Positions 1-64,000 of a DNA stretch of 64,000 nt are shown here, piece by piece. Source of the DNA: Desulfobacula sp. (GTDB lineage Bacteria > Desulfobacterota > Desulfobacteria > Desulfobacterales > Desulfobacteraceae); the NCBI RefSeq assembly GCF_030611305.1, contig NZ_JAUWQB010000001.1:1-64000 (forward strand). The letters run 5' to 3'. Made by a program: the position numbers and the translations under genes. The stretch's first letter is position 1. Each line of letters begins with the position of its first letter. The notes under the pieces were generated by a model that was not told where the DNA came from, ran no database searches, and worked only from the letters and a program-made list of their open reading frames with translations.

Positions 1-16
1 TTAAAAATCGACTCAT
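1..16 (-). CDS. 5' end of a gene running off the left edge
   Basis: An ATG at 16-14 read on the minus strand is preceded by a good ribosome binding site (AAGGAG at 28-23, six-base spacing). Only five codons (M-S-R-F-L) lie inside the window, so the product cannot be named. The call rests on the start signal and on the structured upstream region at 9-122, which fits a 5' leader. If no open frame continues leftwards the call falls. Confidence 0.35.
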
Positions 17-122
17 TCGTTACTCCTTGATCATTAAGTTGTGGGGACAACTCGATCATAGAGTAACATGAGTCGTACAGATGGCAAAGCCTCTGCACTC
101 TGACCTGGCCCTGAGGGCCAGG
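9..122 (-). promoter_or_regulatory. Structured 5' leader with three hairpins
   Basis: Three hairpins follow one another. The first is 104-111 with 115-122 (8 bp, three-base loop). The second is 76-85 with 89-97 and contains a pair that is G.U only on the minus strand and A.C on the plus strand. The third is a long interrupted stem in which 9-16 pairs with 68-75, 19-25 with 61-67, 28-32 with 54-58 and 38-42 with 47-51, with a GGGG loop on the plus strand. On the minus strand the last stem covers the start codon and part of the Shine-Dalgarno of the left-edge gene, so a translational switch is plausible. I do not recognise the riboswitch class. A possible sigma-70 promoter (TTGTGA, about 16-17 bp, TATAAA) lies upstream near 145-172 on the minus strand. 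Confidence 0.4.
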
Positions 123-220
123 GTTTTCACATTAGACTAAAGAATATTTTATAAAAATTTTTTTCGAAATCACAACAACCAGGCAAATTTAGCAAAATTG
201 ATGATTTTAATTGAAAGGGT

Positions 221-236
221 TGGCATCAAGTATGCA
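221..236 (+). promoter_or_regulatory. Candidate sigma-54 promoter
   Basis: TGGCATCAAGTATGCA has the invariant GG (222-223) and GC (234-235) exactly ten bases apart, with a full TGGCA at -24 and one mismatch (ATGC for TTGC) at -12. Start of transcription would fall near 246-248. No protein gene follows it; a strong terminator does, at 311-354. Confidence 0.55.
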
Positions 237-246
237 ATAGTGTTTT

Positions 247-354
247 TCAGTTATCAGATAAAGTATGCATTTACTTACCTCCAGAATCTGAATAACCACC
301 TCACCGTCATCCGGGGCAGCTTAAATACCGCCAGTAGCTGCCCCGGATTTTTTT
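247..354 (+). ncRNA. Candidate sigma-54-dependent small RNA
   Basis: This stretch lies between a sigma-54-type promoter and a factor-independent terminator and holds no credible reading frame. The terminator is an 11-bp perfect stem (311-321 with 336-346) followed by seven T, oriented for the plus strand only. The predicted RNA is about 108 nt. Its unpaired 5' part contains TTACCTCC and CACCTC, which resemble anti-Shine-Dalgarno sequences; TTACCTCC is an exact complement of the ribosome binding site in front of the LivK-like gene starting at 28981. It lies just beyond the 3' end of the convergent sigma-54 activator. RNA, function and targets are inferred. Confidence 0.5.
311..354 (+). terminator. 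Strong intrinsic terminator of the candidate sRNA
   Basis: CCGGGGCAGCT at 311-321 pairs with AGCTGCCCCGG at 336-346 across a 14-base loop, and ATTTTTTT follows. There is no T-run on the other strand, so it serves plus-strand transcription. No plus-strand protein gene precedes it. Between here and the next gene end at 569 (355-568) I see nothing but AT-rich sequence. Confidence 0.75.
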
Positions 355-568
355 GCAAAAACTCGATTAATCATATTGTAAATCTATTAATTGCCATTAC
401 ATATAATTAACAAATAGTTAATGTTATCCATACACTTTTTTATATTGTTATTGGTTTTAAAATCTATTTTGTTCTATAAAATTAAATGGTTACGAACTGC
501 TTTTTTATATTTACTATAATGGCACAGTGGGAAAGAATTTTTGAAAAAAAGAAAGATTCCCTTATGGG

Positions 569-1972
569 TTAAGGCTGAAGTGGTATATCCCACTTTTTCA
601 TGTATTTCCAGATAGATGCCCGGCTCAATCTCACACGTCTGGCCACTTCAGCCTTATTCCATTTACTGTCATGGAGAAGTTCAATCAATTTTTTCCTGGT
701 CAAAGGAGAAATATGTTGACTTGGTTTTTTATTATCAAAAGCGCTTTTTTGTGCAACAGGCTTTGAAATTATAGTTGGTTCCCTGATTTCAATGGGAAGG
801 TCTGCCAGGTCAATTTGCCTGTTGGAACATAAAACAAAAGCATGTTCGATGGCATTGGCCAGCTCTCTTATATTACCCGGCCATGCATAATCCATAAACG
901 CTTTTAAAGCTGTTTTTGCAATTCCTTTTACTTTAGCCGGTTTTTTATTGTTTGTTTTAATGAAGTGGTTGACAAGAAGAGGGATGTCTTCTTTCCTGTT
1001 TCTCAAGGGTGGCAGATAAATGGGAAAGACTTTAAGCCGGTAATAAAGATCCTCTCTAAAGTGTCCGGCATCTACCCGGGATTTAAGATCTTTGTTTGTG
1101 GCAGTGATGATGCGGATATCAATTTTGCGTTTTCTGGATTCACCCACCCGTTCTATCTCTTTCTGCTGCAGCACCCGAAGCAGCTTTACCTGTATATAAG
1201 GGGTTATTTCGCCTATTTCGTCTAAAAAGATAGTACCGCCGTCTGCCTGTTCAAATCGCCCGATACGGTCCTGGATGGCACCGGTAAAGGCACCCCTTAC
1301 ATGACCGAAAAGCTCACTTTCAAGCAGTGATTCCGAAAGGGCACTGCAATTTATGGTTATCAAGGGCTTATCTCTTCGTTCTCCGATGGAATGAATCGCA
1401 CCTGCAACAAGCTCTTTTCCGGTTCCGCTTTCTCCCAGAATGAGTATGGTTGCATCACTTGCTGCCGAGGCTTTGATAAAGGTAAATACGTTTTGCATGA
1501 CCTGACTTTTTGCAATAATACCTCCCAGACGATTTAATTCTCCAAGACGGCGAGTGGCTTCTTCCATTTTTACCCGGGCATTTCTCAGTTCTGTTAAATC
1601 TGTAACCACTTCAACAATTCCAATGATTTTATTTTGCTTGTTTTTTATCACCCTGGCATTCTTAGTTACAGAGAGGGCGTGTCCTTCTTTATGGCTCAAT
1701 AAACATTCTGTGGGTTCCACCTTTCCGTGTTTTAAAATACCACAATCCTTTATGTCTGTTGGGCAATCTTTATCAAAACACTGATTGAAGTTCAGAATTT
1801 TACAGGTCTGTCCCTTTATTTCGTTGGCTGAATAACCGGTTATTTTTTCCATGGCCGGATTCCAGGCAATGATCGTTCCGTGGGTATCAAGCACAAAAAT
1901 ACCGTCACCAATGGATTCAAGCAGTAATTTGACAAACTCATTGTTTTGTATTTCAAATTCTATGTCTTTCAT
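569..1972 (-). CDS. Sigma-54-dependent transcriptional activator with Cys-rich PAS domain
   Basis: A 467-residue bacterial enhancer-binding protein. An N-terminal PAS domain (about residues 12-130) carries five cysteines (C57, C65, C70, C77, C90). The AAA+ domain has Walker A GESGTGKE at about 180, the sigma-54-contacting GAFTGA loop at about 227 and Walker B GGTIFLDE at about 245. A Fis-type helix-turn-helix ends the protein. I chose the ATG at 1972 because AAGGA sits just upstream; a longer frame from a GTG at 2017 would put an 18-bp palindrome inside the coding sequence. There is no receiver domain, so activity is probably set by a ligand, metal or redox change at the PAS cysteines. The divergent operon at 2258-5029 has a sigma-54-type promoter and is the likely target. 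It is a paralogue of the activator at 22508-23917. Confidence 0.93.
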   Translation of the reverse strand: MKDIEFEIQNNEFVKLLLESIGDGIFVLDTHGTIIAWNPAMEKITGYSANEIKGQTCKILNFNQCFDKDCPTDIKDCGILKHGKVEPTECLLSHKEGHALSVTKNARVIKNKQNKIIGIVEVVTDLTELRNARVKMEEATRRLGELNRLGGIIAKSQVMQNVFTFIKASAASDATILILGESGTGKELVAGAIHSIGERRDKPLITINCSALSESLLESELFGHVRGAFTGAIQDRIGRFEQADGGTIFLDEIGEITPYIQVKLLRVLQQKEIERVGESRKRKIDIRIITATNKDLKSRVDAGHFREDLYYRLKVFPIYLPPLRNRKEDIPLLVNHFIKTNNKKPAKVKGIAKTALKAFMDYAWPGNIRELANAIEHAFVLCSNRQIDLADLPIEIREPTIISKPVAQKSAFDNKKPSQHISPLTRKKLIELLHDSKWNKAEVARRVRLSRASIWKYMKKWDIPLQP

Positions 1973-1997
1973 AAAGGAATCCTTTTTATTCGGTCTC

Positions 1998-2015
1998 GGC
2001 GCCACTAGTGGCGCC
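1998..2015. promoter_or_regulatory. 18-bp perfect palindrome, probable activator-binding site
   Basis: GGCGCCACTAGTGGCGCC is a perfect palindrome and unusually GC-rich for this region. It lies about 145 bp upstream of the sigma-54-type promoter at 2158-2173 and just upstream of the activator's own start. That is the usual distance for an enhancer site bound by a sigma-54 activator. Binding by the 569-1972 product is inferred. Confidence 0.5.
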
Positions 2016-2157
2016 ACTTTGTCTGGGTGTCATCATAAGTAACGGGGCAGCCATTTGTCAATACGTAATATTTTTGTGAAAAACACTGGTTAAATATAAG
2101 TTTTTTTATCTGTAATTATAAATGGTTATAAATTTGGAAACGATTTTACCCAATGCC

Positions 2158-2173
2158 TGGCATAGTTGTTGAA
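2158..2173 (+). promoter_or_regulatory. Candidate sigma-54 promoter of the DUF1638 operon
   Basis: TGGCATAGTTGTTGAA has the -24 TGGCA and -12 TTG at sigma-54 spacing, with GA where GC is usual. A nearly identical element, TGGCATACTTTTTGAC, stands in front of the thioredoxin operon (minus strand, 21992-21977), which supports both. The first gene starts at 2258, leaving a leader of about 75 bp. Confidence 0.5.
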
Positions 2174-2257
2174 ATAATAGTTTTTAACTCAGTTTTAGAA
2201 TGCGCATTCGCTGGGAAAGCAAAAATAATAAAAAAATTAATAAAAAGGAGAATGACA

Positions 2258-2572
2258 ATGAGTAAACTTAATAAATATATGATGGTTCATAACAGCCCTG
2301 GAATTAATTGTGACGAAATTCAGGCCAATTGGAGAAAACTGGCTGAAGTTGAAGCCGGCACATGGATAAGAACATATTTCAATGAAGAAAAAGGGGTTCG
2401 TTATTGTATCTGGATGGCACAAAGTGAAGAAGATTTAAAAAATATTTTTACAGAAATCGGCATCAGCTGGGATTCCATTATACAGGTTGAAGAGACTGTT
2501 CCCGATCTTTGGGGCGAAAAGTGGAATGAGCACCTTGAGAAAGACGCCGTGGCTGATACCCTTGGTAACTGA
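2258..2572 (+). CDS. Small DUF4242-like protein
   Basis: A 104-residue soluble protein without signal peptide or membrane segment. The middle part (about residues 45-80: a GVRYCIWMAQSEEDLKNI stretch followed by a strand ending IIQVEE) resembles the DUF4242 ferredoxin-like fold, a family that includes a structurally studied nickel-binding protein; this resemblance is from memory and moderate. I placed the start at 2258 because AAGGAG at 2245-2250 gives a seven-base spacing; frames beginning earlier are poorly supported. It is the first gene behind the sigma-54-type promoter and is followed by an unknown small gene, a DUF1638 gene and a flavin reductase. Its role in that set is unknown. Confidence 0.7.
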   Translation: MSKLNKYMMVHNSPGINCDEIQANWRKLAEVEAGTWIRTYFNEEKGVRYCIWMAQSEEDLKNIFTEIGISWDSIIQVEETVPDLWGEKWNEHLEKDAVADTLGN

Positions 2573-2671
2573 TGTTGAATATATGAAGTGTGGGCAGCAA
2601 TTATTTGTGCCCGCACTTTAACCCATCGATTTTTAAGACAAACCATCGTGCAAAAATAAGGAGACCGGCTT

Positions 2672-2935
2672 ATGTATGCTTTAATTTATGATGATCATAA
2701 CCTGGACCAATCTCAAAAAAAAGTTATCTCAGCTCATGGAACCAGGGATGAATCAGACAAGGCTCTGATACAAAGACAAAACGAACTTGGAAGAAAAGTC
2801 TATGAGTGTAATACTCGCATTGTCTGGACAGATAAAGCTGTGGCTGCTAATGATGTGCTTGAAACAGGCGAATTTGTAACCTGGCATCCCTATGAAGATA
2901 TCCCTGAAGGTGAATTAAACAGTGATTCGGATTAA
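2672..2935 (+). CDS. Small hypothetical protein
   Basis: An 87-residue acidic protein that I do not recognise. It has no signal peptide and no membrane segment. One cysteine sits near the middle (YECNTRIVW), and the C-terminus is rich in Glu, Asp and Ser. A ribosome binding site (AAGGAGA) precedes the ATG at good spacing. It lies 99 bp after the DUF4242-like gene and 22 bp before the DUF1638 gene on the same strand, so it most likely belongs to the same sigma-54-controlled operon. The charge pattern suggests a soluble cytoplasmic protein; no function can be given. Confidence 0.7.
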   Translation: MYALIYDDHNLDQSQKKVISAHGTRDESDKALIQRQNELGRKVYECNTRIVWTDKAVAANDVLETGEFVTWHPYEDIPEGELNSDSD

Positions 2936-2957
2936 TTATGTTATTTAGGAGGTTATC

Positions 2958-3620
2958 GTGGGAGAACAATCATTTAGTGATACTGCAATAGTGGCCTGTG
3001 GAACCATGAGCCCTGAAATGAACCATCTTGTAAAAGAAGGATTTCTTGATACCCGGCATATTTTTTATACAACACCCGGGCTTCACCAGGATATTCCTGA
3101 ACTTGAAACTCAGCTCATAAAATTTATAGAGAAAGCCAAGGCCGTTGCCACTGGTGTGATTGTTGTCTATGGCGGCAAGTATTGCTATGTCAATCCGGAC
3201 AATCCAACCCGGTTAATGCAGACAATTATCGAGGAACAAGGGTTGAAAGTTGTCAGAATTGAGGCCACACACTGCATGGGAATGCTTGCCAGTGATGATG
3301 AGATGAAACAGATAACAAATGAAGTTGCCGGCGGCGAACCGGTCTGGTTTATGACACCGGGCTGGGTTAAATATCGAAAACAGGTGTTCAATGGGTGGGA
3401 TAAAGCCATAGCCAATGAAAATTTTCCGAGACATACAGGGGGTGCTGTTGTTCTTGATGGTATTGGATACCTGGATCAATATATGGATGAAGACCCGGAG
3501 GGATTTCTTGAATATTGTGACTGGATGGGGATTCCCATGCAACCCTATCCCATAACCCTGGACCGGTTTAAGGGTCTGCTTATGGATCAATTGAAAGTAT
3601 TGAAAAATAAAACAATATAA
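2958..3620 (+). CDS. DUF1638 family protein
   Basis: A 220-residue protein matching the DUF1638 family in layout: an N-terminal TAIVACGTMSPEM stretch, VVYGGKYCYVNP near the middle, EATHCMGML and a C-terminal GVVLD/YPITLDR-like part. The family has no established biochemical function. From general knowledge, its members often sit near corrinoid-dependent methyltransferases and RACo/RamA-type reactivators. The start is a GTG with an excellent AGGAGG upstream. Several conserved Cys and His residues (the CGT, YCY and HCMG positions) could bind a metal or cofactor. No methyltransferase or corrinoid protein gene is in the window, although two RACo-like genes are. Third gene of the sigma-54-type operon. 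Confidence 0.85.
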   Translation: MGEQSFSDTAIVACGTMSPEMNHLVKEGFLDTRHIFYTTPGLHQDIPELETQLIKFIEKAKAVATGVIVVYGGKYCYVNPDNPTRLMQTIIEEQGLKVVRIEATHCMGMLASDDEMKQITNEVAGGEPVWFMTPGWVKYRKQVFNGWDKAIANENFPRHTGGAVVLDGIGYLDQYMDEDPEGFLEYCDWMGIPMQPYPITLDRFKGLLMDQLKVLKNKTI

Positions 3621-3688
3621 TTTACCATGCCATTGCATGTACGCCTAATTCTATTTAAAACAGGTATACAAATAAAAACGGAGATCGT

Positions 3689-5029
3689 ATGAAATTTGTG
3701 ATTATCGGTGGTGATGCCGCAGGCATGAGTGCCGCAAGCAGGGCAAAAAGAAAAAATCCGGATATTGATATTATTGTGTTAGAGCAGACCCATGATGTTT
3801 CTTACAGTGCCTGTGGTATGCCCTATAACATTGCTGACCCCCAAAGGGATATGGAAAGGCTTGTTGTAAGAAAGGCTGAAGTGTTTATTGAAAAAAACAA
3901 GATAAATCTTCTGACGGGCCATAGAGTTACGGCCATAGACCATGCAGCCAAAAAAGTATCTGGAATCACGATTGAAGGAGAGCAGTTCAGTTTTGATTAT
4001 GATAAGCTGTTTATTGCAACGGGTGCCTCTCCAGTGATTCCCGACCTGCCGGGATTTGATTTGCCCCAGGTGATGTCCTTAAAAAGCCTTGAGCAGGGCA
4101 AACAGATAAAAGATTATATCCAGCAGAACAGGATCAAAAAAGCGGTAATTATCGGGATGGGATATATAGCGCTTGAAATGTGTGAAGCCTTTGAGAAAAG
4201 AGGTGTAAAAGTGAGTATGGTTAAGCCGGGACCGGTTTTTTTACCCTGGCTGTCCCCCGGCCTCGCAGATGTCATTTACGAGGAGCTGATTCATAAGGGT
4301 GTTGATATCTATTCAGGGCATGCCATTCAGAAAATTGAACCCCTGGGTAATGGTGTTCGGGTTGTATGTACAAATTTGACTTTAGATGCAGATATGGTCC
4401 TTGTGGCAATGGGGGTAAAACCCTGTAGTGGAATGGCAGAAGAAGCCGGTCTTGACCTGGGAATTTCAGATTCCATAGCTGTGGACAGGTATTTAAAAAC
4501 ATCAGATAAAGATATTTATGCGGCAGGAGACTGTGCTGATGCCTATCATATAGTGACGGATCAAAAATGCTGGATTCCTCTGGCATTAATAGCTAACAGG
4601 GCAGGGTGGGCCGTTGCCGATAATGTTACCGGGACTCACACGCGCCTTCAAGGTATTGCCGGGACATCTGTCTTTAAAGTTTTTTCCCTTGAGGTTGCCA
4701 GATCCGGTTTAAATTTTAAAGAGGCGATAGACGCAGGATTTGATCCTGTAGAAAACAGCGTTAAAACAAGATCCCGGGCTCATGGACACCCGGGATCAAC
4801 ACCGATTCATATCAATATGGTTGCAGACAAAAAGACCGGCCGCCTGCTGGGGGCTCAGATGGTGGGAAAAGAAGGAGTCGCCCACAGGATTAATGCTGTT
4901 GCTGTTGCTTTGCACAATAAAATGACGGTTGAGGATTTTTCTCAGACAGATCTGGCCTATGCACCACCTTTTGGACCGGTTTGGGATCCTTTGTTAACTG
5001 CCGCTAACCAGTTGGTAAAGAAAATATAG
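3689..5029 (+). CDS. FAD-dependent CoA-disulfide reductase / NADH oxidase-like protein
   Basis: A 446-residue pyridine nucleotide-disulfide oxidoreductase. The N-terminal FAD fold starts with VIIGGDAAGMSAA. It is followed by SYSACGMPY, whose single cysteine (C42) is the redox residue typical of CoA-disulfide reductases, NADH oxidases and NADH peroxidases. An NAD-binding fold follows (about 150-180, IIGMGYIALEM), then the FAD-binding IYAAGDCAD motif near 275, and a C-terminal dimerisation domain. Length is normal for the family. It would use NAD(P)H to reduce a disulfide, persulfide, peroxide or oxygen; which one cannot be told from sequence. It is the last gene of the sigma-54-type operon and ends 25 bp from the convergent desulfhydrase gene. 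Confidence 0.88.
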   Translation: MKFVIIGGDAAGMSAASRAKRKNPDIDIIVLEQTHDVSYSACGMPYNIADPQRDMERLVVRKAEVFIEKNKINLLTGHRVTAIDHAAKKVSGITIEGEQFSFDYDKLFIATGASPVIPDLPGFDLPQVMSLKSLEQGKQIKDYIQQNRIKKAVIIGMGYIALEMCEAFEKRGVKVSMVKPGPVFLPWLSPGLADVIYEELIHKGVDIYSGHAIQKIEPLGNGVRVVCTNLTLDADMVLVAMGVKPCSGMAEEAGLDLGISDSIAVDRYLKTSDKDIYAAGDCADAYHIVTDQKCWIPLALIANRAGWAVADNVTGTHTRLQGIAGTSVFKVFSLEVARSGLNFKEAIDAGFDPVENSVKTRSRAHGHPGSTPIHINMVADKKTGRLLGAQMVGKEGVAHRINAVAVALHNKMTVEDFSQTDLAYAPPFGPVWDPLLTAANQLVKKI

Positions 5030-5054
5030 TTTTTTACCTCCAAAAAAATTGGGG

Positions 5055-6053
5055 TTATCCAAATGCCCTGTGGCACTGATCTGCCCATGCAAATAACTCA
5101 GGTGTGCCGCCCGTATGCCAGAACAACACTGTTTGGTCGTTTGTGAAATAGCCTTTTTGAATAAGGTCTATAAAACCGCCCATGGCCCGGGCCGTGTACA
5201 CGGGTCCCAAAAGGATTCCTTCATGATGTGCGAGATCTTTGATAGCATTGAATTCCAAATCCCCGGGCATGGCATATCCCGCCCCCAGATAGTCACAGTT
5301 AAGAGAAAAATCCGATTCCGTCATCCGGATATCAGACCCGATTCTTTCAGCAGTGGCATTGGTAATTTGGGTCAGGACAGGCGGAAAAGGATCAGGGCCG
5401 GTCTTGATCTGGTCAATGCTGATTCCCAGGATTTCGCCGTTGAATCCGGTGATTTTTCCCCCCAGAGTCAATCCTGCCTGTGTGCCTCCAGAACTGGTTG
5501 CAAATACAATGGCATCTGGTATAAACCCCATATCATTCATCTGGTTGGCAAGTTCCAGCATGGCACTAACATAGCCTACAGATCCGGTGCTGTTTGAGCC
5601 ACCCACAGGAATCACATAGGGTTTCTTTCCGGCTGTTTCCAATTCGTCCGCCACCTGGAACAGTCTCTCATCCCTATCTTTTCTGTCGCAAAAATGAACC
5701 TTGGCCCCGAAAATTTTATCCAGCAAAAGATTTCCATTGGGGACTTCAGGTTCAGTGCCGTTTAACACCAGATGGCAGTCAAGACCGGCCTTTCTTGCAG
5801 CAGCAGCAGTCAAACGGCAATGATTGGACTGTATCCCGCCGGCAGTGACCAGAGTGTCTTTCTGCTGTTCTAATGCTTCTCCAATGAGAAATTCAAGTTT
5901 CCGGGTTTTATTTCCCCCCATGCCCAGGGAGGTAAGATCATCCCGCTTCATGTAGATAGCAGGCCCTTGATATTTTTTGGTAAGAAAGTCAAGATATTGA
6001 ATTGGAGTTGGAAATTCGGCCAGATGAAATCTGGGCAGGGTATCTAATTTCAT
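5055..6053 (-). CDS. dcyD: D-cysteine desulfhydrase / ACC deaminase family PLP enzyme
   Basis: A 332-residue PLP-dependent fold-type II enzyme. GGNKTRKLEFL near the N-terminus supplies the Schiff-base lysine (about K49), and TAGGIQSNHCR binds substrate and cofactor phosphate. TSSGGTQAGL near 190 is another family block. D-cysteine desulfhydrase (D-cysteine to pyruvate, sulfide and ammonia) is the likeliest activity. ACC deaminase or a related D-amino acid ammonia-lyase is possible, since sequence alone separates these poorly. It is the last gene of a minus-strand operon after a complete polar amino acid ABC transporter; E. coli dcyD is likewise linked to a cystine transporter. The operon suggests uptake and deamination of an amino acid. 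Confidence 0.82.
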   Translation of the reverse strand: MKLDTLPRFHLAEFPTPIQYLDFLTKKYQGPAIYMKRDDLTSLGMGGNKTRKLEFLIGEALEQQKDTLVTAGGIQSNHCRLTAAAARKAGLDCHLVLNGTEPEVPNGNLLLDKIFGAKVHFCDRKDRDERLFQVADELETAGKKPYVIPVGGSNSTGSVGYVSAMLELANQMNDMGFIPDAIVFATSSGGTQAGLTLGGKITGFNGEILGISIDQIKTGPDPFPPVLTQITNATAERIGSDIRMTESDFSLNCDYLGAGYAMPGDLEFNAIKDLAHHEGILLGPVYTARAMGGFIDLIQKGYFTNDQTVLFWHTGGTPELFAWADQCHRAFG

Positions 6054-6071
6054 GGGAATTCCTATTTTATT

Positions 6072-6800
6072 TTAATGGGTCAGAATTTTACTGATAAATT
6101 CTGCAGCACGATCGGTTTTAGGATTGTCAAAAAAATCATCGGGAGTACCGGTTTCAACAATCTTGCCCTCATCCATGAACAATACTCTGTGGGCTACTTT
6201 TTTAGCAAACCCCATTTCATGGGTGACTACACACATGGTCATGCCTTCTGACACCAGGTTAACCATAACATCCAAAACCTCTCCGATCATTTCCGGATCA
6301 AGGGCAGAAGTAGGTTCGTCAAAAAGCATGATCTCAGGAGACATGGTAAGCCCCCTGGCAATGGCCACCCGCTGCTGCTGGCCACCGGACAGTTGGGCAG
6401 GGTAGGCAGAAGATTTTTCGGTCAGTCCAACTTGTTCCAGTTTTTCCAGGGCAATTTTTTCGGCCTCAGATTTGGCAAGTTTTTTTACGTTTACCGGTGC
6501 CAGCATAACGTTCTGTAATACAGTCATATGAGGATACAAATGGAATTGCTGGAACACAAATCCGATCTGAGCCCGCAGTTTGGTCAGGTTGGTATGTTTA
6601 TCATGCACAGGGGTATTGTTAACAATAATTTCGCCTTTTTGTATCTTTTCAAGTCGGTTGATGCATCTGATCAAGGTGGATTTGCCGGAACCGCTTGGGC
6701 CGCAGATAACCAGCACTTCGCCCTTTGATATTTTTAAGTCGATATTGTTCAACACATGGAGCTTGCCAAACCATTTGTTTACATTTTTAAATTCTATCAT
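6072..6800 (-). CDS. Polar amino acid ABC transporter, ATP-binding subunit
   Basis: A 242-residue ATPase of the GlnQ/HisP type. It has Walker [10 protein letters not shown] near 35, the Q-loop in [14 protein letters not shown], the ABC signature [15 protein letters not shown] near 137 and Walker [15 protein letters not shown]. The C-terminus has the family's [17 protein letters not shown] tail. It would power two membrane permeases encoded immediately upstream in the transcript (6824-7477 and 7479-8147). The start has AAAGGA at acceptable spacing. The deaminase gene follows after 18 bp. A decayed copy of the end of such an ATPase lies at 10456-10572. Confidence 0.95.
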
Positions 6801-6823
6801 GTTTTACTTGGGTCCTTTTTTTA

Positions 6824-7477
6824 TTAGATTGCCATTTTTCGTTCCAGGTAATTAGACAACAGGATCAGGGGATATGAGATTGAAAAATAGAGGGCTCCGA
6901 CCAGTGAAAATACCATAAGTCCTTCGGGAATTCTGACCACGGTCACCCATCCCACTCGAGTCAGCTCCATGACGCCGATTACCGACACAACGGAAGTGTC
7001 TTTAATCAACAGGACATACTGGCCTACAAGTGGCGGCAAAATTACTTTCATGGCCTGGGGCACGATGACAAGGCGAAGCTGCTGAATCATGGTAAGTCCG
7101 GATGAAGTTGCCGCCTCCCACTGGCCTTTGTGGATGGAATTAATTCCGCCGGCCACAATTTCGCATATAAAGGCTGAGCCCATGATGGCCATGGCCAGAA
7201 GGGCGGCAGGAAACGCATCCAATTGAAGTCCCCAATCCGGCAGGATAAAAAAGATGATAAAAATCTGGACCACAAAGGGTGTGCCTCTTACAAAGGCGAC
7301 ATAGACCCCGACAATGCGTTTTAGAATAATATTATTACTGGATCTGATAACACCCAGGACAAATCCAATTAAAGTACAGGTCACAAGGCTGATAAAAGCA
7401 ATCTTACTGGTCATCCACAGGCCTTTGAGGAAAAAGGGGTAAATCTCCACAAGTCGGCTGAAATAAAATCCCATCAT
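6824..7477 (-). CDS. Polar amino acid ABC transporter permease
   Basis: A 217-residue HisM/GlnP-type inner membrane permease. It has an N-terminal FLKGLWMTSKIAFISLV membrane segment and about five helices in all. The EAATSSGLT / IVPQAMKVILPPL block is the EAA loop that contacts the ATPase. It lies two bases from the other permease gene, and the two would form the heterodimeric channel. A GAGG ribosome binding site supports the first ATG. The substrate cannot be read from the permease. Confidence 0.94.
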   Translation of the reverse strand: MMGFYFSRLVEIYPFFLKGLWMTSKIAFISLVTCTLIGFVLGVIRSSNNIILKRIVGVYVAFVRGTPFVVQIFIIFFILPDWGLQLDAFPAALLAMAIMGSAFICEIVAGGINSIHKGQWEAATSSGLTMIQQLRLVIVPQAMKVILPPLVGQYVLLIKDTSVVSVIGVMELTRVGWVTVVRIPEGLMVFSLVGALYFSISYPLILLSNYLERKMAI

Positions 7478-7478
7478 A

Positions 7479-8147
7479 TTAATACGCCTCCCTGAAGATC
7501 AGTTTTCGCTGGGACCAGTCTGCCAGGGCCTTGAGGCAAAAATAAATACACATATAGAAGAATGCCACAGTAAAAAATGCTTCTGCGGGCATAAAACGCT
7601 CGGATGTCATGGTCTGACCGCACCGGGTCAATTCCATGACTGATATCAGAGAGAGCAGGGCAGAATCCTTGACCAGGACAATGTTCTGACCCAGTAGCGG
7701 GGGAATGGTGACCCCCAGTGCCTGGGGAAGAATGATAAACCGCATTCTCTGAAAATAGTTAAGGCCCGAGGCCGTCCCAGCCTCAAGTTGACCATCATCC
7801 ACAGAGGTGATTCCTGCCCGGATGATTTCTGCAATATAAGCCCCTGAATTTAGCATCAATGCCAGGATTCCTGTCTGGAGTTCAGGGACTCTTAAGCCCA
7901 GGGTGGGAAGTCCGAAATAAAGAAAATAGATCTGGACCAGAAGGGGAGTGGACCGGATAATCTCAATATAGGCGATGGCAGGGTACTTAATGGCTTTGAC
8001 ACCTGAAATCCTGCATGCACAGGCAATGATTCCGGTTGCAAGGGCAAGGGCAATGGATACAACAGCAATGAAACATGTAGATCTCAACCCGGTTAAAAAC
8101 AAGGGCAGATACTCAAATATGATTCTGAAATTAAAATCAACCAGCAT
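7479..8147 (-). CDS. Polar amino acid ABC transporter permease
   Basis: A second HisM/GlnP-type permease, 222 residues from the ATG at 8147. A longer frame opens with GTG at 8201. I prefer 8147 because the family normally begins with a short stretch like MLVDFNFRIIFEYLPLFL, and because a perfect 8-bp hairpin at 8161-8183 would otherwise be coding. The EAA loop is EAGTASGLN followed by ILPQALGVTIPPL. About five membrane helices are visible. It lies between the binding protein gene (8243-9043) and the partner permease, and shares their operon. Confidence 0.92.
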   Translation of the reverse strand: MLVDFNFRIIFEYLPLFLTGLRSTCFIAVVSIALALATGIIACACRISGVKAIKYPAIAYIEIIRSTPLLVQIYFLYFGLPTLGLRVPELQTGILALMLNSGAYIAEIIRAGITSVDDGQLEAGTASGLNYFQRMRFIILPQALGVTIPPLLGQNIVLVKDSALLSLISVMELTRCGQTMTSERFMPAEAFFTVAFFYMCIYFCLKALADWSQRKLIFREAY

Positions 8148-8160
8148 AGCGGCATCCGTT

Positions 8161-8183
8161 TTTTGGGGGTGTACGCCCCAAAA
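8161..8183 (-). promoter_or_regulatory. Intercistronic hairpin between binding protein and permease genes
   Basis: TTTTGGGG at 8161-8168 pairs with CCCCAAAA at 8176-8183 around a seven-base loop. It sits between the binding protein stop and the permease start and has no T-run on the minus strand. In many ABC operons such a stem protects the binding-protein message and lowers downstream expression; that role is inferred. Confidence 0.4.
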
Positions 8184-8242
8184 GGAAAGTTGCGGGCGCA
8201 CACCGGATTTGATTTTATTTACATCTTATGGATTCGATTCTG

Positions 8243-9043
8243 TTAATGATCTTTTTTCCACTCAATGCCTTCCATCCAATAGGCAATATTTTTATCATAG
8301 GCGCCATTGGAACGGATGGTTTCAAAATAGAGGTTGATCCACTGCCACAGGTTTACAGATTCATGAAGGACTGCAAAGGAAAGGGGGGCTTTACCTCCCA
8401 GACGTTTGTCCAAAAGGCGGATGGAGTTGGGTGGAAAATCCGGAAGTGCAGTGAGAACTGCCAGGTCATCATTGACACCTGCATCCACATGGCCTGCAAG
8501 CAGGGCCTGGATAATCATCCTGCCGCCGCCTTTATAAGATTTGATCTTGGCATTGGGCAGATATTGTTTTGCAATGGTTTCACCAGTGGATCCCAAAAGA
8601 ACTCCCACTGTGATATCTGGTTTATTCACATCTTCAAGGCTCTGATAGCCGGCACCTGTTTTAGTAAAAACACAGGTCTGAACAGACATCCAGGGATCTG
8701 CAAAGGAAATTTTAAGAGCGCGTTTAAGCGTTGGGGTCATGTCGGCTGCCAGGATATCGGCTTTTCCGGATAAAAGGGCAGGAATCAGACCGTCCCAGTC
8801 AAAATCGAGAATTTTAATCTTTACTCCCATGGCATCAGCCATTCCCCTGGTGAAGTCGACCATGGAACCGGTATGTTCTCCGTGTTTGTCAATAAAGGCA
8901 TAGGGTGCGGCTCCGGACTGCACTGCCACGCGGAGTTCTCCCCGTTTAACAATTTCGCTCAAAGTACTGGAAAAACTTATACCGGTTAAGAACAGTGTCA
9001 CCACAACGGCAAGTACAATTGAAACTAATTTTTTTTGAATCAT
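8243..9043 (-). CDS. Extracellular amino acid-binding protein of the ABC transporter
   Basis: A 266-residue family 3 solute-binding protein. A signal peptide (MIQKKLVSIVLAVVVTLFL and following) exports it to the periplasm. The mature part shows the typical RGELRVAVQSGAAPYAF beginning, then DGLIPALLSGKADILAADMT near 85 and a second lobe with DITVGVLLGSTGETIAK. It would capture an amino acid and deliver it to the permeases downstream. The start has a strong AAAAGGAG. The SDH-like gene lies 50 bp upstream in the transcript. The ligand is unknown; operon partners point to a cysteine-, lysine- or diamino-acid-like compound. Confidence 0.93.
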   Translation of the reverse strand: MIQKKLVSIVLAVVVTLFLTGISFSSTLSEIVKRGELRVAVQSGAAPYAFIDKHGEHTGSMVDFTRGMADAMGVKIKILDFDWDGLIPALLSGKADILAADMTPTLKRALKISFADPWMSVQTCVFTKTGAGYQSLEDVNKPDITVGVLLGSTGETIAKQYLPNAKIKSYKGGGRMIIQALLAGHVDAGVNDDLAVLTALPDFPPNSIRLLDKRLGGKAPLSFAVLHESVNLWQWINLYFETIRSNGAYDKNIAYWMEGIEWKKDH

Positions 9044-9093
9044 GCTTTTCTCCTTTTTACGGGTTAGGGTTATTTGTTTTATTAATCCTCTTC

Positions 9094-10269
9094 TCAGTCT
9101 GCTATTTCCTCCATTTTTTCGGTTGTTATAATTCCTCTTTTTTTCAGGCGTTCCATAAAAGCCGCCACCGGGATATGGGTGACAGGGGACAATACCCCTT
9201 TTTCTTTTATTTCACCTCTGGCAATCATCTTTGCCACAATACAGGCGGTATAGGCAACCCCCTTGCTCATGGCCATGATTCCTGTTTCAAGATCTCTCTC
9301 AATAAGCATGCTGGAGGTAAACCGCATTTTTTTATTGTCTTTTTTACCTTCAAAAATGTTGATCATGGCGACAAGATCTTTTTCGTCATCCTGGTAGGCC
9401 AATCGAGGACCTAAATGTTTCTCCATGAAATCCATTGGAGATACTGTGCCGTCAAGGCCTTTAACCGGGTCTTCACTTAAAAAGTCCAGTTCCTTGAGGG
9501 GCCGCCAGAACGCACTCCATCCGGGCCATCGAAGGGAATACCTGCCTGTGTTAGCAATCGTTTTTGTCAGGCCCATGCGATCAGTGAAAAAAACCGCATC
9601 CCCGTTGGGAACAGCCTCCAGGGTACCAAGGTCCGGGAATTCAATTTCATGGACAAAGGATTCATCATGTTGTCTGGCACCGGGGATTTCGATAATCTGT
9701 CGATCCTTGATGATCCTTCCGTACCGCATGGTGGAGCTCAAGACCCCTCGCCAGATCCAGGACAGCTTGTAATTCAAGGGATTGGTGCAGGCCTTTCTTT
9801 CCGGGAATCCACCACAATAGGAATTGATCACTGACAGGCTGTCAAAACGACTTTTGGCATCTCCATAAATCACAAGATCTATTCCAGGATCCAGACCGCA
9901 CTCGGGCATGATGGTGATTCCGGCCTCTTTTGCTTTTTTGTCCAAGATTTTGGTGTCATACATATAATTGGTATTCACCACATGAACCTTTGCTTCCAGT
10001 GCCGCTTCATTGACATGGGTCTTGAAGTCTTTTGGCAGAAGATCAATGACCACATCCACTTTTTTGTACAGATTCAACAAATCTGATTTGTTTTGGGCAT
10101 CAATGCTGGCAGTGGTAATTTTTTCCATATCAGTAAAGTCTTTAATCTTTGACAATTCGTCAAACCGGATATCTGCGCAGATAATCTTAGAAATATTTGT
10201 ATCTGATGCCAGATCGTACAAGGCGGTCCTTCCCTGAATACCGCACCCGCCAAGGACAAGAATTTTCAT
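9094..10269 (-). CDS. Saccharopine dehydrogenase family protein (lysine dehydrogenase-like)
   Basis: A 391-residue NAD(P)-dependent oxidoreductase. The N-terminal Rossmann motif is VLGGCGIQGRTALYDL. VVIDLLPKDFKTHVNEAAL near 75 and MPECGLDPGIDLVIYGDA near 125 match the saccharopine dehydrogenase / lysine 6-dehydrogenase family. Lysine 6-dehydrogenase-like oxidative deamination is one option; the substrate is not proven. It is the first gene of the minus-strand amino acid transport operon and directly follows the promoter at 10325-10359. With the transporter and the PLP enzyme it suggests a catabolic route for an imported amino acid. Confidence 0.82.
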   Translation of the reverse strand: MKILVLGGCGIQGRTALYDLASDTNISKIICADIRFDELSKIKDFTDMEKITTASIDAQNKSDLLNLYKKVDVVIDLLPKDFKTHVNEAALEAKVHVVNTNYMYDTKILDKKAKEAGITIMPECGLDPGIDLVIYGDAKSRFDSLSVINSYCGGFPERKACTNPLNYKLSWIWRGVLSSTMRYGRIIKDRQIIEIPGARQHDESFVHEIEFPDLGTLEAVPNGDAVFFTDRMGLTKTIANTGRYSLRWPGWSAFWRPLKELDFLSEDPVKGLDGTVSPMDFMEKHLGPRLAYQDDEKDLVAMINIFEGKKDNKKMRFTSSMLIERDLETGIMAMSKGVAYTACIVAKMIARGEIKEKGVLSPVTHIPVAAFMERLKKRGIITTEKMEEIAD

Positions 10270-10324
10270 AAAGGTCCTCTTTTAAATTTTTTTTATACAC
10301 TGTAGACTAAAGCCAGTATGGTTT

Positions 10325-10359
10325 AATGTATACATTGATAATTGCTGTTTTTTTGTCAA
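10325..10359 (-). promoter_or_regulatory. Promoter and palindromic operator of the amino acid operon
   Basis: On the minus strand a TTGACA (10359-10354) is followed after about 18 bases by an AT-rich -10 region that overlaps the perfect 12-bp palindrome AATGTATACATT (10325-10336). A palindrome over the -10 region is the usual place for a repressor such as a GntR-type regulator. No regulator gene lies adjacent. Confidence 0.45.
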
Positions 10360-10455
10360 GTATTTTTATTCAAGCCGGTTGATGTTGAAGTGTATGAAAT
10401 TTTCCCCAGACCTCCCTTGACAAGACAGGAAGAAAATATCTATCTTACAAAGTAA

Positions 10456-10572
10456 CAGGTTGCTAATAGAATAATGGATCAAGGTGAAATCGTGGAAGAA
10501 AATAATCCTGAAATGTTTTTTACCAGCCCGAAATATGACAGAACTCAAAAATTCTTAAGCCAGATTATCTAA
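10456..10572 (+). pseudogene. Relic of an amino acid ABC transporter ATPase (3' end only)
   Basis: The plus-strand frame ending at 10572 reads QVANRIMDQGEIVEENNP, then a tail ending RTQKFLSQII. This is the characteristic C-terminus of GlnQ/HisP-type ATPases. A stop codon stands directly upstream and no Walker or signature motifs remain, so the rest is lost. It lies in the 330-bp gap between the amino acid operon and the RACo-like gene. It is not a copy of the nearby ATPase end, whose tail differs. It suggests a deletion that removed a second transporter. Confidence 0.7.
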
Positions 10573-10598
10573 ATAAGAAGACAGATTAAGGAATCCAA

Positions 10599-12191
10599 AT
10601 GTCAGATAATAAATTTCAAATTCATCTTTTGCCACATGGAAGGAAGGTTGAAGCAAAACCCGGAAGAAGCCTGATGGAATCGCTCATGGATCAGAGCATT
10701 TTTTTAAGATCTGACTGTGGCGGTAAAGGTGTCTGTAAAAAATGCCGGATCAAGGTTGTTGCAGAAAACGGTGATCTTGAACTGAAAAAGGCATGTACGC
10801 TCACTATTCTTAAGGATATCGCCATTGAAATCCCGGAATCCTCCATGTTATCCTCCCATATTATCAGCAAGGCGCCCATATCTCTTCCTGCAGTATTCAA
10901 GGACAGATTCAAGAATGTTAACGACAAAAAATGCTACGGCATTGCCACTGACCTTGGCACAACAACCATTGCTATTTACCTTTGCAATATAACCAGGGGC
11001 AGGGTGCTTTCTTCATTAGCCGTAAAAAACCCCCAGGCCCTGTATGGGGATGATGTCATGAGTCGGATTGGTGCCATCGGCCAAGAGGAGAAAAACCTTG
11101 GACATTTGCAAAGACTTGTCGTCAGGGCAATAGAATGGGGGATCAAAGAACTTTTAATATCTCTTGATCTTGAAGAGGAGATGATCTCTCAAATGGTGAC
11201 AGTGGGTAATCCAACCATGATTCATATATTGGCCGGGGTCGATCCAAAATCTATTGGTGTTTTCCCTTACCAGCCCGTTTTTAAAAAATCAAGAAATATC
11301 CGGTCAAAGGACTTGGGTTTTAAAATAAAAGATTTTTCAATTCAACTACTGCCCCAGGTATCCGGTTTTATTGGAGGAGATATCCTTAGTGCAGCCATAG
11401 CGGTTGATCTTGAAAATCAACCTGAAGGAACCCTGCTTGTGGATCTGGGTACCAACGGGGAATTGATGCTGAAAGGGGAAAACGGGTTCTTTGCAACTTC
11501 ATGTGCAACCGGCCCTGCCTTTGAGGGCGCATCCCTGTCCTGCGGGATGCAGGCAATCCCCGGTGCCATCAATAAAGTTAAAATAAAAAACTTGGAAGAC
11601 TTACCCGAATACTCAATTATTAATCCGTCAAATTCTTCAGGACTGAAGCCATCCGGAATATGTGGAACGGGCGTTATCAGTGCTGTGGCCCAGTTTTATC
11701 GAAAGAACATCATAACGTCCGACGGCGCTTTTAAAAAAGAGAGTCCAGAAAAAAAACAATTTGTTCTTGTACCGGAAAATTCTTCTGTAGATGGTTCTGC
11801 TGTTTTTATCACTCAAAAGGATATCCGTTCCGTCCAGCTTGGCAAGGCAGCATTGATTACCGGGATTGAATTTCTTTTAAAGGAAGCAGGGCTTGAAAAG
11901 GCGGAAAAAATTATCATTGCAGGAGCCTTTGGATCATTTCTCGATAAGGCGGATATGATAACCTTAGGAATGATCCCGGCAATGGATCTTGGCAGGGTGG
12001 ACGTCGCGGGGAACTCAGCCGGAGCCGGAGCCATTATGGTTCTGTGTGATAATGTCTTTCTTGAAAAAACGATACAGATAGCAAGTAAGGTTATGGTTGT
12101 GGATCTTGCCTGCAATCAGGATTTTCAAGACGTTTTTATTCAAAAGCTCAACTTTCCTAATTTGAAAAATCAGTTTGAAAAAAAGTTGTAA
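10599..12191 (+). CDS. RACo-like ASKHA-domain protein with N-terminal 2Fe-2S ferredoxin domain
   Basis: A 530-residue DUF4445-type protein. The N-terminal ferredoxin domain has cysteines C40, C46, C49 and C66. The ASKHA ATPase part begins at about 115 with IATDLGTTTIAIYL; further nucleotide-binding blocks are LLVDLGTNGELML near 280 and IIAGAFGSFLDKADM near 447. Relatives (RACo, RamA, corrinoid activation proteins) use ATP hydrolysis to reduce the cobalt of an inactivated corrinoid protein to Co(I). It lacks the C-terminal 4Fe-4S domain of RamA. No corrinoid protein or methyltransferase is encoded nearby, so its partner is elsewhere or unknown. The second RACo-like gene (19516-21588) has a different N-terminus. 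Confidence 0.87.
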   Translation: MSDNKFQIHLLPHGRKVEAKPGRSLMESLMDQSIFLRSDCGGKGVCKKCRIKVVAENGDLELKKACTLTILKDIAIEIPESSMLSSHIISKAPISLPAVFKDRFKNVNDKKCYGIATDLGTTTIAIYLCNITRGRVLSSLAVKNPQALYGDDVMSRIGAIGQEEKNLGHLQRLVVRAIEWGIKELLISLDLEEEMISQMVTVGNPTMIHILAGVDPKSIGVFPYQPVFKKSRNIRSKDLGFKIKDFSIQLLPQVSGFIGGDILSAAIAVDLENQPEGTLLVDLGTNGELMLKGENGFFATSCATGPAFEGASLSCGMQAIPGAINKVKIKNLEDLPEYSIINPSNSSGLKPSGICGTGVISAVAQFYRKNIITSDGAFKKESPEKKQFVLVPENSSVDGSAVFITQKDIRSVQLGKAALITGIEFLLKEAGLEKAEKIIIAGAFGSFLDKADMITLGMIPAMDLGRVDVAGNSAGAGAIMVLCDNVFLEKTIQIASKVMVVDLACNQDFQDVFIQKLNFPNLKNQFEKKL

Positions 12192-12274
12192 TTATTTTTT
12201 TGATAGTTATTTTTCAGAGAATTGTTTTAAAAAAATGGATTATACATACAAAATACATTTTAAAGGAGACGGTT

Positions 12275-12946
12275 ATGGCTCTGGTTCAAATCGAAAATGT
12301 TTCAAAAATATATCAGACAGGTGATATTGAGATCGCGGCGTTAAGTGATATTAACCTGTCCATAGAAAAATCAGCCTTTGTTTCCTTTGTGGGCCCGTCA
12401 GGAAGCGGAAAGACTACCATGTTAAACATGATCGGGTGTCTTGACAAACCGACCCACGGAAAGATTCTTGTTGACGGCAAACAGGTTGATAGTTTTAACC
12501 GGCAAAAAAGAGCCGCATTCCGGGGCGATGTGATCGGATTTATTTTCCAGTCCTTCAATCTTTTCCCGGTACTGACGGCTTATGAGAACATAGAATACCC
12601 CCTTGTTATGATAAAGGACGAACCGGCCGAAAAAAGAAAAGAAATGATTCTTACTGTTCTTGATTCCGTGGGCATGTTGAACCAGAAAGATAAATTTCCA
12701 GACCAGCTGTCCGGGGGGCAAAAGCAGAGAATTGCTGTGGCAAGGGCTTTGGTTACTCAACCAAAACTGGTAATGGCAGATGAGCCCACTGCAAACCTTG
12801 ATAAGACATCTTCAATCAATGTGATTCGCCTGATGCGGGATATGAAAGACAAGTTTGGCACCACTTTTATATTTTCCACCCATGATCCACGAATTATGGA
12901 AGAGGCAGAAATTACACATACACTTGTTGACGGGAAACTTTCATAG
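12275..12946 (+). CDS. LolD/MacB-type ABC transporter ATP-binding protein
   Basis: A 223-residue ATPase of the MacB/LolD/FtsE class. Walker A is GPSGSGKTTM, the signature LSGGQKQRIAVARAL and Walker B LVMADEPTANLD. The start is the ATG at 12275, preceded by AAAGGAG; a longer frame from 12200 lacks a binding site. The permease follows 17 bp later. In this class the ATPase drives a mechanotransmission permease that moves a lipoprotein, lipid or peptide between inner membrane and periplasm rather than across the inner membrane. The operon continues with a LolA-like protein and a beta-barrel candidate. Confidence 0.93.
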   Translation: MALVQIENVSKIYQTGDIEIAALSDINLSIEKSAFVSFVGPSGSGKTTMLNMIGCLDKPTHGKILVDGKQVDSFNRQKRAAFRGDVIGFIFQSFNLFPVLTAYENIEYPLVMIKDEPAEKRKEMILTVLDSVGMLNQKDKFPDQLSGGQKQRIAVARALVTQPKLVMADEPTANLDKTSSINVIRLMRDMKDKFGTTFIFSTHDPRIMEEAEITHTLVDGKLS

Positions 12947-12963
12947 ACAAAGGAGATAAGAAA

Positions 12964-14217
12964 ATGATTCGGATATTTAAAATCGCGCTTCGTAATCTGT
13001 TAAGATATAAACGAAGAACCATCTTGACCTCTCTTTTAATCACCCTTGGCATTGTTCTCGTCATCCTTTTTTCCGGTCTTGCCGGTTCTTTTAAAACCAT
13101 GATGATCGGACAAATTACGGATTCAAACCTGTCGCAAATGCAGATTCATAAAAAAGGATATGTATCTTCAATTGATACCATGCCCTTAAATCTGACTCTG
13201 GATACAAAGCGATATAAGAAAATTGAAGACTTGCTTTCAAGCCATAGTGAAATAAAAGCCTGGGCTCCCAGGATCAAACTCAATGCCATGTTAAGCAATT
13301 TTACCGACACCACTAATATCCGCCTGAATGCCATAAGTCCTGAAAAGGAGGTCCTTGTCTGTCCTGATGTGGGAAGCCGGATGACATTTGATGAAAAACG
13401 GGACCCCGGGATATTGTTAAATCCGGGTGAGGTAATTATTCCTGAAAAACTTGCCAAGGGAATGAAACTTAAAATTGGTGACCCCATCGTGCTGGTTGCA
13501 AACAACAAAGACGGCAGTGTGAATGGCTTGAACTTTCAAGTTGCCGGTATCATTGAAAGCATTTTAGGTCCCCAGGGCAAAGAGGGCTATATGCACATTA
13601 AAGATGCCCAGGAGCTTTTGCGGATGGATAACCCTGAAATGATTGAGGTGGCCATTCGATTACATGATTTTGATAAACTTGAAAAAGTATATGCAGTCCT
13701 ATCGTCAAAATTAGCAAAGTTTATAAATAAAAAAGGAATGCCAGAATTTGAAATCCACACATGGGATCAGCTTTCCCCATTTTCAAACATTGCTAAAATG
13801 ATTGATTTTATGACCATAACAATGAAAATTATTATGATTGCCATTGTATTAATCAGTATTCTAAATGTTATGATGATGTCTGTTTACGAGCGTGTCAGGG
13901 AAATCGGAACCATGTCGGCAATCGGGACTTCCCCTTCCAGGATCATGGGTCTTTTTCTTGCAGAAGGCCTTTTATTAGGGCTTATCAGTTCAATTGTCGG
14001 CAATATCATTGGATTGTCCGGCATATTTGTTTTAAATATTTATAAAATCAGTTTTGCTTTTGGCCGACAGGATAATTTATTATTGGCTCCCACTGTGAAT
14101 ATAACAGAGCTTTTGTGGGTATCCGGCATTGTTCTGCTTATCTCTGTCTTTGCCAGTTTGCAGCCGGCTTATAAAGCTTCAAGAATGGAACCGGTTGATG
14201 CACTGGGTCATGTTTAA
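12964..14217 (+). CDS. FtsX/LolC-type ABC transporter permease
   Basis: A 417-residue permease with the MacB/LolC/FtsX layout. One membrane helix lies near residues 20-42, then a large periplasmic domain (about 45-270), then three helices near 280-305, 335-365 and 380-402. YERVREIGTMSAIGTSPSRIM before the third helix is the coupling region typical of the family, and the protein ends with a short PVDALGHV tail. One permease gene is present, as in MacB-like homodimers, rather than a LolC-LolE pair. A good AAAGGAG site precedes the ATG. The LolA-like partner gene follows 19 bp after the stop. Confidence 0.93.
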   Translation: MIRIFKIALRNLLRYKRRTILTSLLITLGIVLVILFSGLAGSFKTMMIGQITDSNLSQMQIHKKGYVSSIDTMPLNLTLDTKRYKKIEDLLSSHSEIKAWAPRIKLNAMLSNFTDTTNIRLNAISPEKEVLVCPDVGSRMTFDEKRDPGILLNPGEVIIPEKLAKGMKLKIGDPIVLVANNKDGSVNGLNFQVAGIIESILGPQGKEGYMHIKDAQELLRMDNPEMIEVAIRLHDFDKLEKVYAVLSSKLAKFINKKGMPEFEIHTWDQLSPFSNIAKMIDFMTITMKIIMIAIVLISILNVMMMSVYERVREIGTMSAIGTSPSRIMGLFLAEGLLLGLISSIVGNIIGLSGIFVLNIYKISFAFGRQDNLLLAPTVNITELLWVSGIVLLISVFASLQPAYKASRMEPVDALGHV

Positions 14218-14236
14218 TTTAATATAGGTGGAAAAA

Positions 14237-14968
14237 ATGAAAAAAATAATCATCATCACTTTGCTTGGACTGCTTTCCTCAATGACAGCCTTTGCTCTGG
14301 ATGGAAATGAAATCTTAAAACAGGTGGATCGAAATCTGAATCCCGAAAGTTTTGAAATGTACAGGAAACTGATAAATATAGAGCCGGATGGCACAAAAAA
14401 AGAGTTTGTCATGTTTTCCTTAAAAAAAGGTAAAGAAAAAATTGCATCGGTTTTTCTTTTACCTGCCAGTGAAAAGGGAAGGAGCACCCTGCGTATTGGG
14501 GAAAACATGTGGCTATATATCCCTAATGTAGGAAAACCCCTCAGAATCACGAGCCTTCAATCTGTGACAGGGGGAGTTTTTAATAACTCTGATATCATGC
14601 GGGTGGACTACAACAGTGAATACAATTGTGAAAAAATAGAAACAATAGATAAAGGATACATCCTCTATTTAAGGGCTAAATTAAAGAGTGTGGCCTATGA
14701 AACCCTTACCATGTTCATTGATTCTGAAAAGTTGCTTCCATATAAGATTGAGGCCTATGCAGCATCTGGAATGTTAATAAAAAATCTATATTTTAAAAAT
14801 ATTAAGGATTTTGGCAATGGTGTCATCCGTCCGGAAATTATTGAAACAGACAGCCCTTTGTATAAGGGATATAAATCCTATATTGTTTTTGCAAATGTAA
14901 AAAAACGAGAGCTTGCCAGCGAAATATTCAGTTTGAATTATATGCATAAAATTGATGGACTGCGGTAA
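14237..14968 (+). CDS. Outer membrane lipoprotein-sorting (LolA-like) protein
   Basis: A 243-residue secreted protein. The signal peptide (MKKIIIITLLGLLSSMTAFA) is clear. The mature part (DGNEILKQVDRNLNPESF, SLKKGKEKIASVFLLP, RIGENMWLYIPNVGKPLRI) matches the LolA-like 'outer membrane lipoprotein-sorting' family that accompanies MacB-type and RND/MMPL exporters. The start is the ATG at 14237 behind AGGTGG; a GTG at 14228 would remove the binding site. It probably carries a hydrophobic cargo through the periplasm from the permease (12964-14217) to an outer membrane partner. The next gene begins two bases after the stop. Confidence 0.85.
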   Translation: MKKIIIITLLGLLSSMTAFALDGNEILKQVDRNLNPESFEMYRKLINIEPDGTKKEFVMFSLKKGKEKIASVFLLPASEKGRSTLRIGENMWLYIPNVGKPLRITSLQSVTGGVFNNSDIMRVDYNSEYNCEKIETIDKGYILYLRAKLKSVAYETLTMFIDSEKLLPYKIEAYAASGMLIKNLYFKNIKDFGNGVIRPEIIETDSPLYKGYKSYIVFANVKKRELASEIFSLNYMHKIDGLR

Positions 14969-14970
14969 TA

Positions 14971-16293
14971 ATGAAACAGGTTTTTTTCATTCTGGCCATT
15001 TTGGTTATGGTACTATTTTTCAACGATGGTGCGTTTTCACAAACCACTGATGACATATTGCTTGATCTTGATTTTAATGTTGAGGAAGTTGCAAAAAAAC
15101 CATATTCGATAAATGCGAATATTGAAACAAAAGAAACCATAAGATTTTTGGATCGGGATGCACTCTTGTTTAAACAGAAATATCTGGACAAGAAAAGTGA
15201 GGATGTCGCCTGGCAGACAGATCTTGATTTAACCATTGAAGCCCAGTATCAAAAGGATAGCTTTAAATTATATGGCCGTTTCAATGGTCTTTTCTATTAT
15301 AATGATGATGAAAATTTTGAATCCCAAAGAAAGGCTGAAGAAGCTTATGTGTCGTTTCAGCCTTCTTTCTCGTGGGCATTTGATGTCGGGAAAAAAGTAC
15401 ATAAATGGGGAAAGGGATATGCCTTCAGTCCCTCTGCATTCTTTTCCAGGCCCAAAGATCTTGATGATCCTGATGCAACCCTGGAAGGGTATTATTCCTT
15501 GAGTGCTGATTATATCAAGAGCATGGAAGGCGCCCTGCAGACGATTGCTATAACACCTGTTTTAATGCCGGTTACAAGAGATCTTAATCATGACCTTGGT
15601 CCAAAAGATGAGCTCATCTGGGGGGGGAAATTTTATTTTTTTGCCTTTGATACAGATATTGATTTCATGTTTTTAATCAGTGATAATATGGATGACCGCT
15701 TTGGGATCGATTTTTCTAAAAATCTTTCCCCTTCGTTTGAAATTCATGGAGATGCAGCTTTGGTTAAAGACTATCATCAATATATTATCGATGAATATGG
15801 AAATACCAGCGAGCAGGAATACACGGCATTTAATTTTTTGTTAGGCCTGCGGTATCTTTCAAGCCGGGACACGACCTATATATTTGAATATTATCGTAAT
15901 GGCCAGGGATATTCAGCCCGGGAATATGATAATTATTTATCATTAATTGAAAGAGGATTTGATCAGTATTTAAATACATCAAGTCAAACATTGATTTCTC
16001 AAAGTAAAACCATGTCAGTTTATTATAATCAACAGGCTGCCATGAGAGACTATCTGTATTTAAAAGTTTCTCAAAAAGACCCCTTTGATCTTTTATATTT
16101 TGTTCCGGCAATAACCTTAATTTATAACATGACCGATCAAAGTGCATCCATAACCCCACAGATCACCTATTCCCCATTGACCAATTTAACTTTGGACCTG
16201 AAAACAGGCCTTCTTTTAGGAGAAAGTAGAACCGAATATGGTGAAAAAATAAATAAAGCCAAGATCGTTCTATCCATTCAATATTATTTTTAA
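14971..16293 (+). CDS. Predicted outer membrane beta-barrel protein
   Basis: A 440-residue protein with a signal peptide (cleavage probably after GAFS) and many alternating hydrophobic/aromatic stretches such as FKLYGRFNGLFYYND, NFLLGLRYLSSRDTTYIFEY and AKIVLSIQYYF. It ends in Phe, the usual C-terminal residue of outer membrane barrels. I do not recognise the family; it resembles outer membrane proteins encoded with LolA-like and exporter genes. It is the last gene of a four-gene operon, two bases after the LolA-like gene, and would supply the outer membrane component of the export path. Confidence 0.78.
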   Translation: MKQVFFILAILVMVLFFNDGAFSQTTDDILLDLDFNVEEVAKKPYSINANIETKETIRFLDRDALLFKQKYLDKKSEDVAWQTDLDLTIEAQYQKDSFKLYGRFNGLFYYNDDENFESQRKAEEAYVSFQPSFSWAFDVGKKVHKWGKGYAFSPSAFFSRPKDLDDPDATLEGYYSLSADYIKSMEGALQTIAITPVLMPVTRDLNHDLGPKDELIWGGKFYFFAFDTDIDFMFLISDNMDDRFGIDFSKNLSPSFEIHGDAALVKDYHQYIIDEYGNTSEQEYTAFNFLLGLRYLSSRDTTYIFEYYRNGQGYSAREYDNYLSLIERGFDQYLNTSSQTLISQSKTMSVYYNQQAAMRDYLYLKVSQKDPFDLLYFVPAITLIYNMTDQSASITPQITYSPLTNLTLDLKTGLLLGESRTEYGEKINKAKIVLSIQYYF

Positions 16294-16432
16294 ACAAACC
16301 TCAGATTTTTTTAGTGGTTAAGATTTCACTGGTATGTATTTTGCTGTCTAATATATCAGGCCATACATTAGGTATAATATCGTATGATATATGGGATGTT
16401 TCCAAATTATAATAATAAAAATGGAGAAAAAA

Positions 16433-16980
16433 ATGAAATCATTGATTGTTTATTCCAGTCAGTCTGAAAATACCAAAAAACTTGCAGATACAATTTACAA
16501 GAGTCTGGAAGGTGAAAAGGATATTTTTTCTGTTGATAAGGCGCCTTCTACCAAAGGATATGGCTTGATCTTGGTTGGGTTTTGGCTCATGGCTGGAAAA
16601 CCAGATCCAAAATCCAGTGAGTATCTGTCAAAACTGGGAAAGGATGACCGTTTGTTTCTCTTTGCCACCCATGGCTCCTGTCTTGACATTATCGTACCTC
16701 CAGTTTATGAAAGGATGACCGTTTGTTTCTCTTTGCCACCCATGGTGCAGCCGCAGGATCAGACCATGTCAAAAACGCAGTTACCCATGCCATTGGTCTT
16801 ACAAATGGATCAAATATTGCCTGTGTGTTTACCTGCCAGGGAGAGGTGAATCCAAAAGTGTTGGAAAAAGTGAAGAAAAAATCAGAGCCTCCTGTATGGA
16901 TTGGTGATGCAGCTCATGCTGTCGGCCACCCCAATGAAGCTGATTTATCTGCTTTAAAGAAAGTGATCACCCAATTATAA
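16433..16980 (+). pseudogene. Flavodoxin family gene broken by an internal 71-bp duplication
   Basis: The start (MKSLIVYSSQSENTKKLAD) is a normal flavodoxin phosphate-binding beginning with a GGAG upstream. The frame runs to LFLFATHG, then a 37-bp direct repeat (16638-16674 and 16709-16745, 71 bp offset) shifts the reading frame by two. The true continuation (FLFATHGAAAGSDHVKNAV and onwards to 16980) is open in another frame. Removing one repeat unit restores one continuous flavodoxin-domain protein of about 158 residues. As written it would give a chimeric product ending at 16849. Either a recent mutation, an assembly artefact or a phase-variable switch. Confidence 0.85.
16638..16745. repeat. 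37-bp direct repeat with 34-bp spacer inside the flavodoxin gene
   Basis: The sequences at 16638-16674 and 16709-16745 are identical over 37 bp, separated by 34 bp of unrelated sequence. The unit length, 71, is not a multiple of three. Recombination between the copies would remove 71 bp and restore the flavodoxin frame. Confidence 0.9.
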
Positions 16981-16987
16981 TGATGAA

Positions 16988-17030
16988 AAAGAAGCTGAAT
17001 AATTTGTTGCTTTTATTATTCAGCTTCTTT
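16988..17030. terminator. Bidirectional terminator hairpin
   Basis: AAAGAAGCTGAATAA (16988-17002) pairs perfectly with TTATTCAGCTTCTTT (17016-17030). T-rich flanks are present on both strands. It separates the plus-strand flavodoxin gene from the convergent minus-strand DUF5320 gene. Confidence 0.75.
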
Positions 17031-17050
17031 GTAAATGAGTTAAGTTTCAA

Positions 17051-17374
17051 TTATTCCCTGGATTCGGATAGATTCTTCAACTGGTTTTTAAGTGCTGCAA
17101 GTTCTGTTTCAAGCCTATCCACGCTATTCTGTAATGTATCCTGATTGCCGGAAGCCGTTATCGGAGCTGGAGCTGCCCCTGCCCATCGGCCACCACCCAT
17201 TCCCTGACCGGGTGCATCCTGATATCCTCTCTTGCCTCGCTGCCTGCCCATTCCCATGACATTTCCCCGGCCTGCAAATCCCTGGTCGGGATTACCAGCA
17301 CCTGTGCAGTTGCCTCTTCCTCTGCCTGTCATGGCACCTTCATTCATTGGTCCTCTTTGATTAAATCCTGGCAT
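17051..17374 (-). CDS. DUF5320-type Gly/Met-rich small protein
   Basis: A 107-residue protein with a low-complexity N-terminal half (MPGFNQRGPMNEGAMTGRGR and further G/M/R-rich repeats) and a short C-terminal coiled coil (about residues 78-104, DRLETELAALKNQLKNL). This layout is typical of DUF5320, often encoded with DUF134 regulators and NifX/NifB-like iron-sulfur proteins in anaerobes. The function is unknown. It starts behind AGGAGG and follows the DUF134 gene by 28 bp, almost certainly in one transcript from the promoter at 17795-17823. Confidence 0.8.
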   Translation of the reverse strand: MPGFNQRGPMNEGAMTGRGRGNCTGAGNPDQGFAGRGNVMGMGRQRGKRGYQDAPGQGMGGGRWAGAAPAPITASGNQDTLQNSVDRLETELAALKNQLKNLSESRE

Positions 17375-17402
17375 GATATTGCCTCCTTTTGTTTATGATA
17401 AA

Positions 17403-17762
17403 TCAATTTTTATTACCTCTGCCTCTCCTCCTGTTCCCTTTTCCGTGACCGTGTCGTCCATAACCCCGGCCATTTCCATGTAGCATATAACAGCCGCCTT
17501 CTATTTTGAGACGATATGCGTTTACAAGAGCTTTTGACAGGTTAAACCGACCAGCTTTCAGAATTCTTCCAAAGGTTTGTCGAGAGACGTTCATGATTTC
17601 TGCTGCCTGGCTCTGATCCAGTCCTTCAAAATCGATATGTCGGATGGCCTCAAACTCTTCAAGGGAGAGCGCTACTTCTCCTCTTTCTTCAACACCTACA
17701 GGCCTGAATTCTTTGATGATCGGGCGGGATCTGATACATCTTGGTCTCTTGGGTCTAGGCAT
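17403..17762 (-). CDS. DUF134 family helix-turn-helix protein
   Basis: A 119-residue putative DNA-binding protein. The N-terminus MPRPKRPRCI is the family hallmark. The sigma-70 region 4-like helix-turn-helix lies at about residues 35-75 (LSLEEFEAIRHIDFEGLDQ, then QAAEIMNVSRQTFGRIL). The tail is rich in Gly, His and Arg and could bind metal. DUF134 proteins are found with iron-sulfur and molybdenum cofactor related genes in anaerobes; the ligand is not established. Two inverted copies of a TCATTTGAC site bracket its own promoter, which suggests autoregulation. First gene of a two-gene operon with the DUF5320 gene. Confidence 0.88.
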   Translation of the reverse strand: MPRPKRPRCIRSRPIIKEFRPVGVEERGEVALSLEEFEAIRHIDFEGLDQSQAAEIMNVSRQTFGRILKAGRFNLSKALVNAYRLKIEGGCYMLHGNGRGYGRHGHGKGNRRRGRGNKN

Positions 17763-17779
17763 GGTGTCTCCTTAGTTTT

Positions 17780-17843
17780 GATCATTTGACTATAATAATA
17801 ATGCTGCTGCGGAAGTATGTCAAGTAGAATTATGGTCAAATGA
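17780..17843 (-). promoter_or_regulatory. Sigma-70 promoter bracketed by inverted TCATTTGAC sites
   Basis: On the minus strand TTGACA (17823-17818), a 17-bp spacer and TATTAT (17800-17795) form a near-consensus promoter for the DUF134 gene. TCATTTGAC at 17782-17790 and its inverse GTCAAATGA at 17835-17843 flank it on both sides. Such bracketing suggests a repressor dimer pair or loop, probably the DUF134 product itself. Confidence 0.6.
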
Positions 17844-17947
17844 CTAAAAAAATGCGATGAGAAATAATTTTATTCCTTACCGCATTTATTATCAGCGTTA
17901 TTAAAGCTTTGTTTGTATTCTCAGAGTTTTGCTTACAGGTTCTTTTT

Positions 17948-19495
17948 CTAGGATGGTCTTGCCACAAGCACCGGTATTTTGGATTTAAGAATAACACCGC
18001 TGGCAGTACTTCCCAGCACCATCTCCTCAAATTGTCCATGGCCGTGGGTTCCCATGATTATCAGATCAAAATTGTTATCCTGTGCCGTTTTGACGATTTC
18101 ATTAACCGGGTTGCCTGCTGTAACAATCGTTCGATTTTCTGAAAGCGGACAATGGGGCATTTGTTCAAGAACTTTTCGTGAAGTTATTTTCATTCTTTCG
18201 TGGATGAGCTTCTTTGCCGTTTCAATATTTTTTCGGTTAAATTCATCCCATTTCTTTTTATCAATTGAGTGTGACAGATTAATCCCTGTTCCGGAAGAGT
18301 ATTCATCCAGTACATCAGGAACAACATGAATGGCATGAACCTGGGCGTTATATTTATTTCCAATGCTGCAGGCATATTTAACAGCGTATCTGGCGGTTTC
18401 AGATAGATCTGTTGCAAAAAGTATCTTTTTTACATCAATTATCATGGAATCATTTTTTTCAAATTCAGGAACTTTTAATATTTCATCCTTTTCAAATTCA
18501 GCTGTTTCTTTCTCCTTTGCCCTGGGTGCGCCAAACATATAATTGACAAACTTTACATACCATGCCGCAGTCTGAATCTGGATGATATAGGCAAGGGCGA
18601 TCAAAAGTGCTATGGTCATTCCTTGTTTACCAAAGGCCGTCATAGCGATAGCAAGCGCAATGGATAAATCACGCATAACAACACCGAAAACCATTGCAAT
18701 GGCATCCTCTCTTGAAAAGAAAAGTCTGCCGACTATTGTTAATAAAATATATGAGATGAGATAAAAAACGGCTAATGGGACTAGGATAATGATGATATCG
18801 CCAGGATTGGCAATGATATGTTTTGCTTTGAGAGACATGGCAAGAAATGCAATTAAAACGACCCCAAGGGCAGAAAATGGAGGGAATTTAGGTTTGATTT
18901 TTTCATTCCATACTTTTTTACCATATTTTTTCATTCCTAAAGTCTGGGTTAAGAGGCCTACAAATAAAGGGAAAAATACAAATATCGCAATTTGTTTAAA
19001 CATATGAAGCATATTTACTTCTATGGTCGCACCCATAAACACTTTGGTAAAAATCGGAGCAGCAAGAGACCCGATCACAAGTCCGAATACAACCATTTTA
19101 ATGGCAGCTTCCTTATTGCCTTTGGCAAATCCGGTCCAGGAAATGGTCATTCCTGATGTCGGCAAAACACCTATTAAAAAAAGCCCAACTGCCCAAAGAG
19201 CAAATTTGGGTGCTTCACCGGATAAAAATATTTTTCCAATGGAAAAGACAAGCAGAGGAACAAATATGAAATTGATGATCTGGGTTACCAGTTGCAGTTT
19301 AAAGTCATGACCTTTAAAAATGGTTTTCACATTTAATGTCACCATCATGGGGTAGACCATGATAAATGTTACCGGAATAATGAATTGTTTTAAGGGTGCC
19401 GCGTTAAACAGATATCCATAGATTAATCCGAACATCATGGAGATTGGGATGGCCCAGACGAGATTCTTTTGTATGACTGACAAAAATTTGAGCAC
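17948..19495 (-). CDS. Bile acid:sodium symporter/ACR3-like transporter fused to a UspA domain
   Basis: A 515-residue fusion. Residues 1-335 hold about ten membrane helices of the BASS/ACR3 superfamily (VTFIMVYPMMVTLNVKTIF, LIGVLPTSGMTISWTG). Residues 360-513 are a cytoplasmic universal stress protein domain with the ATP-binding GTHGHGQ and GSTASGVIL motifs. The transporter could move an anion such as a 2-oxoacid, organic acid or arsenite; sequence does not settle it, and arsenic genes are absent. The Usp domain could gate transport by nucleotide. The start is a GTG with AAGGAA. It is the third gene of the operon after thioredoxin and a RACo-like protein. Confidence 0.83.
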   Translation of the reverse strand: MLKFLSVIQKNLVWAIPISMMFGLIYGYLFNAAPLKQFIIPVTFIMVYPMMVTLNVKTIFKGHDFKLQLVTQIINFIFVPLLVFSIGKIFLSGEAPKFALWAVGLFLIGVLPTSGMTISWTGFAKGNKEAAIKMVVFGLVIGSLAAPIFTKVFMGATIEVNMLHMFKQIAIFVFFPLFVGLLTQTLGMKKYGKKVWNEKIKPKFPPFSALGVVLIAFLAMSLKAKHIIANPGDIIIILVPLAVFYLISYILLTIVGRLFFSREDAIAMVFGVVMRDLSIALAIAMTAFGKQGMTIALLIALAYIIQIQTAAWYVKFVNYMFGAPRAKEKETAEFEKDEILKVPEFEKNDSMIIDVKKILFATDLSETARYAVKYACSIGNKYNAQVHAIHVVPDVLDEYSSGTGINLSHSIDKKKWDEFNRKNIETAKKLIHERMKITSRKVLEQMPHCPLSENRTIVTAGNPVNEIVKTAQDNNFDLIIMGTHGHGQFEEMVLGSTASGVILKSKIPVLVARPS

Positions 19496-19515
19496 TATAT
19501 CAATTCCTTTGTGTT

Positions 19516-21588
19516 TTAATCTGTGTGAACGCTTGGAAATAAATTTGCATCGGTATGGGGTAGAAACTGGGCTCTTGTGAACTCTTCCATAAAGGCATTA
19601 TTACTTGAAAAATCAAGATATGTCATTGTATTTGAAATCGCAATAGCCTGCTGTCGATAAGTATTGGAAAGCAATGCCATATAAGCACCGGCAATGGAAC
19701 TGTTTCCCATATATTTAAATTTTTCTCTTTCAATATCCGGGAGCAATCCTATGGTTATTGCCTTTTCGATATTTAGGTATTGGCCAAAACCGCCGGTGAT
19801 AATCATCTGGCTGATGGAAGAAAAATCCATTCCAACCTGATCAAGAAGGATGCTGAATCCTGCATAGATGGCAGCTTTGCTTAGAATCAAACTCTTAATG
19901 TCTGACTGGGTAAAAATAATATCTTCTTCTGAGTCAATATTGTCTGCATATTCAATAATAAATGCGGGTTCTTCATTGAAAAGGACAAATCGCGGGTGAT
20001 TTGTATCAATCTGAAATTTACCATCCTGACCAATGACTTTCTTTAAAAGCATTTCAGATAAAAGATCAATCATTCCTGATCCGCAAATTCCCCTTGCCGG
20101 CTTGTTTTCTACAGTCAAATAGTCAGGCTCAAACGTTTTCGAGTCTATAGTAATCTTTTCAATGGCACCGTCTTCTGCACGCATGCCCCATCTGATACCT
20201 CCTCCTTCAAAGGCAGGACCTGCGGAGCAGGCTGCCGTCATGAGAAATTCATTATTACCCAGGACAATTTCTCCATTTGTTCCAATATCAATAAAAAGGG
20301 TAAGATCTTCAAACTGATTGAACCCTGTATATAGTACACCCGACACAATATCCCCGCCAACATAGCTGGCAGGTCCGGGCATAACAAAAACACCGGCATA
20401 ATATGCTGCCTTTAATCCGATTTCCCCGGCTTTAATAATGGGGAATTCAGAAACTGTCGGGATATAGGGTTCTCTTCTAATATACTTTGCATTGATTCCC
20501 AGCAATAGATGGATCATGGTTGTATTGCCGGATATAACAATGCTCTCAATCTGTTTATGATCTGCATTAATTGAACTGATGGCCTGTTTTGTCAGATCAT
20601 TGATAGTAGAGATGGCCATCTTTTTTAATTTTTTTACACCATCTTTTTCAGAACAGACAATGCGATTGATGACATCGTCACCACATGCTGCCTGACGATT
20701 ATGACCTGATGCAGTACTCAGTATGGCACCATCAGACATATCCACAATGTAGACAACGATAGAGGTCGTTCCCAGATCCACAGCCATGCCGAATGATTTT
20801 TTTTGATCCTTGGCCGGGCTGACATCAACAATTTCCGAAGAGCATTTTTTCCATAGTAAGGAAGCAATAACCTTCCATTCATCATTCCTTACAGACTCTG
20901 TCAGCTGACGCATTACTCTGATATTGCTGCTCATTTTGGACGTATCATATCCAAATTTTTTAAGCTGTCGTTTCAGCCGGTCAAAATCACTGACAGTATC
21001 TTCCATGGTCGGCAAATCAAGCTGCAGGGGAACTTTTTCGACGATGGGTTCAATTTTTTCCACAAGGCCTGAAAGTTTTTTTGTGGCAGTCTCTCCCATT
21101 CCGGCCGCTTTTAATTTTTTTTCGATTGTCTCTTCAGGTATTTTGACTATGATATTTTCAAAAATTTTTGATTGACAGGCAAGGACATATCCCCTTTCAT
21201 TTTCTTTTTCACTTAAAAGGGATGTTTTTTCAGAGTCTGCCTTACCGGATTCTATGATCAGTTTGCATTTCCCACATGATCCCTTACCATTGCAGGAGGC
21301 ATTGATATAGATATCGGTTTTTTGAGAGGCTTCCAATAAATTTGTCCCCGGGGTAACGGCAACTTTTTTTCCCCCTGGTTGAAAAGTGACGATACATTCT
21401 TCTTTATCAGGAACGTCCTCTGAAGATTCAAAACCTTTTTTTGTAATAAAATGAATCGGGCAGGAGGGTCTGAACTTGCAATATATATCAGGATCACGGC
21501 ATTCCATACAATCTTCGCAAAAATAAATGTTATGTTTCATGCAGATATAACCGGTTTCTCGATCAGGATGATTGACACATTTACCCAT
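19516..21588 (-). CDS. RACo-like ASKHA protein with B-box-like zinc finger and 2Fe-2S domain
   Basis: A 690-residue protein with three parts. Residues 1-50 are a Cys/His-rich zinc finger (C4, H7, C16, H19, C24, C27, C30, C37, C43). Residues 65-145 are a 2Fe-2S ferredoxin domain (C99, C105, C108, C138). The ASKHA ATPase part runs from about 270 (MAVDLGTTSIVVYI) through LTLFIDIGTNGEIVL to IITGGFGQYLNIEKA. Relatives reactivate corrinoid proteins by ATP-driven reduction of cobalt. The zinc finger is an addition absent from the first RACo-like protein and may recruit a partner. It lies between thioredoxin (32 bp upstream) and the transporter-Usp gene (20 bp downstream). Confidence 0.87.
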   Translation of the reverse strand: MGKCVNHPDRETGYICMKHNIYFCEDCMECRDPDIYCKFRPSCPIHFITKKGFESSEDVPDKEECIVTFQPGGKKVAVTPGTNLLEASQKTDIYINASCNGKGSCGKCKLIIESGKADSEKTSLLSEKENERGYVLACQSKIFENIIVKIPEETIEKKLKAAGMGETATKKLSGLVEKIEPIVEKVPLQLDLPTMEDTVSDFDRLKRQLKKFGYDTSKMSSNIRVMRQLTESVRNDEWKVIASLLWKKCSSEIVDVSPAKDQKKSFGMAVDLGTTSIVVYIVDMSDGAILSTASGHNRQAACGDDVINRIVCSEKDGVKKLKKMAISTINDLTKQAISSINADHKQIESIVISGNTTMIHLLLGINAKYIRREPYIPTVSEFPIIKAGEIGLKAAYYAGVFVMPGPASYVGGDIVSGVLYTGFNQFEDLTLFIDIGTNGEIVLGNNEFLMTAACSAGPAFEGGGIRWGMRAEDGAIEKITIDSKTFEPDYLTVENKPARGICGSGMIDLLSEMLLKKVIGQDGKFQIDTNHPRFVLFNEEPAFIIEYADNIDSEEDIIFTQSDIKSLILSKAAIYAGFSILLDQVGMDFSSISQMIITGGFGQYLNIEKAITIGLLPDIEREKFKYMGNSSIAGAYMALLSNTYRQQAIAISNTMTYLDFSSNNAFMEEFTRAQFLPHTDANLFPSVHTD

Positions 21589-21620
21589 TTCAAACCTCCA
21601 TTTTTTTAATGATTCAATTT

Positions 21621-21920
21621 TTATAATGCGTCGTCCAGGCTCTTTACAATGGTGTTTTCGGATTGAAGACCAACGAACCGTTTAATCTCTTTGCCATCCT
21701 TAAAAAGGATTAAGGTAGGAATACTTTGGACCATATATTTTGTTGCTAAGGCTCTGTGTTCATCAATATTAATTTCAATAATAGATGCACGGTTCTGATA
21801 CGTGTTAATCAGCTTTTTGATGACAGGTTCCTGTGCCTTACAAGGAGCGCACCAGGTTGCATTAAAATCCATAAGTGTAACACCATTTTTTAAAGTTTCC
21901 TGGAATTGATCTATACCCAT
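21621..21920 (-). CDS. Thioredoxin
   Basis: A 99-residue thioredoxin fold. The redox site is WCAPC at about residues 23-27, and the cis-proline block is QSIPTLILFKDG. It lacks a signal peptide, so it is cytoplasmic. AGGAGG precedes the ATG. It is the first gene behind a sigma-54-type promoter (21992-21977) and is followed by the RACo-like and transporter-Usp genes, an uncommon partner set. It could hand electrons to the ferredoxin/zinc-finger protein or keep a partner thiol reduced. Confidence 0.92.
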   Translation of the reverse strand: MGIDQFQETLKNGVTLMDFNATWCAPCKAQEPVIKKLINTYQNRASIIEINIDEHRALATKYMVQSIPTLILFKDGKEIKRFVGLQSENTIVKSLDDAL

Positions 21921-21976
21921 TTTTAGTTAACCTCCATAGATGATTTGATAAAGTGGCGATTCTAAAAATTAGTATA

Positions 21977-21992
21977 GTCAAAAAGTATGCCA
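21977..21992 (-). promoter_or_regulatory. Candidate sigma-54 promoter of the thioredoxin-RACo operon
   Basis: On the minus strand TGGCATACTTTTTGAC has the -24 GG (21991-21990) and the -12 G at sigma-54 spacing (ten bases), with GA instead of GC. It matches the promoter of the first sigma-54 locus (2158-2173) at 13 of 16 positions. It would leave a leader of about 45 bases before the thioredoxin ATG at 21920. Confidence 0.55.
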
Positions 21993-22100
21993 TATATGTT
22001 TTTCCGGCAGTGTAATATGTTGTAATATATTGAAAATAAAGAACATAATAATAGAGAGCACCTGAATTTATTGTTTCTGGTGGTTTTGGTTAAAAAAAAA

Positions 22101-22146
22101 GGAACGTTACTTTATCGAAACGGTTTCGGTCTGTAACGTTTTTTTG
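22101..22146. promoter_or_regulatory. Paired AACGTTAC/GTAACGTT sites between divergent sigma-54 promoters
   Basis: AACGTTAC at 22103-22110 and GTAACGTT at 22133-22140 form an inverted repeat around an inner stem (22116-22121 with 22123-22128). T-runs adjoin on both strands, so it could be a bidirectional terminator. No gene reads into it from either side, however, and a third copy, the perfect palindrome GTAACGTTAC, lies at 22451-22460. Lying between the promoters at 21977 and 22194, it is well placed as a shared activator site for the product of 22508-23917. Confidence 0.5.
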
Positions 22147-22193
22147 ACAAAGACCATATCATATATAAGTTATATTCAATAGAAATATATAGA

Positions 22194-22209
22194 TGGCACA
22201 ACCCTTGCT
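22194..22209 (+). promoter_or_regulatory. Consensus sigma-54 promoter of the candidate selenoprotein gene
   Basis: TGGCACAACCCTTGCT matches the sigma-54 consensus completely: TGGCAC, five bases, TTGC, with GG (22195-22196) and GC (22207-22208) ten bases apart. It is the best such site in the window. Transcription would begin near 22220, about 40 bases before the ATG at 22259. Confidence 0.85.
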
Positions 22210-22258
22210 TTAATATACTTTGGTAATTATGTAATTAACCCGTAACCATGAGGTACAT

Positions 22259-22417
22259 ATGAAAGAAATGATTTATGTTTTTCTCTTCCTGGGAATTTAT
22301 ATCCTGGTACAAGTCTATATCCTGCCTAAAATGGGGATATCCACCTGAATGAGAGATGCCTGTCAGGTGACAGACAAGAAAAAAATTCAAAAAAAGATGC
22401 CTGAGGATAACTCATAG
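22259..22417 (+). CDS. Candidate 52-residue membrane selenoprotein (in-frame TGA as Sec)
   Basis: The frame from ATG 22259 encodes a single membrane helix (MIYVFLFLGIYILVQVYIL), then PKMGIST, a TGA at 22346-22348, and in the same frame MRDACQVTDKKKIQKKMPED, ending at TAG 22415-22417. If TGA is read as selenocysteine (U30), the product has a T-U-x4-C motif just after the membrane. A perfect 5-bp hairpin with an AGGU loop (22360-22373) follows, with its GGU 17 bases after the TGA; in E. coli fdhF the spacing is 18. A consensus sigma-54 promoter precedes the gene and the second sigma-54 activator follows it. A spacing of AGG upstream of the ATG is acceptable. The alternative is two tiny ORFs, 22259-22348 and 22349-22417. 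I do not recognise the family; redox function is inferred. Confidence 0.65.
22360..22373 (+). promoter_or_regulatory. Candidate bacterial SECIS hairpin
   Basis: CTGTC (22360-22364) pairs with GACAG (22369-22373) around the loop AGGT. Bacterial SECIS elements sit just downstream of the Sec codon inside the coding region and carry a G and U in the apical loop for SelB. Here the stem, loop and distance from TGA 22346-22348 all fit. Confidence 0.6.
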
Positions 22418-22450
22418 TGTTTAAAAATTTTCCTGGTATTGACTATAATA

Positions 22451-22460
22451 GTAACGTTAC
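22451..22460. promoter_or_regulatory. Palindrome GTAACGTTAC upstream of the second activator gene
   Basis: A perfect 10-bp palindrome 48 bp before the start of the sigma-54 activator at 22508. It has the same half-sites as the pair at 22103-22140. It may serve autoregulation by that activator. Confidence 0.45.
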
Positions 22461-22507
22461 CTATTCTTTGTGGTTAGGACAAAATGTGTTACACAAAAGG
22501 ATAAGAT

Positions 22508-23917
22508 ATGGAAACCCATCAATTATGGAATGTTAGTTTTTTAAACCAGATTCTTGATACGATGGCAGAAGGTCTTTTCACTCTGGATGACCAGGGCATA
22601 ATTACATCCTGGAACAAATCAATGGGAAAAATCACGGGCTATTCTGAACAGGAGGCTGTCGGCAATACCTGTAGTTTGATTGAATGCAGCCGGTGTTTCG
22701 GTAAAGAGTGCCCGGCCAATATTAATAAATGCGGTGTAATCAAGCATGGAAAAACAGAAGCTAAAGAATGTTTTATTAAGCATAAGGACGGACACAGTAT
22801 TGCCGTAATAAAAAACGCAAGGCTTGCCCGGGATGAAAATGATCAGATCTTGGGAATTGTTGAAACCATTACAGATCTGACCGAATTAAAAAAAATTAAA
22901 AAAACCGCTGAAGAGGCTCAAGGGAAACTTAAAAAAACTTACCGGCTTGGGAGTATTATCGGGAAAAGTGCTGTAATGCAGAATGTGTTTGATGCCATAC
23001 AGGCTGTAGCAAACAGTCGGGCCACAGTGCTGATCCAGGGTGAAAGCGGGACGGGAAAAGAACTGGTTGCCAAGGCCATTCATTATACAGGTGCCGGTTC
23101 CTCAAGCCCTTTGATTACGGTGAATTGTTCCGCCCTTTCTGAAACCTTGCTTGAAAGCGAACTATTCGGACATGTTAAAGGGGCCTTTACAGGGGCTCAC
23201 AAAGATCGAAAAGGCAGATTTGAGGAGGCGGACGGAGGGACTGTTTTTCTTGATGAAATTGGAGAATTGACCCCATATATGCAGATAAAACTGCTAAGAG
23301 TCCTACAGGAAAGAGAGATTGAAAGGGTAGGGGACTCAAAGAAAAGAAAGATAGATATCAGAATTATTGCCGCGACCCATAAAAACCTTTATGACTTGAC
23401 TCAGCAGGGTAATTTCAGAGAAGATCTGTTTTATCGATTAAAGGTTTTCCCCATTAATGTTCCATCCTTAAGAAAACGCCGTGAAGACATCCCAATACTT
23501 GTCAGACATTTTATTAAAAAAGGGAATAAAAGAGAGAATAAATCCATAGGAAAGGTTGATACACAAGGGATGAAACGATTGATGGAACATTCATGGCCCG
23601 GAAATATAAGGGAACTTGAAAATGCCATTGAACATGCATTTGTGATTTGTAATTCAAATCGGATTGAACTCAAAGATCTGCCTGTGGAGATCAGAGAAAA
23701 CCAGGGGCACATGAAAAGCATTCCTCCTATTACGAATCTGACCCAAACCAGATCATATAGTACAGATAAGGTTGCAAAGCTAACAAAATTGGATCTTGTA
23801 AAATTGCTCGAAGAGTGTAATTGGAATAAGGCAGAAGTGGGTCGACGAATTCAAAAAAGCCGAACCTCGGTGTGGAAATACATGAAAAAATGGGGCATCC
23901 CATTGCAAAAGCCCTAA
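22508..23917 (+). CDS. Sigma-54-dependent transcriptional activator with Cys-rich PAS domain
   Basis: A 469-residue enhancer-binding protein, paralogous to the product of 569-1972. The PAS domain (about 10-130) has six cysteines (C55, C60, C63, C68, C75, C88), sharing the spacing of the other protein with one more. The AAA+ domain has GESGTGKE at about 178, GAFTGA at about 225 and GGTVFLDE at about 243. The Fis-type helix-turn-helix lies in the last 35 residues. AAAAGGAT precedes the ATG. Likely targets are the divergent sigma-54-type promoters at 21977 and 22194, using the GTAACGTTAC-like sites. The cysteines suggest metal, iron-sulfur or redox sensing; this is inference. Confidence 0.93.
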   Translation: METHQLWNVSFLNQILDTMAEGLFTLDDQGIITSWNKSMGKITGYSEQEAVGNTCSLIECSRCFGKECPANINKCGVIKHGKTEAKECFIKHKDGHSIAVIKNARLARDENDQILGIVETITDLTELKKIKKTAEEAQGKLKKTYRLGSIIGKSAVMQNVFDAIQAVANSRATVLIQGESGTGKELVAKAIHYTGAGSSSPLITVNCSALSETLLESELFGHVKGAFTGAHKDRKGRFEEADGGTVFLDEIGELTPYMQIKLLRVLQEREIERVGDSKKRKIDIRIIAATHKNLYDLTQQGNFREDLFYRLKVFPINVPSLRKRREDIPILVRHFIKKGNKRENKSIGKVDTQGMKRLMEHSWPGNIRELENAIEHAFVICNSNRIELKDLPVEIRENQGHMKSIPPITNLTQTRSYSTDKVAKLTKLDLVKLLEECNWNKAEVGRRIQKSRTSVWKYMKKWGIPLQKP

Positions 23918-23930
23918 AATGAAAAAAGAG

Positions 23931-23966
23931 CAAAAGCCTTGATGGAAAGTTTTGGCAAGGCTTTTT
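23931..23966. terminator. Bidirectional terminator between the activator and livF
   Basis: AAAAGCCTTG (23932-23941) pairs with CAAGGCTTTT (23956-23965). It has A-rich and T-rich flanks, so it works on both strands. It ends the plus-strand activator transcript and the convergent minus-strand transporter operon. Confidence 0.8.
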
Positions 23967-23977
23967 ATCGGTTTGGT

Positions 23978-24691
23978 TTAAGCCCCCAGGTACGCCTTTT
24001 TAACATCCGGGTTATTGAGCAATTCATCTGAAGGCCCTTTAAGGACAAGAGAACCATTCTCTATTACATAACCCCTCTGGGCGAATTTCAAGGCAAGCCG
24101 GGCGTTCTGTTCAACCAGCAAAATTGTGGTACCTAGCTTATTGATTTCTCTTAACGCATCAAACATTTCCATCATGAGAATCGGGGCCAACCCCATGGAG
24201 GGCTCATCTAAGAGCATGATTTTGCGACCGCTCATGTAACCTCTTCCAACAGCCAGCATCTGCTGCTCACCACCGGACAGAGTCCCTGCAAGCTGGTCTT
24301 TTCGCTCATTAAGCCTTGGAAACAGATCAAACACCCATTTTTTGTCCTTGTTGATCTGATCAGTGTCTTTTCTGGCAAAGCAGGCAAGGGCAAGATTTTC
24401 TGTTACCGTAAGGTTTCCAAAGACTCTCCTTCCTTCGGGTACATGAGATATGCCTAATTTTGAGACAACTTTATCCGTACTGTATTTAAGAAGATCTTCT
24501 CCTTCAAACTCAAGAACAGATCCAGGCTCAGCTGGAATCATCCTGGAAATTGCCCTTAAAGTAGTGCTTTTCCCGGCACCATTGGCACCGATAATGGTTA
24601 GAATTTCACCCGCTTCAACACTAAAGTCAATTCCGTGAAGCGCCTTGATATTTCCGTAAGAAACTTTTAAATTTTTAACTTTTAGCTGCAT
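23978..24691 (-). CDS. livF: Branched-chain amino acid ABC transporter ATPase LivF
   Basis: A 237-residue ATPase. Walker A is GANGAGKST, the signature LSGGEQQMLAVGRGYM and Walker B MLLDEPSMGLAP, all typical of LivF rather than LivG. The ATG overlaps the livG stop by one base (TGATG), indicating translational coupling. With LivG it energises the LivH-LivM channel. Last gene of a five-gene operon that is complete here. Substrates of such systems range from Leu/Ile/Val to other amino acids, amides, urea and aromatic compounds. Confidence 0.95.
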   Translation of the reverse strand: MQLKVKNLKVSYGNIKALHGIDFSVEAGEILTIIGANGAGKSTTLRAISRMIPAEPGSVLEFEGEDLLKYSTDKVVSKLGISHVPEGRRVFGNLTVTENLALACFARKDTDQINKDKKWVFDLFPRLNERKDQLAGTLSGGEQQMLAVGRGYMSGRKIMLLDEPSMGLAPILMMEMFDALREINKLGTTILLVEQNARLALKFAQRGYVIENGSLVLKGPSDELLNNPDVKKAYLGA

Positions 24692-25464
24692 CAGGTAAGA
24701 TCCTCCTTGCCAAGATAAGCCTCAATAACCTGGGGATTATTCTGAATTTCTTCGGGTGGTCCCTCTGCAATGAGTTCTCCAAATACCAGGGTCTGGATAT
24801 GCTGGCACAATTCCATTACAAATTTCATCCTGTGTTCAATCAGAAAGATGGCCACTTTAAAATCCTTATGGACCTGGCGGATAATTTTTATCATTTGAAG
24901 CAGTTCATCCGGTGTCATCCCTGCGGTGGGTTCATCAAGGAAAAGAATCTTCGGGTTGGTTGCCATGGCCCTTGCCATTTCTACCCGTCTTTGTGCCCCA
25001 TAAGGCAAGTTAGTAACTATTTGATCTGCATGCTGTTTGATATCAAATAATTCAAGCAGGTGATAGGAATTTTCTTCAATCTGGGTTTCCTGCTGTCTGC
25101 ATTTTGAGGTATTGAAAAATGATCCGATCAGCCCATAGGATAATTGTGAATAATGGGCCATTTTAATATGATCCAGAACATTCATGTGTCGCCACAACGC
25201 AAGGTTTTGAAATGTTCGGCCCAGCCCTTTGGCAGCAATTTCATTGGTTTCAAGCCCTTTGATATTCTCGTTTTCAAGGGTAATGGAGCCTTCTGTCGGC
25301 GTATAGACGCCTGTAATTAAATTAAATATGGTTGTCTTTCCTGCACCGTTAGGGCCGATAAGTCCTGTGATCTGCAGGGGTTCGATATTTAGATTATAAT
25401 TATATACAGCTCTAAGACCACCAAAATAATGTGTCATTTTATTTACATTGAGCAAAGCAGACAT
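24691..25464 (-). CDS. livG: Branched-chain amino acid ABC transporter ATPase LivG
   Basis: A 257-residue ATPase with Walker A GPNGAGKTTIFN and Walker B ILFLDEPTAGMTPDE. The signature region (YGAQRRVEMARAMA) is slightly off the usual LSGGQ, as is common in LivG proteins. The C-terminal GPPEEIQNNPQVIEAYLG is a family hallmark. AAGGAG precedes the ATG. It lies five bases after livM and overlaps livF. Confidence 0.94.
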   Translation of the reverse strand: MSALLNVNKMTHYFGGLRAVYNYNLNIEPLQITGLIGPNGAGKTTIFNLITGVYTPTEGSITLENENIKGLETNEIAAKGLGRTFQNLALWRHMNVLDHIKMAHYSQLSYGLIGSFFNTSKCRQQETQIEENSYHLLELFDIKQHADQIVTNLPYGAQRRVEMARAMATNPKILFLDEPTAGMTPDELLQMIKIIRQVHKDFKVAIFLIEHRMKFVMELCQHIQTLVFGELIAEGPPEEIQNNPQVIEAYLGKEDLT

Positions 25465-25469
25465 GGGTT

Positions 25470-26744
25470 TTAAGCTCCTTGTTCTCTTTTATGTTTGGCT
25501 CTTAAGAGTTTTTTGGCGTTGATTTCTTTAAAGGAAATCAGGCCGTAAGGACGGAAAATCATTACCAAAATTAAAATTAAAGGAATAATAATCCATTTAA
25601 AGAGTTCAAGCGGCCTTAAGGCTTCGCCCAAAACATTGATACTGACAGCCCCGACAATGGAACCAATAATAGAATTAAGACCGCCAAAATAAACCATGGC
25701 AAGTATTTCGGCAAGTCTGTTTATGCTGAACATACCCGGATTGATATAGGCCAGTACATGGGCAAACAATCCCCCTGCAATGCCTGCCCAGAATGCTCCG
25801 AACATAAAGGCGGTCATTTTTGTTTTCCGGGTTTTAACTGTCATGGATTCCGAGGCAGCCTCATCGTCTCGAACAGCATTTAATGCTTTTCCCATGATAG
25901 AGGTGACAAAATTGTGGACCACCCAGATGCAAAGCATGGTCCAGATGAAGATGATGGGCAGGGGCGCATAATCGGGCTGCCCTCCCATTCCCCTGGCCCC
26001 GCCAATGACATTGAGGTTTTCAATAGCACTCTTTATAATAAACATAAATGCAAGGGAGATAATGGCCAGATAATCCCCCCTGGTTCTAAAAGAAGGGATC
26101 GCTACCAGCAGCGAAGCAAGTGATGCTCCAATGCCACCTACTATAAGAGCAAAGGGAAATAGCCAGGGACCCAGGCCCTGGGATAAAACAGCGGCACCAA
26201 AGGTTTTGTCATTAACAAAAAAATATAGTGTTATGATTGAGGAAATATAGGCTCCTATAGCCATGAATCCGGGATGGGAACAGGAAAATTCTCCCTGGTA
26301 CCCATTAATCACATTGATACTGATGGTTAATATGATGGAAATCAGAGTCAGCTTAACAACAAGTACCCTGTAATCATTGATTCCAGCCCATAGATGAAGC
26401 ACGCCATAGAAAAAAATCAAATGAATAATGGCTGACATCCACAGAGGTGTTGTTTCCAGGATGGCTGCCATCGGATTGGTGAAAAAAATGCTTGCCTTTG
26501 CAATCAAAAGAATCGGAATAACATAAACGATAAGATCATACCCAATCACACCGGGTATCATCATTGGATCCTTAAGCACAATCAGAGCGCCGAATAAAAC
26601 CGGTATCTTGGGTAAGCCAAGATAGTATGAGATATAATCATAGCCCCAGTAATATTCGATGAGTACGGCGGTAAATACACCCAACAGCCATCCCAGCATC
26701 GGCACTGTAGAAAACATATTTTTAAATTTTCTTGCTATTTCCAT
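25470..26744 (-). CDS. livM: Branched-chain amino acid ABC transporter permease LivM
   Basis: A 424-residue inner membrane permease. The core (about residues 125-400) carries the LivM blocks FMAIGAYISS, RTRGDYLAIISLAF and GKALNAVRDDEAASESM. An N-terminal extension of about 120 residues adds three further helices. It pairs with LivH. CAGGAAAG lies before the ATG, and the gene is 33 bp after livH. Confidence 0.93.
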   Translation of the reverse strand: MEIARKFKNMFSTVPMLGWLLGVFTAVLIEYYWGYDYISYYLGLPKIPVLFGALIVLKDPMMIPGVIGYDLIVYVIPILLIAKASIFFTNPMAAILETTPLWMSAIIHLIFFYGVLHLWAGINDYRVLVVKLTLISIILTISINVINGYQGEFSCSHPGFMAIGAYISSIITLYFFVNDKTFGAAVLSQGLGPWLFPFALIVGGIGASLASLLVAIPSFRTRGDYLAIISLAFMFIIKSAIENLNVIGGARGMGGQPDYAPLPIIFIWTMLCIWVVHNFVTSIMGKALNAVRDDEAASESMTVKTRKTKMTAFMFGAFWAGIAGGLFAHVLAYINPGMFSINRLAEILAMVYFGGLNSIIGSIVGAVSINVLGEALRPLELFKWIIIPLILILVMIFRPYGLISFKEINAKKLLRAKHKREQGA

Positions 26745-26776
26745 GTAACTTTCCTGTATTTGTTGAAGTTAAAGAA

Positions 26777-27712
26777 TTAAAGCCTTAATTTTGTGCTGTG
26801 TTCCATGCCAAAGAATCCCCTGGGTCTGAATGTCAGGATAAGAAGAATAATGGAATAGGCAATAAGATCCCTTAAGGTTGACGGGAAAATCGTTGCAACA
26901 AATATCTCGATAAATCCTATAAGGTATCCGGCAAGAGCTGCGCCCTTAATGGAGCCCCTGCCACCAAGAATAGCCGCAACAAATGCCTTCCATCCAAGGA
27001 TGACACCCATATAAGGATCCAGAATCGGATAGGCTTGTCCATAAAGAATTCCGGCAACTGCGGCCAGGCCTGCACCCACTGCAAAAGTTAAGGGTGCAAT
27101 AATATTTATGGATACCCCCATCAATGGAACGGCAAGAAAATCATATGACATTGCCCTCATGGCCATTCCCCATTTTGTTTTCTGGATGAATGTATGAAGG
27201 GCAACCATTAAAAGAAGTGATATGATAATAATCATCACTTTTACATTCGTAAAATAGATACCACCGACATTGTAGGAAATAGATTCCATCAATGGTGGAA
27301 AATTCAATCTTTTAGCACCCAGCAAGATTAAAATACCGGTCTCAAAGATAATGCCGATCATCAAACCTGTAATGGCTGCTGATGCACGGGGTGCGGATCT
27401 TAAAGGTCTGTATCCTGCAACTTCAACAAAAACGCCGACCCAGGATGCCAGAAACATGGTAACAACGACTGTGGCAAGGAAGATAAGGGGACCGGGTAGA
27501 AACCCTGTAAACAATGCAAGGAAGAGTGTTGCAATCCCAAAGCCGATATATGTGGCCACCATAAAAATATCGCCATGGGCAAAATTAAAGAGCATTAAAA
27601 CACCGTATACCATTGAATAACCAATGGATATCACTGCATAAAAACTGCCTCTCTGGAGTGCATTTATCAGGTTTTGAAGAATAAATTGACCTAATTCTAT
27701 CAAAGCTTCCAT
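26777..27712 (-). CDS. livH: Branched-chain amino acid ABC transporter permease LivH
   Basis: A 311-residue permease with about eight helices. Family blocks are GSFYAVISIGYSMVYGVL, FNFAHGDIFMVATYIG and KAFVAAILGGRGSIKGA. It is separated from the binding-protein gene by 93 bp holding a long perfect hairpin (27738-27772), which may set the ratio of binding protein to permease. AGGAG precedes the ATG. Confidence 0.94.
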   Translation of the reverse strand: MEALIELGQFILQNLINALQRGSFYAVISIGYSMVYGVLMLFNFAHGDIFMVATYIGFGIATLFLALFTGFLPGPLIFLATVVVTMFLASWVGVFVEVAGYRPLRSAPRASAAITGLMIGIIFETGILILLGAKRLNFPPLMESISYNVGGIYFTNVKVMIIIISLLLMVALHTFIQKTKWGMAMRAMSYDFLAVPLMGVSINIIAPLTFAVGAGLAAVAGILYGQAYPILDPYMGVILGWKAFVAAILGGRGSIKGAALAGYLIGFIEIFVATIFPSTLRDLIAYSIILLILTFRPRGFFGMEHSTKLRL

Positions 27713-27737
27713 TCACCAGCTCCTGTTCTATAGAGTT

Positions 27738-27772
27738 ATGACTGCCATGCACACAAGTTGCATGGCAGTCAT
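27738..27772 (-). promoter_or_regulatory. 14-bp intercistronic hairpin between livK and livH
   Basis: ATGACTGCCATGCA (27738-27751) pairs perfectly with TGCATGGCAGTCAT (27759-27772) around a seven-base loop, with no T-run on the minus strand. Stems at this place in ABC operons commonly stabilise the upstream binding-protein message. A shorter stem occupies the same place in the amino acid operon at 8161-8183. Confidence 0.6.
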
Positions 27773-27805
27773 ATGATTACTTAAACGATACCATTTGGCT
27801 TAAAT

Positions 27806-28981
27806 TTATGGACAACTGGATTTGTAAAATTCATATTCGCCGCTATCATTGATTTTTACGATAACAGCACATTTGATTGGGTCACCTTCAGGGGTAAACG
27901 TCATATTTCCTGTAATACCGGAAAAATTCTTGATGTTGGCCAGGGCATTTTTAACAGCTACTCTGTCTTTTTCAATTTTACCGGTAATTTTACCGGCATC
28001 CTGAATAGCCTGCTGGGTAAGACGAAGTGCATCCCAGGTTAAGGCTGCAACATCATCGGGAACATAGCCGAAATTGGCGGTATATCTGTCAATAAATGTT
28101 TTTGTTGCTCCTTTGGCACCTGCCGCTGCATAGTGTGATGAAAAATATAGTCCGTAACATGCTTCACCGCATAATTCTACAGTTTCAGCAGACCCCCAGG
28201 AGTCAGATCCAACGATGGGGCCTTTCCATCCAAGTTCCTTTGCCTGTCGAACGATAAGGGGAACTTCATTGTAATACTGGGGAGTAAAAAGAACTTCGGC
28301 ACCTGATCTAACAATCTGAGTTAACTGAGAAGAAAAATCCGTGTCTTTTGTCGTAAAGCTTTGATAAGCAACAACAGATCCTGCGCCATGTTTTTTCTCC
28401 CATGCTGCTTTAAACACTTCAGCCAATCCTTTTGGGTAGTCAGAGGCAACATCATAAAGAACAGCAGCTTTTGTAAACCCAAATTCATCAGTAATAAAGT
28501 TGGCTATAACAGGACCCTGAAAAGGATCAAGGAAGCAGCCGCGAAATACATATGGTCTGTCAAGTGTTGTGCTTGGATTGGTAGACCAGGGGCTGATCAT
28601 AACGGTTTTATATTTATTGGCAACTTCACCGGCAGGAATCGCCTGTTTGGAAGACTGGGGACCAACGATGGCAAGAACATCATCCTGGCTAATCATTTTC
28701 ATATTTGCTTTTACTGCTGATTCTGCTTTTGCCTCATTATCTTCAATAACAAGTTCAACATCATATTTTTTACCGCCAACTTCAAGTCCACCGGCTTTTT
28801 CAATGTCTTCAAGCCACAACATGGCAGCAAATTTAGTCCCTTCACCCACCTTTGGAATGTCTCCGGTCATGGGGGCATTAATACCAATTTTGATAATCGT
28901 TTTTCTTGCACTATATGCTGATGTAGAAAACATCATGGCAAAGGCAAAGGCCACAACCACTAAACAAGCAAGCTTTTTCAT
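27806..28981 (-). CDS. livK: Branched-chain amino acid-binding protein LivK-like
   Basis: A 391-residue periplasmic binding protein of the type I fold. A signal peptide (MKKLACLVVVAFAFAMMFS and following) is followed by IKIGINAPMTGDIPKVGEG, VIEDNEAKAESAVKANMKMI and a ligand-pocket region VAIVGPQSSKQAIPAGEV. The binding site is not specific enough to name the amino acid. AAAGGAGGTAACA gives a very strong ribosome binding site; its GGAGGTAA is exactly complementary to part of the candidate sRNA at 247-354. First gene of the liv operon. Confidence 0.93.
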   Translation of the reverse strand: MKKLACLVVVAFAFAMMFSTSAYSARKTIIKIGINAPMTGDIPKVGEGTKFAAMLWLEDIEKAGGLEVGGKKYDVELVIEDNEAKAESAVKANMKMISQDDVLAIVGPQSSKQAIPAGEVANKYKTVMISPWSTNPSTTLDRPYVFRGCFLDPFQGPVIANFITDEFGFTKAAVLYDVASDYPKGLAEVFKAAWEKKHGAGSVVAYQSFTTKDTDFSSQLTQIVRSGAEVLFTPQYYNEVPLIVRQAKELGWKGPIVGSDSWGSAETVELCGEACYGLYFSSHYAAAGAKGATKTFIDRYTANFGYVPDDVAALTWDALRLTQQAIQDAGKITGKIEKDRVAVKNALANIKNFSGITGNMTFTPEGDPIKCAVIVKINDSGEYEFYKSSCP

Positions 28982-29253
28982 GTTACCTCCTTTAAATATT
29001 AATTATTTTTTAAAAGCATCATGGAATACGCTTTTAAAACACATACGAGTTTAATTTATATGTAAAAATATAGGTTAAGTAAAGGATAATAACGCAAAAT
29101 TAATAAGTGTCGATCATATTGCTGCAAGCATATCTTCAATTTTAATTTTGTTTAAGGTTCTTGCCTAATTCAAAAATTAATACTATAAAACGTGCATACA
29201 ATAGCAGAATAGAATATTTATCAATCTGATAATTCTTAATTAAGGAAATTTCA

Positions 29254-30267
29254 ATGAAAAAAAGCATCATAAAAAGTAGTGGGATGTTTGTACCGCCCAA
29301 CGTCATTACCAACCATGATCTTGAAGAAATATTAGACACCTCGGATGAATGGATAAGACAAAGGACGGGGATTGAGCAAAGATACTGGATCGATTCGGAG
29401 GGGGTAACCGGTTCATCTGATTTAGGGTTTGAAGCTTCCAAAAAAGCTTTGGACAATGCCGGATGGACACCTGAAGATCTTGATTTTATTATATTTGCTA
29501 CGCTAAGTCCTGATATTATGTTTCCAGGCTCAGGATGTCTGCTCCAGGCAAAACTGGGGCTCAACTCAACTCCTGCATTAGATATCAGACAGCAGTGTAC
29601 AGGATTTCTTTACGGCCTTGCCACAGCAGATGCCTATATAAAAACAGGCCTTGCCAATAAAATTCTTCTGGTTGGTGCAGAAGTACACTCTTCAGGTCTT
29701 GATAAATCAACCAGGGGGCGGGATGTTACGGTTATATTTGGTGATGGGGCAGCAGCCGTGTGCATTGAAGGAGTTGAAACCGATGAAACGGCAGGAGTAC
29801 TTGCTTCAGCTCTTCATGCAGATGGCAATTTTGCCGAGGCATTAATGACTGAACTTCCTGCATCAAGACTTCCTTTGCGGATGCCGCCGGATGTACCACT
29901 TGATGATGCAAGATACTATCCTGTTATGGATGGCCCGGCTATTTTTAAAAAAGCGGTTAGAATGCTGCCCAAGGTTATAAAGGAATCCCTTGAAAAAGCA
30001 CAAATCAGTCTTGATGAAATTGATTTGATTATCCCGCACCAGGCCAATATGAGAATCAATCAAGCCCTGGGGCAGTTTTTAAAATTAGATGATGATAAAA
30101 TTTTCCATAATATTCAGAAATATGGAAATACCACTGCAGCAAGTATTCCGCTTGCACTTCATGAAGCCATGGAACAGGGACGTATCGGTAAATCCGGTGA
30201 TATCGTTATTTTAACGGGTCTTGGTGCCGGCCTTACCTGGGGCAGTGTAATTTATAAGTTTTTATAA
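29254..30267 (+). CDS. fabH: 3-oxoacyl-ACP synthase III (FabH)
   Basis: A 337-residue thiolase-fold condensing enzyme. The catalytic triad is visible as C115 (IRQQCTGFLYG), H262 (IIPHQANMRINQ) and N292 (YGNTTAASIPL). It starts fatty acid synthesis by condensing an acyl-CoA with malonyl-ACP. AAGGAAA precedes the ATG. It stands alone on the plus strand, away from other fatty acid genes, and its end overlaps the convergent pgi end by six bases, so it may be a second copy with a special acyl-CoA preference. Confidence 0.92.
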   Translation: MKKSIIKSSGMFVPPNVITNHDLEEILDTSDEWIRQRTGIEQRYWIDSEGVTGSSDLGFEASKKALDNAGWTPEDLDFIIFATLSPDIMFPGSGCLLQAKLGLNSTPALDIRQQCTGFLYGLATADAYIKTGLANKILLVGAEVHSSGLDKSTRGRDVTVIFGDGAAAVCIEGVETDETAGVLASALHADGNFAEALMTELPASRLPLRMPPDVPLDDARYYPVMDGPAIFKKAVRMLPKVIKESLEKAQISLDEIDLIIPHQANMRINQALGQFLKLDDDKIFHNIQKYGNTTAASIPLALHEAMEQGRIGKSGDIVILTGLGAGLTWGSVIYKFL

Positions 30268-31890
30268 TGATCCTTTAAACAGGGTATCAAGATAAAATTT
30301 TGATGCAGGATCAAGGGAACTAAAATCATAGGTTTCATCAATATTTTTTCTTTTTATTTGACCCCTGATATCGGTCGCAAGAACTTTGCCCAGTTCCACA
30401 CCGAACTGATCAAAAGGATTTACACCGAGTATAAACCCTTCATATATGGTTCTTGCTTCATAGAAAGCCAGGAGCAAACCAATGCTTTCAGGTGTCAGGT
30501 CATTGATGAGGATGGTGGAAGAGGGCCTGTTTCCTGTAAAATATTTTGCCTTGTTATCATTATCCCTTCCCATCGCCAGGGCATTAGCCTGTGCAATCAT
30601 ATTGGCCCATAATTCCTGGTGATTGTAAACCCCTTTTGATTTAGCCTGGTCCTTATTATAAATCGGTTTTACAACCCCGATAAATTCTATGGGAAACGGA
30701 CTTCCCTGATGGGCAAGCTGGAAAAATGAGTGCTGTGCATTGGTCCCGGGCTCACCAAAAATGATAACTCCGGTCTTATGATCTGTAATTTTACCGTCAG
30801 ATGTTACTCCTTTTCCAAGGCTTTCCATAGATAGCTGCTGTATATGAGGCACAAGTTTGGACAAGGCACTGGAATAGGGAATAATGGCCTGAGCCGGATA
30901 CTGTAAAAAATTGGAATTCCATATGCTGATCAAAGCTGCTGTCAAAGGGATATTTTTTTTCTCCGGGGCGTTTAAAGCATGTAAGTCCATATCATGACAG
31001 CCTTTCAGGAAACGGCTGAAAATATCAAATCCAAAGGCAAGACTTAAGGGGAGACCTCCGACTGCAGAGGTCACAGAATACCTTCCTCCAATAAAATCAA
31101 ACATATGAAAAGCACCTAAACCCGAGCTTGAGGGATCATCCCCAGGGCTGCCTTTCGCAGTAACCGTCACAAGATGTTTTAAAGGATCAAGGTGATTGTT
31201 TTTTAAAAATAACAGGGCCTGGTTAAGATTGGCCATGGTTTCGGTTGTGGTATATGATTTTGAAATAACAATCCAAAGGCAAGTTTCAGGGTCAATGGCT
31301 TTGATGACCTGCCCAAAATTGTCAATATCTACATTGGGTAGAAAATGAAGATTAATAACCGGCTCAATAGTATGTTTTAATGCAGTATAAACAAATTCGC
31401 ACCCAAGATAAGAACCGCCGATTCCGATGATAATCGCATCGGTAAAAGATCGCCCCGTAGAACCTTTCAAGTCATTATTATGAACTTTTTGGGAAAAATA
31501 TTTTATCTGTTTGTTCACACGGTTGATTTCCGAAATAACATCCAGATCATCCAATAGGACGGGGCCATGGGTAAAATCTCTTGCGGCAGTATGAAGGGCG
31601 GCTCTATTTTCAATTACATTAACGATTTTGCCCGACATCATTTTTGAAAAAGAATCTTTTGCTCCGGTTTCTCTGGCAAGGTCCAACAATTCATTGAGCA
31701 GAATATCATCTATTCTTTGTTTGGAAAAATCATAGAAAAACTCCTCCAGTTTTAATGAAAAATTTTCAAGTCTGTCCTTATTTTGAATTAAATTTTTTAA
31801 ATGGAATTTTTTGTCCTCAAAGGTTTTTGAAAGACGTTTTAGATTTTGACAGGCGGTATGAGTACTAAATGTTTTCCGGCCCATTCCCAT
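30262..31890 (-). CDS. pgi: Glucose-6-phosphate isomerase
   Basis: A 542-residue cytoplasmic enzyme interconverting glucose-6-phosphate and fructose-6-phosphate. Family blocks include IIGIGGSYLGCEFV, DFIGGRYSVTSAVGGLPL, FGEPGTNAQHSFFQLAHQG and the C-terminal FILGVNPFDQFGVELGK. Length is normal. The start overlaps the end of the HD hydrolase gene by 26 bp, with GGGAG in front of the ATG, so the two are probably co-transcribed. Confidence 0.95.
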   Translation of the reverse strand: MGMGRKTFSTHTACQNLKRLSKTFEDKKFHLKNLIQNKDRLENFSLKLEEFFYDFSKQRIDDILLNELLDLARETGAKDSFSKMMSGKIVNVIENRAALHTAARDFTHGPVLLDDLDVISEINRVNKQIKYFSQKVHNNDLKGSTGRSFTDAIIIGIGGSYLGCEFVYTALKHTIEPVINLHFLPNVDIDNFGQVIKAIDPETCLWIVISKSYTTTETMANLNQALLFLKNNHLDPLKHLVTVTAKGSPGDDPSSSGLGAFHMFDFIGGRYSVTSAVGGLPLSLAFGFDIFSRFLKGCHDMDLHALNAPEKKNIPLTAALISIWNSNFLQYPAQAIIPYSSALSKLVPHIQQLSMESLGKGVTSDGKITDHKTGVIIFGEPGTNAQHSFFQLAHQGSPFPIEFIGVVKPIYNKDQAKSKGVYNHQELWANMIAQANALAMGRDNDNKAKYFTGNRPSSTILINDLTPESIGLLLAFYEARTIYEGFILGVNPFDQFGVELGKVLATDIRGQIKRKNIDETYDFSSLDPASKFYLDTLFKGSL

Positions 31891-32455
31891 TATAATCTCC
31901 CATTTTAATTTCTTGTGTCATGCATTCAGATAATTGGCCGGGGGTTATATCGAGGCGGCAAAAAATTTTATTTTCCAGGTCCAATGTGTTTGCCCACATC
32001 ATCTGAATACGGTCTTTAAATTCTTTCCTGGTTCCGTATCGTAATTTGATGTATTCAAGTCTTTTTTTCAACGGCACCACCTTATCATGTAATACTCTTT
32101 TATCGGAATAATTAACTATTTCCTGCTCCGAAACAGGGGAATCGTTTTCATAAGAATCCAGAATGACATGCTGACGTATGATATTACCTACTTCGGGATA
32201 TCCCAATCGGGTTAACATCAGGCCGCCGGTTTCGGGATGGGACTCTTTTGTATCAAAGCTTCTGGTTTTTGTTATATCGTGAAGCAACGCTGCAGAAGTT
32301 GTTAACCGGATATCAAGATCGGGAGAATGTTTTTTAAGCTTTAGACATATAAACAATGCAATATTGGAAACCATGATAGAGTGGTCGATAATATGATCCA
32401 TCATCTCTATTTTTTTTATCAGTTTAAAACATTCTGTTCTAGAAGGTATGTTCAT
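31865..32455 (-). CDS. HD-domain phosphohydrolase
   Basis: A 196-residue protein with the HD motif: HSIMVSNIALF, then ALLHDITKTR with the His-Asp pair at about residue 72-73, and further histidines at SHPETGG and IIRQHV. Such proteins hydrolyse phosphate esters, often nucleotides, using a divalent metal. The exact substrate is unknown. It is a short single-domain form, encoded directly before pgi and overlapping it. Confidence 0.87.
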   Translation of the reverse strand: MNIPSRTECFKLIKKIEMMDHIIDHSIMVSNIALFICLKLKKHSPDLDIRLTTSAALLHDITKTRSFDTKESHPETGGLMLTRLGYPEVGNIIRQHVILDSYENDSPVSEQEIVNYSDKRVLHDKVVPLKKRLEYIKLRYGTRKEFKDRIQMMWANTLDLENKIFCRLDITPGQLSECMTQEIKMGDYNGNGPENI

Positions 32456-32575
32456 AGATCCTTATTTTAATTTAATCAGGTTAAATTATTTTAAATGATA
32501 AAATAGTATTGAAGTTATACCCCTTACTGATATGATATAAAAGGATTTTTTTTTAAAGGCGGTGATACGGTTAAA

Positions 32576-33394
32576 ATGTTGAAAAAAATCATTTCAGGCG
32601 GACAGACAGGTGCAGACAGGGCAGCACTTGACGTTGCCATTAAATTCAATATTGAACATGGCGGATGGCTTCCAAAAGGTCGCAGAACGGAAAAAGGACC
32701 ATTGCCAATGAAATATCAATTGAATGAAATGGATACGGGTGATTACAGGGCCAGAACAGAGCAGAATATCGTTGATTCCCATGGTACCGTGATTATTTCC
32801 CGTGGTAGACTTACCGGGGGATCAAAGCTTACCCAAAGTTTTGCAGAATTTGTCGGCAGGCCGAATTGTTATATTGATTTGTTAAACACAGAAGAGTTTG
32901 AAGCATCTATTATTTTAAAATCCTTTATAATGGAAAAGGAAGTTCAAACTTTGAATGTAGCAGGTCCCAGATTGAGCCATCATCCCGGGATTTACATGGA
33001 TGTCAAAACGATTCTCGAAGCCACGCTCTATCTTCTCTTTTTAGATACGCGGAAGGATAGGGGTATGAGAAAATATATACCTTCCTGTCCTGTTAAAGAG
33101 GATTTTCCTCAAACCCTGGAAGAGTCCATTGATTTGCTGTGTGACGATTTGCCGCTGAAGACCAGAACATTTATTGCAAAACTTGAACCTCACAATATCC
33201 ACATGCTCTATTTTACACTGCTGGAATATGTTAGACAGCGTGTGGGATTTGACATGGAAAATCAACCCCTTTTAAAAGATTGTTCCGTCAGGATGAAGGA
33301 TGACAGGTGTACCATTGAAGATGTTGTCATGGAGATTTTAAAACGGTTTAAACAACATCTTGAAAAAGATCATATATTGAGGATGGTGCAATGA
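32576..33394 (+). CDS. cpYpsA/SLOG-type 'molybdenum carrier'-like protein with extra C-terminal domain
   Basis: A 272-residue protein. Residues 1-150 match the family annotated as putative molybdenum carrier (circularly permuted YpsA, SLOG fold): IISGGQTGADRAALDVAI, GGWLPKGRRTEKGPLP and a RTEQNIVDSHGTVII block that probably binds a nucleotide. A C-terminal part (about 170-265) is helical and not recognised with certainty. Binding of a nucleotide or molybdenum cofactor is family-level inference. The stop overlaps the rhomboid start by four bases (ATGA), which suggests coupled translation. Confidence 0.8.
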   Translation: MLKKIISGGQTGADRAALDVAIKFNIEHGGWLPKGRRTEKGPLPMKYQLNEMDTGDYRARTEQNIVDSHGTVIISRGRLTGGSKLTQSFAEFVGRPNCYIDLLNTEEFEASIILKSFIMEKEVQTLNVAGPRLSHHPGIYMDVKTILEATLYLLFLDTRKDRGMRKYIPSCPVKEDFPQTLEESIDLLCDDLPLKTRTFIAKLEPHNIHMLYFTLLEYVRQRVGFDMENQPLLKDCSVRMKDDRCTIEDVVMEILKRFKQHLEKDHILRMVQ

Positions 33395-34368
33395 TACCCA
33401 TTCGAGATACTCAACCCTCCAATTGTATTCCTGTCGTGACTTATATTCTCATGGGAATTAACCTGCTGGTATTTATCCTGCAAATTCAAACCGGATTAGA
33501 TAATGAGGTCTTTTTTTATTCTTACGGGTTGGTTCCGGCCAAATATACGGTACATGAAATGTCGAGGCATTTTTCAACAGGCAATCAGTTGTTTTCCATT
33601 TTTTCATATATGTTTCTGCATGGCGGGTTTTTACATTTCATTGGGAATATGTGGACCCTGTATATTTTTGGAGACAATGTCGAAGAACATTTCGGTTCGT
33701 TAAGATTCTTAGGGTTTTATTTGATTTGCGGCATCATTTCAGGATTGTCCCACTTTTTTTTAAATCCCGTATCCATGGTGCCGACCATTGGTGCCAGTGG
33801 GGCGATTGCCGGTGTCATGGGCGCTTATTTCCTCTTGTTTCCAAAATCACGGATTTTAACTGTTATTCCCATCATTATCATACCCTTGTTTATTGAAATA
33901 CCGGCATTTATTTTTCTCGGGGTCTGGTTTTTTATTCAGTTTTTAAATGCAGCAGGCGCAAGCGCCGGATCGGGTATTGCCTGGTGGGCACATATCGGGG
34001 GATTTATAGCTGGGCTCGTATTAGTCAAGCTGAACAAAAAACTGCCAAAAACAGGCACAAAGCAGAAGATCAGTCAATTTACCGCTAAAAAGCGCACCCC
34101 AAGACTTCAAATGATTGTTGCATCCGGCAAGGCGGACAGCCCTGATCTTTATGGAAATATTGATATTACATCTATTGAGGCCATTGCCGGCACAAATAAA
34201 ACAGTGACGATTCCCTGGGGATTTTATAAACCCCTGTACAAGGTTAAAATCCCTTCAGGGGTGAAACACGGAACCAGATTAAGGCTTTCCGGAATGGGGA
34301 AATCCGTTCCAGATGGAATAAAAGGGGACATGTACCTTACGGTGAATGTTAAAAATACAATTTTATAG
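33391..34368 (+). CDS. Rhomboid intramembrane protease with DnaJ C-terminal-like domain
   Basis: A 325-residue fusion. Residues 1-215 form a six-helix rhomboid with catalytic Ser136 in TIGASGAIAG and His201 in WWAHIGGFIAG, and the FLHGGFLHFIGNMWTL block. Residues 257-325 (IDITSIEAIAGTNKTVTIPW, then VKIPSGVKHGTRLRLSGMGK and GDMYLTVNVK) closely resemble the C-terminal substrate-binding domain of DnaJ proteins. A cytoplasmic chaperone-like clamp on an intramembrane protease would be unusual and may help select substrates. It overlaps the cpYpsA-like gene. No J-domain is present. Confidence 0.85.
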   Translation: MIPIRDTQPSNCIPVVTYILMGINLLVFILQIQTGLDNEVFFYSYGLVPAKYTVHEMSRHFSTGNQLFSIFSYMFLHGGFLHFIGNMWTLYIFGDNVEEHFGSLRFLGFYLICGIISGLSHFFLNPVSMVPTIGASGAIAGVMGAYFLLFPKSRILTVIPIIIIPLFIEIPAFIFLGVWFFIQFLNAAGASAGSGIAWWAHIGGFIAGLVLVKLNKKLPKTGTKQKISQFTAKKRTPRLQMIVASGKADSPDLYGNIDITSIEAIAGTNKTVTIPWGFYKPLYKVKIPSGVKHGTRLRLSGMGKSVPDGIKGDMYLTVNVKNTIL

Positions 34369-34414
34369 AAAATAGGGGTTTGCCCCGATTGATTTTTCCA
34401 ATATCCTCTTATAT

Positions 34415-34592
34415 AGATGAAGGGGCACAAAAAATTGCTTTCTCACAAATATCTTGACCAGTGATATAGTAATCGAAAGGGCGGAGCTGTGCCTTAGCCC
34501 TGGAAAAGAAAGACTGCTGATCACTCCTGAGGCGGCATTCTGTGTTTCATGTGCTGAAAAGATCAGCAGGAGCCATACCTCAAAAAAATAGC
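34415..34592 (+). other. Open frame without a start, in a 316-bp gap
   Basis: Between the rhomboid and cvfB genes (34369-34684) lies an open frame ending at the TAG 34590-34592. It reads LCLSPGKERLLITPEAAFC, then VSCAEKISRSHTS. It has a CxxC motif and coding-like composition but no ATG and no ribosome binding site, so it is probably a gene remnant. The same DNA carries a 9-bp inverted repeat (34514-34522 with 34561-34569). Nothing else is evident in the gap. Confidence 0.3.
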
Positions 34593-34684
34593 TTAGCGTT
34601 CAAAGGAAGGTGATGGACGTGTGGCGGTATATTCTTTAGTATGGTGGTATGATGGCTGGATAAATTTACAGAGAGGTAAGGCCA

Positions 34685-35554
34685 ATGTCAGACACTAAAA
34701 ATGCGTGGAAGAACTTTAAAAAAAATGAGTTTAAAATTGGAAGATATAATTATCTGGTTATTGAAAGCAGGTCTGATTTTGGTTTGTATTTAAGTTATGA
34801 TGAGGGCAGGATTCTGCTTCCCAATAAATACGTTTCTGACGATCTAATTATTGGTGATACTCTTGAAGTGTTTGTATACACCGACTCTGAGGATCGGTTG
34901 GTTGCTACCACTTTAAAGCCTGCCGGTATTGTTGGAGATTTTGTTTTTCTTAAAGCAAAAGATGCGGCTCCATTTGGAACATTTATGGAGTGGGGGCTTG
35001 AAAAAGACTTGCTGGTGCCCAAAAATGAGCAGCAGGACAGAATGGTGCCCGGAAAAAAATATCTGACAAAGATCTGTTTGGATAACGAGACACAGCGAGT
35101 GTGTGGCACAACTCAAATATCTGCGAATTGCGATAAAAATATTAAGGACCTTAAAGTAGGCCAACAGGTCGATCTTATTATCCATTCTATTACCAAAATT
35201 GGTATTATGAGCGTAATAGACAATCGATACTTTGGTATGCTGTATCTCAACGAAATTTATCAGGATCTGTCAATTGGAGATACGTGTACAGGCTATATCA
35301 TGCGGCTCCGTGAAGATAAAAAAATTGACCTGACTTTGAAAAAACCAGGGTATATGTCTGTGAAAGGATCTACCCACAAAATTGTAAATATTTTAAAAGA
35401 GGCCGGAGGATTTATACCCTGTCATGATAAAAGCTCTCCTGAAGATATCAAAAGGGTTTTCTCCATGAGCAAAAAAGAATTTAAAAGAGCGGTTGGAGGA
35501 TTGTACAAAAAGGGGATTTTAGAGTTGAAAAAAAACGGGATTAGCCTGAAATAA
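34685..35554 (+). CDS. cvfB: CvfB-type S1 RNA-binding protein
   Basis: A 289-residue protein of the CvfB/YitL family. Three S1-like barrels lie at about 12-75, 75-145 and 145-215, with a winged-helix domain at about 225-287 (FSMSKKEFKRAVGGLYKKG). In Staphylococcus aureus CvfB binds RNA and influences virulence genes; in other bacteria the role is less known. GAGGTAAG precedes the ATG. It is a single gene with no clear operon partner. Confidence 0.87.
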   Translation: MSDTKNAWKNFKKNEFKIGRYNYLVIESRSDFGLYLSYDEGRILLPNKYVSDDLIIGDTLEVFVYTDSEDRLVATTLKPAGIVGDFVFLKAKDAAPFGTFMEWGLEKDLLVPKNEQQDRMVPGKKYLTKICLDNETQRVCGTTQISANCDKNIKDLKVGQQVDLIIHSITKIGIMSVIDNRYFGMLYLNEIYQDLSIGDTCTGYIMRLREDKKIDLTLKKPGYMSVKGSTHKIVNILKEAGGFIPCHDKSSPEDIKRVFSMSKKEFKRAVGGLYKKGILELKKNGISLK

Positions 35555-35627
35555 TGAATAAGAATGATATCTTACGCCGTATTCGGTATGTTTTTGATTC
35601 AGTCAATGCGCAAAAAAAGTTGGTAAA

Positions 35628-36353
35628 ATGAGTTTGATGTACGAGGAATTAGATTTTCGACCAACGCCTATCGGAGACTTGATGTTGCGCCGTCGCCGTT
35701 TGATTCAACTCGGGGGGCTTGATATTTATGAGGTCAAGCTTGGAGAGTATTTTCTGATGACCAGCTTGTTTCATGAGGCAGAGGTTCAGCTTTCCAAGCT
35801 TGGGCTTGGCGGGTTGGATAAAAAAGACCTCGACGTTGTAGTCGGTGGCCTCGGGCTTGGGTACACAGCTGTTTCCGCATTGGAAGATAAGCGTGTAACA
35901 TCGCTCGTTGTTGTGGAGTATTTAGAGGGGGTGATCGAGTGGCATCAAAACGGGCTTGTCCCGCTGGGCAAGGTGTTGACGGGAGATCCTCGCTGTCGAC
36001 TGGTGCATGCCGATTTTTTTGCCCTGTCCCGAGACGTGTCGAAAAGCTTTGATCCGGAGTATCCTGCAAATAAACATGATGCCATTCTTTTAGATATAGA
36101 TCACACTCCGACGAACGTATTACACCAAACAAACACGCGTTTCTATACTGAGGAAGGGCTTGAGGAGCTTGCACAGCATTTGAAACCTGGCGGGGTGTTT
36201 GGTCTCTGGGCAGATGGTTTCCCGGAGGAATCTTTTACCGACCTTTTGGCTATGGTTTTTGAAAGCGCTGAGTCGCACACCATTGAGTTTGATAATCCTC
36301 TAACCGGTGGCTCGTCTGAAGGTGCTGTTTACGTGGCACGAGTGAGCCTGTAA
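35628..36353 (+). CDS. Spermidine synthase-like methyltransferase-fold protein
   Basis: A 241-residue Rossmann-fold protein of the spermidine synthase / SAM-dependent methyltransferase group. A glycine-rich VVVGGLGLGYTAVSAL motif lies near residue 70, followed by an acidic VVEYLEGVIEWH strand end and an ILLDIDHTPTN block near 150. Spermidine synthase itself is uncertain because some polyamine-pocket residues cannot be matched. The gene is visibly more GC-rich and uses more CTC, GCG and CGT codons than its neighbours, a possible sign of transfer. The start lacks a good ribosome binding site. Confidence 0.7.
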   Translation: MSLMYEELDFRPTPIGDLMLRRRRLIQLGGLDIYEVKLGEYFLMTSLFHEAEVQLSKLGLGGLDKKDLDVVVGGLGLGYTAVSALEDKRVTSLVVVEYLEGVIEWHQNGLVPLGKVLTGDPRCRLVHADFFALSRDVSKSFDPEYPANKHDAILLDIDHTPTNVLHQTNTRFYTEEGLEELAQHLKPGGVFGLWADGFPEESFTDLLAMVFESAESHTIEFDNPLTGGSSEGAVYVARVSL

Positions 36354-36394
36354 CGAAAATATGAGGCATGAAATGAAGATATGGGAGGATGTGC

Positions 36395-36976
36395 ATGAAA
36401 GAATCAAAAAAAATGGTTCTGGTTTTAATCGGTTGTTTCCTTCTGTTCCTGCTTCCATTTTCTGTTGCCTTTGCAGATGATGACAACCACAAGGACCCAA
36501 AAAAATGGTACGAGAAAATTTTCGATGACGACGATCATGATGATGATCATGAAAGCAAATATCTTACGCCTGTAAACAATGAAACATTCAAACAGGAATG
36601 TGGGGCCTGCCATTTCGCTTATCAACCAGGCCTGCTGCCGGCCGGGTCCTGGGGGAAAATTCTTTCTAACTTACCCGCTCATTTTGGAGAAGAAGTTTCA
36701 TTAGATCAAGAATCAAAAAATATTATTAATGAATACCTTCAATCAACTGCTGCCGAGAATTCATCTGCAAAAAGAGCAAGAAAGATTTTGAAAAGCCTTG
36801 GAGAAAAAACGCCGTTACGAATAACAAAAACGCCTTACATACAAGAAAAACACCACGAGTTGGATTCGAATATTTTCAGCAGGCAATCAATTGGTTCCCC
36901 ATCCAACTGCATTGCCTGTCATCCTACTGCCGAGCAAGGCAACTATGATGATGATTTTGTGAAGATACCAAAATAG
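36395..36976 (+). CDS. Di-haem cytochrome c
   Basis: A 193-residue periplasmic cytochrome. A signal peptide (MKESKKMVLVLIGCFLLFLL and following) is followed by an Asp/His-rich stretch and two haem-binding motifs, CGACH and CIACH, near the two ends of the mature part. This matches the di-haem cytochrome c (DHC) family, whose members are often electron carriers to or from membrane cytochromes. GGAGG gives the ATG at 36395 a six-base spacing. No cytochrome b partner lies next to it, so the electron partner is unknown. Confidence 0.9.
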   Translation: MKESKKMVLVLIGCFLLFLLPFSVAFADDDNHKDPKKWYEKIFDDDDHDDDHESKYLTPVNNETFKQECGACHFAYQPGLLPAGSWGKILSNLPAHFGEEVSLDQESKNIINEYLQSTAAENSSAKRARKILKSLGEKTPLRITKTPYIQEKHHELDSNIFSRQSIGSPSNCIACHPTAEQGNYDDDFVKIPK

Positions 36977-37002
36977 AAAAATTACATAGCGAATAAGGTT
37001 AG

Positions 37003-37437
37003 ATGAGGGAAATGATAGAAACGATCGTTATTAAGTTTGATGAGCAATATGCTCTCAGGATTAAGAATATAAGGAATGCCGTATTCACGGATGAGCAGCA
37101 TATTGACCCGGATATGGATTTTGATGGTCAAGACCGTGATGCTGTTCATGTGTTGAGCATCTGCAATGAAAATTATGCGGGCACAGGCCGCATGCTGAAT
37201 GATGGACATATTGGCAGATTGGCAGTGCTTAGAGAATATCGGGGACAGGGATTGGGTGCAAAAATGGTTCTATCATTAGTTAAAGAGGCAGAAAATAGAG
37301 ATATGGAAAGAGTCTATCTTGGTGCTCAAAAACATGCCGTAGGTTTTTACAAAAAGCTGGGCTTTTCTGTCTATGGTGAACCCTATACCGAGGTCAATAT
37401 TGAACATATATATATGGAAAAAATCAGCATGGGCTGA
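37003..37437 (+). CDS. GNAT family N-acetyltransferase
   Basis: A 144-residue acetyltransferase. The acetyl-CoA pyrophosphate loop is in RGQGLGAKMVLSLVKEA, and the preceding HIGRLAVLREY strand and C-terminal FYKKLGFSVYGEPY block are typical. The N-terminal part resembles ElaA-type enzymes. The acceptor substrate is unknown. It lies 26 bp after the cytochrome gene and 59 bp before the ammonia-lyase gene; a functional link is not evident. Confidence 0.88.
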   Translation: MREMIETIVIKFDEQYALRIKNIRNAVFTDEQHIDPDMDFDGQDRDAVHVLSICNENYAGTGRMLNDGHIGRLAVLREYRGQGLGAKMVLSLVKEAENRDMERVYLGAQKHAVGFYKKLGFSVYGEPYTEVNIEHIYMEKISMG

Positions 37438-37496
37438 ATTCATAGAAAAAGTGGCACAAACAGCTATAACAAACTCTTAGACAATAAGGATTTACA

Positions 37497-38681
37497 ATGA
37501 ATGGTCGAAATATTTCCTGTCATTTGAATGACATACAACACAAGTATGATCCGTCATTATTTGATTTTGCTAATGACAAGATAGCCATGCGTGTTGTTAA
37601 TTTCCATAAAAGCCTGCCCGACTATAAGCCGACACCGCTTATCCGGTTATCTTCACTTGCGGATAAACTTGGAATTGACGAACTGCTCATCAAAGATGAA
37701 AGCCAGCGCTTTGATTTAAATGCATTTAAGGTTTTAGGTGCAAGTTATGCTATCGCTAAGGTTCTGGGAAATAAATTGAATTTGAGTAACGATGAATTGA
37801 CCTTTGAAAGAATCGTGTCTGAGCAATTTAAATTTAAAAAAATCATATTTGCTACTGCAACAGATGGTAACCATGGCAGGGCCGTCGCCTGGACAGCGGA
37901 AAAATTTGGCTGCAAAGCTGTTGTGTATCTGCCTAAAGGTTCCTCTTTAGCACGCTTAAAAGCAATAAAGCAATTTGGAGCTACGGCATCAATTGTAAAT
38001 CAAAATTTCGATGATACGGTTATTTATGCTGAAAAGATGGCAAAAGAGAACGGGTGGATTTTGTTACAGGATACCTCATGGGCCGGGTACGGGGAAGTAC
38101 CGATACATATTATGCAAGGTTATTTCACGTTGATAACTGAATTTCTTTACCAGGCACAAGAAATATGGCCAACACATGTTTTTTTACAAGCGGGTGTCGG
38201 GTCTTTTGCTGCGGCCATTTTAGCCTGCTTATGCAGTTTCACTAATAAAACGACACCAATATTTGTAATAGTTGAACCTCACGGTGCACCCTGTCTCTAT
38301 GAGTCGATTAAATTGTGTGATGGTGAGCCTTTTAAGGTGAAGGGTGATTTGCCGACTATTATGGCTGGTCTTGCTTGTGGTGAGCCCAGCCATATAGGGT
38401 TGCGAATACTAAACGCTGCTGCAAGTGCTTTTATTAAATGTTCAGATGATGTGGCTCGGCGGGGAATGAGGGTTCTTGGAAACCCTTTGGCCGGTGACCA
38501 GGCTATTATATCAGGTGAGTCTGGTGCTGTAACTCTTGGACTGGTTTACGAACTATTTTCCAATAAGCGGCATGGCAATTTAAAAGATGACCTGTGCATA
38601 ACGGGCAATTCTAAAATATTACTATTTTCGACAGAGGGAGATACTGACCCAGAGGCTTATCGTGAGGTTGTCTGGTCTTAA
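37497..38681 (+). CDS. dpaL: Diaminopropionate ammonia-lyase-like PLP enzyme
   Basis: A 394-residue fold-type II PLP enzyme. The Schiff-base lysine is in LNAFKVLGASYA near residue 77. TATDGNHGRAVAWTA, the phosphate-binding GVGSFAAAILA and LACGEPSHIGLRIL are typical of diaminopropionate ammonia-lyase (2,3-diaminopropionate to pyruvate and two ammonia). Length fits. It is not next to the amino acid operon at 5-10 kb, though both deal with amino acid deamination. Confidence 0.9.
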   Translation: MNGRNISCHLNDIQHKYDPSLFDFANDKIAMRVVNFHKSLPDYKPTPLIRLSSLADKLGIDELLIKDESQRFDLNAFKVLGASYAIAKVLGNKLNLSNDELTFERIVSEQFKFKKIIFATATDGNHGRAVAWTAEKFGCKAVVYLPKGSSLARLKAIKQFGATASIVNQNFDDTVIYAEKMAKENGWILLQDTSWAGYGEVPIHIMQGYFTLITEFLYQAQEIWPTHVFLQAGVGSFAAAILACLCSFTNKTTPIFVIVEPHGAPCLYESIKLCDGEPFKVKGDLPTIMAGLACGEPSHIGLRILNAAASAFIKCSDDVARRGMRVLGNPLAGDQAIISGESGAVTLGLVYELFSNKRHGNLKDDLCITGNSKILLFSTEGDTDPEAYREVVWS

Positions 38682-38712
38682 CGGAGATGGCAGAAATATT
38701 TCAAAGGGGTCA

Positions 38713-39996
38713 CTATTGGCGTATCCACCTTCTGCCTGCAATCATATAGACAAGAACAGACCCCAGAATCAGATATCCAAACATCTCGGCATTTTTTGTT
38801 TTGAAAATAAAAGAAAGTATAAGGATAATTGCTGAACTGATCAGAAAAAATACGGGTTTAGGGATCTGCTTGAGGATCACCCGTCCAAAATGGACAAAAC
38901 GAATATGACTCACCATTAAGCTGACAGAGACACTGGTCAGTCCCCACAATATGCCCGGAGTTGCAATAAGAGATGCACCCAGAACGATCAACGCTCCCGC
39001 AGGACTTGGAAGCCCGTTGAATATACCTTCAGGCAGGTCGGTCCGGGTTTTATCCATCGCAATAAACCGGATGAGGCGAAAAGCAACCCCGATAATAAAG
39101 ACACCACCGACAACCCATGCCAGTGAACCGCCTATTTGCACAATCACATAGGCTGGCGCCAGTCCAAAGCTGACAAAATCAGCAATATCATCCAGATAAG
39201 GACCATATTTGGTTCCGCCATGCTTTAGAGCCATTCGTCCATCAAACAAGTCAAACAACTGCCCGGTGATGATGATACAAATTGCCCAGGCAAAATGATG
39301 ATGATGGGTCAGGATAAGGCTGGTTACACCACAACCAAAATTAAGCACGGAAAGGATATCTGCATAGAGCCGGTTGGGAATAAATTTAAAGACCACAGAT
39401 GCGGAAGAAAGTACAATGCAGGCGATGAGCACTTCATCGGTAATGTTTATGAATTCCGGGTTTTTATCCATCAATGCACATAAAATAACAAGGCCAAAGC
39501 AGATGATGGCCTTTATTTTTCCAAAATTATTGGCAGCCCCGGAGAATTTGATCCAGGTCAAAATCCGCCGGGCAAAAAACTGGCCCACAAATTCAATGGT
39601 CACAAGGACCCATATCAATTCTATTGATATAATTCCTGCATAGGCAAATCCAATCAATGGCGGCAAATAGGTCAATTTATCACACATGGGATCCAGCCAT
39701 TCTCCCCAGAGGGACGAAAGATTGCATCCTCTTGCCACAACACCGTCAGCCCCATCAAGGATTGCTGAAAAGGTAAATATAAATATAGCAACGGATTGAT
39801 AAGGGGTAAAAAAGTAGAGGATAAATCCAAAGGCAGCCATGGCTGTTCGCCAGTAGCAGATTGAGTTCGGGTGCAAAAGCCATTGGTGTGACATGATGTA
39901 GTCGCGCATAGATTGCTTTTTAACAGCCCGGGAAAACCATAAGAAAAAAGCAGTTCCAATAGCAGCGGAAACAGCAATAACAAAAAATCTTTCCAT
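38713..39996 (-). CDS. Tandem CDP-alcohol phosphatidyltransferase
   Basis: A 427-residue membrane protein with two CDP-alcohol phosphatidyltransferase domains. The first motif (DG-x2-AR-x8-G-x3-D-x3-D, about residues 84-106) is complete. The second, near residues 250-272, is a phosphatidylserine synthase-like copy (FDLFDGRMALKHGG, then LDDIADFVSFG) with Leu replacing the Arg and a spacer one residue short, so it may be inactive. About ten membrane helices are visible. I used the ATG at 39996, with AGGAGG 13 bases upstream; a longer TTG start at 40053 is possible. Divergent from the ydbH-like operon. Confidence 0.82.
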   Translation of the reverse strand: MERFFVIAVSAAIGTAFFLWFSRAVKKQSMRDYIMSHQWLLHPNSICYWRTAMAAFGFILYFFTPYQSVAIFIFTFSAILDGADGVVARGCNLSSLWGEWLDPMCDKLTYLPPLIGFAYAGIISIELIWVLVTIEFVGQFFARRILTWIKFSGAANNFGKIKAIICFGLVILCALMDKNPEFINITDEVLIACIVLSSASVVFKFIPNRLYADILSVLNFGCGVTSLILTHHHHFAWAICIIITGQLFDLFDGRMALKHGGTKYGPYLDDIADFVSFGLAPAYVIVQIGGSLAWVVGGVFIIGVAFRLIRFIAMDKTRTDLPEGIFNGLPSPAGALIVLGASLIATPGILWGLTSVSVSLMVSHIRFVHFGRVILKQIPKPVFFLISSAIILILSFIFKTKNAEMFGYLILGSVLVYMIAGRRWIRQ

Positions 39997-40101
39997 TTTT
40001 TGGCAACAGCCTCCTTTTTTTAGTTCCTGTCTATTTATCATTTTAGCCGTCAATAGTCCATCATCTAAGAAGAACTCAAAAAGAAAAATGAATCATTCGG
40101 A

Positions 40102-42522
40102 ATGTTCAAAATGCTTTTTAAAAAATTCATAAAAATAATCGTCTGGCTTTGTCTGGTTTTTACGCTTGTCTGCCTTTTGGCGTTCATCAGTCTTCCCGGT
40201 ATTGTGGAGTCACAGATCGAAAAGAGACTGCCTCAATTTTTAAATCCAAATGATGTTGAGTTTGATATCCAAAAGATAGGGCTTTTCAATACATTTGTTT
40301 CCAAAATTCGTGTCAATAAAGGGATTTCAATTGATTCGATAAATATTGATTATGATATTAAAAAGTTGCCGTCTATTCATCTTAGTAAGGTGACCATATC
40401 AGGATTAAGTGTTCATGCGAGCCTTGATGAAAATAATCAAATTAAAATTCAGGGATTGGAATTTCCCAAGACATCAAAAGATAAAATCGGGCAACCTGAT
40501 TTGTCTGATCTGTTCTTTTTACCTGAAAAAGTTGTCTTGCAGAATGGTAAAATAATCTTACGTACAGTGGATGATGAATTTTTAATTCCTTTTGATGTGT
40601 TATCTACCATCAGCTCAAAGAATGGAAAAATAGTCGCCCGGACCCTGGTGTATCCTTTTGGAGAAAAAATCAGCACCCTTGTCACTTATGACATGAATAA
40701 GGGCATAGAGTTCTTAAAGATTGAAGGGGAATCCTTTGATTTAGGGCATATTGACCCGTTTCTTTCAAAAAAAACCCAAAAGATACAATTAAAGGGACCG
40801 GTTGATTTCATTCTGGAAACATCTTCACCTCAAAAAAAATGGAACATAAATGTTTCTCAAATCGGGTTTGTTCAACCTATTGAGGCGGCCATTCAAGATT
40901 TGTCCACGACTCTTCTGATAGACCATCAGAAGATAAGCGCCAGCGGCACCTTTGGCATAATTCATTCGCTGCATCCAGTAACATTTAATGCCCGGTTCAG
41001 CGGTACTTCGTCAAAAAGCAAAGGGAAAATAACCCTGGGTTTGAAAGAAGGCCGTATTGAAAATCAAAAAGAGGTTCTTCTTTTTGGCGATACAAAAATA
41101 ACCTCGGATATTGTCGCAGATTTTACCGATCGCGGAAAAGGATTGAACTTAAAATGGGCATTAACTGCAAATAACATCAGTATAAAATCAGAGTCAATGG
41201 CGTCATCATTTCCTCTTGCAGGTGTTTCAGGGTGGTTCCGTCTCAACAAAAACAACAGGCCGTCCCTTGGCATGATATTAAAAGCTTCTGACGGAAAAAT
41301 AACATCCTCGGAATTTAAGACAAAAGCTGCAGGCATTAACATTGAAATCCCGGTTTCTTATCCGAATACCAAAAGCAAATTATATGGAAAGTATTCTGTC
41401 CCGAATATTTCATACAATAATCAATATAACTTCAGCACAAATGGTAAAATTCTTCAAACAGGTTCAAAAGAATTCCAGATCACCGGGGGGGCAACCTTTA
41501 AAACACTGCCGGATTTAAAAGCCCAGTTTAAATCAATCATCGGGTTTGAAAAAGGGCTTCGTGCATCTCTGGATTTTAAAACAAATCCTGTCAAATTAAA
41601 TTATGCAGATATTGAAAAATTGATCCCGCAAAAACTTCAAGCCGCAGATATTGAGGTGACCGTTTCTGCTAAAGGGCAGGCCAGTTATATTAATCATCAA
41701 CTAAAAACTTCCATGCGGATTAAGATAAATAATGGGGGAATCTCGATGCCGGATGTTAATTTCAGCGTGTCCGGGATCAACACCACAGTCGATTTTAATG
41801 ATCTGCTGGTGCTGGAAAGTGTTCCTGGGCAGATTTTAACGATTGATGCAATTAAAGTAAATAAAATCAAAATAGATGATGCAAAAGTTCGATTCAGCAT
41901 AGAAGATGCCAGAACCCTTCTTGTCGAAAATATACGGTTTAAGTGGTGCAACGGACTTGTTTCAACGGAATCCATCCGGTTCCCTCAAGACAATAATACG
42001 TATTCTCTGAACCTCTATTGTGATCGGTTGGAACTGGCACAACTCTTAAAACAGATGGGGGCGTTTCATTCTGAAGGAACCGGCACATTGAACGGCCGGA
42101 TTCCCGTGATTTATTCTGAGGGCAATATTTCGTTTGACAATGGATTCTTGTTTTCAACCCCGGGCAGCGGTGGAAAAATTGTTATTGAAAATTCAGACAT
42201 GATAACCGCAGGTATCCCAATGGATGATCCGCAGTTTGCACAACTTGATCTTGCCCAGGAAGCGTTAAGGGATTTTGATTACAAATGGGCAAAATTAATA
42301 TTCAACACCTTTGAAGACATCCTTTATGTGAATATGGAGCTTGATGGAAAACCTTCTAAACTCCTGCCCTTTGAGTACCGGAAAGAGCTGGGAGGATTTG
42401 TCAGGGTGGATGCGTCAAGTCCGGGATCACACTTTCAGGGAATAAAACTTGATGTGAATTTAAAACTTCCCTTTAATGAAGTGATGAAATTTGGTAATAA
42501 ATTAAAATCAATCTTAAATTAA
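40102..42522 (+). CDS. ydbH: YdbH-like intermembrane phospholipid transport protein
   Basis: An 806-residue protein with one N-terminal membrane helix (about 10-32) and a long, repetitive beta-rich periplasmic part, as in the AsmA/YdbH bridge proteins. The order ydbH, small lipoprotein, DUF1318 protein is the same as in the E. coli ydbH-ynbE-ydbL operon, which strengthens the assignment considerably. The E. coli system spans the periplasm and helps move phospholipids to the outer membrane. The start lacks a strong ribosome binding site; ATG 40111 is an alternative. Confidence 0.85.
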   Translation: MFKMLFKKFIKIIVWLCLVFTLVCLLAFISLPGIVESQIEKRLPQFLNPNDVEFDIQKIGLFNTFVSKIRVNKGISIDSINIDYDIKKLPSIHLSKVTISGLSVHASLDENNQIKIQGLEFPKTSKDKIGQPDLSDLFFLPEKVVLQNGKIILRTVDDEFLIPFDVLSTISSKNGKIVARTLVYPFGEKISTLVTYDMNKGIEFLKIEGESFDLGHIDPFLSKKTQKIQLKGPVDFILETSSPQKKWNINVSQIGFVQPIEAAIQDLSTTLLIDHQKISASGTFGIIHSLHPVTFNARFSGTSSKSKGKITLGLKEGRIENQKEVLLFGDTKITSDIVADFTDRGKGLNLKWALTANNISIKSESMASSFPLAGVSGWFRLNKNNRPSLGMILKASDGKITSSEFKTKAAGINIEIPVSYPNTKSKLYGKYSVPNISYNNQYNFSTNGKILQTGSKEFQITGGATFKTLPDLKAQFKSIIGFEKGLRASLDFKTNPVKLNYADIEKLIPQKLQAADIEVTVSAKGQASYINHQLKTSMRIKINNGGISMPDVNFSVSGINTTVDFNDLLVLESVPGQILTIDAIKVNKIKIDDAKVRFSIEDARTLLVENIRFKWCNGLVSTESIRFPQDNNTYSLNLYCDRLELAQLLKQMGAFHSEGTGTLNGRIPVIYSEGNISFDNGFLFSTPGSGGKIVIENSDMITAGIPMDDPQFAQLDLAQEALRDFDYKWAKLIFNTFEDILYVNMELDGKPSKLLPFEYRKELGGFVRVDASSPGSHFQGIKLDVNLKLPFNEVMKFGNKLKSILN

Positions 42523-42535
42523 TAAAGGAGAGCAG

Positions 42536-42736
42536 ATGACCAGAAATTTATTTTTCATCGTATTGTTCCTTATTCTTTTTATTTTTGCAGGCTGCCAGTC
42601 AAGCCATCAAGTTGAAGTAAAGCCTGTTGAAATAAAACCTATCCATATCACCATTGATGTAAATATCAGGGTTGAAAAAGCCCTTGATGACTTTTTTGAT
42701 GATCTTGAAGACGCTGAAGACAAAATAAAAGAATAG
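42536..42736 (+). CDS. ynbE: YnbE-like lipoprotein
   Basis: A 66-residue lipoprotein. The signal peptide ends in the lipobox FAGCQ, with the lipidated cysteine at residue 20. The mature part, with KPIHITIDVNIRVEKALDDF, matches YnbE, the small outer membrane lipoprotein partner of YdbH. AAAGGAG precedes the ATG. It lies 13 bp after ydbH and 8 bp before the YdbL-like gene. Confidence 0.88.
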   Translation: MTRNLFFIVLFLILFIFAGCQSSHQVEVKPVEIKPIHITIDVNIRVEKALDDFFDDLEDAEDKIKE

Positions 42737-42744
42737 GAGGAAGT

Positions 42745-43116
42745 ATGAATATACGCAATGTTTTTAAAATACATGTTTTGATAATCGTGTGTCTGGTTGT
42801 TTCGTCCCAGTTTGCTCTTGCCGATGGAATTAAAGAGAGAATGAAACAGCGACTCCCCGTGATTGCCGATTTAAAAGCAAAAGGTATTATTGGAGAAGAC
42901 AACAAAGGCTATCTTGGATTTGTCACTGACACAAGGGTCCACGAAGGGGTTATCGCAGCTGATAATAAAGATAGAAAAATGATCTACAGCCATTTTGCAA
43001 AACAGCAGAACACCTCGCTGAATGTAGTTGAAAAAGTCCAGGCCAAACGAAAGGCCGAAAGGGCAAAACCGGGAGAATTTTTCCAAAATCCAGATGGTTC
43101 GTGGCATAAAAAGTAA
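42745..43116 (+). CDS. ydbL: YdbL-like DUF1318 periplasmic protein
   Basis: A 123-residue secreted protein. A signal peptide ends near ALADG, followed by IKERMKQRLPVIADLKAKG, GEDNKGYLGFV and a C-terminal FFQNPDGSWHKK. These match DUF1318/YdbL, the third member of the YdbH system, which modulates the YdbH-YnbE pair in E. coli. AGGAGGA precedes the ATG. A hairpin at 43135-43166 follows the gene. Confidence 0.9.
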   Translation: MNIRNVFKIHVLIIVCLVVSSQFALADGIKERMKQRLPVIADLKAKGIIGEDNKGYLGFVTDTRVHEGVIAADNKDRKMIYSHFAKQQNTSLNVVEKVQAKRKAERAKPGEFFQNPDGSWHKK

Positions 43117-43134
43117 ATCTTACAACCTGTTCCG

Positions 43135-43166
43135 TTCAGGCCGGACAGTTCCGGGCCCGGCCTGAA
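43135..43166 (+). terminator. Hairpin after the ydbH operon
   Basis: TTCAGGCCGG (43135-43144) pairs with CCGGCCTGAA (43157-43166) around a 12-base loop. The T-run directly after it is weak, so termination may be partial. It lies 18 bp after the DUF1318 stop. Confidence 0.5.
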
Positions 43167-43327
43167 TGAATTAAAATCGTTCCTTTTTGCCGTCCAAATC
43201 CTTACCCTTTTCAAGTTTAGATTTTGCAGTGGTCAATGAAAAGGGAATTGCATCTCACAGGGCTAAGGTAACGGTAGTAAGAAGTATATTGGCAGCATTA
43301 TATGGTATGTAGAAAAAAGGAGATGTT

Positions 43328-45232
43328 TTGAATTCTTCAAGCTACGGTTGGTGGGGAAAAATTTTAAGAGTCGACCTTTCCTCAGAAACCATCACAGAAA
43401 TTGACACTCATCCGTATGCGGATCGGTTTTTAGGCGGACGAGGAATCGCTACCCGCCTTTATTGGGAATATGTCCCTGTCATGGCAAAGGCCTTTGATCC
43501 GGAAAATCATTTGATTTTCATGACAGGTCCATTGACGGCAACAGGTGCTCAAGGCGCATCACGGTTTGAAGTTGTGGGTAAATCACCTATGTTGATGCCG
43601 GAAGGCTTTTGCTACGGCAATATGGGCGGATATTGGGGGCCTGCATTAAAAAGAGCCGGCTTTGATGGACTGATGGTATTCGGAAAAGCTAATCGCCCTG
43701 TTTATTTATTCATTTCAGATGGAAAAGCAACTCTTCAAGATGCAGCCGAAATTCATTTTGAGGGGGTTAAGCGGGTGGGGGAGTATTTAAAACAAAAACA
43801 TGGTAAAAACACACATTTCATTACCACTGGTCCGGCCGGGATGAACCTGTGCCGCAATGCCAATCTGATGACGGATAATGAGGGTAGTGCAACCGGTGGT
43901 TTTGGAGCGGTTTTGGGTGCTAAAAATTTAAAAGCCATCGCTGTGATAGGCACTCAATCTCCTCTGGTAAGTGATCCTGAGGCGTTAAAAGAGCTTAATC
44001 ATTTGACAATAAAATTAAATCAGCGTGATACAACATTCAATCCATACCCACCGGATCAGATTTCCCGTAAAGGCAAGGCGTCTTGTTTCCAGTGTGGTCT
44101 GGACTGTATCATGCGATCCACCTTTAAAACCAAATCGAATAAGGAGGTTGTTAGAAAGTGCCAATCCATATTTGTATACTTTCCATGGGTGATGGGACGT
44201 CCGGGGGAGCCAGCCGAAACTGCTCTGGATGCAACGGGACTTTGCAACGATCTATCTTTGTGTACCATGGAGATGGCCAATATCGTCCAGTGGATCAGCG
44301 CCGGTTACGAGGCAGGTTATCTGAACGACTCCCAGACCGGTCTTGAAATTGACAAACTGGGGGAGTGGGAGTTTTTTGAAAATCTCTGTAATATGATCGC
44401 TTATCGACAGGGATTTGGTGATCTTCTGGCTGAAGGACTCTTGAGGGCTGGAGAAACCCTCGGCACAGAAGCCCAAAAACTTTTTGCCAATGAAGTTGCA
44501 GGCGTTGGCGATGGCGCCACCTATTCGGCAAGAGAATATTTGATGAACGGTTTGCTGTATGCCTTTGAACCCCGGCAGCCCATTGCCATGCTGCATGAGA
44601 TCAGCAGGATTATCGGTTACTGGGTCATGAACTTGCAATATCCCGGATCAACACCGGTTTCTGCGGATGTGTACCGAGCTGCTGCAGCCAAATTCTGGTG
44701 CCATGACAAGGCCTGGGACCTGAATACCCATGAAGGCAAAGCCATAGCTGCCTCACGTATCATAGATCGTACCTATGTTAAGGACAGCCTGGGCCTGTGT
44801 GATTCCTGCTGGCCATTGATGTTTTCAAACCATACGGAAGATAAAGTGGGCGATACAACCTTGGAGGCCCGCATATTTAATGCAGTAACCGGAAAAGATC
44901 TGGATGAGAATGCTCTGCACAAATTTGGTGAAATTATTTTTAATCAACAGCGTGCCATTCTTTTGCGGGAAGGCTGGGACCCAAAAACAGATGATACGGT
45001 TGCGGAATTCAATTTCACTGATCCGGTTCAATCCGTTTTTATGAACCCCGATGTGCTTGTACCCGGCGAAGGTGATACCATTTTGAGCCGTAAAGGCCAA
45101 ACCTTGGACCGGGAAGTCTTCAAAAAAATGCGGGATGAATTCTATCAATTACGAGGGTGGAATCCCGAAACCGGCTATCCAACAGCAGAAAAACTTTTTG
45201 AACTGGGGCTTTCGGACCTTAGCAACATTTAA
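43328..45232 (+). CDS. Tungsten aldehyde:ferredoxin oxidoreductase family protein
   Basis: A 634-residue AOR. The N-terminal GKILRVDLSSETI, GGRGIATRLYWEYVP and SRFEVVGKSP match the family. The 4Fe-4S ligands are C253, C256 and C260 (CFQCGLDC) with a fourth cysteine in the LGLCDSCWP region near residue 500. AOR oxidises aldehydes to acids with a bis-pyranopterin tungsten cofactor. The start is a TTG behind AAAAGGAG. Two radical SAM proteins follow it in the same direction, an uncommon pairing that may point to a special substrate or a maturation role. Confidence 0.93.
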   Translation: MNSSSYGWWGKILRVDLSSETITEIDTHPYADRFLGGRGIATRLYWEYVPVMAKAFDPENHLIFMTGPLTATGAQGASRFEVVGKSPMLMPEGFCYGNMGGYWGPALKRAGFDGLMVFGKANRPVYLFISDGKATLQDAAEIHFEGVKRVGEYLKQKHGKNTHFITTGPAGMNLCRNANLMTDNEGSATGGFGAVLGAKNLKAIAVIGTQSPLVSDPEALKELNHLTIKLNQRDTTFNPYPPDQISRKGKASCFQCGLDCIMRSTFKTKSNKEVVRKCQSIFVYFPWVMGRPGEPAETALDATGLCNDLSLCTMEMANIVQWISAGYEAGYLNDSQTGLEIDKLGEWEFFENLCNMIAYRQGFGDLLAEGLLRAGETLGTEAQKLFANEVAGVGDGATYSAREYLMNGLLYAFEPRQPIAMLHEISRIIGYWVMNLQYPGSTPVSADVYRAAAAKFWCHDKAWDLNTHEGKAIAASRIIDRTYVKDSLGLCDSCWPLMFSNHTEDKVGDTTLEARIFNAVTGKDLDENALHKFGEIIFNQQRAILLREGWDPKTDDTVAEFNFTDPVQSVFMNPDVLVPGEGDTILSRKGQTLDREVFKKMRDEFYQLRGWNPETGYPTAEKLFELGLSDLSNI

Positions 45233-45297
45233 CAACCTAAATTATGAGAAAACTATAACACACCCAGATATATTAAAAACGAATGGGTTCTATTCTT

Positions 45298-46578
45298 ATG
45301 AAGGTTCTATTAGTATCTGCCAATACAGAAATGATCAATATGCCCGTGCTGCCTTTGGGAATGGCTTTTGTGGCCAGAGCAACAGAAGATGCCGGTCACG
45401 AGGTGTCACAAATTAACCTGATGGCAGAACCAGAAGCGCTGAAAACGTTAGCCGCGCGCATTCAAAAGGTTCAACCTGATATAATCGGTATATCAGTCAG
45501 AAATATTGATGATCAGGTTTCTGCTCAGCCTCGGTTTCTTCTCGATCCAGTGAAAAAGATCGTTTCTGTGTGCAGGCAGAACTCTGAGGCCAAGATAGTT
45601 CTCGGTGGTGCCGGCTACAGCATTTTTCCCCGGCACGCATTAACATATCTTGCTGCAGACATGGGTATCCAGGGGGAGGGCGAACAATCTTTTGTCACTC
45701 TTCTGGACAGGTTAAAAAACGATGATGATTTATCAAATATTCCCGGCCTGTATCATGCCGAGCAAGGCATTGGCAACCCTCCTTCTACTTTCAAGGAAAT
45801 TGATCAGAATCCTTTTCCTCAACCTGGCAAGCATATCTTTGCCTTGGAACATATTGGAGATGAGATCATCTGGTTGCCGTTTCAAACCCGCAGGGGCTGC
45901 CCTTTAGACTGTAGCTATTGTTCAACCCCATTGATCGAAGGAAAAATCACCCGCAAGCGTGCTCCAAGTCGAATCATCGAGGCATTGACCGCTTACGTGT
46001 CTGCCGGATTTGATCATTTCTTTTTTGTGGATAACACTTTCAACCTGCCGTCCGGTTATTCAAAAGACCTTTGCGATCAAATGATCCAATCAGGTTTGAA
46101 TATTACCTGGAGAGGTATTCTCTATCCCTGGAAACTGGAAGAAGAACTCGTAACTAAGATGGCAAGATCCGGTTGCGTAGAGGTTAGCCTTGGATTAGAA
46201 AGCGGTTCGGATATCATACTGAAAAAGATGAATAAGCAGTACCGTATAGTAGATATACGCCGTGCTTCAGATCTGCTGAAAAAATGCGATATCCGCCGGA
46301 TGGGATTCCTTCTTTTGGGCGGTCCAGGTGAAACCCGGCAAACTGTGCTGGAAAGTCTCGAATTTGTGGATTCTCTTGCATTGGAAATGGTCAAAGTGAC
46401 CATCGGCCTTCGAATTTATCCGGGTACCGGGTTGGCCTCCCATGCAAGACAGATTGGAAAAATATCATCTGATGACAACCTCCTGCTTCCTAAGTTCTTT
46501 ATTGAAAATGGAATGGAGGCATGGATTCGAAAAACGGTTGAAGTATGGATGAAAGACAGGCCCAACTGGATTCAATAA
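45298..46578 (+). CDS. B12-binding radical SAM protein
   Basis: A 426-residue class B radical SAM protein. An N-terminal cobalamin-binding domain (about 1-140, MKVLLVSANTEMINMPVLPL and GIQGEGEQ) precedes a radical SAM core with the cluster motif CPLDCSYC at about residue 200 and an EVSLGLESGSD block near 300. Such enzymes carry out difficult methylations or rearrangements. The substrate is unknown. I placed the start at 45298 because the B12-binding domain begins there; ATG 45283 is also possible. It is 65 bp after the AOR gene and 30 bp before the next radical SAM gene. Confidence 0.85.
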   Translation: MKVLLVSANTEMINMPVLPLGMAFVARATEDAGHEVSQINLMAEPEALKTLAARIQKVQPDIIGISVRNIDDQVSAQPRFLLDPVKKIVSVCRQNSEAKIVLGGAGYSIFPRHALTYLAADMGIQGEGEQSFVTLLDRLKNDDDLSNIPGLYHAEQGIGNPPSTFKEIDQNPFPQPGKHIFALEHIGDEIIWLPFQTRRGCPLDCSYCSTPLIEGKITRKRAPSRIIEALTAYVSAGFDHFFFVDNTFNLPSGYSKDLCDQMIQSGLNITWRGILYPWKLEEELVTKMARSGCVEVSLGLESGSDIILKKMNKQYRIVDIRRASDLLKKCDIRRMGFLLLGGPGETRQTVLESLEFVDSLALEMVKVTIGLRIYPGTGLASHARQIGKISSDDNLLLPKFFIENGMEAWIRKTVEVWMKDRPNWIQ

Positions 46579-46608
46579 TACAAATAGTACGCCATCAAAT
46601 TTAATTAA

Positions 46609-47517
46609 ATGAATACCTGCATTCCCAAATATATCAAGGCAAAACAGAAGGGCTGGTTATTGAAAAAAATTAAACAATCCTCAGCTCTTTTGACCTCGTG
46701 TACTTTGTGTCCAAGGCAGTGCAGGGTGGATCGGACAAGACAAGAAAAAGGATATTGTTCAACAGGGAAAAATGCGGTTGTATCAAGCTTTGCACCTCAT
46801 TTTGGTGAAGAACCGCAACTGGTTGGTAATAAAGGTTCAGGAACCATTTTTTTCTCCCATTGCAATTTGAAATGCATTTTTTGCCAAAATTATGACATCA
46901 GTGTTCAAGGCATGGGGCAGGAGGCTGATGATGAGCAAATCGCATCTATCATGCTGTATCTGCAAAAGAAAGGGTGCCACAATATCAACCTTGTTACCCC
47001 CAGTCATGTGGTTCCACAGATTTTAAAAGCATTGGATATAGCAGTCGGTTACGGATTGAATATCCCGCTGGTTTACAATTGTTCGGGGTATGAAAGCATT
47101 GATACCCTGCGTATTTTAAAAGATATCATTGATATTTACATGCCGGATTTTAAATTTTGGGACCCTGAGATTTCCAAATTATGCTGTCATGCCCGGGATT
47201 ACCCTCAGACAGCAAGGAAAGCAATCAAGGAAATGGTTGATCAGGTGGGGGATTTAAAAGTGGATAAGACCGGCATTGCTTGTTCAGGGCTTATGGTCAG
47301 GCATCTTGTCATGCCGGGAAACCTGGAGGGGACCTATCATATTTTAAAATTCCTTAAAGAAAAAGTATCCCCCCATACCCATGTTAATATCATGTCCCAA
47401 TACCGCCCCATGGGAGATGCCTGCAGGGTCAAAGAGCTTTCAAGACCGGTGACGCCTGAAGAGTTCAGAAAAGCAGTGTACATGGCCAAAAATTTCAATC
47501 TGGAAATTATCCATTGA
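46609..47517 (+). CDS. Pyruvate formate-lyase-activating-enzyme-like radical SAM protein
   Basis: A 302-residue radical SAM protein. An N-terminal CTLCPRQCRVDR stretch is followed by HCNLKCIFCQNYD, the CxxxCxxC cluster motif at about residue 85, and CSGYESIDTLRIL, DIYMPDFKFWDP and a C-terminal RVKELSRPVTPEEF. It resembles the PflA-like / AmmeMemoRadiSam group, whose substrates are mostly unknown. It is the third gene of the AOR set. The start has no clear ribosome binding site. Confidence 0.88.
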   Translation: MNTCIPKYIKAKQKGWLLKKIKQSSALLTSCTLCPRQCRVDRTRQEKGYCSTGKNAVVSSFAPHFGEEPQLVGNKGSGTIFFSHCNLKCIFCQNYDISVQGMGQEADDEQIASIMLYLQKKGCHNINLVTPSHVVPQILKALDIAVGYGLNIPLVYNCSGYESIDTLRILKDIIDIYMPDFKFWDPEISKLCCHARDYPQTARKAIKEMVDQVGDLKVDKTGIACSGLMVRHLVMPGNLEGTYHILKFLKEKVSPHTHVNIMSQYRPMGDACRVKELSRPVTPEEFRKAVYMAKNFNLEIIH

Positions 47518-47598
47518 CATATTGGGTGTGAAAAGATAATTAAAATTTAATTTCAGGCAGAAGTCTGAAGAAAAACAAAAAAAATTAATAGACAATTT

Positions 47599-47657
47599 AA
47601 ACCATGAAGGTTGCAATGTCGGTAAAAGAATACCGACACCTTTTGTGGTTTTTTAAT
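47599..47657 (+). terminator. Long hairpin with T-run just before the nickel transporter operon
   Basis: AAACCA (47599-47604) pairs with TGGTTT (47646-47651), AAGG (47607-47610) with CCTT (47639-47642) and TGTCGGTA (47617-47624) with TACCGACA (47631-47638), with a T-rich run after. The structure ends 10 bases before the AGGAG of the next gene. It is either the terminator of the AOR set or an attenuator of the nickel/cobalt operon. I do not recognise a known metal riboswitch. Confidence 0.6.
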
Positions 47658-47673
47658 TTTTAGGAGATGTAAA

Positions 47674-48450
47674 ATGAAAAGCTTTAAACTGATTTGTATT
47701 GTAAGTCTAATGATTTGTTTTTCCTATGGCCTGTCTTCAGCACATTTTGGAATGGTTATTCCTTCAGATAATATGGTCATGCAGGAGGATTCAAGAAAAC
47801 TTGAACTTCAACTTTCTTTTTCCCATCCCTTTGAAATTGTCGGGATGCCGCTTGTAAAACCGGAAGATTTTTTTGTGATCAACGATGGGGAAAAACAGGA
47901 TTTAAATGCAACGCTTAAAGAAACAAAAGTTATGGATCACAAGGCCTGGAAAACAGGGTATACCATAAAAAGACCCGGGGCATATACATTTGTAATGGAA
48001 CCCAAACCCTATTGGGAACCGGCTGAAGATTGTTTTATTGTTCATTATACAAAAACCGTGGTAGCCGCTTTTGGTGATGATGAGGGCTGGGACAGCGAGC
48101 TGGGACTGAAAACCGAAATTGTTCCGTTGTCCAAACCTTTTGGTCTTTATGCCGGAAATGTGTTCCAGGGAATCGTAAAGCTTGATGGTAAAGCAGTTCC
48201 CTATGCAGAAATAGAAGTGGAATTTTTTAATATTGATAAGAAAGTCCATGCGCCATCTGACTATATGATAACCCAGACCATAAAGGCTGATGGAAACGGT
48301 GTGTTTACCTATGCCGCACCTGTTGCCGGATGGTGGGGGTTTGCCGCATTAAATACATCTGATAAAAAATTGATGCATAATGGTGAAGAAAAGGATATAG
48401 AGTTGGGTGCAGTTTTATGGGTAAACTTTGAGAGTTGGCAGGAAAAATAG
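47674..48450 (+). CDS. DUF4198 periplasmic protein of a nickel/cobalt ECF transporter (NikK-like)
   Basis: A 258-residue secreted protein. A signal peptide ends at about residue 22 and is followed at once by AHFGMVIPSDNMV, where the N-terminal His of the mature protein is typical of metal-delivery DUF4198 proteins. The rest is beta-rich, with an EPAEDCFIVHYTKTVVAAFG block. In NikKMLQO systems NikK helps deliver nickel to the membrane core. TAGGAGATG precedes the ATG, and the operon continues with cbiM-type, NikL-type, cbiQ and cbiO genes. Confidence 0.86.
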   Translation: MKSFKLICIVSLMICFSYGLSSAHFGMVIPSDNMVMQEDSRKLELQLSFSHPFEIVGMPLVKPEDFFVINDGEKQDLNATLKETKVMDHKAWKTGYTIKRPGAYTFVMEPKPYWEPAEDCFIVHYTKTVVAAFGDDEGWDSELGLKTEIVPLSKPFGLYAGNVFQGIVKLDGKAVPYAEIEVEFFNIDKKVHAPSDYMITQTIKADGNGVFTYAAPVAGWWGFAALNTSDKKLMHNGEEKDIELGAVLWVNFESWQEK

Positions 48451-48451
48451 T

Positions 48452-49057
48452 ATGCACATTTCAGAAGGCGTTCTTTCAGGTCCGGTATTGGCCTCCGGCG
48501 CAGTTCTGGCCATGGCCGGGACCGCAATAGGGTTAAAAAAAATTGATTATGACCGCATTGTTCATGTGGCCATTCTGGCATCGGCTTTTTTTGTGGCATC
48601 ATTGATCCATGTAAATATCGGGCCTGCAAGTGCCCATCTGATTTTAAACGGGATTATGGGATTGCTGCTGGGATTTGCAGCAGTTCCGGCAATCCTGACC
48701 GCACTGCTTTTGCAGTCAGTCTTTTTTCAATATGGAGGCCTTACGACATTGGGGGTTAATGTTGTGGTGATGGCTGCTCCGGCAGTACTTGTACATTATC
48801 TTTTTTTACCATTGCTGGGAAAATCATCTCCCCTTAATTTCACTGCGGGATTTTTGGCCGGTCTGTTTTCCATATTGTTCTCATCCCTGTTATTAGGGCT
48901 GGCCTTATGGTTCACTGACGAGAATTTTTTTGAAACAAGCCTTGTTATTATTACGGCCCACATTCCCGTAATGATCATTGAAGGAATTGTGACAGGATTT
49001 TGTGTCACATTTCTTTTAAAAGTATATCCTGAAATTATACCGGTGAGAAAAAAATGA
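48452..49057 (+). CDS. cbiM: Nickel/cobalt ECF transporter substrate-binding membrane component (CbiM/NikM)
   Basis: A 201-residue membrane protein beginning MHISEGVLSG, the conserved N-terminus whose Met1, His2 and following residues hold the metal ion in CbiM/NikM. About six helices follow, with VAILASAFFVASLIHVNIG and AHLILNGIMGLLLGFAAVP. I chose the ATG at 48452, which gives this N-terminus; an earlier start would destroy the metal site. Its stop overlaps the next start (ATGA). It binds the ion directly; the ion may be nickel or cobalt. Confidence 0.93.
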   Translation: MHISEGVLSGPVLASGAVLAMAGTAIGLKKIDYDRIVHVAILASAFFVASLIHVNIGPASAHLILNGIMGLLLGFAAVPAILTALLLQSVFFQYGGLTTLGVNVVVMAAPAVLVHYLFLPLLGKSSPLNFTAGFLAGLFSILFSSLLLGLALWFTDENFFETSLVIITAHIPVMIIEGIVTGFCVTFLLKVYPEIIPVRKK

Positions 49058-49530
49058 AAATAAAACATACCATCCTCTTTGCACTCATATTAGCTATGAT
49101 TCCTGCAAGCTTCGCCTTTGCTCACAAGGTCATCATTTTTGCATGGGTTGAGGATGGCATGATACATACGGAAAGCAGTTTTGGTTCAAAAAGAAAAGCA
49201 AAAAAATCTACTATAACTATCGTTGATGAGAAAGGTTTGGTTGTTCATAAAGGAATTACAGATCAGGAAGGAAACTATTCATTTAAAATTCCTGATAAAA
49301 TCGATTCTGACCTTATATTAAAGCTTGATGCAGGAACAGCCCATCAAGCCCAGTGGAAAATTTCTAAAAATGAGCTTGTGACCGTTCATTCAGCCAAAGA
49401 TACCCGGGCAGCAATGAAGGAAAAAGAAAAACTGGAAGAACGTCCTTCTATCTTTAAAATAATCACAGGCATTGTCATAATTTTTGGACTGGCCCTGGCT
49501 GTAAAGTTTTTAAAAAGGAAATTTTTTTGA
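49054..49530 (+). CDS. NikL-like component of the nickel/cobalt ECF transporter
   Basis: A 158-residue protein with a signal peptide (to about 23, followed by HKVIIFAW, a His at the mature N-terminus), a carboxypeptidase-regulatory-like beta domain and a C-terminal membrane helix at about 132-152. It occupies the place of CbiN/NikL in these operons. It overlaps cbiM by four bases and precedes cbiQ by one base. The His-initial mature end suggests metal contact. Confidence 0.85.
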   Translation: MKIKHTILFALILAMIPASFAFAHKVIIFAWVEDGMIHTESSFGSKRKAKKSTITIVDEKGLVVHKGITDQEGNYSFKIPDKIDSDLILKLDAGTAHQAQWKISKNELVTVHSAKDTRAAMKEKEKLEERPSIFKIITGIVIIFGLALAVKFLKRKFF

Positions 49531-49531
49531 A

Positions 49532-50287
49532 ATGATTGAAGAAAAATTTGCATCAGGTCGGTCTTTCATCCATCAGCTTGATCCTAAAATACGCATCATT
49601 GCTTCGATTATTTTATCTTTTGCTGCGGCACTTTGTGATAATCTTTACATTGCAGGATTCTATTTTATTATTTCATCCATTTTAATCACAATGGCTAAAT
49701 TAAAATGGATGGATGTCGTTAATCGGTTAAAACCCCTTTTCTGGTTCCTTTTGATGATCTGGATTATCCTTCCCTTAACCTTTGACGGAGAAACTGTGTA
49801 CCAATATTATGGGTTAAGAATAACAGTTTCCGGTGTCATATTATGTTGCAAGATCACCATTAAATCGATAACCATATTACTAATATTCACCGCCCTTATT
49901 GCCACAATGACCGTGGCTTCCCTTGGAAATGGGCTTCACAGGCTTTATGTGCCCGACAAGATGGTCTTCCTTTTATTGATGTCATATCGATACATTGCAG
50001 TCATTGAGGAAGAATACAAAAGGCTTTTGCGGGCTGCAAAATTCAGGGGATTTAACCCTAAGACCAATCTGCATTCCTATAAGACATTTGCTTATCTTGC
50101 CGGCATGCTCTTTGTCCGGGCATCACTTAGAGCCCAAAGAGTACACCAGGCCATGTTGTGCCGTGGATTCAATCAAAAGTTTCATACCCTTGACGTTTAC
50201 CAGCCAAATAGATTAAACTCGATTTTTTTAATGGGTATATTTGCGGCAAGCTTAAGTCTTGTCATATTTGAAATTATGTGGATCTAA
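49532..50287 (+). CDS. cbiQ: ECF transporter transmembrane protein CbiQ
   Basis: A 251-residue T-component with about five helices. The conserved coupling motifs are AAKFRGF and AMLCRGF near residues 170 and 210, which contact the ATPase. HQLDPKIRIIASIILSFAAA at the start is also typical. It scaffolds the substrate-binding CbiM to the CbiO ATPase. Its end overlaps the start of the ATPase gene by 10 bp. Confidence 0.93.
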   Translation: MIEEKFASGRSFIHQLDPKIRIIASIILSFAAALCDNLYIAGFYFIISSILITMAKLKWMDVVNRLKPLFWFLLMIWIILPLTFDGETVYQYYGLRITVSGVILCCKITIKSITILLIFTALIATMTVASLGNGLHRLYVPDKMVFLLLMSYRYIAVIEEEYKRLLRAAKFRGFNPKTNLHSYKTFAYLAGMLFVRASLRAQRVHQAMLCRGFNQKFHTLDVYQPNRLNSIFLMGIFAASLSLVIFEIMWI

Positions 50288-51021
50288 CAGTGACTGACAA
50301 TTCCAGTGTAATCAGATTAGAGGATATTTCTTATTCTTATCCGGGATCAAATACAAATGTCTTGGATCATCTGAATCTTGAGATCAACAAAGGTGACAGA
50401 ATTGGAATGATGGCTCCCAACGGGTCCGGCAAAACCACGTTGCTGCATACGATCATGGGGCTTTGCAAGCCTGAATCCGGCACCATAGAAGTGTTTGGAA
50501 AGTTGTTGAAAAATGAGAAAGACTTTATTCCGGTTCGTTCCAAAATCGGGTTATTATTCCAGGATTCTGATGATCAGTTGTTCTGTCCAACAGTACTGGA
50601 CGATGTGGCATTTGGACCGTTGAATCTTGGATTTTCTCCCCAGGATGCCATTGATACTGCAAGAAATACCCTTGAAAGGCTTGGAATACAAATTTTGGAA
50701 GGGCATGTAACCCACAGGCTGTCAGGTGGACAGAAACGCCTGGTCGCATTGGCTGCAGTCCTTGCCATGGAGCCTGAGGTTCTTTTGCTTGATGAGCCGA
50801 CAGCAGGGTTGGATCACAAGGTTAAGGAAAAATTGATTCATATTCTCAATAGTCTTGATATTTCTTACTTTGTCATTTCACACGAATTTGATTTTGCCAA
50901 AGCTGTAACAGATAAAATATATTCCATGGAAGATGGTAAGATTTTAAGAGATGATGAAATTCATATCCATCGCCATGAGCATGTCCATAAACATGGAAGA
51001 CATCCCCACAATCACAAATAA
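50278..51021 (+). CDS. cbiO: ECF transporter ATPase CbiO with His-rich tail
   Basis: A 247-residue ATPase. Walker A is MAPNGSGKTTL, the signature LSGGQKRLVALAAVL and Walker B VLLLDEPTAGLD. The C-terminus ends in about 20 residues holding nine histidines (HIHRHEHVHKHGRHPHNH), which probably bind nickel or cobalt and may regulate uptake. The start is a GTG overlapping cbiQ; a GTG four codons later is possible. Last gene of the five-gene ECF operon. Confidence 0.93.
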   Translation: MDLTVTDNSSVIRLEDISYSYPGSNTNVLDHLNLEINKGDRIGMMAPNGSGKTTLLHTIMGLCKPESGTIEVFGKLLKNEKDFIPVRSKIGLLFQDSDDQLFCPTVLDDVAFGPLNLGFSPQDAIDTARNTLERLGIQILEGHVTHRLSGGQKRLVALAAVLAMEPEVLLLDEPTAGLDHKVKEKLIHILNSLDISYFVISHEFDFAKAVTDKIYSMEDGKILRDDEIHIHRHEHVHKHGRHPHNHK

Positions 51022-51060
51022 CGCTTAGGTAAATTGCTAATAGGCCTGATATGTCTTTTA

Positions 51061-51555
51061 TCAGACACCAAGTTCTTTTCGAAATGATTTCATATTGGCT
51101 TTGTATTGTTCAAATTCATCTGTTGAGAGTTCATCAGGAAAAACAAGCTCGACAGAGGTTAGTAACTCAATTACATTATTGGCATGGGGAGCCACAGCAA
51201 GCACACCAATTTTGCTTCCCTTTTCAAGCTTGATTTTTCCCAGCATAAACTCTGTGATAAATTTACTTTCTTTTTTTAAGATCTTTTTCCAGACCTGGGG
51301 TGTGGCTCCCATAAGGAATTCAGCCTCTTTTTTACCCTTTTCTTCTGATACCAGTTCAAGCCTGATGAGTTCTCCTTGTTCAAAAAACAGGCAAAAAAAT
51401 ACGTCCTTTTCAATCCCCCATGAGGGCTCTGCTTTGACTCGATAAACCATTTTTCCGGAAAGTTTTTTCAGTTTTTCTTTGGCCTGCGGATTTGACCGGT
51501 AAATCCTGGCACTTTCTTTCAACCATTCCGGTGTGCAGTAATAAAAGGTTGCCAT
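51061..51555 (-). CDS. SCP2 sterol-binding domain protein
   Basis: A 164-residue protein consisting of one SCP2-like domain: KMVYRVKAEPSWGIEKDVFF, then LELVSEEKGKKEAEFLMGAT, and GKIKLEKGSKIGVLAVAPHA. SCP2 domains bind hydrophobic ligands such as acyl-CoA. It starts behind AAAGGAG and lies 12 bp downstream of an acyl-CoA synthetase gene, after an AOR gene. A lipid or acyl-CoA carrier role in that set is likely. Confidence 0.85.
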   Translation of the reverse strand: MATFYYCTPEWLKESARIYRSNPQAKEKLKKLSGKMVYRVKAEPSWGIEKDVFFCLFFEQGELIRLELVSEEKGKKEAEFLMGATPQVWKKILKKESKFITEFMLGKIKLEKGSKIGVLAVAPHANNVIELLTSVELVFPDELSTDEFEQYKANMKSFRKELGV

Positions 51556-51567
51556 GAATTTTCTCCT

Positions 51568-53271
51568 TTAGTAAACAATATGATTCATTTGATTTTTTTT
51601 TTGTGAAATTTTATCTATGACTTCATCCCGCAAAACTTTTTTAAAAAGTTTTTCCGTAACGGTCATGGGAAGTTCATCCCTGAACTCCACAAACTTTGGC
51701 ACGGCATAGGGAGCCAGGTGTTCACGGCAAAAACTGCGGATATCATCTTCAGTTACAATTTCAGGATAGTCTTTATGCAGCTTGATTACCGCTGCGATTC
51801 TTTCACTTCCCGGGATCTTGGGATCAGGAACTCCAAATGACGCTGCCATGAGCACAGCAGGATGCTTAAAAATCACCTCATCTACCTGGGTGGAATAGAC
51901 CTTGTTACCTGACACATTGATCATATCTTTGATCCGGTCTGTCATATGAAAATAACCGTCTTCATCCATGTAGGCAATGTCCCCGGTTTTCAGCCACCCG
52001 TCTTTAGTAAGACCGGAACCTGTTTCAGGCCAATACCCTTTCATGACCTGTGGGCCTTTCACCAGGATTTCTCCGGGCTCTCCAAAGGGCGTTTCCTCCC
52101 CGGTATCCTGGTCTATGATTTTACATTCCGTGTCAGGGGCAGGCACACCAAGCCCTGTTTTTTCCTTGAGCATGAATCCTGTGATTTTAGAAAAACCAGA
52201 GATATTAAAATGTGTTAAAGGTCCGGTTTCGGTAAGACCATAGCCTTCAGATACAGGGTTTCCAAGTTCATCTTTGATGGAATCTGCTACATCCTTTGGC
52301 AAAGGAGCGGCTCCGCTCATGGGGATCGCATTGATTCTACCGACTTTTTTCTGTGCAATGCGCATGAATTGCGTGGGTACGGCCGTAATCATGAATGGCC
52401 TGTACTCCTTTATGGTTTCCACAATAAATTCAATGTCCCTGGGATCAGGCATCAGAATCAGGCGCATCCCAAGATATGCGGCAGACTGGGACATATACCG
52501 GCCGTAGGAGTGAAACAGAGGCACTGGTAAAAGAATCGAGGATTTACCTTGAATGCCCTTGATCATGGGTTTCATCATCCAGGGAAGCCCCATGCGGATA
52601 CAACAAGCCCGGTTGAAATGGGTGATCATGACACCTTTTGGCACCCCTGTGGCACCTCCGGTAAAGGCCAGTTCACACAAATTGTTTTTAGGGTCTATTG
52701 TTATGTCGGGTGGTATAGCCTCGCTGTCCTCAAGAAGCTGTCTGAACTCATAAACGCCGTCAGGTATGTCTTCTTCTACGGGTTCTATGTCAAACCCCTC
52801 TTTTGAAGTCACAATGACAGAGGAAAACCTGCATTTCTCCTTGAGATTTAAAACCCTTGTTAGCTGGTCTTCACGGCAGATCAGTACTTTGGCTTTTCCG
52901 CTGCCTGCTTCATGGACCAGTCCATCATCCGTACGCAGAATACTGGTTGGGATAGCTGCCGCACCTGTTTTTAAAATACCCCAGTCTGCAATAATAGCTT
53001 CAGGGCAGTTGGGCAGGAAAACACAGACCTTGTCTCCTTTTTTCACGCCGAGACCTGTCAGGGCGTTGGCAAGTTTGTCTGCATAAATCTTGAGATCCTT
53101 GTAGGTAATGGTGCGCTTAAGAAACAGAATTGCAGTCTGGGCAGGATATTTTTTGGCAGCATTGTCCAGAACATTGAAAAGAGGCTCTTCAGGATAGGGT
53201 GCCAGGCTGTGGTCCAGCTTATAGGGACCCAGTTTATAGCTTTTTAACCAGGGTTTATCTAAATAACTCAA
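51568..53271 (-). CDS. AMP-forming acyl-CoA synthetase
   Basis: A 567-residue adenylate-forming ligase. The phosphate loop is TGGATGVPKGVMITH near 205, followed by SEGYGLTETGPLTH near 340, WLKTGDIAYMDEDGYF near 430 and the C-terminal lysine region VTEKLFKKVLRDEV. It activates a carboxylic acid as acyl-AMP and then acyl-CoA. I used the TTG at 53271, since GGAG lies eight bases upstream; the longer GTG start at 53280 overlaps that site. The AOR next to it could supply the acid from an aldehyde. Confidence 0.9.
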   Translation of the reverse strand: MSYLDKPWLKSYKLGPYKLDHSLAPYPEEPLFNVLDNAAKKYPAQTAILFLKRTITYKDLKIYADKLANALTGLGVKKGDKVCVFLPNCPEAIIADWGILKTGAAAIPTSILRTDDGLVHEAGSGKAKVLICREDQLTRVLNLKEKCRFSSVIVTSKEGFDIEPVEEDIPDGVYEFRQLLEDSEAIPPDITIDPKNNLCELAFTGGATGVPKGVMITHFNRACCIRMGLPWMMKPMIKGIQGKSSILLPVPLFHSYGRYMSQSAAYLGMRLILMPDPRDIEFIVETIKEYRPFMITAVPTQFMRIAQKKVGRINAIPMSGAAPLPKDVADSIKDELGNPVSEGYGLTETGPLTHFNISGFSKITGFMLKEKTGLGVPAPDTECKIIDQDTGEETPFGEPGEILVKGPQVMKGYWPETGSGLTKDGWLKTGDIAYMDEDGYFHMTDRIKDMINVSGNKVYSTQVDEVIFKHPAVLMAASFGVPDPKIPGSERIAAVIKLHKDYPEIVTEDDIRSFCREHLAPYAVPKFVEFRDELPMTVTEKLFKKVLRDEVIDKISQKKNQMNHIVY

Positions 53272-53345
53272 AATTTTCACTCCTGCGATTATTTTTTTTA
53301 ATTAATAAAGGACAAGATAATTTATTTTGCAGCTTTTCCGCGGAT

Positions 53346-55211
53346 CTACTTGGCAATATCTTCTTGAATTCCAAGTGCTAAAAGTTTATCAGATCCGGGG
53401 TTGCCCGTTGTCTTGTCCCAGCCCCTGAAATCGTAATAGGCATCTTTCATCATTTCCAGGGTTTCTTCATCTATGACCATGCCCTTTGCCGGACCTTCAG
53501 GCAAAGGATCTTTCATTAAGCGACCAGGAAGCGTATCATGGGTCCTGTCCATGCCGACTTTTGCATTATACAGCCGTGCCAGGTTGTAAATACGCTCGCC
53601 GCAGCGGCGGAAGTCATCCACATCCATGTCCCAGCCCAGGGCATAATTTATCAGCTCCGTATAGTCTGATGCTGGAAGCAACATACCCATGAATTTGCAG
53701 GCCCCGATTGCATCAAAAGCGGTCAAGGCGTTTTCCAGGTCCACAACAACTTTTGTTTCTCGGGGGTCTGCAACAAAAGGATCTTTTATTTTGCTGTCAT
53801 CCACTAAAACAAAGGGAGAATCAATAAAAGTAGGGCCTTCTATAAAAGCTGTGATATGATCTCCTCCTCTGTTGGCTGTCACATACCCCAGTCCGCATAT
53901 CTTTGCGGCACGCGGATCATAGGCCGGCAGTTCCATGCCTTTGACGTTCATGGCAAAATGGCTTGAATTTTTTCCAAGTTTTTGAGCTGCAATGCGGGAA
54001 CCTTCTGCCAGAAGATCACCAATACCTTCTCTTTTAGCAATTTTTTTCACCAGATCAATGACCAGGTCTGCATTACCAAATTTAAGTTCCAGTCCATGGG
54101 TCATTTCTTTGGTCAAAATACCCTTTTCATAGCACTCCAAAGCAAAAGCAATGGTGGAGCCTGTAGATATGGTATCAAGTCCGTTTTCATTGCAAAGATA
54201 GTTAGCCATGGTTATGGCATTCATGTCAGATACACCGCACAGGGCTCCTAAAGTGTTGGCAGATTCGTATTCAGGGCCTTCACCGGTTTTTCCGGCATAC
54301 TTTCCTTCTTTAATCGTTGTGCCGCGACCGCAGGCGATTGGACAGGCAAAGCAGGATACACCCTTATCCAGAACCGTGTTGGTCAATGCCTCGCTGTTGA
54401 CTTTTTCGATGTCATCAAACACACCCGTCTGCCAGTTACGGGTAGGATAGCCGCCCCGTGCATTGACCATGTCCGATACCATGTTTGTGCCAAAAGCTTC
54501 AAACCCCACTTTGAGCATGGATTCATCCAGAAAATCAATCTGACGTCTGGCAGTTGTTTTAAATTTTTCAGGATCTGCAATATCGAATTTGGCTTTTCCT
54601 GCACAAACAATGGCTTTAAGCTTTTTAGACCCCATGACGGCGCCCATACCTGTTCGGCCGACCGCACGGTGCTTGTTGTTCATAATGGCAGCATATCGTA
54701 CAAGATTTTCTCCGCCAGGACCGATGGACGCAATAGTAACTTTGTTGTCACTCGTCTCTTCGAGGATGTCTTCGGTTTCCGGAACGGTTTTGCCCCATAA
54801 ATTTTTGGCAGGCAGCAATTTAACTTCTCCGTCCAGAATTTCAAGGTATACCGGAATTTCAGAACTTCCTTCAATTATAAACCCGTCAAAACCAGCCCGT
54901 TTCATGGCAGGTCCAAAACTTCCCCCTGAGTTTCCATGACCCCATAAGCCTGTGAGAGGGGATTTTGCAACAACCGAGTATCGACTGGCACTTGCTGATG
55001 AGGTGCCTGTCAAAGGTCCCGTCATGAAAATAAGCTTATTATCCGGACCTAGGGGATCGGTATCAGCAGGTACTTCTTCGAACAGATATTTTGTTGCCAG
55101 CCCAGCACCACCCAGGTAATCCCTGGCCCATTGTTCTGGAATTGTTTCAATAGCTGTTGTGCCGCTGGTGAGATTAACCCTTAAGATTTTATCCATAAAT
55201 CCGTATTTCAT
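53346..55211 (-). CDS. Tungsten aldehyde:ferredoxin oxidoreductase
   Basis: A 621-residue AOR. The N-terminal MDKILRVNLTSGTT, GGAGLATKYLFEEVP and SRYSVVAKSPLTGLWG match the family. The 4Fe-4S cysteines are C287, C290 and C294 with a fourth in AFDAIGACKFMG near 510. It oxidises an aldehyde to a carboxylate with ferredoxin as acceptor, or the reverse. AGGAGG lies before the ATG. It is followed by the acyl-CoA synthetase and SCP2 genes, and is clearly distinct from the AOR at 43328-45232. Confidence 0.94.
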   Translation of the reverse strand: MKYGFMDKILRVNLTSGTTAIETIPEQWARDYLGGAGLATKYLFEEVPADTDPLGPDNKLIFMTGPLTGTSSASASRYSVVAKSPLTGLWGHGNSGGSFGPAMKRAGFDGFIIEGSSEIPVYLEILDGEVKLLPAKNLWGKTVPETEDILEETSDNKVTIASIGPGGENLVRYAAIMNNKHRAVGRTGMGAVMGSKKLKAIVCAGKAKFDIADPEKFKTTARRQIDFLDESMLKVGFEAFGTNMVSDMVNARGGYPTRNWQTGVFDDIEKVNSEALTNTVLDKGVSCFACPIACGRGTTIKEGKYAGKTGEGPEYESANTLGALCGVSDMNAITMANYLCNENGLDTISTGSTIAFALECYEKGILTKEMTHGLELKFGNADLVIDLVKKIAKREGIGDLLAEGSRIAAQKLGKNSSHFAMNVKGMELPAYDPRAAKICGLGYVTANRGGDHITAFIEGPTFIDSPFVLVDDSKIKDPFVADPRETKVVVDLENALTAFDAIGACKFMGMLLPASDYTELINYALGWDMDVDDFRRCGERIYNLARLYNAKVGMDRTHDTLPGRLMKDPLPEGPAKGMVIDEETLEMMKDAYYDFRGWDKTTGNPGSDKLLALGIQEDIAK

Positions 55212-55395
55212 ATTTTCCCTCCATTTAAATTAATCGGTCTTAATTTTATTTCTTCTGATGAGTGTCATCGAATAATAGCTGAATGGATCGAAAAATTTAA
55301 TGATTAAAAAAAATAACAGGTGTTGTGTAAAGAGGTTTTTAAACCATTAAACTCAGATTAAACTTTTCAACAAAGGCAGGATGGAATATCTTGTA

Positions 55396-55821
55396 TCAGG
55401 ATTTTGGCAATAGGTTTGCAAGTTCTTTCTGAATACAATAATAAATGTCTTCGTCACTGCCATAAACATCAATGACATCTCTGTGATTGATTAGTTTTTC
55501 CACAATAAATGTTGTCAGGTACAGGCTTGCAATGTTAGGATTTGAAATAAGCGTCCTAAAAGGGGCGACCATAAAATCAATATCAAAATCGTCTGCTTTA
55601 CAAAGAGTATCAAGACACCTTGCTATTTGCTTTTCAATGCTGGATTTGGAGACTGTTTCAACGAGGCCTGTTTCAATGAGTTTCATGGAGATTTTATTGC
55701 TAAAGGCATCTACGTTGTCCCGGATGGTGCTGATGGTTCTGATTCTTTCCCGTTCTTTGGATGATTCGATTTTTGAAAGAAGTTTTGCTTCCCTGTTTCC
55801 GGTATAAAAAATTTTAGCCAT
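55396..55821 (-). CDS. Hypothetical protein
   Basis: A 141-residue protein that I do not recognise. It begins MAKIFYTGNREAKLLSKIES and is mostly helical by composition, with many Lys and Glu residues. No signal peptide, membrane helix or metal motif is present. The ATG at 55821 has AAGGAT upstream; a longer frame from 55848 is not supported. It lies 82 bp after recJ in the opposite reading sense, as a separate minus-strand gene downstream of recJ, and could be in its transcript. Confidence 0.6.
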   Translation of the reverse strand: MAKIFYTGNREAKLLSKIESSKERERIRTISTIRDNVDAFSNKISMKLIETGLVETVSKSSIEKQIARCLDTLCKADDFDIDFMVAPFRTLISNPNIASLYLTTFIVEKLINHRDVIDVYGSDEDIYYCIQKELANLLPKS

Positions 55822-55902
55822 AAAATTATCCTTACTTATCAAAATCATAAAATATTAATCTATATTTATATAATAAAAACAGGACGTTTTTCAAGCTAAA
55901 AA

Positions 55903-57612
55903 TTAAAAATCCTCGATAATAATCTGAGCCGTGTTTGTTTTGAATTTATTAATTTTAATCTTAAATGCAATTTTAGGATAATAATCAGGGGAATTATCTG
56001 GATCATTGATATTAAAATGAAACGCCTCAACCCGATGCCGGGAAATGGAAGCGGCTTTTTCAAGAACCATTTTCCTGTGGTTGTTTCCAATAATATAAGA
56101 AGAGGTTACCCGGATGTCTTCACAGATAAATACCGGTTCAGGGTTTGCCACACCAAAAGGCCTTAACCGGTCAAGTTCTTTGGCCAGGTTGTAATCGATA
56201 TCTTCTAAATCAAGAATGGCATCAATGGTCAAGGTTTTTTGAAAATCTTTTTCAGAATAAACTTCTTCCATATGCCGATTCAAACTTTGACAAAGCGCTG
56301 GTAAATTACTTTTTTTCACCGTAAGTCCCGAAGCCATGGCATGACCGCCGAATCTCTCAAGCAGCGTCTCATTTTCCATGAGTGCCTGATGGATATTAAT
56401 ATGATTGATACTTCGACCGGAACCAATGGCATATTCACCGCTGCTTCCCAGTAAAATAACCGGGCAAAAATATTTTTTTGACAGCTTTGATGCGGCAATC
56501 CCTAAAACACTCGGGTTCCATTGATCATCCCATAAAAACAGGAGGTTGCTGTCTAACAGGTTGGGATTTTTGAGCAGGCGGCGTTCAATATCAACTATAA
56601 TTTCTTTCTCGATCTTTTGTCGTTTTGTGTTTAACTGGTCAAGAAGAGATGCTGTTTTTTCGGCATTAACGATATCCGGGCTGGTAAGTTGTGTAACACA
56701 GATTCTGGCATGGGAAATTCTGCCGGCAGCATTGATCTTTGGGACAATTTTAAATGAAATGTCATCTGAATCAATCTTTCGGGAATCAATTCGGCAGATT
56801 TCGACAAGCGATTTTATTCCAAGCCTTGTCCCCTGTCTGATTCTTTTAAGCCCTGCAATACAAAGCACACGATTTTCATTGATTAACGGAACCATATCTC
56901 CGATGGTTCCAATGGTAAAAAGATCCAGATAGTCTATGAGATTGGGTTCAGTGATGTCACCCCAAAAATTTTTTTCTCTAAAAAATTTTCTTAAACCCAT
57001 GACAAGAAAAAAAGCAACGCCCACACCAGCAAGAAAGTTTAAACCGGATGGACAGTCTTCTCTTTTGGGGTCAACCACTGCCACAGCAGAGGGCAGGGTG
57101 GCAGAAGGCTCATGATGATCGGTGATGATGACGTCGATATCTTCAAGATTGGCATCCTTGACTGCTTCATGGCTGCTCACACCGCAGTCAACCGTAATAA
57201 TCAAATCAATCTCCTGATCCAAGGCCATTTGAATATGATCTGGCTGGAGGTTGTAGCCCTCTTTGATCCGATGGGGAATATACCATGAAACATTTGCACC
57301 TGAATATTCAAGAAAATCACTGAGAAGCGCTGTGGCGGTGACACCATCCGCATCAAAATCTCCAAAAACAAGTATTTTTTCCTGATTTTCAACCGCAGTA
57401 AAAATCCGGTCCACAGCCTTGTCCATATCCTTTAAAAGGAAAGGATCGGTAAGATTTTTAAGGTTTGGATTTAAGAAGAAAATGGCATCCTCTACCGTGG
57501 AAATGCCTCTTGCTGAAAGCAGTGTAGCCAAAAGAGGATGGCAGTCCAAGCCTTTGGCTAACAGCTCAACGGTTTTCTGATCAGGGTCAAAATGTTTTAG
57601 TATTGTATCCAT
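55903..57612 (-). CDS. recJ: Single-stranded-DNA-specific exonuclease RecJ
   Basis: A 569-residue DHH-family 5'-3' exonuclease. The metal motifs are FGDFDADGVTATALL near residue 82, TVDCGVSSHEA near 140 and IITDHHEPSATL near 163. The DHHA1 and OB parts follow (GGHAMASGLTVKKSNL near 440). RecJ acts in recombination and mismatch repair. Length is normal. The ATG has no strong ribosome binding site. Confidence 0.95.
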   Translation of the reverse strand: MDTILKHFDPDQKTVELLAKGLDCHPLLATLLSARGISTVEDAIFFLNPNLKNLTDPFLLKDMDKAVDRIFTAVENQEKILVFGDFDADGVTATALLSDFLEYSGANVSWYIPHRIKEGYNLQPDHIQMALDQEIDLIITVDCGVSSHEAVKDANLEDIDVIITDHHEPSATLPSAVAVVDPKREDCPSGLNFLAGVGVAFFLVMGLRKFFREKNFWGDITEPNLIDYLDLFTIGTIGDMVPLINENRVLCIAGLKRIRQGTRLGIKSLVEICRIDSRKIDSDDISFKIVPKINAAGRISHARICVTQLTSPDIVNAEKTASLLDQLNTKRQKIEKEIIVDIERRLLKNPNLLDSNLLFLWDDQWNPSVLGIAASKLSKKYFCPVILLGSSGEYAIGSGRSINHINIHQALMENETLLERFGGHAMASGLTVKKSNLPALCQSLNRHMEEVYSEKDFQKTLTIDAILDLEDIDYNLAKELDRLRPFGVANPEPVFICEDIRVTSSYIIGNNHRKMVLEKAASISRHRVEAFHFNINDPDNSPDYYPKIAFKIKINKFKTNTAQIIIEDF

Positions 57613-57714
57613 TGGTTTAGAAGGAATTTATATAAACAAACCACCATAATGTCAATTTGTACCTTTAATAAAATACCTTGACAATTCAACCTATAGACAA
57701 TTATTTATAATTTC

Positions 57715-58893
57715 ATGGAAAACAATATTGTTAAGGCACTCATAAAAAAAGGGATAAAAGTTCCCAATCCCGAATCAGTCTATATATCAGAGGATGTCAA
57801 TCCAGACAGAATCTCAAGTGAAAATGTTATCATTTACGGCGGTTGTAAGATCATTGGAGAAAGCTGCCTGATTATGAGGAACTCCCAAATCGGATATGAA
57901 GCACCGGTTACACTTGAGAACACTTTAGTCGGAGAAAATACAAAATTAAAAGGGGGCTTTTTTAAAGGTGCTGTCTTTGCCGGTGATAATTCATTTGGCT
58001 CCGGAGCACATGTAAGGGAAGGCACTATATTTGAAGAAGAAGCCAATGCAGCCCATACGGTGGGTCTCAAGCAGACCATCCTGTTCCCATTTGTAACCCT
58101 GGGCAGCCTGATTAATTTTTGCGATTGTTTTATGGCCGGTGGAACAAGCCGTAAAAATCATTCTGAAGTCGGGTCTTCTTTCATCCATTTTAATTATACG
58201 CCAAATCAGGACAAGGCCACGCCTTCCATGATGGGGAATGTCCACCATGGTGTCATGCTGAATTCAGATCCGATTTTTTTAGGAGGGCAGGGGGGTCTTG
58301 TCGGGCCTGTCAGGATAGGATATGGCTGTATTACAGCAGCCGGTTCCATTATCAGGAAAAATGAATTGAAAAATAACCGGCTTATACTTGGCGGCGCTTT
58401 TAAGGATGTATCCATTCCAAAACAATTTTATGTTTATAAAAATGTGGCTCACATTTTGAATAACAATATTTATTATATAGCAGGGCTTATTTCCTTAAAA
58501 TTCTGGTACAAGCATATACGCCCGCTTTTTGTTTATGATGATTTTTCCCAAGGCTTGATCAAGGGCATGCAGTATAATTTAGATCAATGTATTGAAGAGA
58601 GAATTCAGCGGTTAAAGATTTTTTGTGAAAAATTGAAGTTGTCAAAAAAAACACTCCATGAAAAAGCAATGGATAAATTTAAACTGGCCGATGAAATTTT
58701 TAAAACCGAATGTGGAAATGATAATTTAAATAAAGAGGGCGAAATATTTATTCAGGTTATTGAAAAAAAAATAAGCCGGGTAGAAAAAAAATATATAAAA
58801 GTCATTCAGAGCCTGGAACCTGATGAGTGTGAAAAAGGCAGTCAGTGGTTGTTTCATATTGAACAGAGAATGATTGAAAAGTTAATAATATGA
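57715..58893 (+). CDS. Left-handed beta-helix acyl/nucleotidyltransferase-like protein
   Basis: A 392-residue protein. Residues 20-240 show hexapeptide-type repeats of a left-handed parallel beta-helix, with GHVREGTIFEE-like and TAAGSIIRKNEL blocks as in the C-terminal part of GlmU. The rest (about 250-390) is helical with coiled-coil character. There is no N-terminal nucleotidyltransferase domain, so it is not a full GlmU. It precedes glmM by 25 bp on the same strand, which suggests a role in amino sugar or cell envelope synthesis. Confidence 0.7.
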   Translation: MENNIVKALIKKGIKVPNPESVYISEDVNPDRISSENVIIYGGCKIIGESCLIMRNSQIGYEAPVTLENTLVGENTKLKGGFFKGAVFAGDNSFGSGAHVREGTIFEEEANAAHTVGLKQTILFPFVTLGSLINFCDCFMAGGTSRKNHSEVGSSFIHFNYTPNQDKATPSMMGNVHHGVMLNSDPIFLGGQGGLVGPVRIGYGCITAAGSIIRKNELKNNRLILGGAFKDVSIPKQFYVYKNVAHILNNNIYYIAGLISLKFWYKHIRPLFVYDDFSQGLIKGMQYNLDQCIEERIQRLKIFCEKLKLSKKTLHEKAMDKFKLADEIFKTECGNDNLNKEGEIFIQVIEKKISRVEKKYIKVIQSLEPDECEKGSQWLFHIEQRMIEKLII

Positions 58894-58918
58894 ACTAATA
58901 ATCTGGCAGGACTAAAAA

Positions 58919-60274
58919 ATGGGAAGACTTTTTGGGACAGATGGGATCAGGGGAGTTGCCAACCGATACCCCATAACGTGTGAAATTGCCTTGAAAACAG
59001 GAAGGGCGGTTGGACTCTTCGCCAAAGAGGGCGGTTATAAAACCGTAATTATTGGGAAAGACACACGGATTTCAGGAGATATGCTGGAGTCTGCCCTTGC
59101 GGCAGGTGTCTCATCAACAGGTATAGATGTCTTTCTGGCCGGTGTCATACCAACACCGGGGGTGGCATATCTGTGTTCTGATATTAAAAATGCAGGCGCA
59201 GGAATCGTCATATCCGCTTCCCATAACCCATATCAGGATAACGGGATTAAGATTTTTAAGCATGGGGGAGAAAAGTTATCAGAGGAACAGGAAAATAAAA
59301 TTGAAGATTATATCCTTGGCGGCGATAGTGTTCCACGGGGAAACGTTGGAAAAATAGCTGTAATTTCAGATAGTTTGGAAAGGTACTCCGCATTCTTGCT
59401 GTCCATGTTTCCTTTTAAGAAACTCGATAAAAAATTAAAATTGGTTATTGATAGCTCAAATGGGGCTGCGTCAAAAATTGCGCACATGGTCTTTAATGAT
59501 AAATTGTTTAACGTCCAATTTATTTATGATTCTCCTGATGGAAAGAATATTAATGATAGTTGCGGATCCCAGCACACACAAGAGTTGCAACGGTTGGTGG
59601 TCAAAGAAAAAGCAGACATTGGACTCGCATTCGATGGAGATGCCGACCGATTTATCGCTGTTGATGAAAATGGCAACGAGATTACAGGGGACAGAATTCT
59701 TGCTGTTTGTGCAAAGTTTGCAAAAGAGCGGGAAAATCTGAATAAAAATGTAGTTGTAAGTACAATTATGAGCAATATTGGTTTGGGCAAGACACTTGCC
59801 AGTCTTGGGATTGACCATATTAAATCTGATGTCGGAGATCGCAAGGTCCTTGAGGAGATGAAGAGATCCGGTGCTGTCATTGGTGGCGAGGATTCCGGCC
59901 ATATGATCTTTTTAGATTACCATACAACGGGAGACGGGATGCTTTCAGCTTTAAAGCTGCTTGAGGTAATGATGGAAACAGGCCAGTCATTATCCAGCCT
60001 TACTTCAGTTATGACAGTCTATCCCCAGGTACTCATGAATGTGGAAGTGGATGAGTCCCGCCCGGATTTTATGAAAATCAAAATAATTGCAGATACAATT
60101 AAAGCCGTTGAGAGAAAACTGGGCGATAGGGGTAGGGTATTAATCCGTTATTCAGGCACCCAGCCCTTGCTTAGGGTAATGGTGGAAGGACCCGATCAGA
60201 GCCAGGTTGAAAGGTATTGCCAGGATATATGCAAAAGCATTAAAAAAACATTTAAACGAAAAACGGGTATTTAA
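58919..60274 (+). CDS. glmM: Phosphoglucosamine mutase
   Basis: A 451-residue phosphohexomutase. It begins GRLFGTDGIRGVANRYPI, a GlmM hallmark. The phosphorylated serine is S101 in VISASHNPYQDNG, the metal loop DGDADR is near 243, and the sugar loop GEDSGH is near 325. It converts glucosamine-6-phosphate to glucosamine-1-phosphate for peptidoglycan and lipopolysaccharide. AGGA precedes the ATG. A strong terminator at 60261-60302 follows. Confidence 0.96.
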   Translation: MGRLFGTDGIRGVANRYPITCEIALKTGRAVGLFAKEGGYKTVIIGKDTRISGDMLESALAAGVSSTGIDVFLAGVIPTPGVAYLCSDIKNAGAGIVISASHNPYQDNGIKIFKHGGEKLSEEQENKIEDYILGGDSVPRGNVGKIAVISDSLERYSAFLLSMFPFKKLDKKLKLVIDSSNGAASKIAHMVFNDKLFNVQFIYDSPDGKNINDSCGSQHTQELQRLVVKEKADIGLAFDGDADRFIAVDENGNEITGDRILAVCAKFAKERENLNKNVVVSTIMSNIGLGKTLASLGIDHIKSDVGDRKVLEEMKRSGAVIGGEDSGHMIFLDYHTTGDGMLSALKLLEVMMETGQSLSSLTSVMTVYPQVLMNVEVDESRPDFMKIKIIADTIKAVERKLGDRGRVLIRYSGTQPLLRVMVEGPDQSQVERYCQDICKSIKKTFKRKTGI

Positions 60275-60302
60275 TATAAATTTAAATACCCGTTTGTATT
60301 TT
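60261..60302 (+). terminator. Terminator after glmM
   Basis: AAACGGGTATTTAA (60261-60274) pairs perfectly with TTAAATACCCGTTT (60282-60295), followed by GTATTTTT. The stem includes the last codons of glmM. It separates glmM from the convergent Bax-inhibitor gene. Confidence 0.8.
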
Positions 60303-60322
60303 TGGTTATTGGTGCTGGAAAA

Positions 60323-61030
60323 CTAGTCTCTGTTACCGCCAAAAATGAAAAGCATCATGATAAAAAGGTTGATAAAGTCAAGATAAAGGGTAAGCGCTCC
60401 CATCAATGCACCTTTTCGAATTATTGCACCTGTAGCGTTATTGGGAATAGTGGCTGACATGGTTTTTAATTTTTGGGTGTCATAGGCTGTAAGGCCGATA
60501 AACACAACAACACCGATATAGGAAATGATCATTTGCATGGCTGAGCTTTGCAGAAAAATGTTTACTACAGAGGCGATGATAATTCCGATTAAGCCCATAA
60601 ACATAAATCCGCCAAGAGATGTCAGGTCTTTTTTGGTGACCATTCCGTAAACACTGCAGGCAAGAAATGTTACAGCGCAAATCATAAATGTAGAGACAAT
60701 GGATGTAGCGGTATAAGCAAGAAAAATAAAAGATAAGGTTATCCCATTCAAAATCGAGTAAATGGTAAATAGGGCAGTCGCAGTCGCAGCATTAATCTTT
60801 TGAATTCTTGCGCTTAGAAAAAACACAAATCCAAGCTCTGCAAAAATCAGCATCATAATTAAGCCGGGGGTTCCGTATAGAAGTTGAACCAGGGTTTCAT
60901 TGTGAGACACATAGTAGGCAGTAAAACCAGTAAGTGCCAGCGCAATGGCCATCCAATTGTATACGCTTCTAATAAATGAATTTGTTTTTACCAGGACAGC
61001 GTTTTGTGAAACCGAAGAGTATGAATCCAT
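60323..61030 (-). CDS. Bax inhibitor-1/YccA family membrane protein
   Basis: A 235-residue protein with seven membrane helices and an N-terminal FIRSVYNWMAIALALTGFTA stretch. The C-terminal half carries the conserved VVFIGLTAYDTQKLKTMSA block with the Asp of the BI-1 family, then TLYLDFINLFIMMLFIFGG. Family members include YccA, which restrains the FtsH protease, and calcium leak channels. Which role applies cannot be told. TTGGAGGAA precedes the ATG. It stands alone. Confidence 0.94.
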   Translation of the reverse strand: MDSYSSVSQNAVLVKTNSFIRSVYNWMAIALALTGFTAYYVSHNETLVQLLYGTPGLIMMLIFAELGFVFFLSARIQKINAATATALFTIYSILNGITLSFIFLAYTATSIVSTFMICAVTFLACSVYGMVTKKDLTSLGGFMFMGLIGIIIASVVNIFLQSSAMQMIISYIGVVVFIGLTAYDTQKLKTMSATIPNNATGAIIRKGALMGALTLYLDFINLFIMMLFIFGGNRD

Positions 61031-61182
61031 TTTGTTCCTCCAAATAAGTTATTATTTAAGATGTAATATAACACGAAAGGGGGAGATTTCAAGATTATAA
61101 TTTGGTTAGGTGTTGAAATAAGGCCTGTTTTGATCAATATAATAAAAAGTTTACATAATATATATTATCAGACCTTAGGGAA

Positions 61183-61208
61183 AATATTGTGATTGCAGTC
61201 ACAATATT
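61183..61208. promoter_or_regulatory. CRP/FNR-type operator palindrome
   Basis: AATATTGTGA (61183-61192) and TCACAATATT (61199-61208) form a perfect 10-bp inverted repeat around TTGCAG. The core TGTGA-N6-TCACA is exactly the CRP-type consensus. It lies in the 295-bp gap between the Bax-inhibitor gene and xseA and could act on either. The rest of the gap shows only AT-rich sequence. Confidence 0.6.
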
Positions 61209-61325
61209 CATTTGTTGTATGATGACTGCCAATGGTTTTTAAAACAAAAATTTTATTGTTAAAAAAGCTTCTTTGTTTTATATATATTAATTTTGCATTA
61301 GAACTAAACTTTGTAACGGATAAGA

Positions 61326-62531
61326 ATGGCAGAAAAAAAGACAGGACATATTTATACTGTTTCTAAATTAACAAGGGAAATTAAATCTCTTTTAGAAGAG
61401 ACCTTTCCTTTTATATGGGTGACCGGAGAAATTTCCAACTATATGGTTCCTGCTTCCGGCCACTCTTATTTTACATTAAAAGACCCGCAAGCCGCCATAA
61501 GCGGCGTGATGTTTAAAAATCAAAAGCGTAACCTGAAGTTTGAACCTGAAAACGGCATGAATATTATTGGCCTTGCACGACTTTCCCTGTATGAACCCAG
61601 GGGATCTTATCAGATCATTTTTGAACATCTGGAACCGGAAGGCGTGGGTTCCATGCAGGTCGCATTTGAACAACTTAAAAAAAAATTATCCGGCCAAGGT
61701 CTTTTTGATGAGAAACACAAAAAGCCAATTCCGTTTTTACCTTCTCAAATCAGCATTATTACTTCCGGTACCGGTGCTGCGGTCAGAGATATTATTAATG
61801 TTGCCCAAAGGCGGTTTTCAAACTGCCCGCTTGAAATTATTCCGGTTAAAGTCCAGGGAAATGGATCACAAAATGAAATCTGTGATGCTATAAACCTTGT
61901 CAATCAATATCAAAAATCTGATTTGATCATACTGGCACGCGGTGGCGGTTCTTTGGAAGATTTAGCCGCATTTAATTCAGAGATTGTTGCAACTGCAATT
62001 TTTGATTCTCACATACCGATTATCACGGGTGTAGGCCATGAAACTGATTATACCATTGCAGATTTTGTTGCCGATCTGAGAGCTCCTACCCCTTCTGCAG
62101 CAGCAGAATTGGCGCTTCCGGATAAAAAAAATCTGGTTCAAAGGATTTCAGGCTTGCAGAAAAGTCTGAATACATCATTGAATAAGAAAGTTGTTTTGTT
62201 CAACCAGACCGTCTTTTATTTGATTTCAAGATTAAAAAGTCCTGTGGCAATTGTTTCTGATTTGAGGTTCAGGCTTGAAGATTATGAATCAAGGTTAACC
62301 AGCATGATGAAGCATTATATGCAATTGATAAAAATAAATCATTTAAAGCTTGACTCTAAACTTCAAGCGCTGAATCCGGAATCGATTTTAAAAAGAGGAT
62401 ACAGTATTTCAAGATTTGTTTCAGATAAAAAAGTGATTACAGAGTCAGGTGATGTAAAAAAGAACGATCAAATAGAAGTGATTCTTTCTAAAGGACGACT
62501 GATTACAAGGGTGGAAAAAGCAAATGGCTAA
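61326..62531 (+). CDS. xseA: Exodeoxyribonuclease VII large subunit
   Basis: A 401-residue protein. An N-terminal OB fold (YTVSKLTREIKSLLEETFPF, WVTGEISNY) precedes the nuclease part with GTGAAVRDIINVAQRRF, ARGGGSLEDLAAFNSE and GHETDYTIADFVADLRAPTP. Coiled coil follows. It degrades single-stranded DNA with XseB. GGAT precedes the ATG. xseB overlaps its end by eight bases; the set continues with ispA and dxs, an order common in proteobacteria. Confidence 0.95.
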   Translation: MAEKKTGHIYTVSKLTREIKSLLEETFPFIWVTGEISNYMVPASGHSYFTLKDPQAAISGVMFKNQKRNLKFEPENGMNIIGLARLSLYEPRGSYQIIFEHLEPEGVGSMQVAFEQLKKKLSGQGLFDEKHKKPIPFLPSQISIITSGTGAAVRDIINVAQRRFSNCPLEIIPVKVQGNGSQNEICDAINLVNQYQKSDLIILARGGGSLEDLAAFNSEIVATAIFDSHIPIITGVGHETDYTIADFVADLRAPTPSAAAELALPDKKNLVQRISGLQKSLNTSLNKKVVLFNQTVFYLISRLKSPVAIVSDLRFRLEDYESRLTSMMKHYMQLIKINHLKLDSKLQALNPESILKRGYSISRFVSDKKVITESGDVKKNDQIEVILSKGRLITRVEKANG

Positions 62532-62751
62532 GAAAAAAACGTTTGATGCAGCTTTAAAAGAACTTGAAAAAATTGTAAAGGAAATGGAATCCGGGAATCT
62601 TTCGCTTGAAGGTGCTGTAAAAAAATATGAATCAGGGATGAAGCAATCAAAATATTGTCTCGATCTTTTAGATAAAACTGAAAAAAAAATAGCGATGCTT
62701 ACAAAAGACTGTGATGGTAATGTAAAAGAAGAACCCTTTAAAGATGAATAA
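62524..62751 (+). CDS. xseB: Exodeoxyribonuclease VII small subunit
   Basis: A 75-residue protein, the normal size for XseB. It begins KKKTFDAALKELEKIVKEME, with the conserved SGNLSLEGAVKKYESGM part following. It overlaps xseA by eight bases and ispA by eight bases, so translation of the three is probably coupled. Confidence 0.95.
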   Translation: MAKKKTFDAALKELEKIVKEMESGNLSLEGAVKKYESGMKQSKYCLDLLDKTEKKIAMLTKDCDGNVKEEPFKDE

Positions 62752-63657
62752 TATGGATTTTAATCTGAAGCAATACTTGATGGAAAAACAGGAACTGGTT
62801 AACCGGTATCTGAAACTTATTCTTGAGCAGTTTAATCAAAAACATAAACTGATTATGGCGATGGACCATTCTCTCATGGCCGGGGGAAAAAGACTGCGCC
62901 CTATCCTGTCAATGGCTGCCGCCCAGGCCTGCGGAAAAGATTTTTTAATCGCCCTGCCCGCTTGCTGTGCCATTGAAATGATCCATACCTATTCCTGATT
63001 CATGATGATTTGCCTGCCATGGATAATGATGACTTAAGACGCGGATTGTCGACCTGTCATAAGAAATTTTCCGAAGCCACTGCCATTTTGGCCGGAGACG
63101 CATTACTGACCCATGCCTTTAATATTATTTCTCAACCAGAACAAGTTTTTAAAATATATCCGGATACTCAGACAAGAATTAAATTGATTTCCAGGATTTC
63201 TTGGGCTGCGGGTATTAAAGGTATGGTTGAAGGGCAGATGCTTGATATGCAGTCGTATCAATCGGAACAAAGAGACAACTTAACCCATCTGAAGAAAATA
63301 CATGCCCTTAAAACCGGTAAAATGATCACAGTCAGTGTTGAAGCAGGTGCTATAAGTGTGGATGCTGATACTGAAACAATTGAAAAATTAATTATTTATG
63401 CAGGCAAAATCGGTCTGGCGTTTCAGGTTGCGGATGATATTTTGAATATTGAAGGTGACCCAAAAATAATGGGGAAGGCTGCCGGGTCTGATGCATTGAA
63501 TGATAAAATGACCTTTCCGGCAATTATCGGTCTTGCTGAGTCAAAAAAATATGCAAAAAAACTCATTGATGATGCCATCGAGACAATTTCGCAATTTGAT
63601 GAAAAGGCAGTCCCCTTAAGAGCAATTGCCAACTATATTATTAACAGGGATCACTAA
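62744..63657 (+). pseudogene. ispA: Farnesyl diphosphate synthase, frameshifted in this sequence
   Basis: Two frames together make a complete short-chain prenyl diphosphate synthase of about 303 residues. The first reads to AIEMIHTYS and stops at TGA 62996-62998. The normal continuation, LIHDDLPAMDNDDLRRG, is intact in the other frame from 62996 on. One C is missing after TTCC at 62993-62995 (TCC CTG expected). The first Asp-rich motif straddles the break; the second, ADDILNIEGD, is intact. The enzyme makes farnesyl or geranylgeranyl diphosphate and is essential in most bacteria, so a sequencing error is likelier than a true pseudogene. Confidence 0.88.
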
Positions 63658-63677
63658 CCTATTGAGGTTGATAAATT

Positions 63678-64000
63678 TTGAGTCTTCTTGAACAAATAAA
63701 AACATCCAAAGACATTAAACAACTCTCCAGAAAAGAGTTGAAACTCCTGGCCGGAGATATTCGTGAAAGAATTATTGATGTGGTATCAAAAAATGGTGGG
63801 CATCTGGCCTCAAGCCTTGGTGCGGTGGAGTTGACGCTGGCCATTCACACTGTTTTTGATCTGCCAAAGGATACATTGATATGGGATGTCGGGCATCAGT
63901 CTTATGCGCATAAGCTGATTACCGGAAGGAATGATGTTTTTGACAGTCTCCGTCAGTATAAAGGCATATCAGGATTTTCAAAAATTAAAGAGAGCCCCTA
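63678..64000 (+). CDS. dxs: 1-deoxy-D-xylulose-5-phosphate synthase, 5' part
   Basis: The first 107 residues are present; the gene continues past the right edge. It begins at a TTG (63678-63680) with [18 protein letters not shown], then [20 protein letters not shown], a [15 protein letters not shown] block and [15 protein letters not shown]. This is the thiamin diphosphate-binding start of Dxs, the first enzyme of the MEP isoprenoid pathway. GAGG lies about ten bases upstream. It follows ispA by 20 bp. Confidence 0.93.

Follow-up and report, generated by a model that had tools for sequence, protein, structure and literature searches.

The stretch of DNA analysed here (the window) comprises 64,000 nt at the start of a Desulfobacula sp. 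contig and carries a predicted plus-strand transcription unit near its left end. A sigma-54 (−24/−12) promoter, TGGCATCAAGTATGCA, occupies positions 221–236, and its GG/GC spacing fits that promoter type. The small RNA (sRNA) gene lies at 247–354; its 5' end is predicted at ~247, about 12 nt past the −12 GC, an estimate as to the exact position, and its 3' end falls in a U-run. Hairpin 1 (250–296; stem arms GTTATCAGAT and ATCTGAATAAC), defined by fold and covariation, presents the antisense element CATTTACTTACCTCC (268–282) in its loop. It is followed by a single-stranded linker, AACCACCTCACCG (294–306), a second anti-Shine-Dalgarno-like motif that is kept in most Desulfobacula and Desulfospira members and lost in genus g34. 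The unit closes with an intrinsic terminator (309–354) of the form CCGGGGCAGCT-(14-nt loop)-AGCTGCCCCGG-T7, with a 13-bp G+C-rich stem, which a consensus terminator scanner overlooked because its loops are limited to 8 nt. The original prediction had proposed a sigma-54-type promoter and a strong terminator enclosing about 108 nt without a reading frame, and these features are borne out. It had also placed TTACCTCC and CACCTC in the RNA, where both are found; the RNA has three C-rich unpaired motifs in all. A terminator-loop motif, TACCGCC (326–332), is kept in most members, even those that lack the linker.

Coding explanations for the region were considered and set aside. The 70-aa TTG open reading frame at 198–410 is mechanical, with no conserved reading frame, and the ATG at 265, which could start a small peptide, is lost in relatives. 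On the minus strand, GGAGGTAAGTAAATG can also be read as a ribosome-binding site plus start codon; the resulting frame has only 7 codons, is not conserved, and is opposed by the orientation of the promoter and the terminator. No plasmid match was found.

The RNA folds far better than expected for its composition (247–355; z = −5.5, with none of the shuffles equally good). A blastn search with 205–360 gave matches at 82–93% identity in ten congeneric genomes and in one from a different genus of the family, and three blocks of the alignment are conserved: promoter, loop and terminator. A covariance search of the region had been suggested with the original prediction. We built a covariance model (R1) on the RNA alone and ran it against 390 genomes of the order. 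Matches were found in 36 of these, 32 of them Desulfobacteraceae, including every strong match; the window's own RNA scored E 3e-27. The four weak matches outside the family (E 0.002–0.03) were taken as noise, and an Archaeoglobus pattern match (L036) was rejected, being without hairpins and resembling the start of an unrelated opposite-strand gene. In an alignment of 30 sequences, pairing is kept in 95.7% of cells and double-sided changes are seen at 19 of the 22 pairs, a level approached by none of 500 shuffles and by none of the slid controls; the alignment was fitted to the model and so somewhat favours the structure. Double-sided compensatory changes affect 8/10 pairs of hairpin 1, and covariation extends to 11/12 pairs of the terminator hairpin. 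Comparison with Rfam gave no family above the gathering score, and the RNA family is new to that collection. Judged by sequence and conservation, 221–354 is a genuine sRNA gene, and the RNA is conserved across Desulfobacula-type sulfate-reducing bacteria.

The window as a whole holds four sites of the sigma-54 promoter type, so a lone match could be due to chance. We judge the promoter at 221–236 to be real because it is conserved in related loci. The motif TGGYAY-N5-NTGC stands 27–41 nt 5' of the conserved loop in 28 of the 29 loci located by a covariance model from which the promoter had been left out; the exception (L113) has the near-match CGGCAC-N5-ATGC. RpoN is encoded in the genome. Promoter and terminator are thus both conserved in relatives, the loss of which the original prediction had named as grounds for abandoning it; the U-run is absent only in g34.

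The probable regulator of this promoter is encoded next to it. The gene at 569–1972 on the minus strand encodes a sigma-54 enhancer-binding protein (EBP) with PAS and AAA+ domains (Pfam), a GAFTGA motif and a Fis-type HTH, in agreement with the sigma-54 activator originally noted there, and this EBP is likely the activator of the sRNA. In six genera an EBP gene adjoins the sRNA or is found close to it. These proteins are 82–93% identical in close relatives and 33–46% identical in others, where the gene may encode a different but related EBP. Four PAS-domain cysteines are invariant in nine EBPs near the sRNA, which hints at possible redox or metal sensing. A search of 38 genomes for Hfq produced nothing above cut-off, with positive controls detected.

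A perfect dyad, GTTAC-N12-GTAAC, occurs upstream of the sRNA in 8 of the 29 loci, and the gap of 12 stands out among the gaps of 6–18 tested between the two half-sites. Seven dyad-bearing genomes were searched: in six, the dyad is found only upstream of the sRNA; in the seventh, one further copy lies within an ABC permease gene. The half-sites are like the CbrB subsites at Pseudomonas crcZ, TGTTAC and GTAAC (PMC6296734). The window genome is missing the dyad and has unrelated sequence at the contig end instead. Its first ~125 bases could not be aligned with relatives; they contain GTTACTC and GAGTAAC arms separated by 21 nt, so its own activator site is uncertain. Positions 1–125 contain a long inverted repeat (9–75) and a hairpin (104–122) in place of the putative activator sites of relatives.

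A linked gene cluster follows at 2258–5029 (+; Pfam), encoding a SCO4226-like protein, an 87-aa protein that matches nothing in Pfam or NCBIfam, a DUF1638 protein and a CoA-disulfide-reductase-like protein. The last three (2672–5029 in the window) recur: one or another of their genes adjoins the sRNA in other genera too, in g34 immediately on its 3' side. A gene at 5055–6053 encodes a PLP enzyme nearest to the D-cysteate sulfo-lyase CuyA model, below its cut-off, and adjoins an amino-acid ABC transporter; organosulfur use is a possibility.

The arrangement differs in g34, where the promoter and both hairpins are found 30–100 nt 5' of MYALIYDD, DUF1638 or OsmC-like genes (loci L114, L115, L117, L119, L120, L122, L124 and L126). 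The terminator hairpin is kept in these modules and the U-run is gone, and in this genus the module seems to serve as the leader of an operon. A second covariance-model match is present in some g34 genomes. The free Desulfobacula sRNA and the g34 leader probably share an ancestor, since they have the same module and neighbour genes in common, and the antisense loop is the constant element between them.

The exact 15-nt complement of the loop element CATTTACTTACCTCC, GGAGGTAAGTAAATG, has one other copy in the 3.57 Mb genome. That copy (G000:C149:49399-49413, minus strand) covers the Shine-Dalgarno sequence, spacer and ATG of dsrA, a gene identified from the sequence of its translation, with 78–98% identical proteins in 26 other genomes. 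Loop and dsrA start are complementary over 15/15 nt. Chance would give 0.012 exact spacer matches among the GGAGG-N7-ATG sites of the genome, or 0.07 if G-U pairs are allowed. Pairing with dsrA has a net energy of −14.0 kcal/mol, against −4.3 ± 2.7 kcal/mol for random stretches.

The loop is nearly invariant across genera, and the dsrA start site is identical in the 37 Desulfobacteraceae genomes read; one genome from beyond the family has GGAGGTAAAACATG at this place. The site is also identical in genomes in which the sRNA was not detected, such as the single-contig G007, so it must be conserved for other reasons too and its conservation alone is not proof of an interaction. The dsrA leader TGTAAATTAACTTTTAACGGAGGTAAGTAAATGGC is likewise nearly invariant across Desulfobacteraceae with or without the sRNA (L072-L099, L152-L165), suggesting a further constraint on that leader. 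What counts for the putative interaction is that distant members keep the whole 14-nt block, including the complement of the spacer, while their other unpaired parts have changed. The loop variants of G034 and G012 convert A-U to G-U and therefore keep the pairing with dsrA, and those of G377 (one mismatch), G386 (a one-base deletion) and G020 weaken it. True co-variation of loop and target was not seen in this set, in which the target is invariant in 37 genomes and loop variants are few. Because the loop is an exact complement of the dsrA start codon together with its ribosome-binding site, we propose that the sRNA probably restrains dissimilatory sulfite reductase.

The original prediction had pointed to livK instead. 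Its observation that the RNA contains an exact complement of the livK ribosome-binding site is literally correct, over 8 nt (GGAGGTAA). As a target livK was rejected: the match is short, its net pairing (−6.1 kcal/mol) is near background, and dsrA matches far better. A broader reading, in which the RNA targets Shine-Dalgarno sequences at several places or in general (livK, the L044 gene, strong ribosome-binding sites) and dsrA is merely the longest match, appeals to the three C-rich unpaired motifs and to the capacity of CCUCC to meet about a hundred GGAGG-N7-ATG sites. It also draws on L044, where the start of a gene for a 234-aa hypothetical protein (G000:C64:4943-4957) pairs 15/15 with the loop, with one G-U. 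We consider this reading rather unlikely, since conservation spans the full 14-nt block, far past CCUCC, and L044 is the only other site in the genome within 0–1 mismatches of the loop complement. Nor did the TACCGCC terminator loop yield a second antisense site: it has exact complements in two genomes, none a convincing gene-start site. The L044 gene is itself preceded by an inverted-repeat sequence resembling an integron attC site.

The leader arrangement in g34, close before MYALIYDD, DUF1638 and OsmC genes and without a U-run, would also suit an RNA that acts in cis on the DUF1638 operon, as an attenuator- or riboswitch-like 5' leader, and of which the free sRNA is a by-product. This seems improbable to us, because in Desulfospira, as in the window genome and its close relatives, the RNA closes with a terminator at a distance from the operon, the gene downstream varies but the loop does not, and pairing of the RNA with those gene starts is poor in the window genome. 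The sign of regulation on dsrA is something we infer, and in a third reading the RNA would not block translation: it would activate the dsrA mRNA or shield it, or would titrate a protein. We give this very little weight. Pairing across a Shine-Dalgarno sequence and AUG normally occludes the 30S subunit, repeated GGA motifs of the CsrA type are absent from the RNA sequence, and Hfq was not detected.

The model we favour is therefore an activator-switched, Hfq-independent antisense RNA that would block dsrAB translation, to which we assign a probability of roughly 0.6. The activated EBP would bind GTTAC/GTAAC sites about 90–165 nt upstream and drive RpoN-polymerase at 221–236, giving an RNA of ~108 nt with its 3' end at the intrinsic terminator. 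Hairpin 1 would then present CAUUUACUUACCUCC, with the unpaired ACCUCC as seed, and a 15-bp pairing with the Shine-Dalgarno sequence, spacer and AUG of the dsrA mRNA would keep ribosomes off and lower DsrAB synthesis. Hfq would apparently be dispensable for this action, and the inducing signal may be redox or sulfur, as the PAS-domain cysteines hint. The core of the original prediction, a sigma-54-dependent sRNA beside its probable activator and bearing anti-Shine-Dalgarno loops, is supported by conservation and activator linkage. We see even odds for the fuller proposition that a dedicated, Hfq-independent sigma-54/EBP-sRNA circuit shuts off DsrAB synthesis and that, in the g34 leader, one transcript would induce another function and repress dsrAB.

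DsrAB catalyses the last step of sulfate respiration, and dissimilatory sulfite reductase is its central enzyme. If the model holds, the RNA would be a brake on this terminal enzyme that acts post-transcriptionally, with a bearing on when sulfate reducers lower sulfite reduction and on the reading of dsrAB transcripts as a proxy for activity. We found no RNA regulator of dsrAB, and no RNA-level control of it, in the open-access papers that our searches covered. The predicted switch is specific, in that the activator, its site, the RNA and a 15-bp target are all named, and can be tested in cultured species such as Desulfospira joergensenii.

Systems of this kind are already known, namely EBP-driven sRNAs (Qrr1, CrcZ), anti-Shine-Dalgarno/anti-AUG csRNAs and the sigma-54 ncRNAs of D. 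vulgaris. The Qrr sRNAs are Hfq-dependent and target quorum regulators, whereas the predicted target here is a respiratory enzyme and Hfq was not detected. Like the window RNA as predicted, Qrr1 of Vibrio is a sigma-54 sRNA under an EBP with upstream sites, a trans-acting RNA switched by LuxO (SypG) (PMC10162802); the two have no sequence relation (no Rfam match). CrcZ/CrcY of Pseudomonas are likewise EBP-driven regulatory RNAs, controlled by CbrB through TGTTAC/GTAAC subsites (PMC6296734), but CrcZ sequesters a protein, while the window RNA appears built for pairing with an mRNA start. In the sulfate reducer Desulfovibrio vulgaris Hildenborough, the sigma-54 regulome includes four ncRNAs predicted under EBPs, some directly beside the EBP gene (PMC4641369), a similar linkage to that seen here. 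The main text of that study gives no dsr target for them, and the EBPs concerned are mostly two-component response regulators (PMC4641369). In architecture the window RNA resembles the CiaRH csRNAs of Streptococcus, which are short, with two hairpins and unpaired anti-Shine-Dalgarno and anti-AUG sequence (PMC3091779). The csRNAs are CiaR-regulated in Streptococcus and not sigma-54-dependent, and the window RNA, with its sigma-54 promoter in Desulfobacteraceae, lies outside that class; its phylum, its sequence and its targets are also different. In the csRNAs the anti-start sequence is placed between the stems, and here it is in the loop of hairpin 1.
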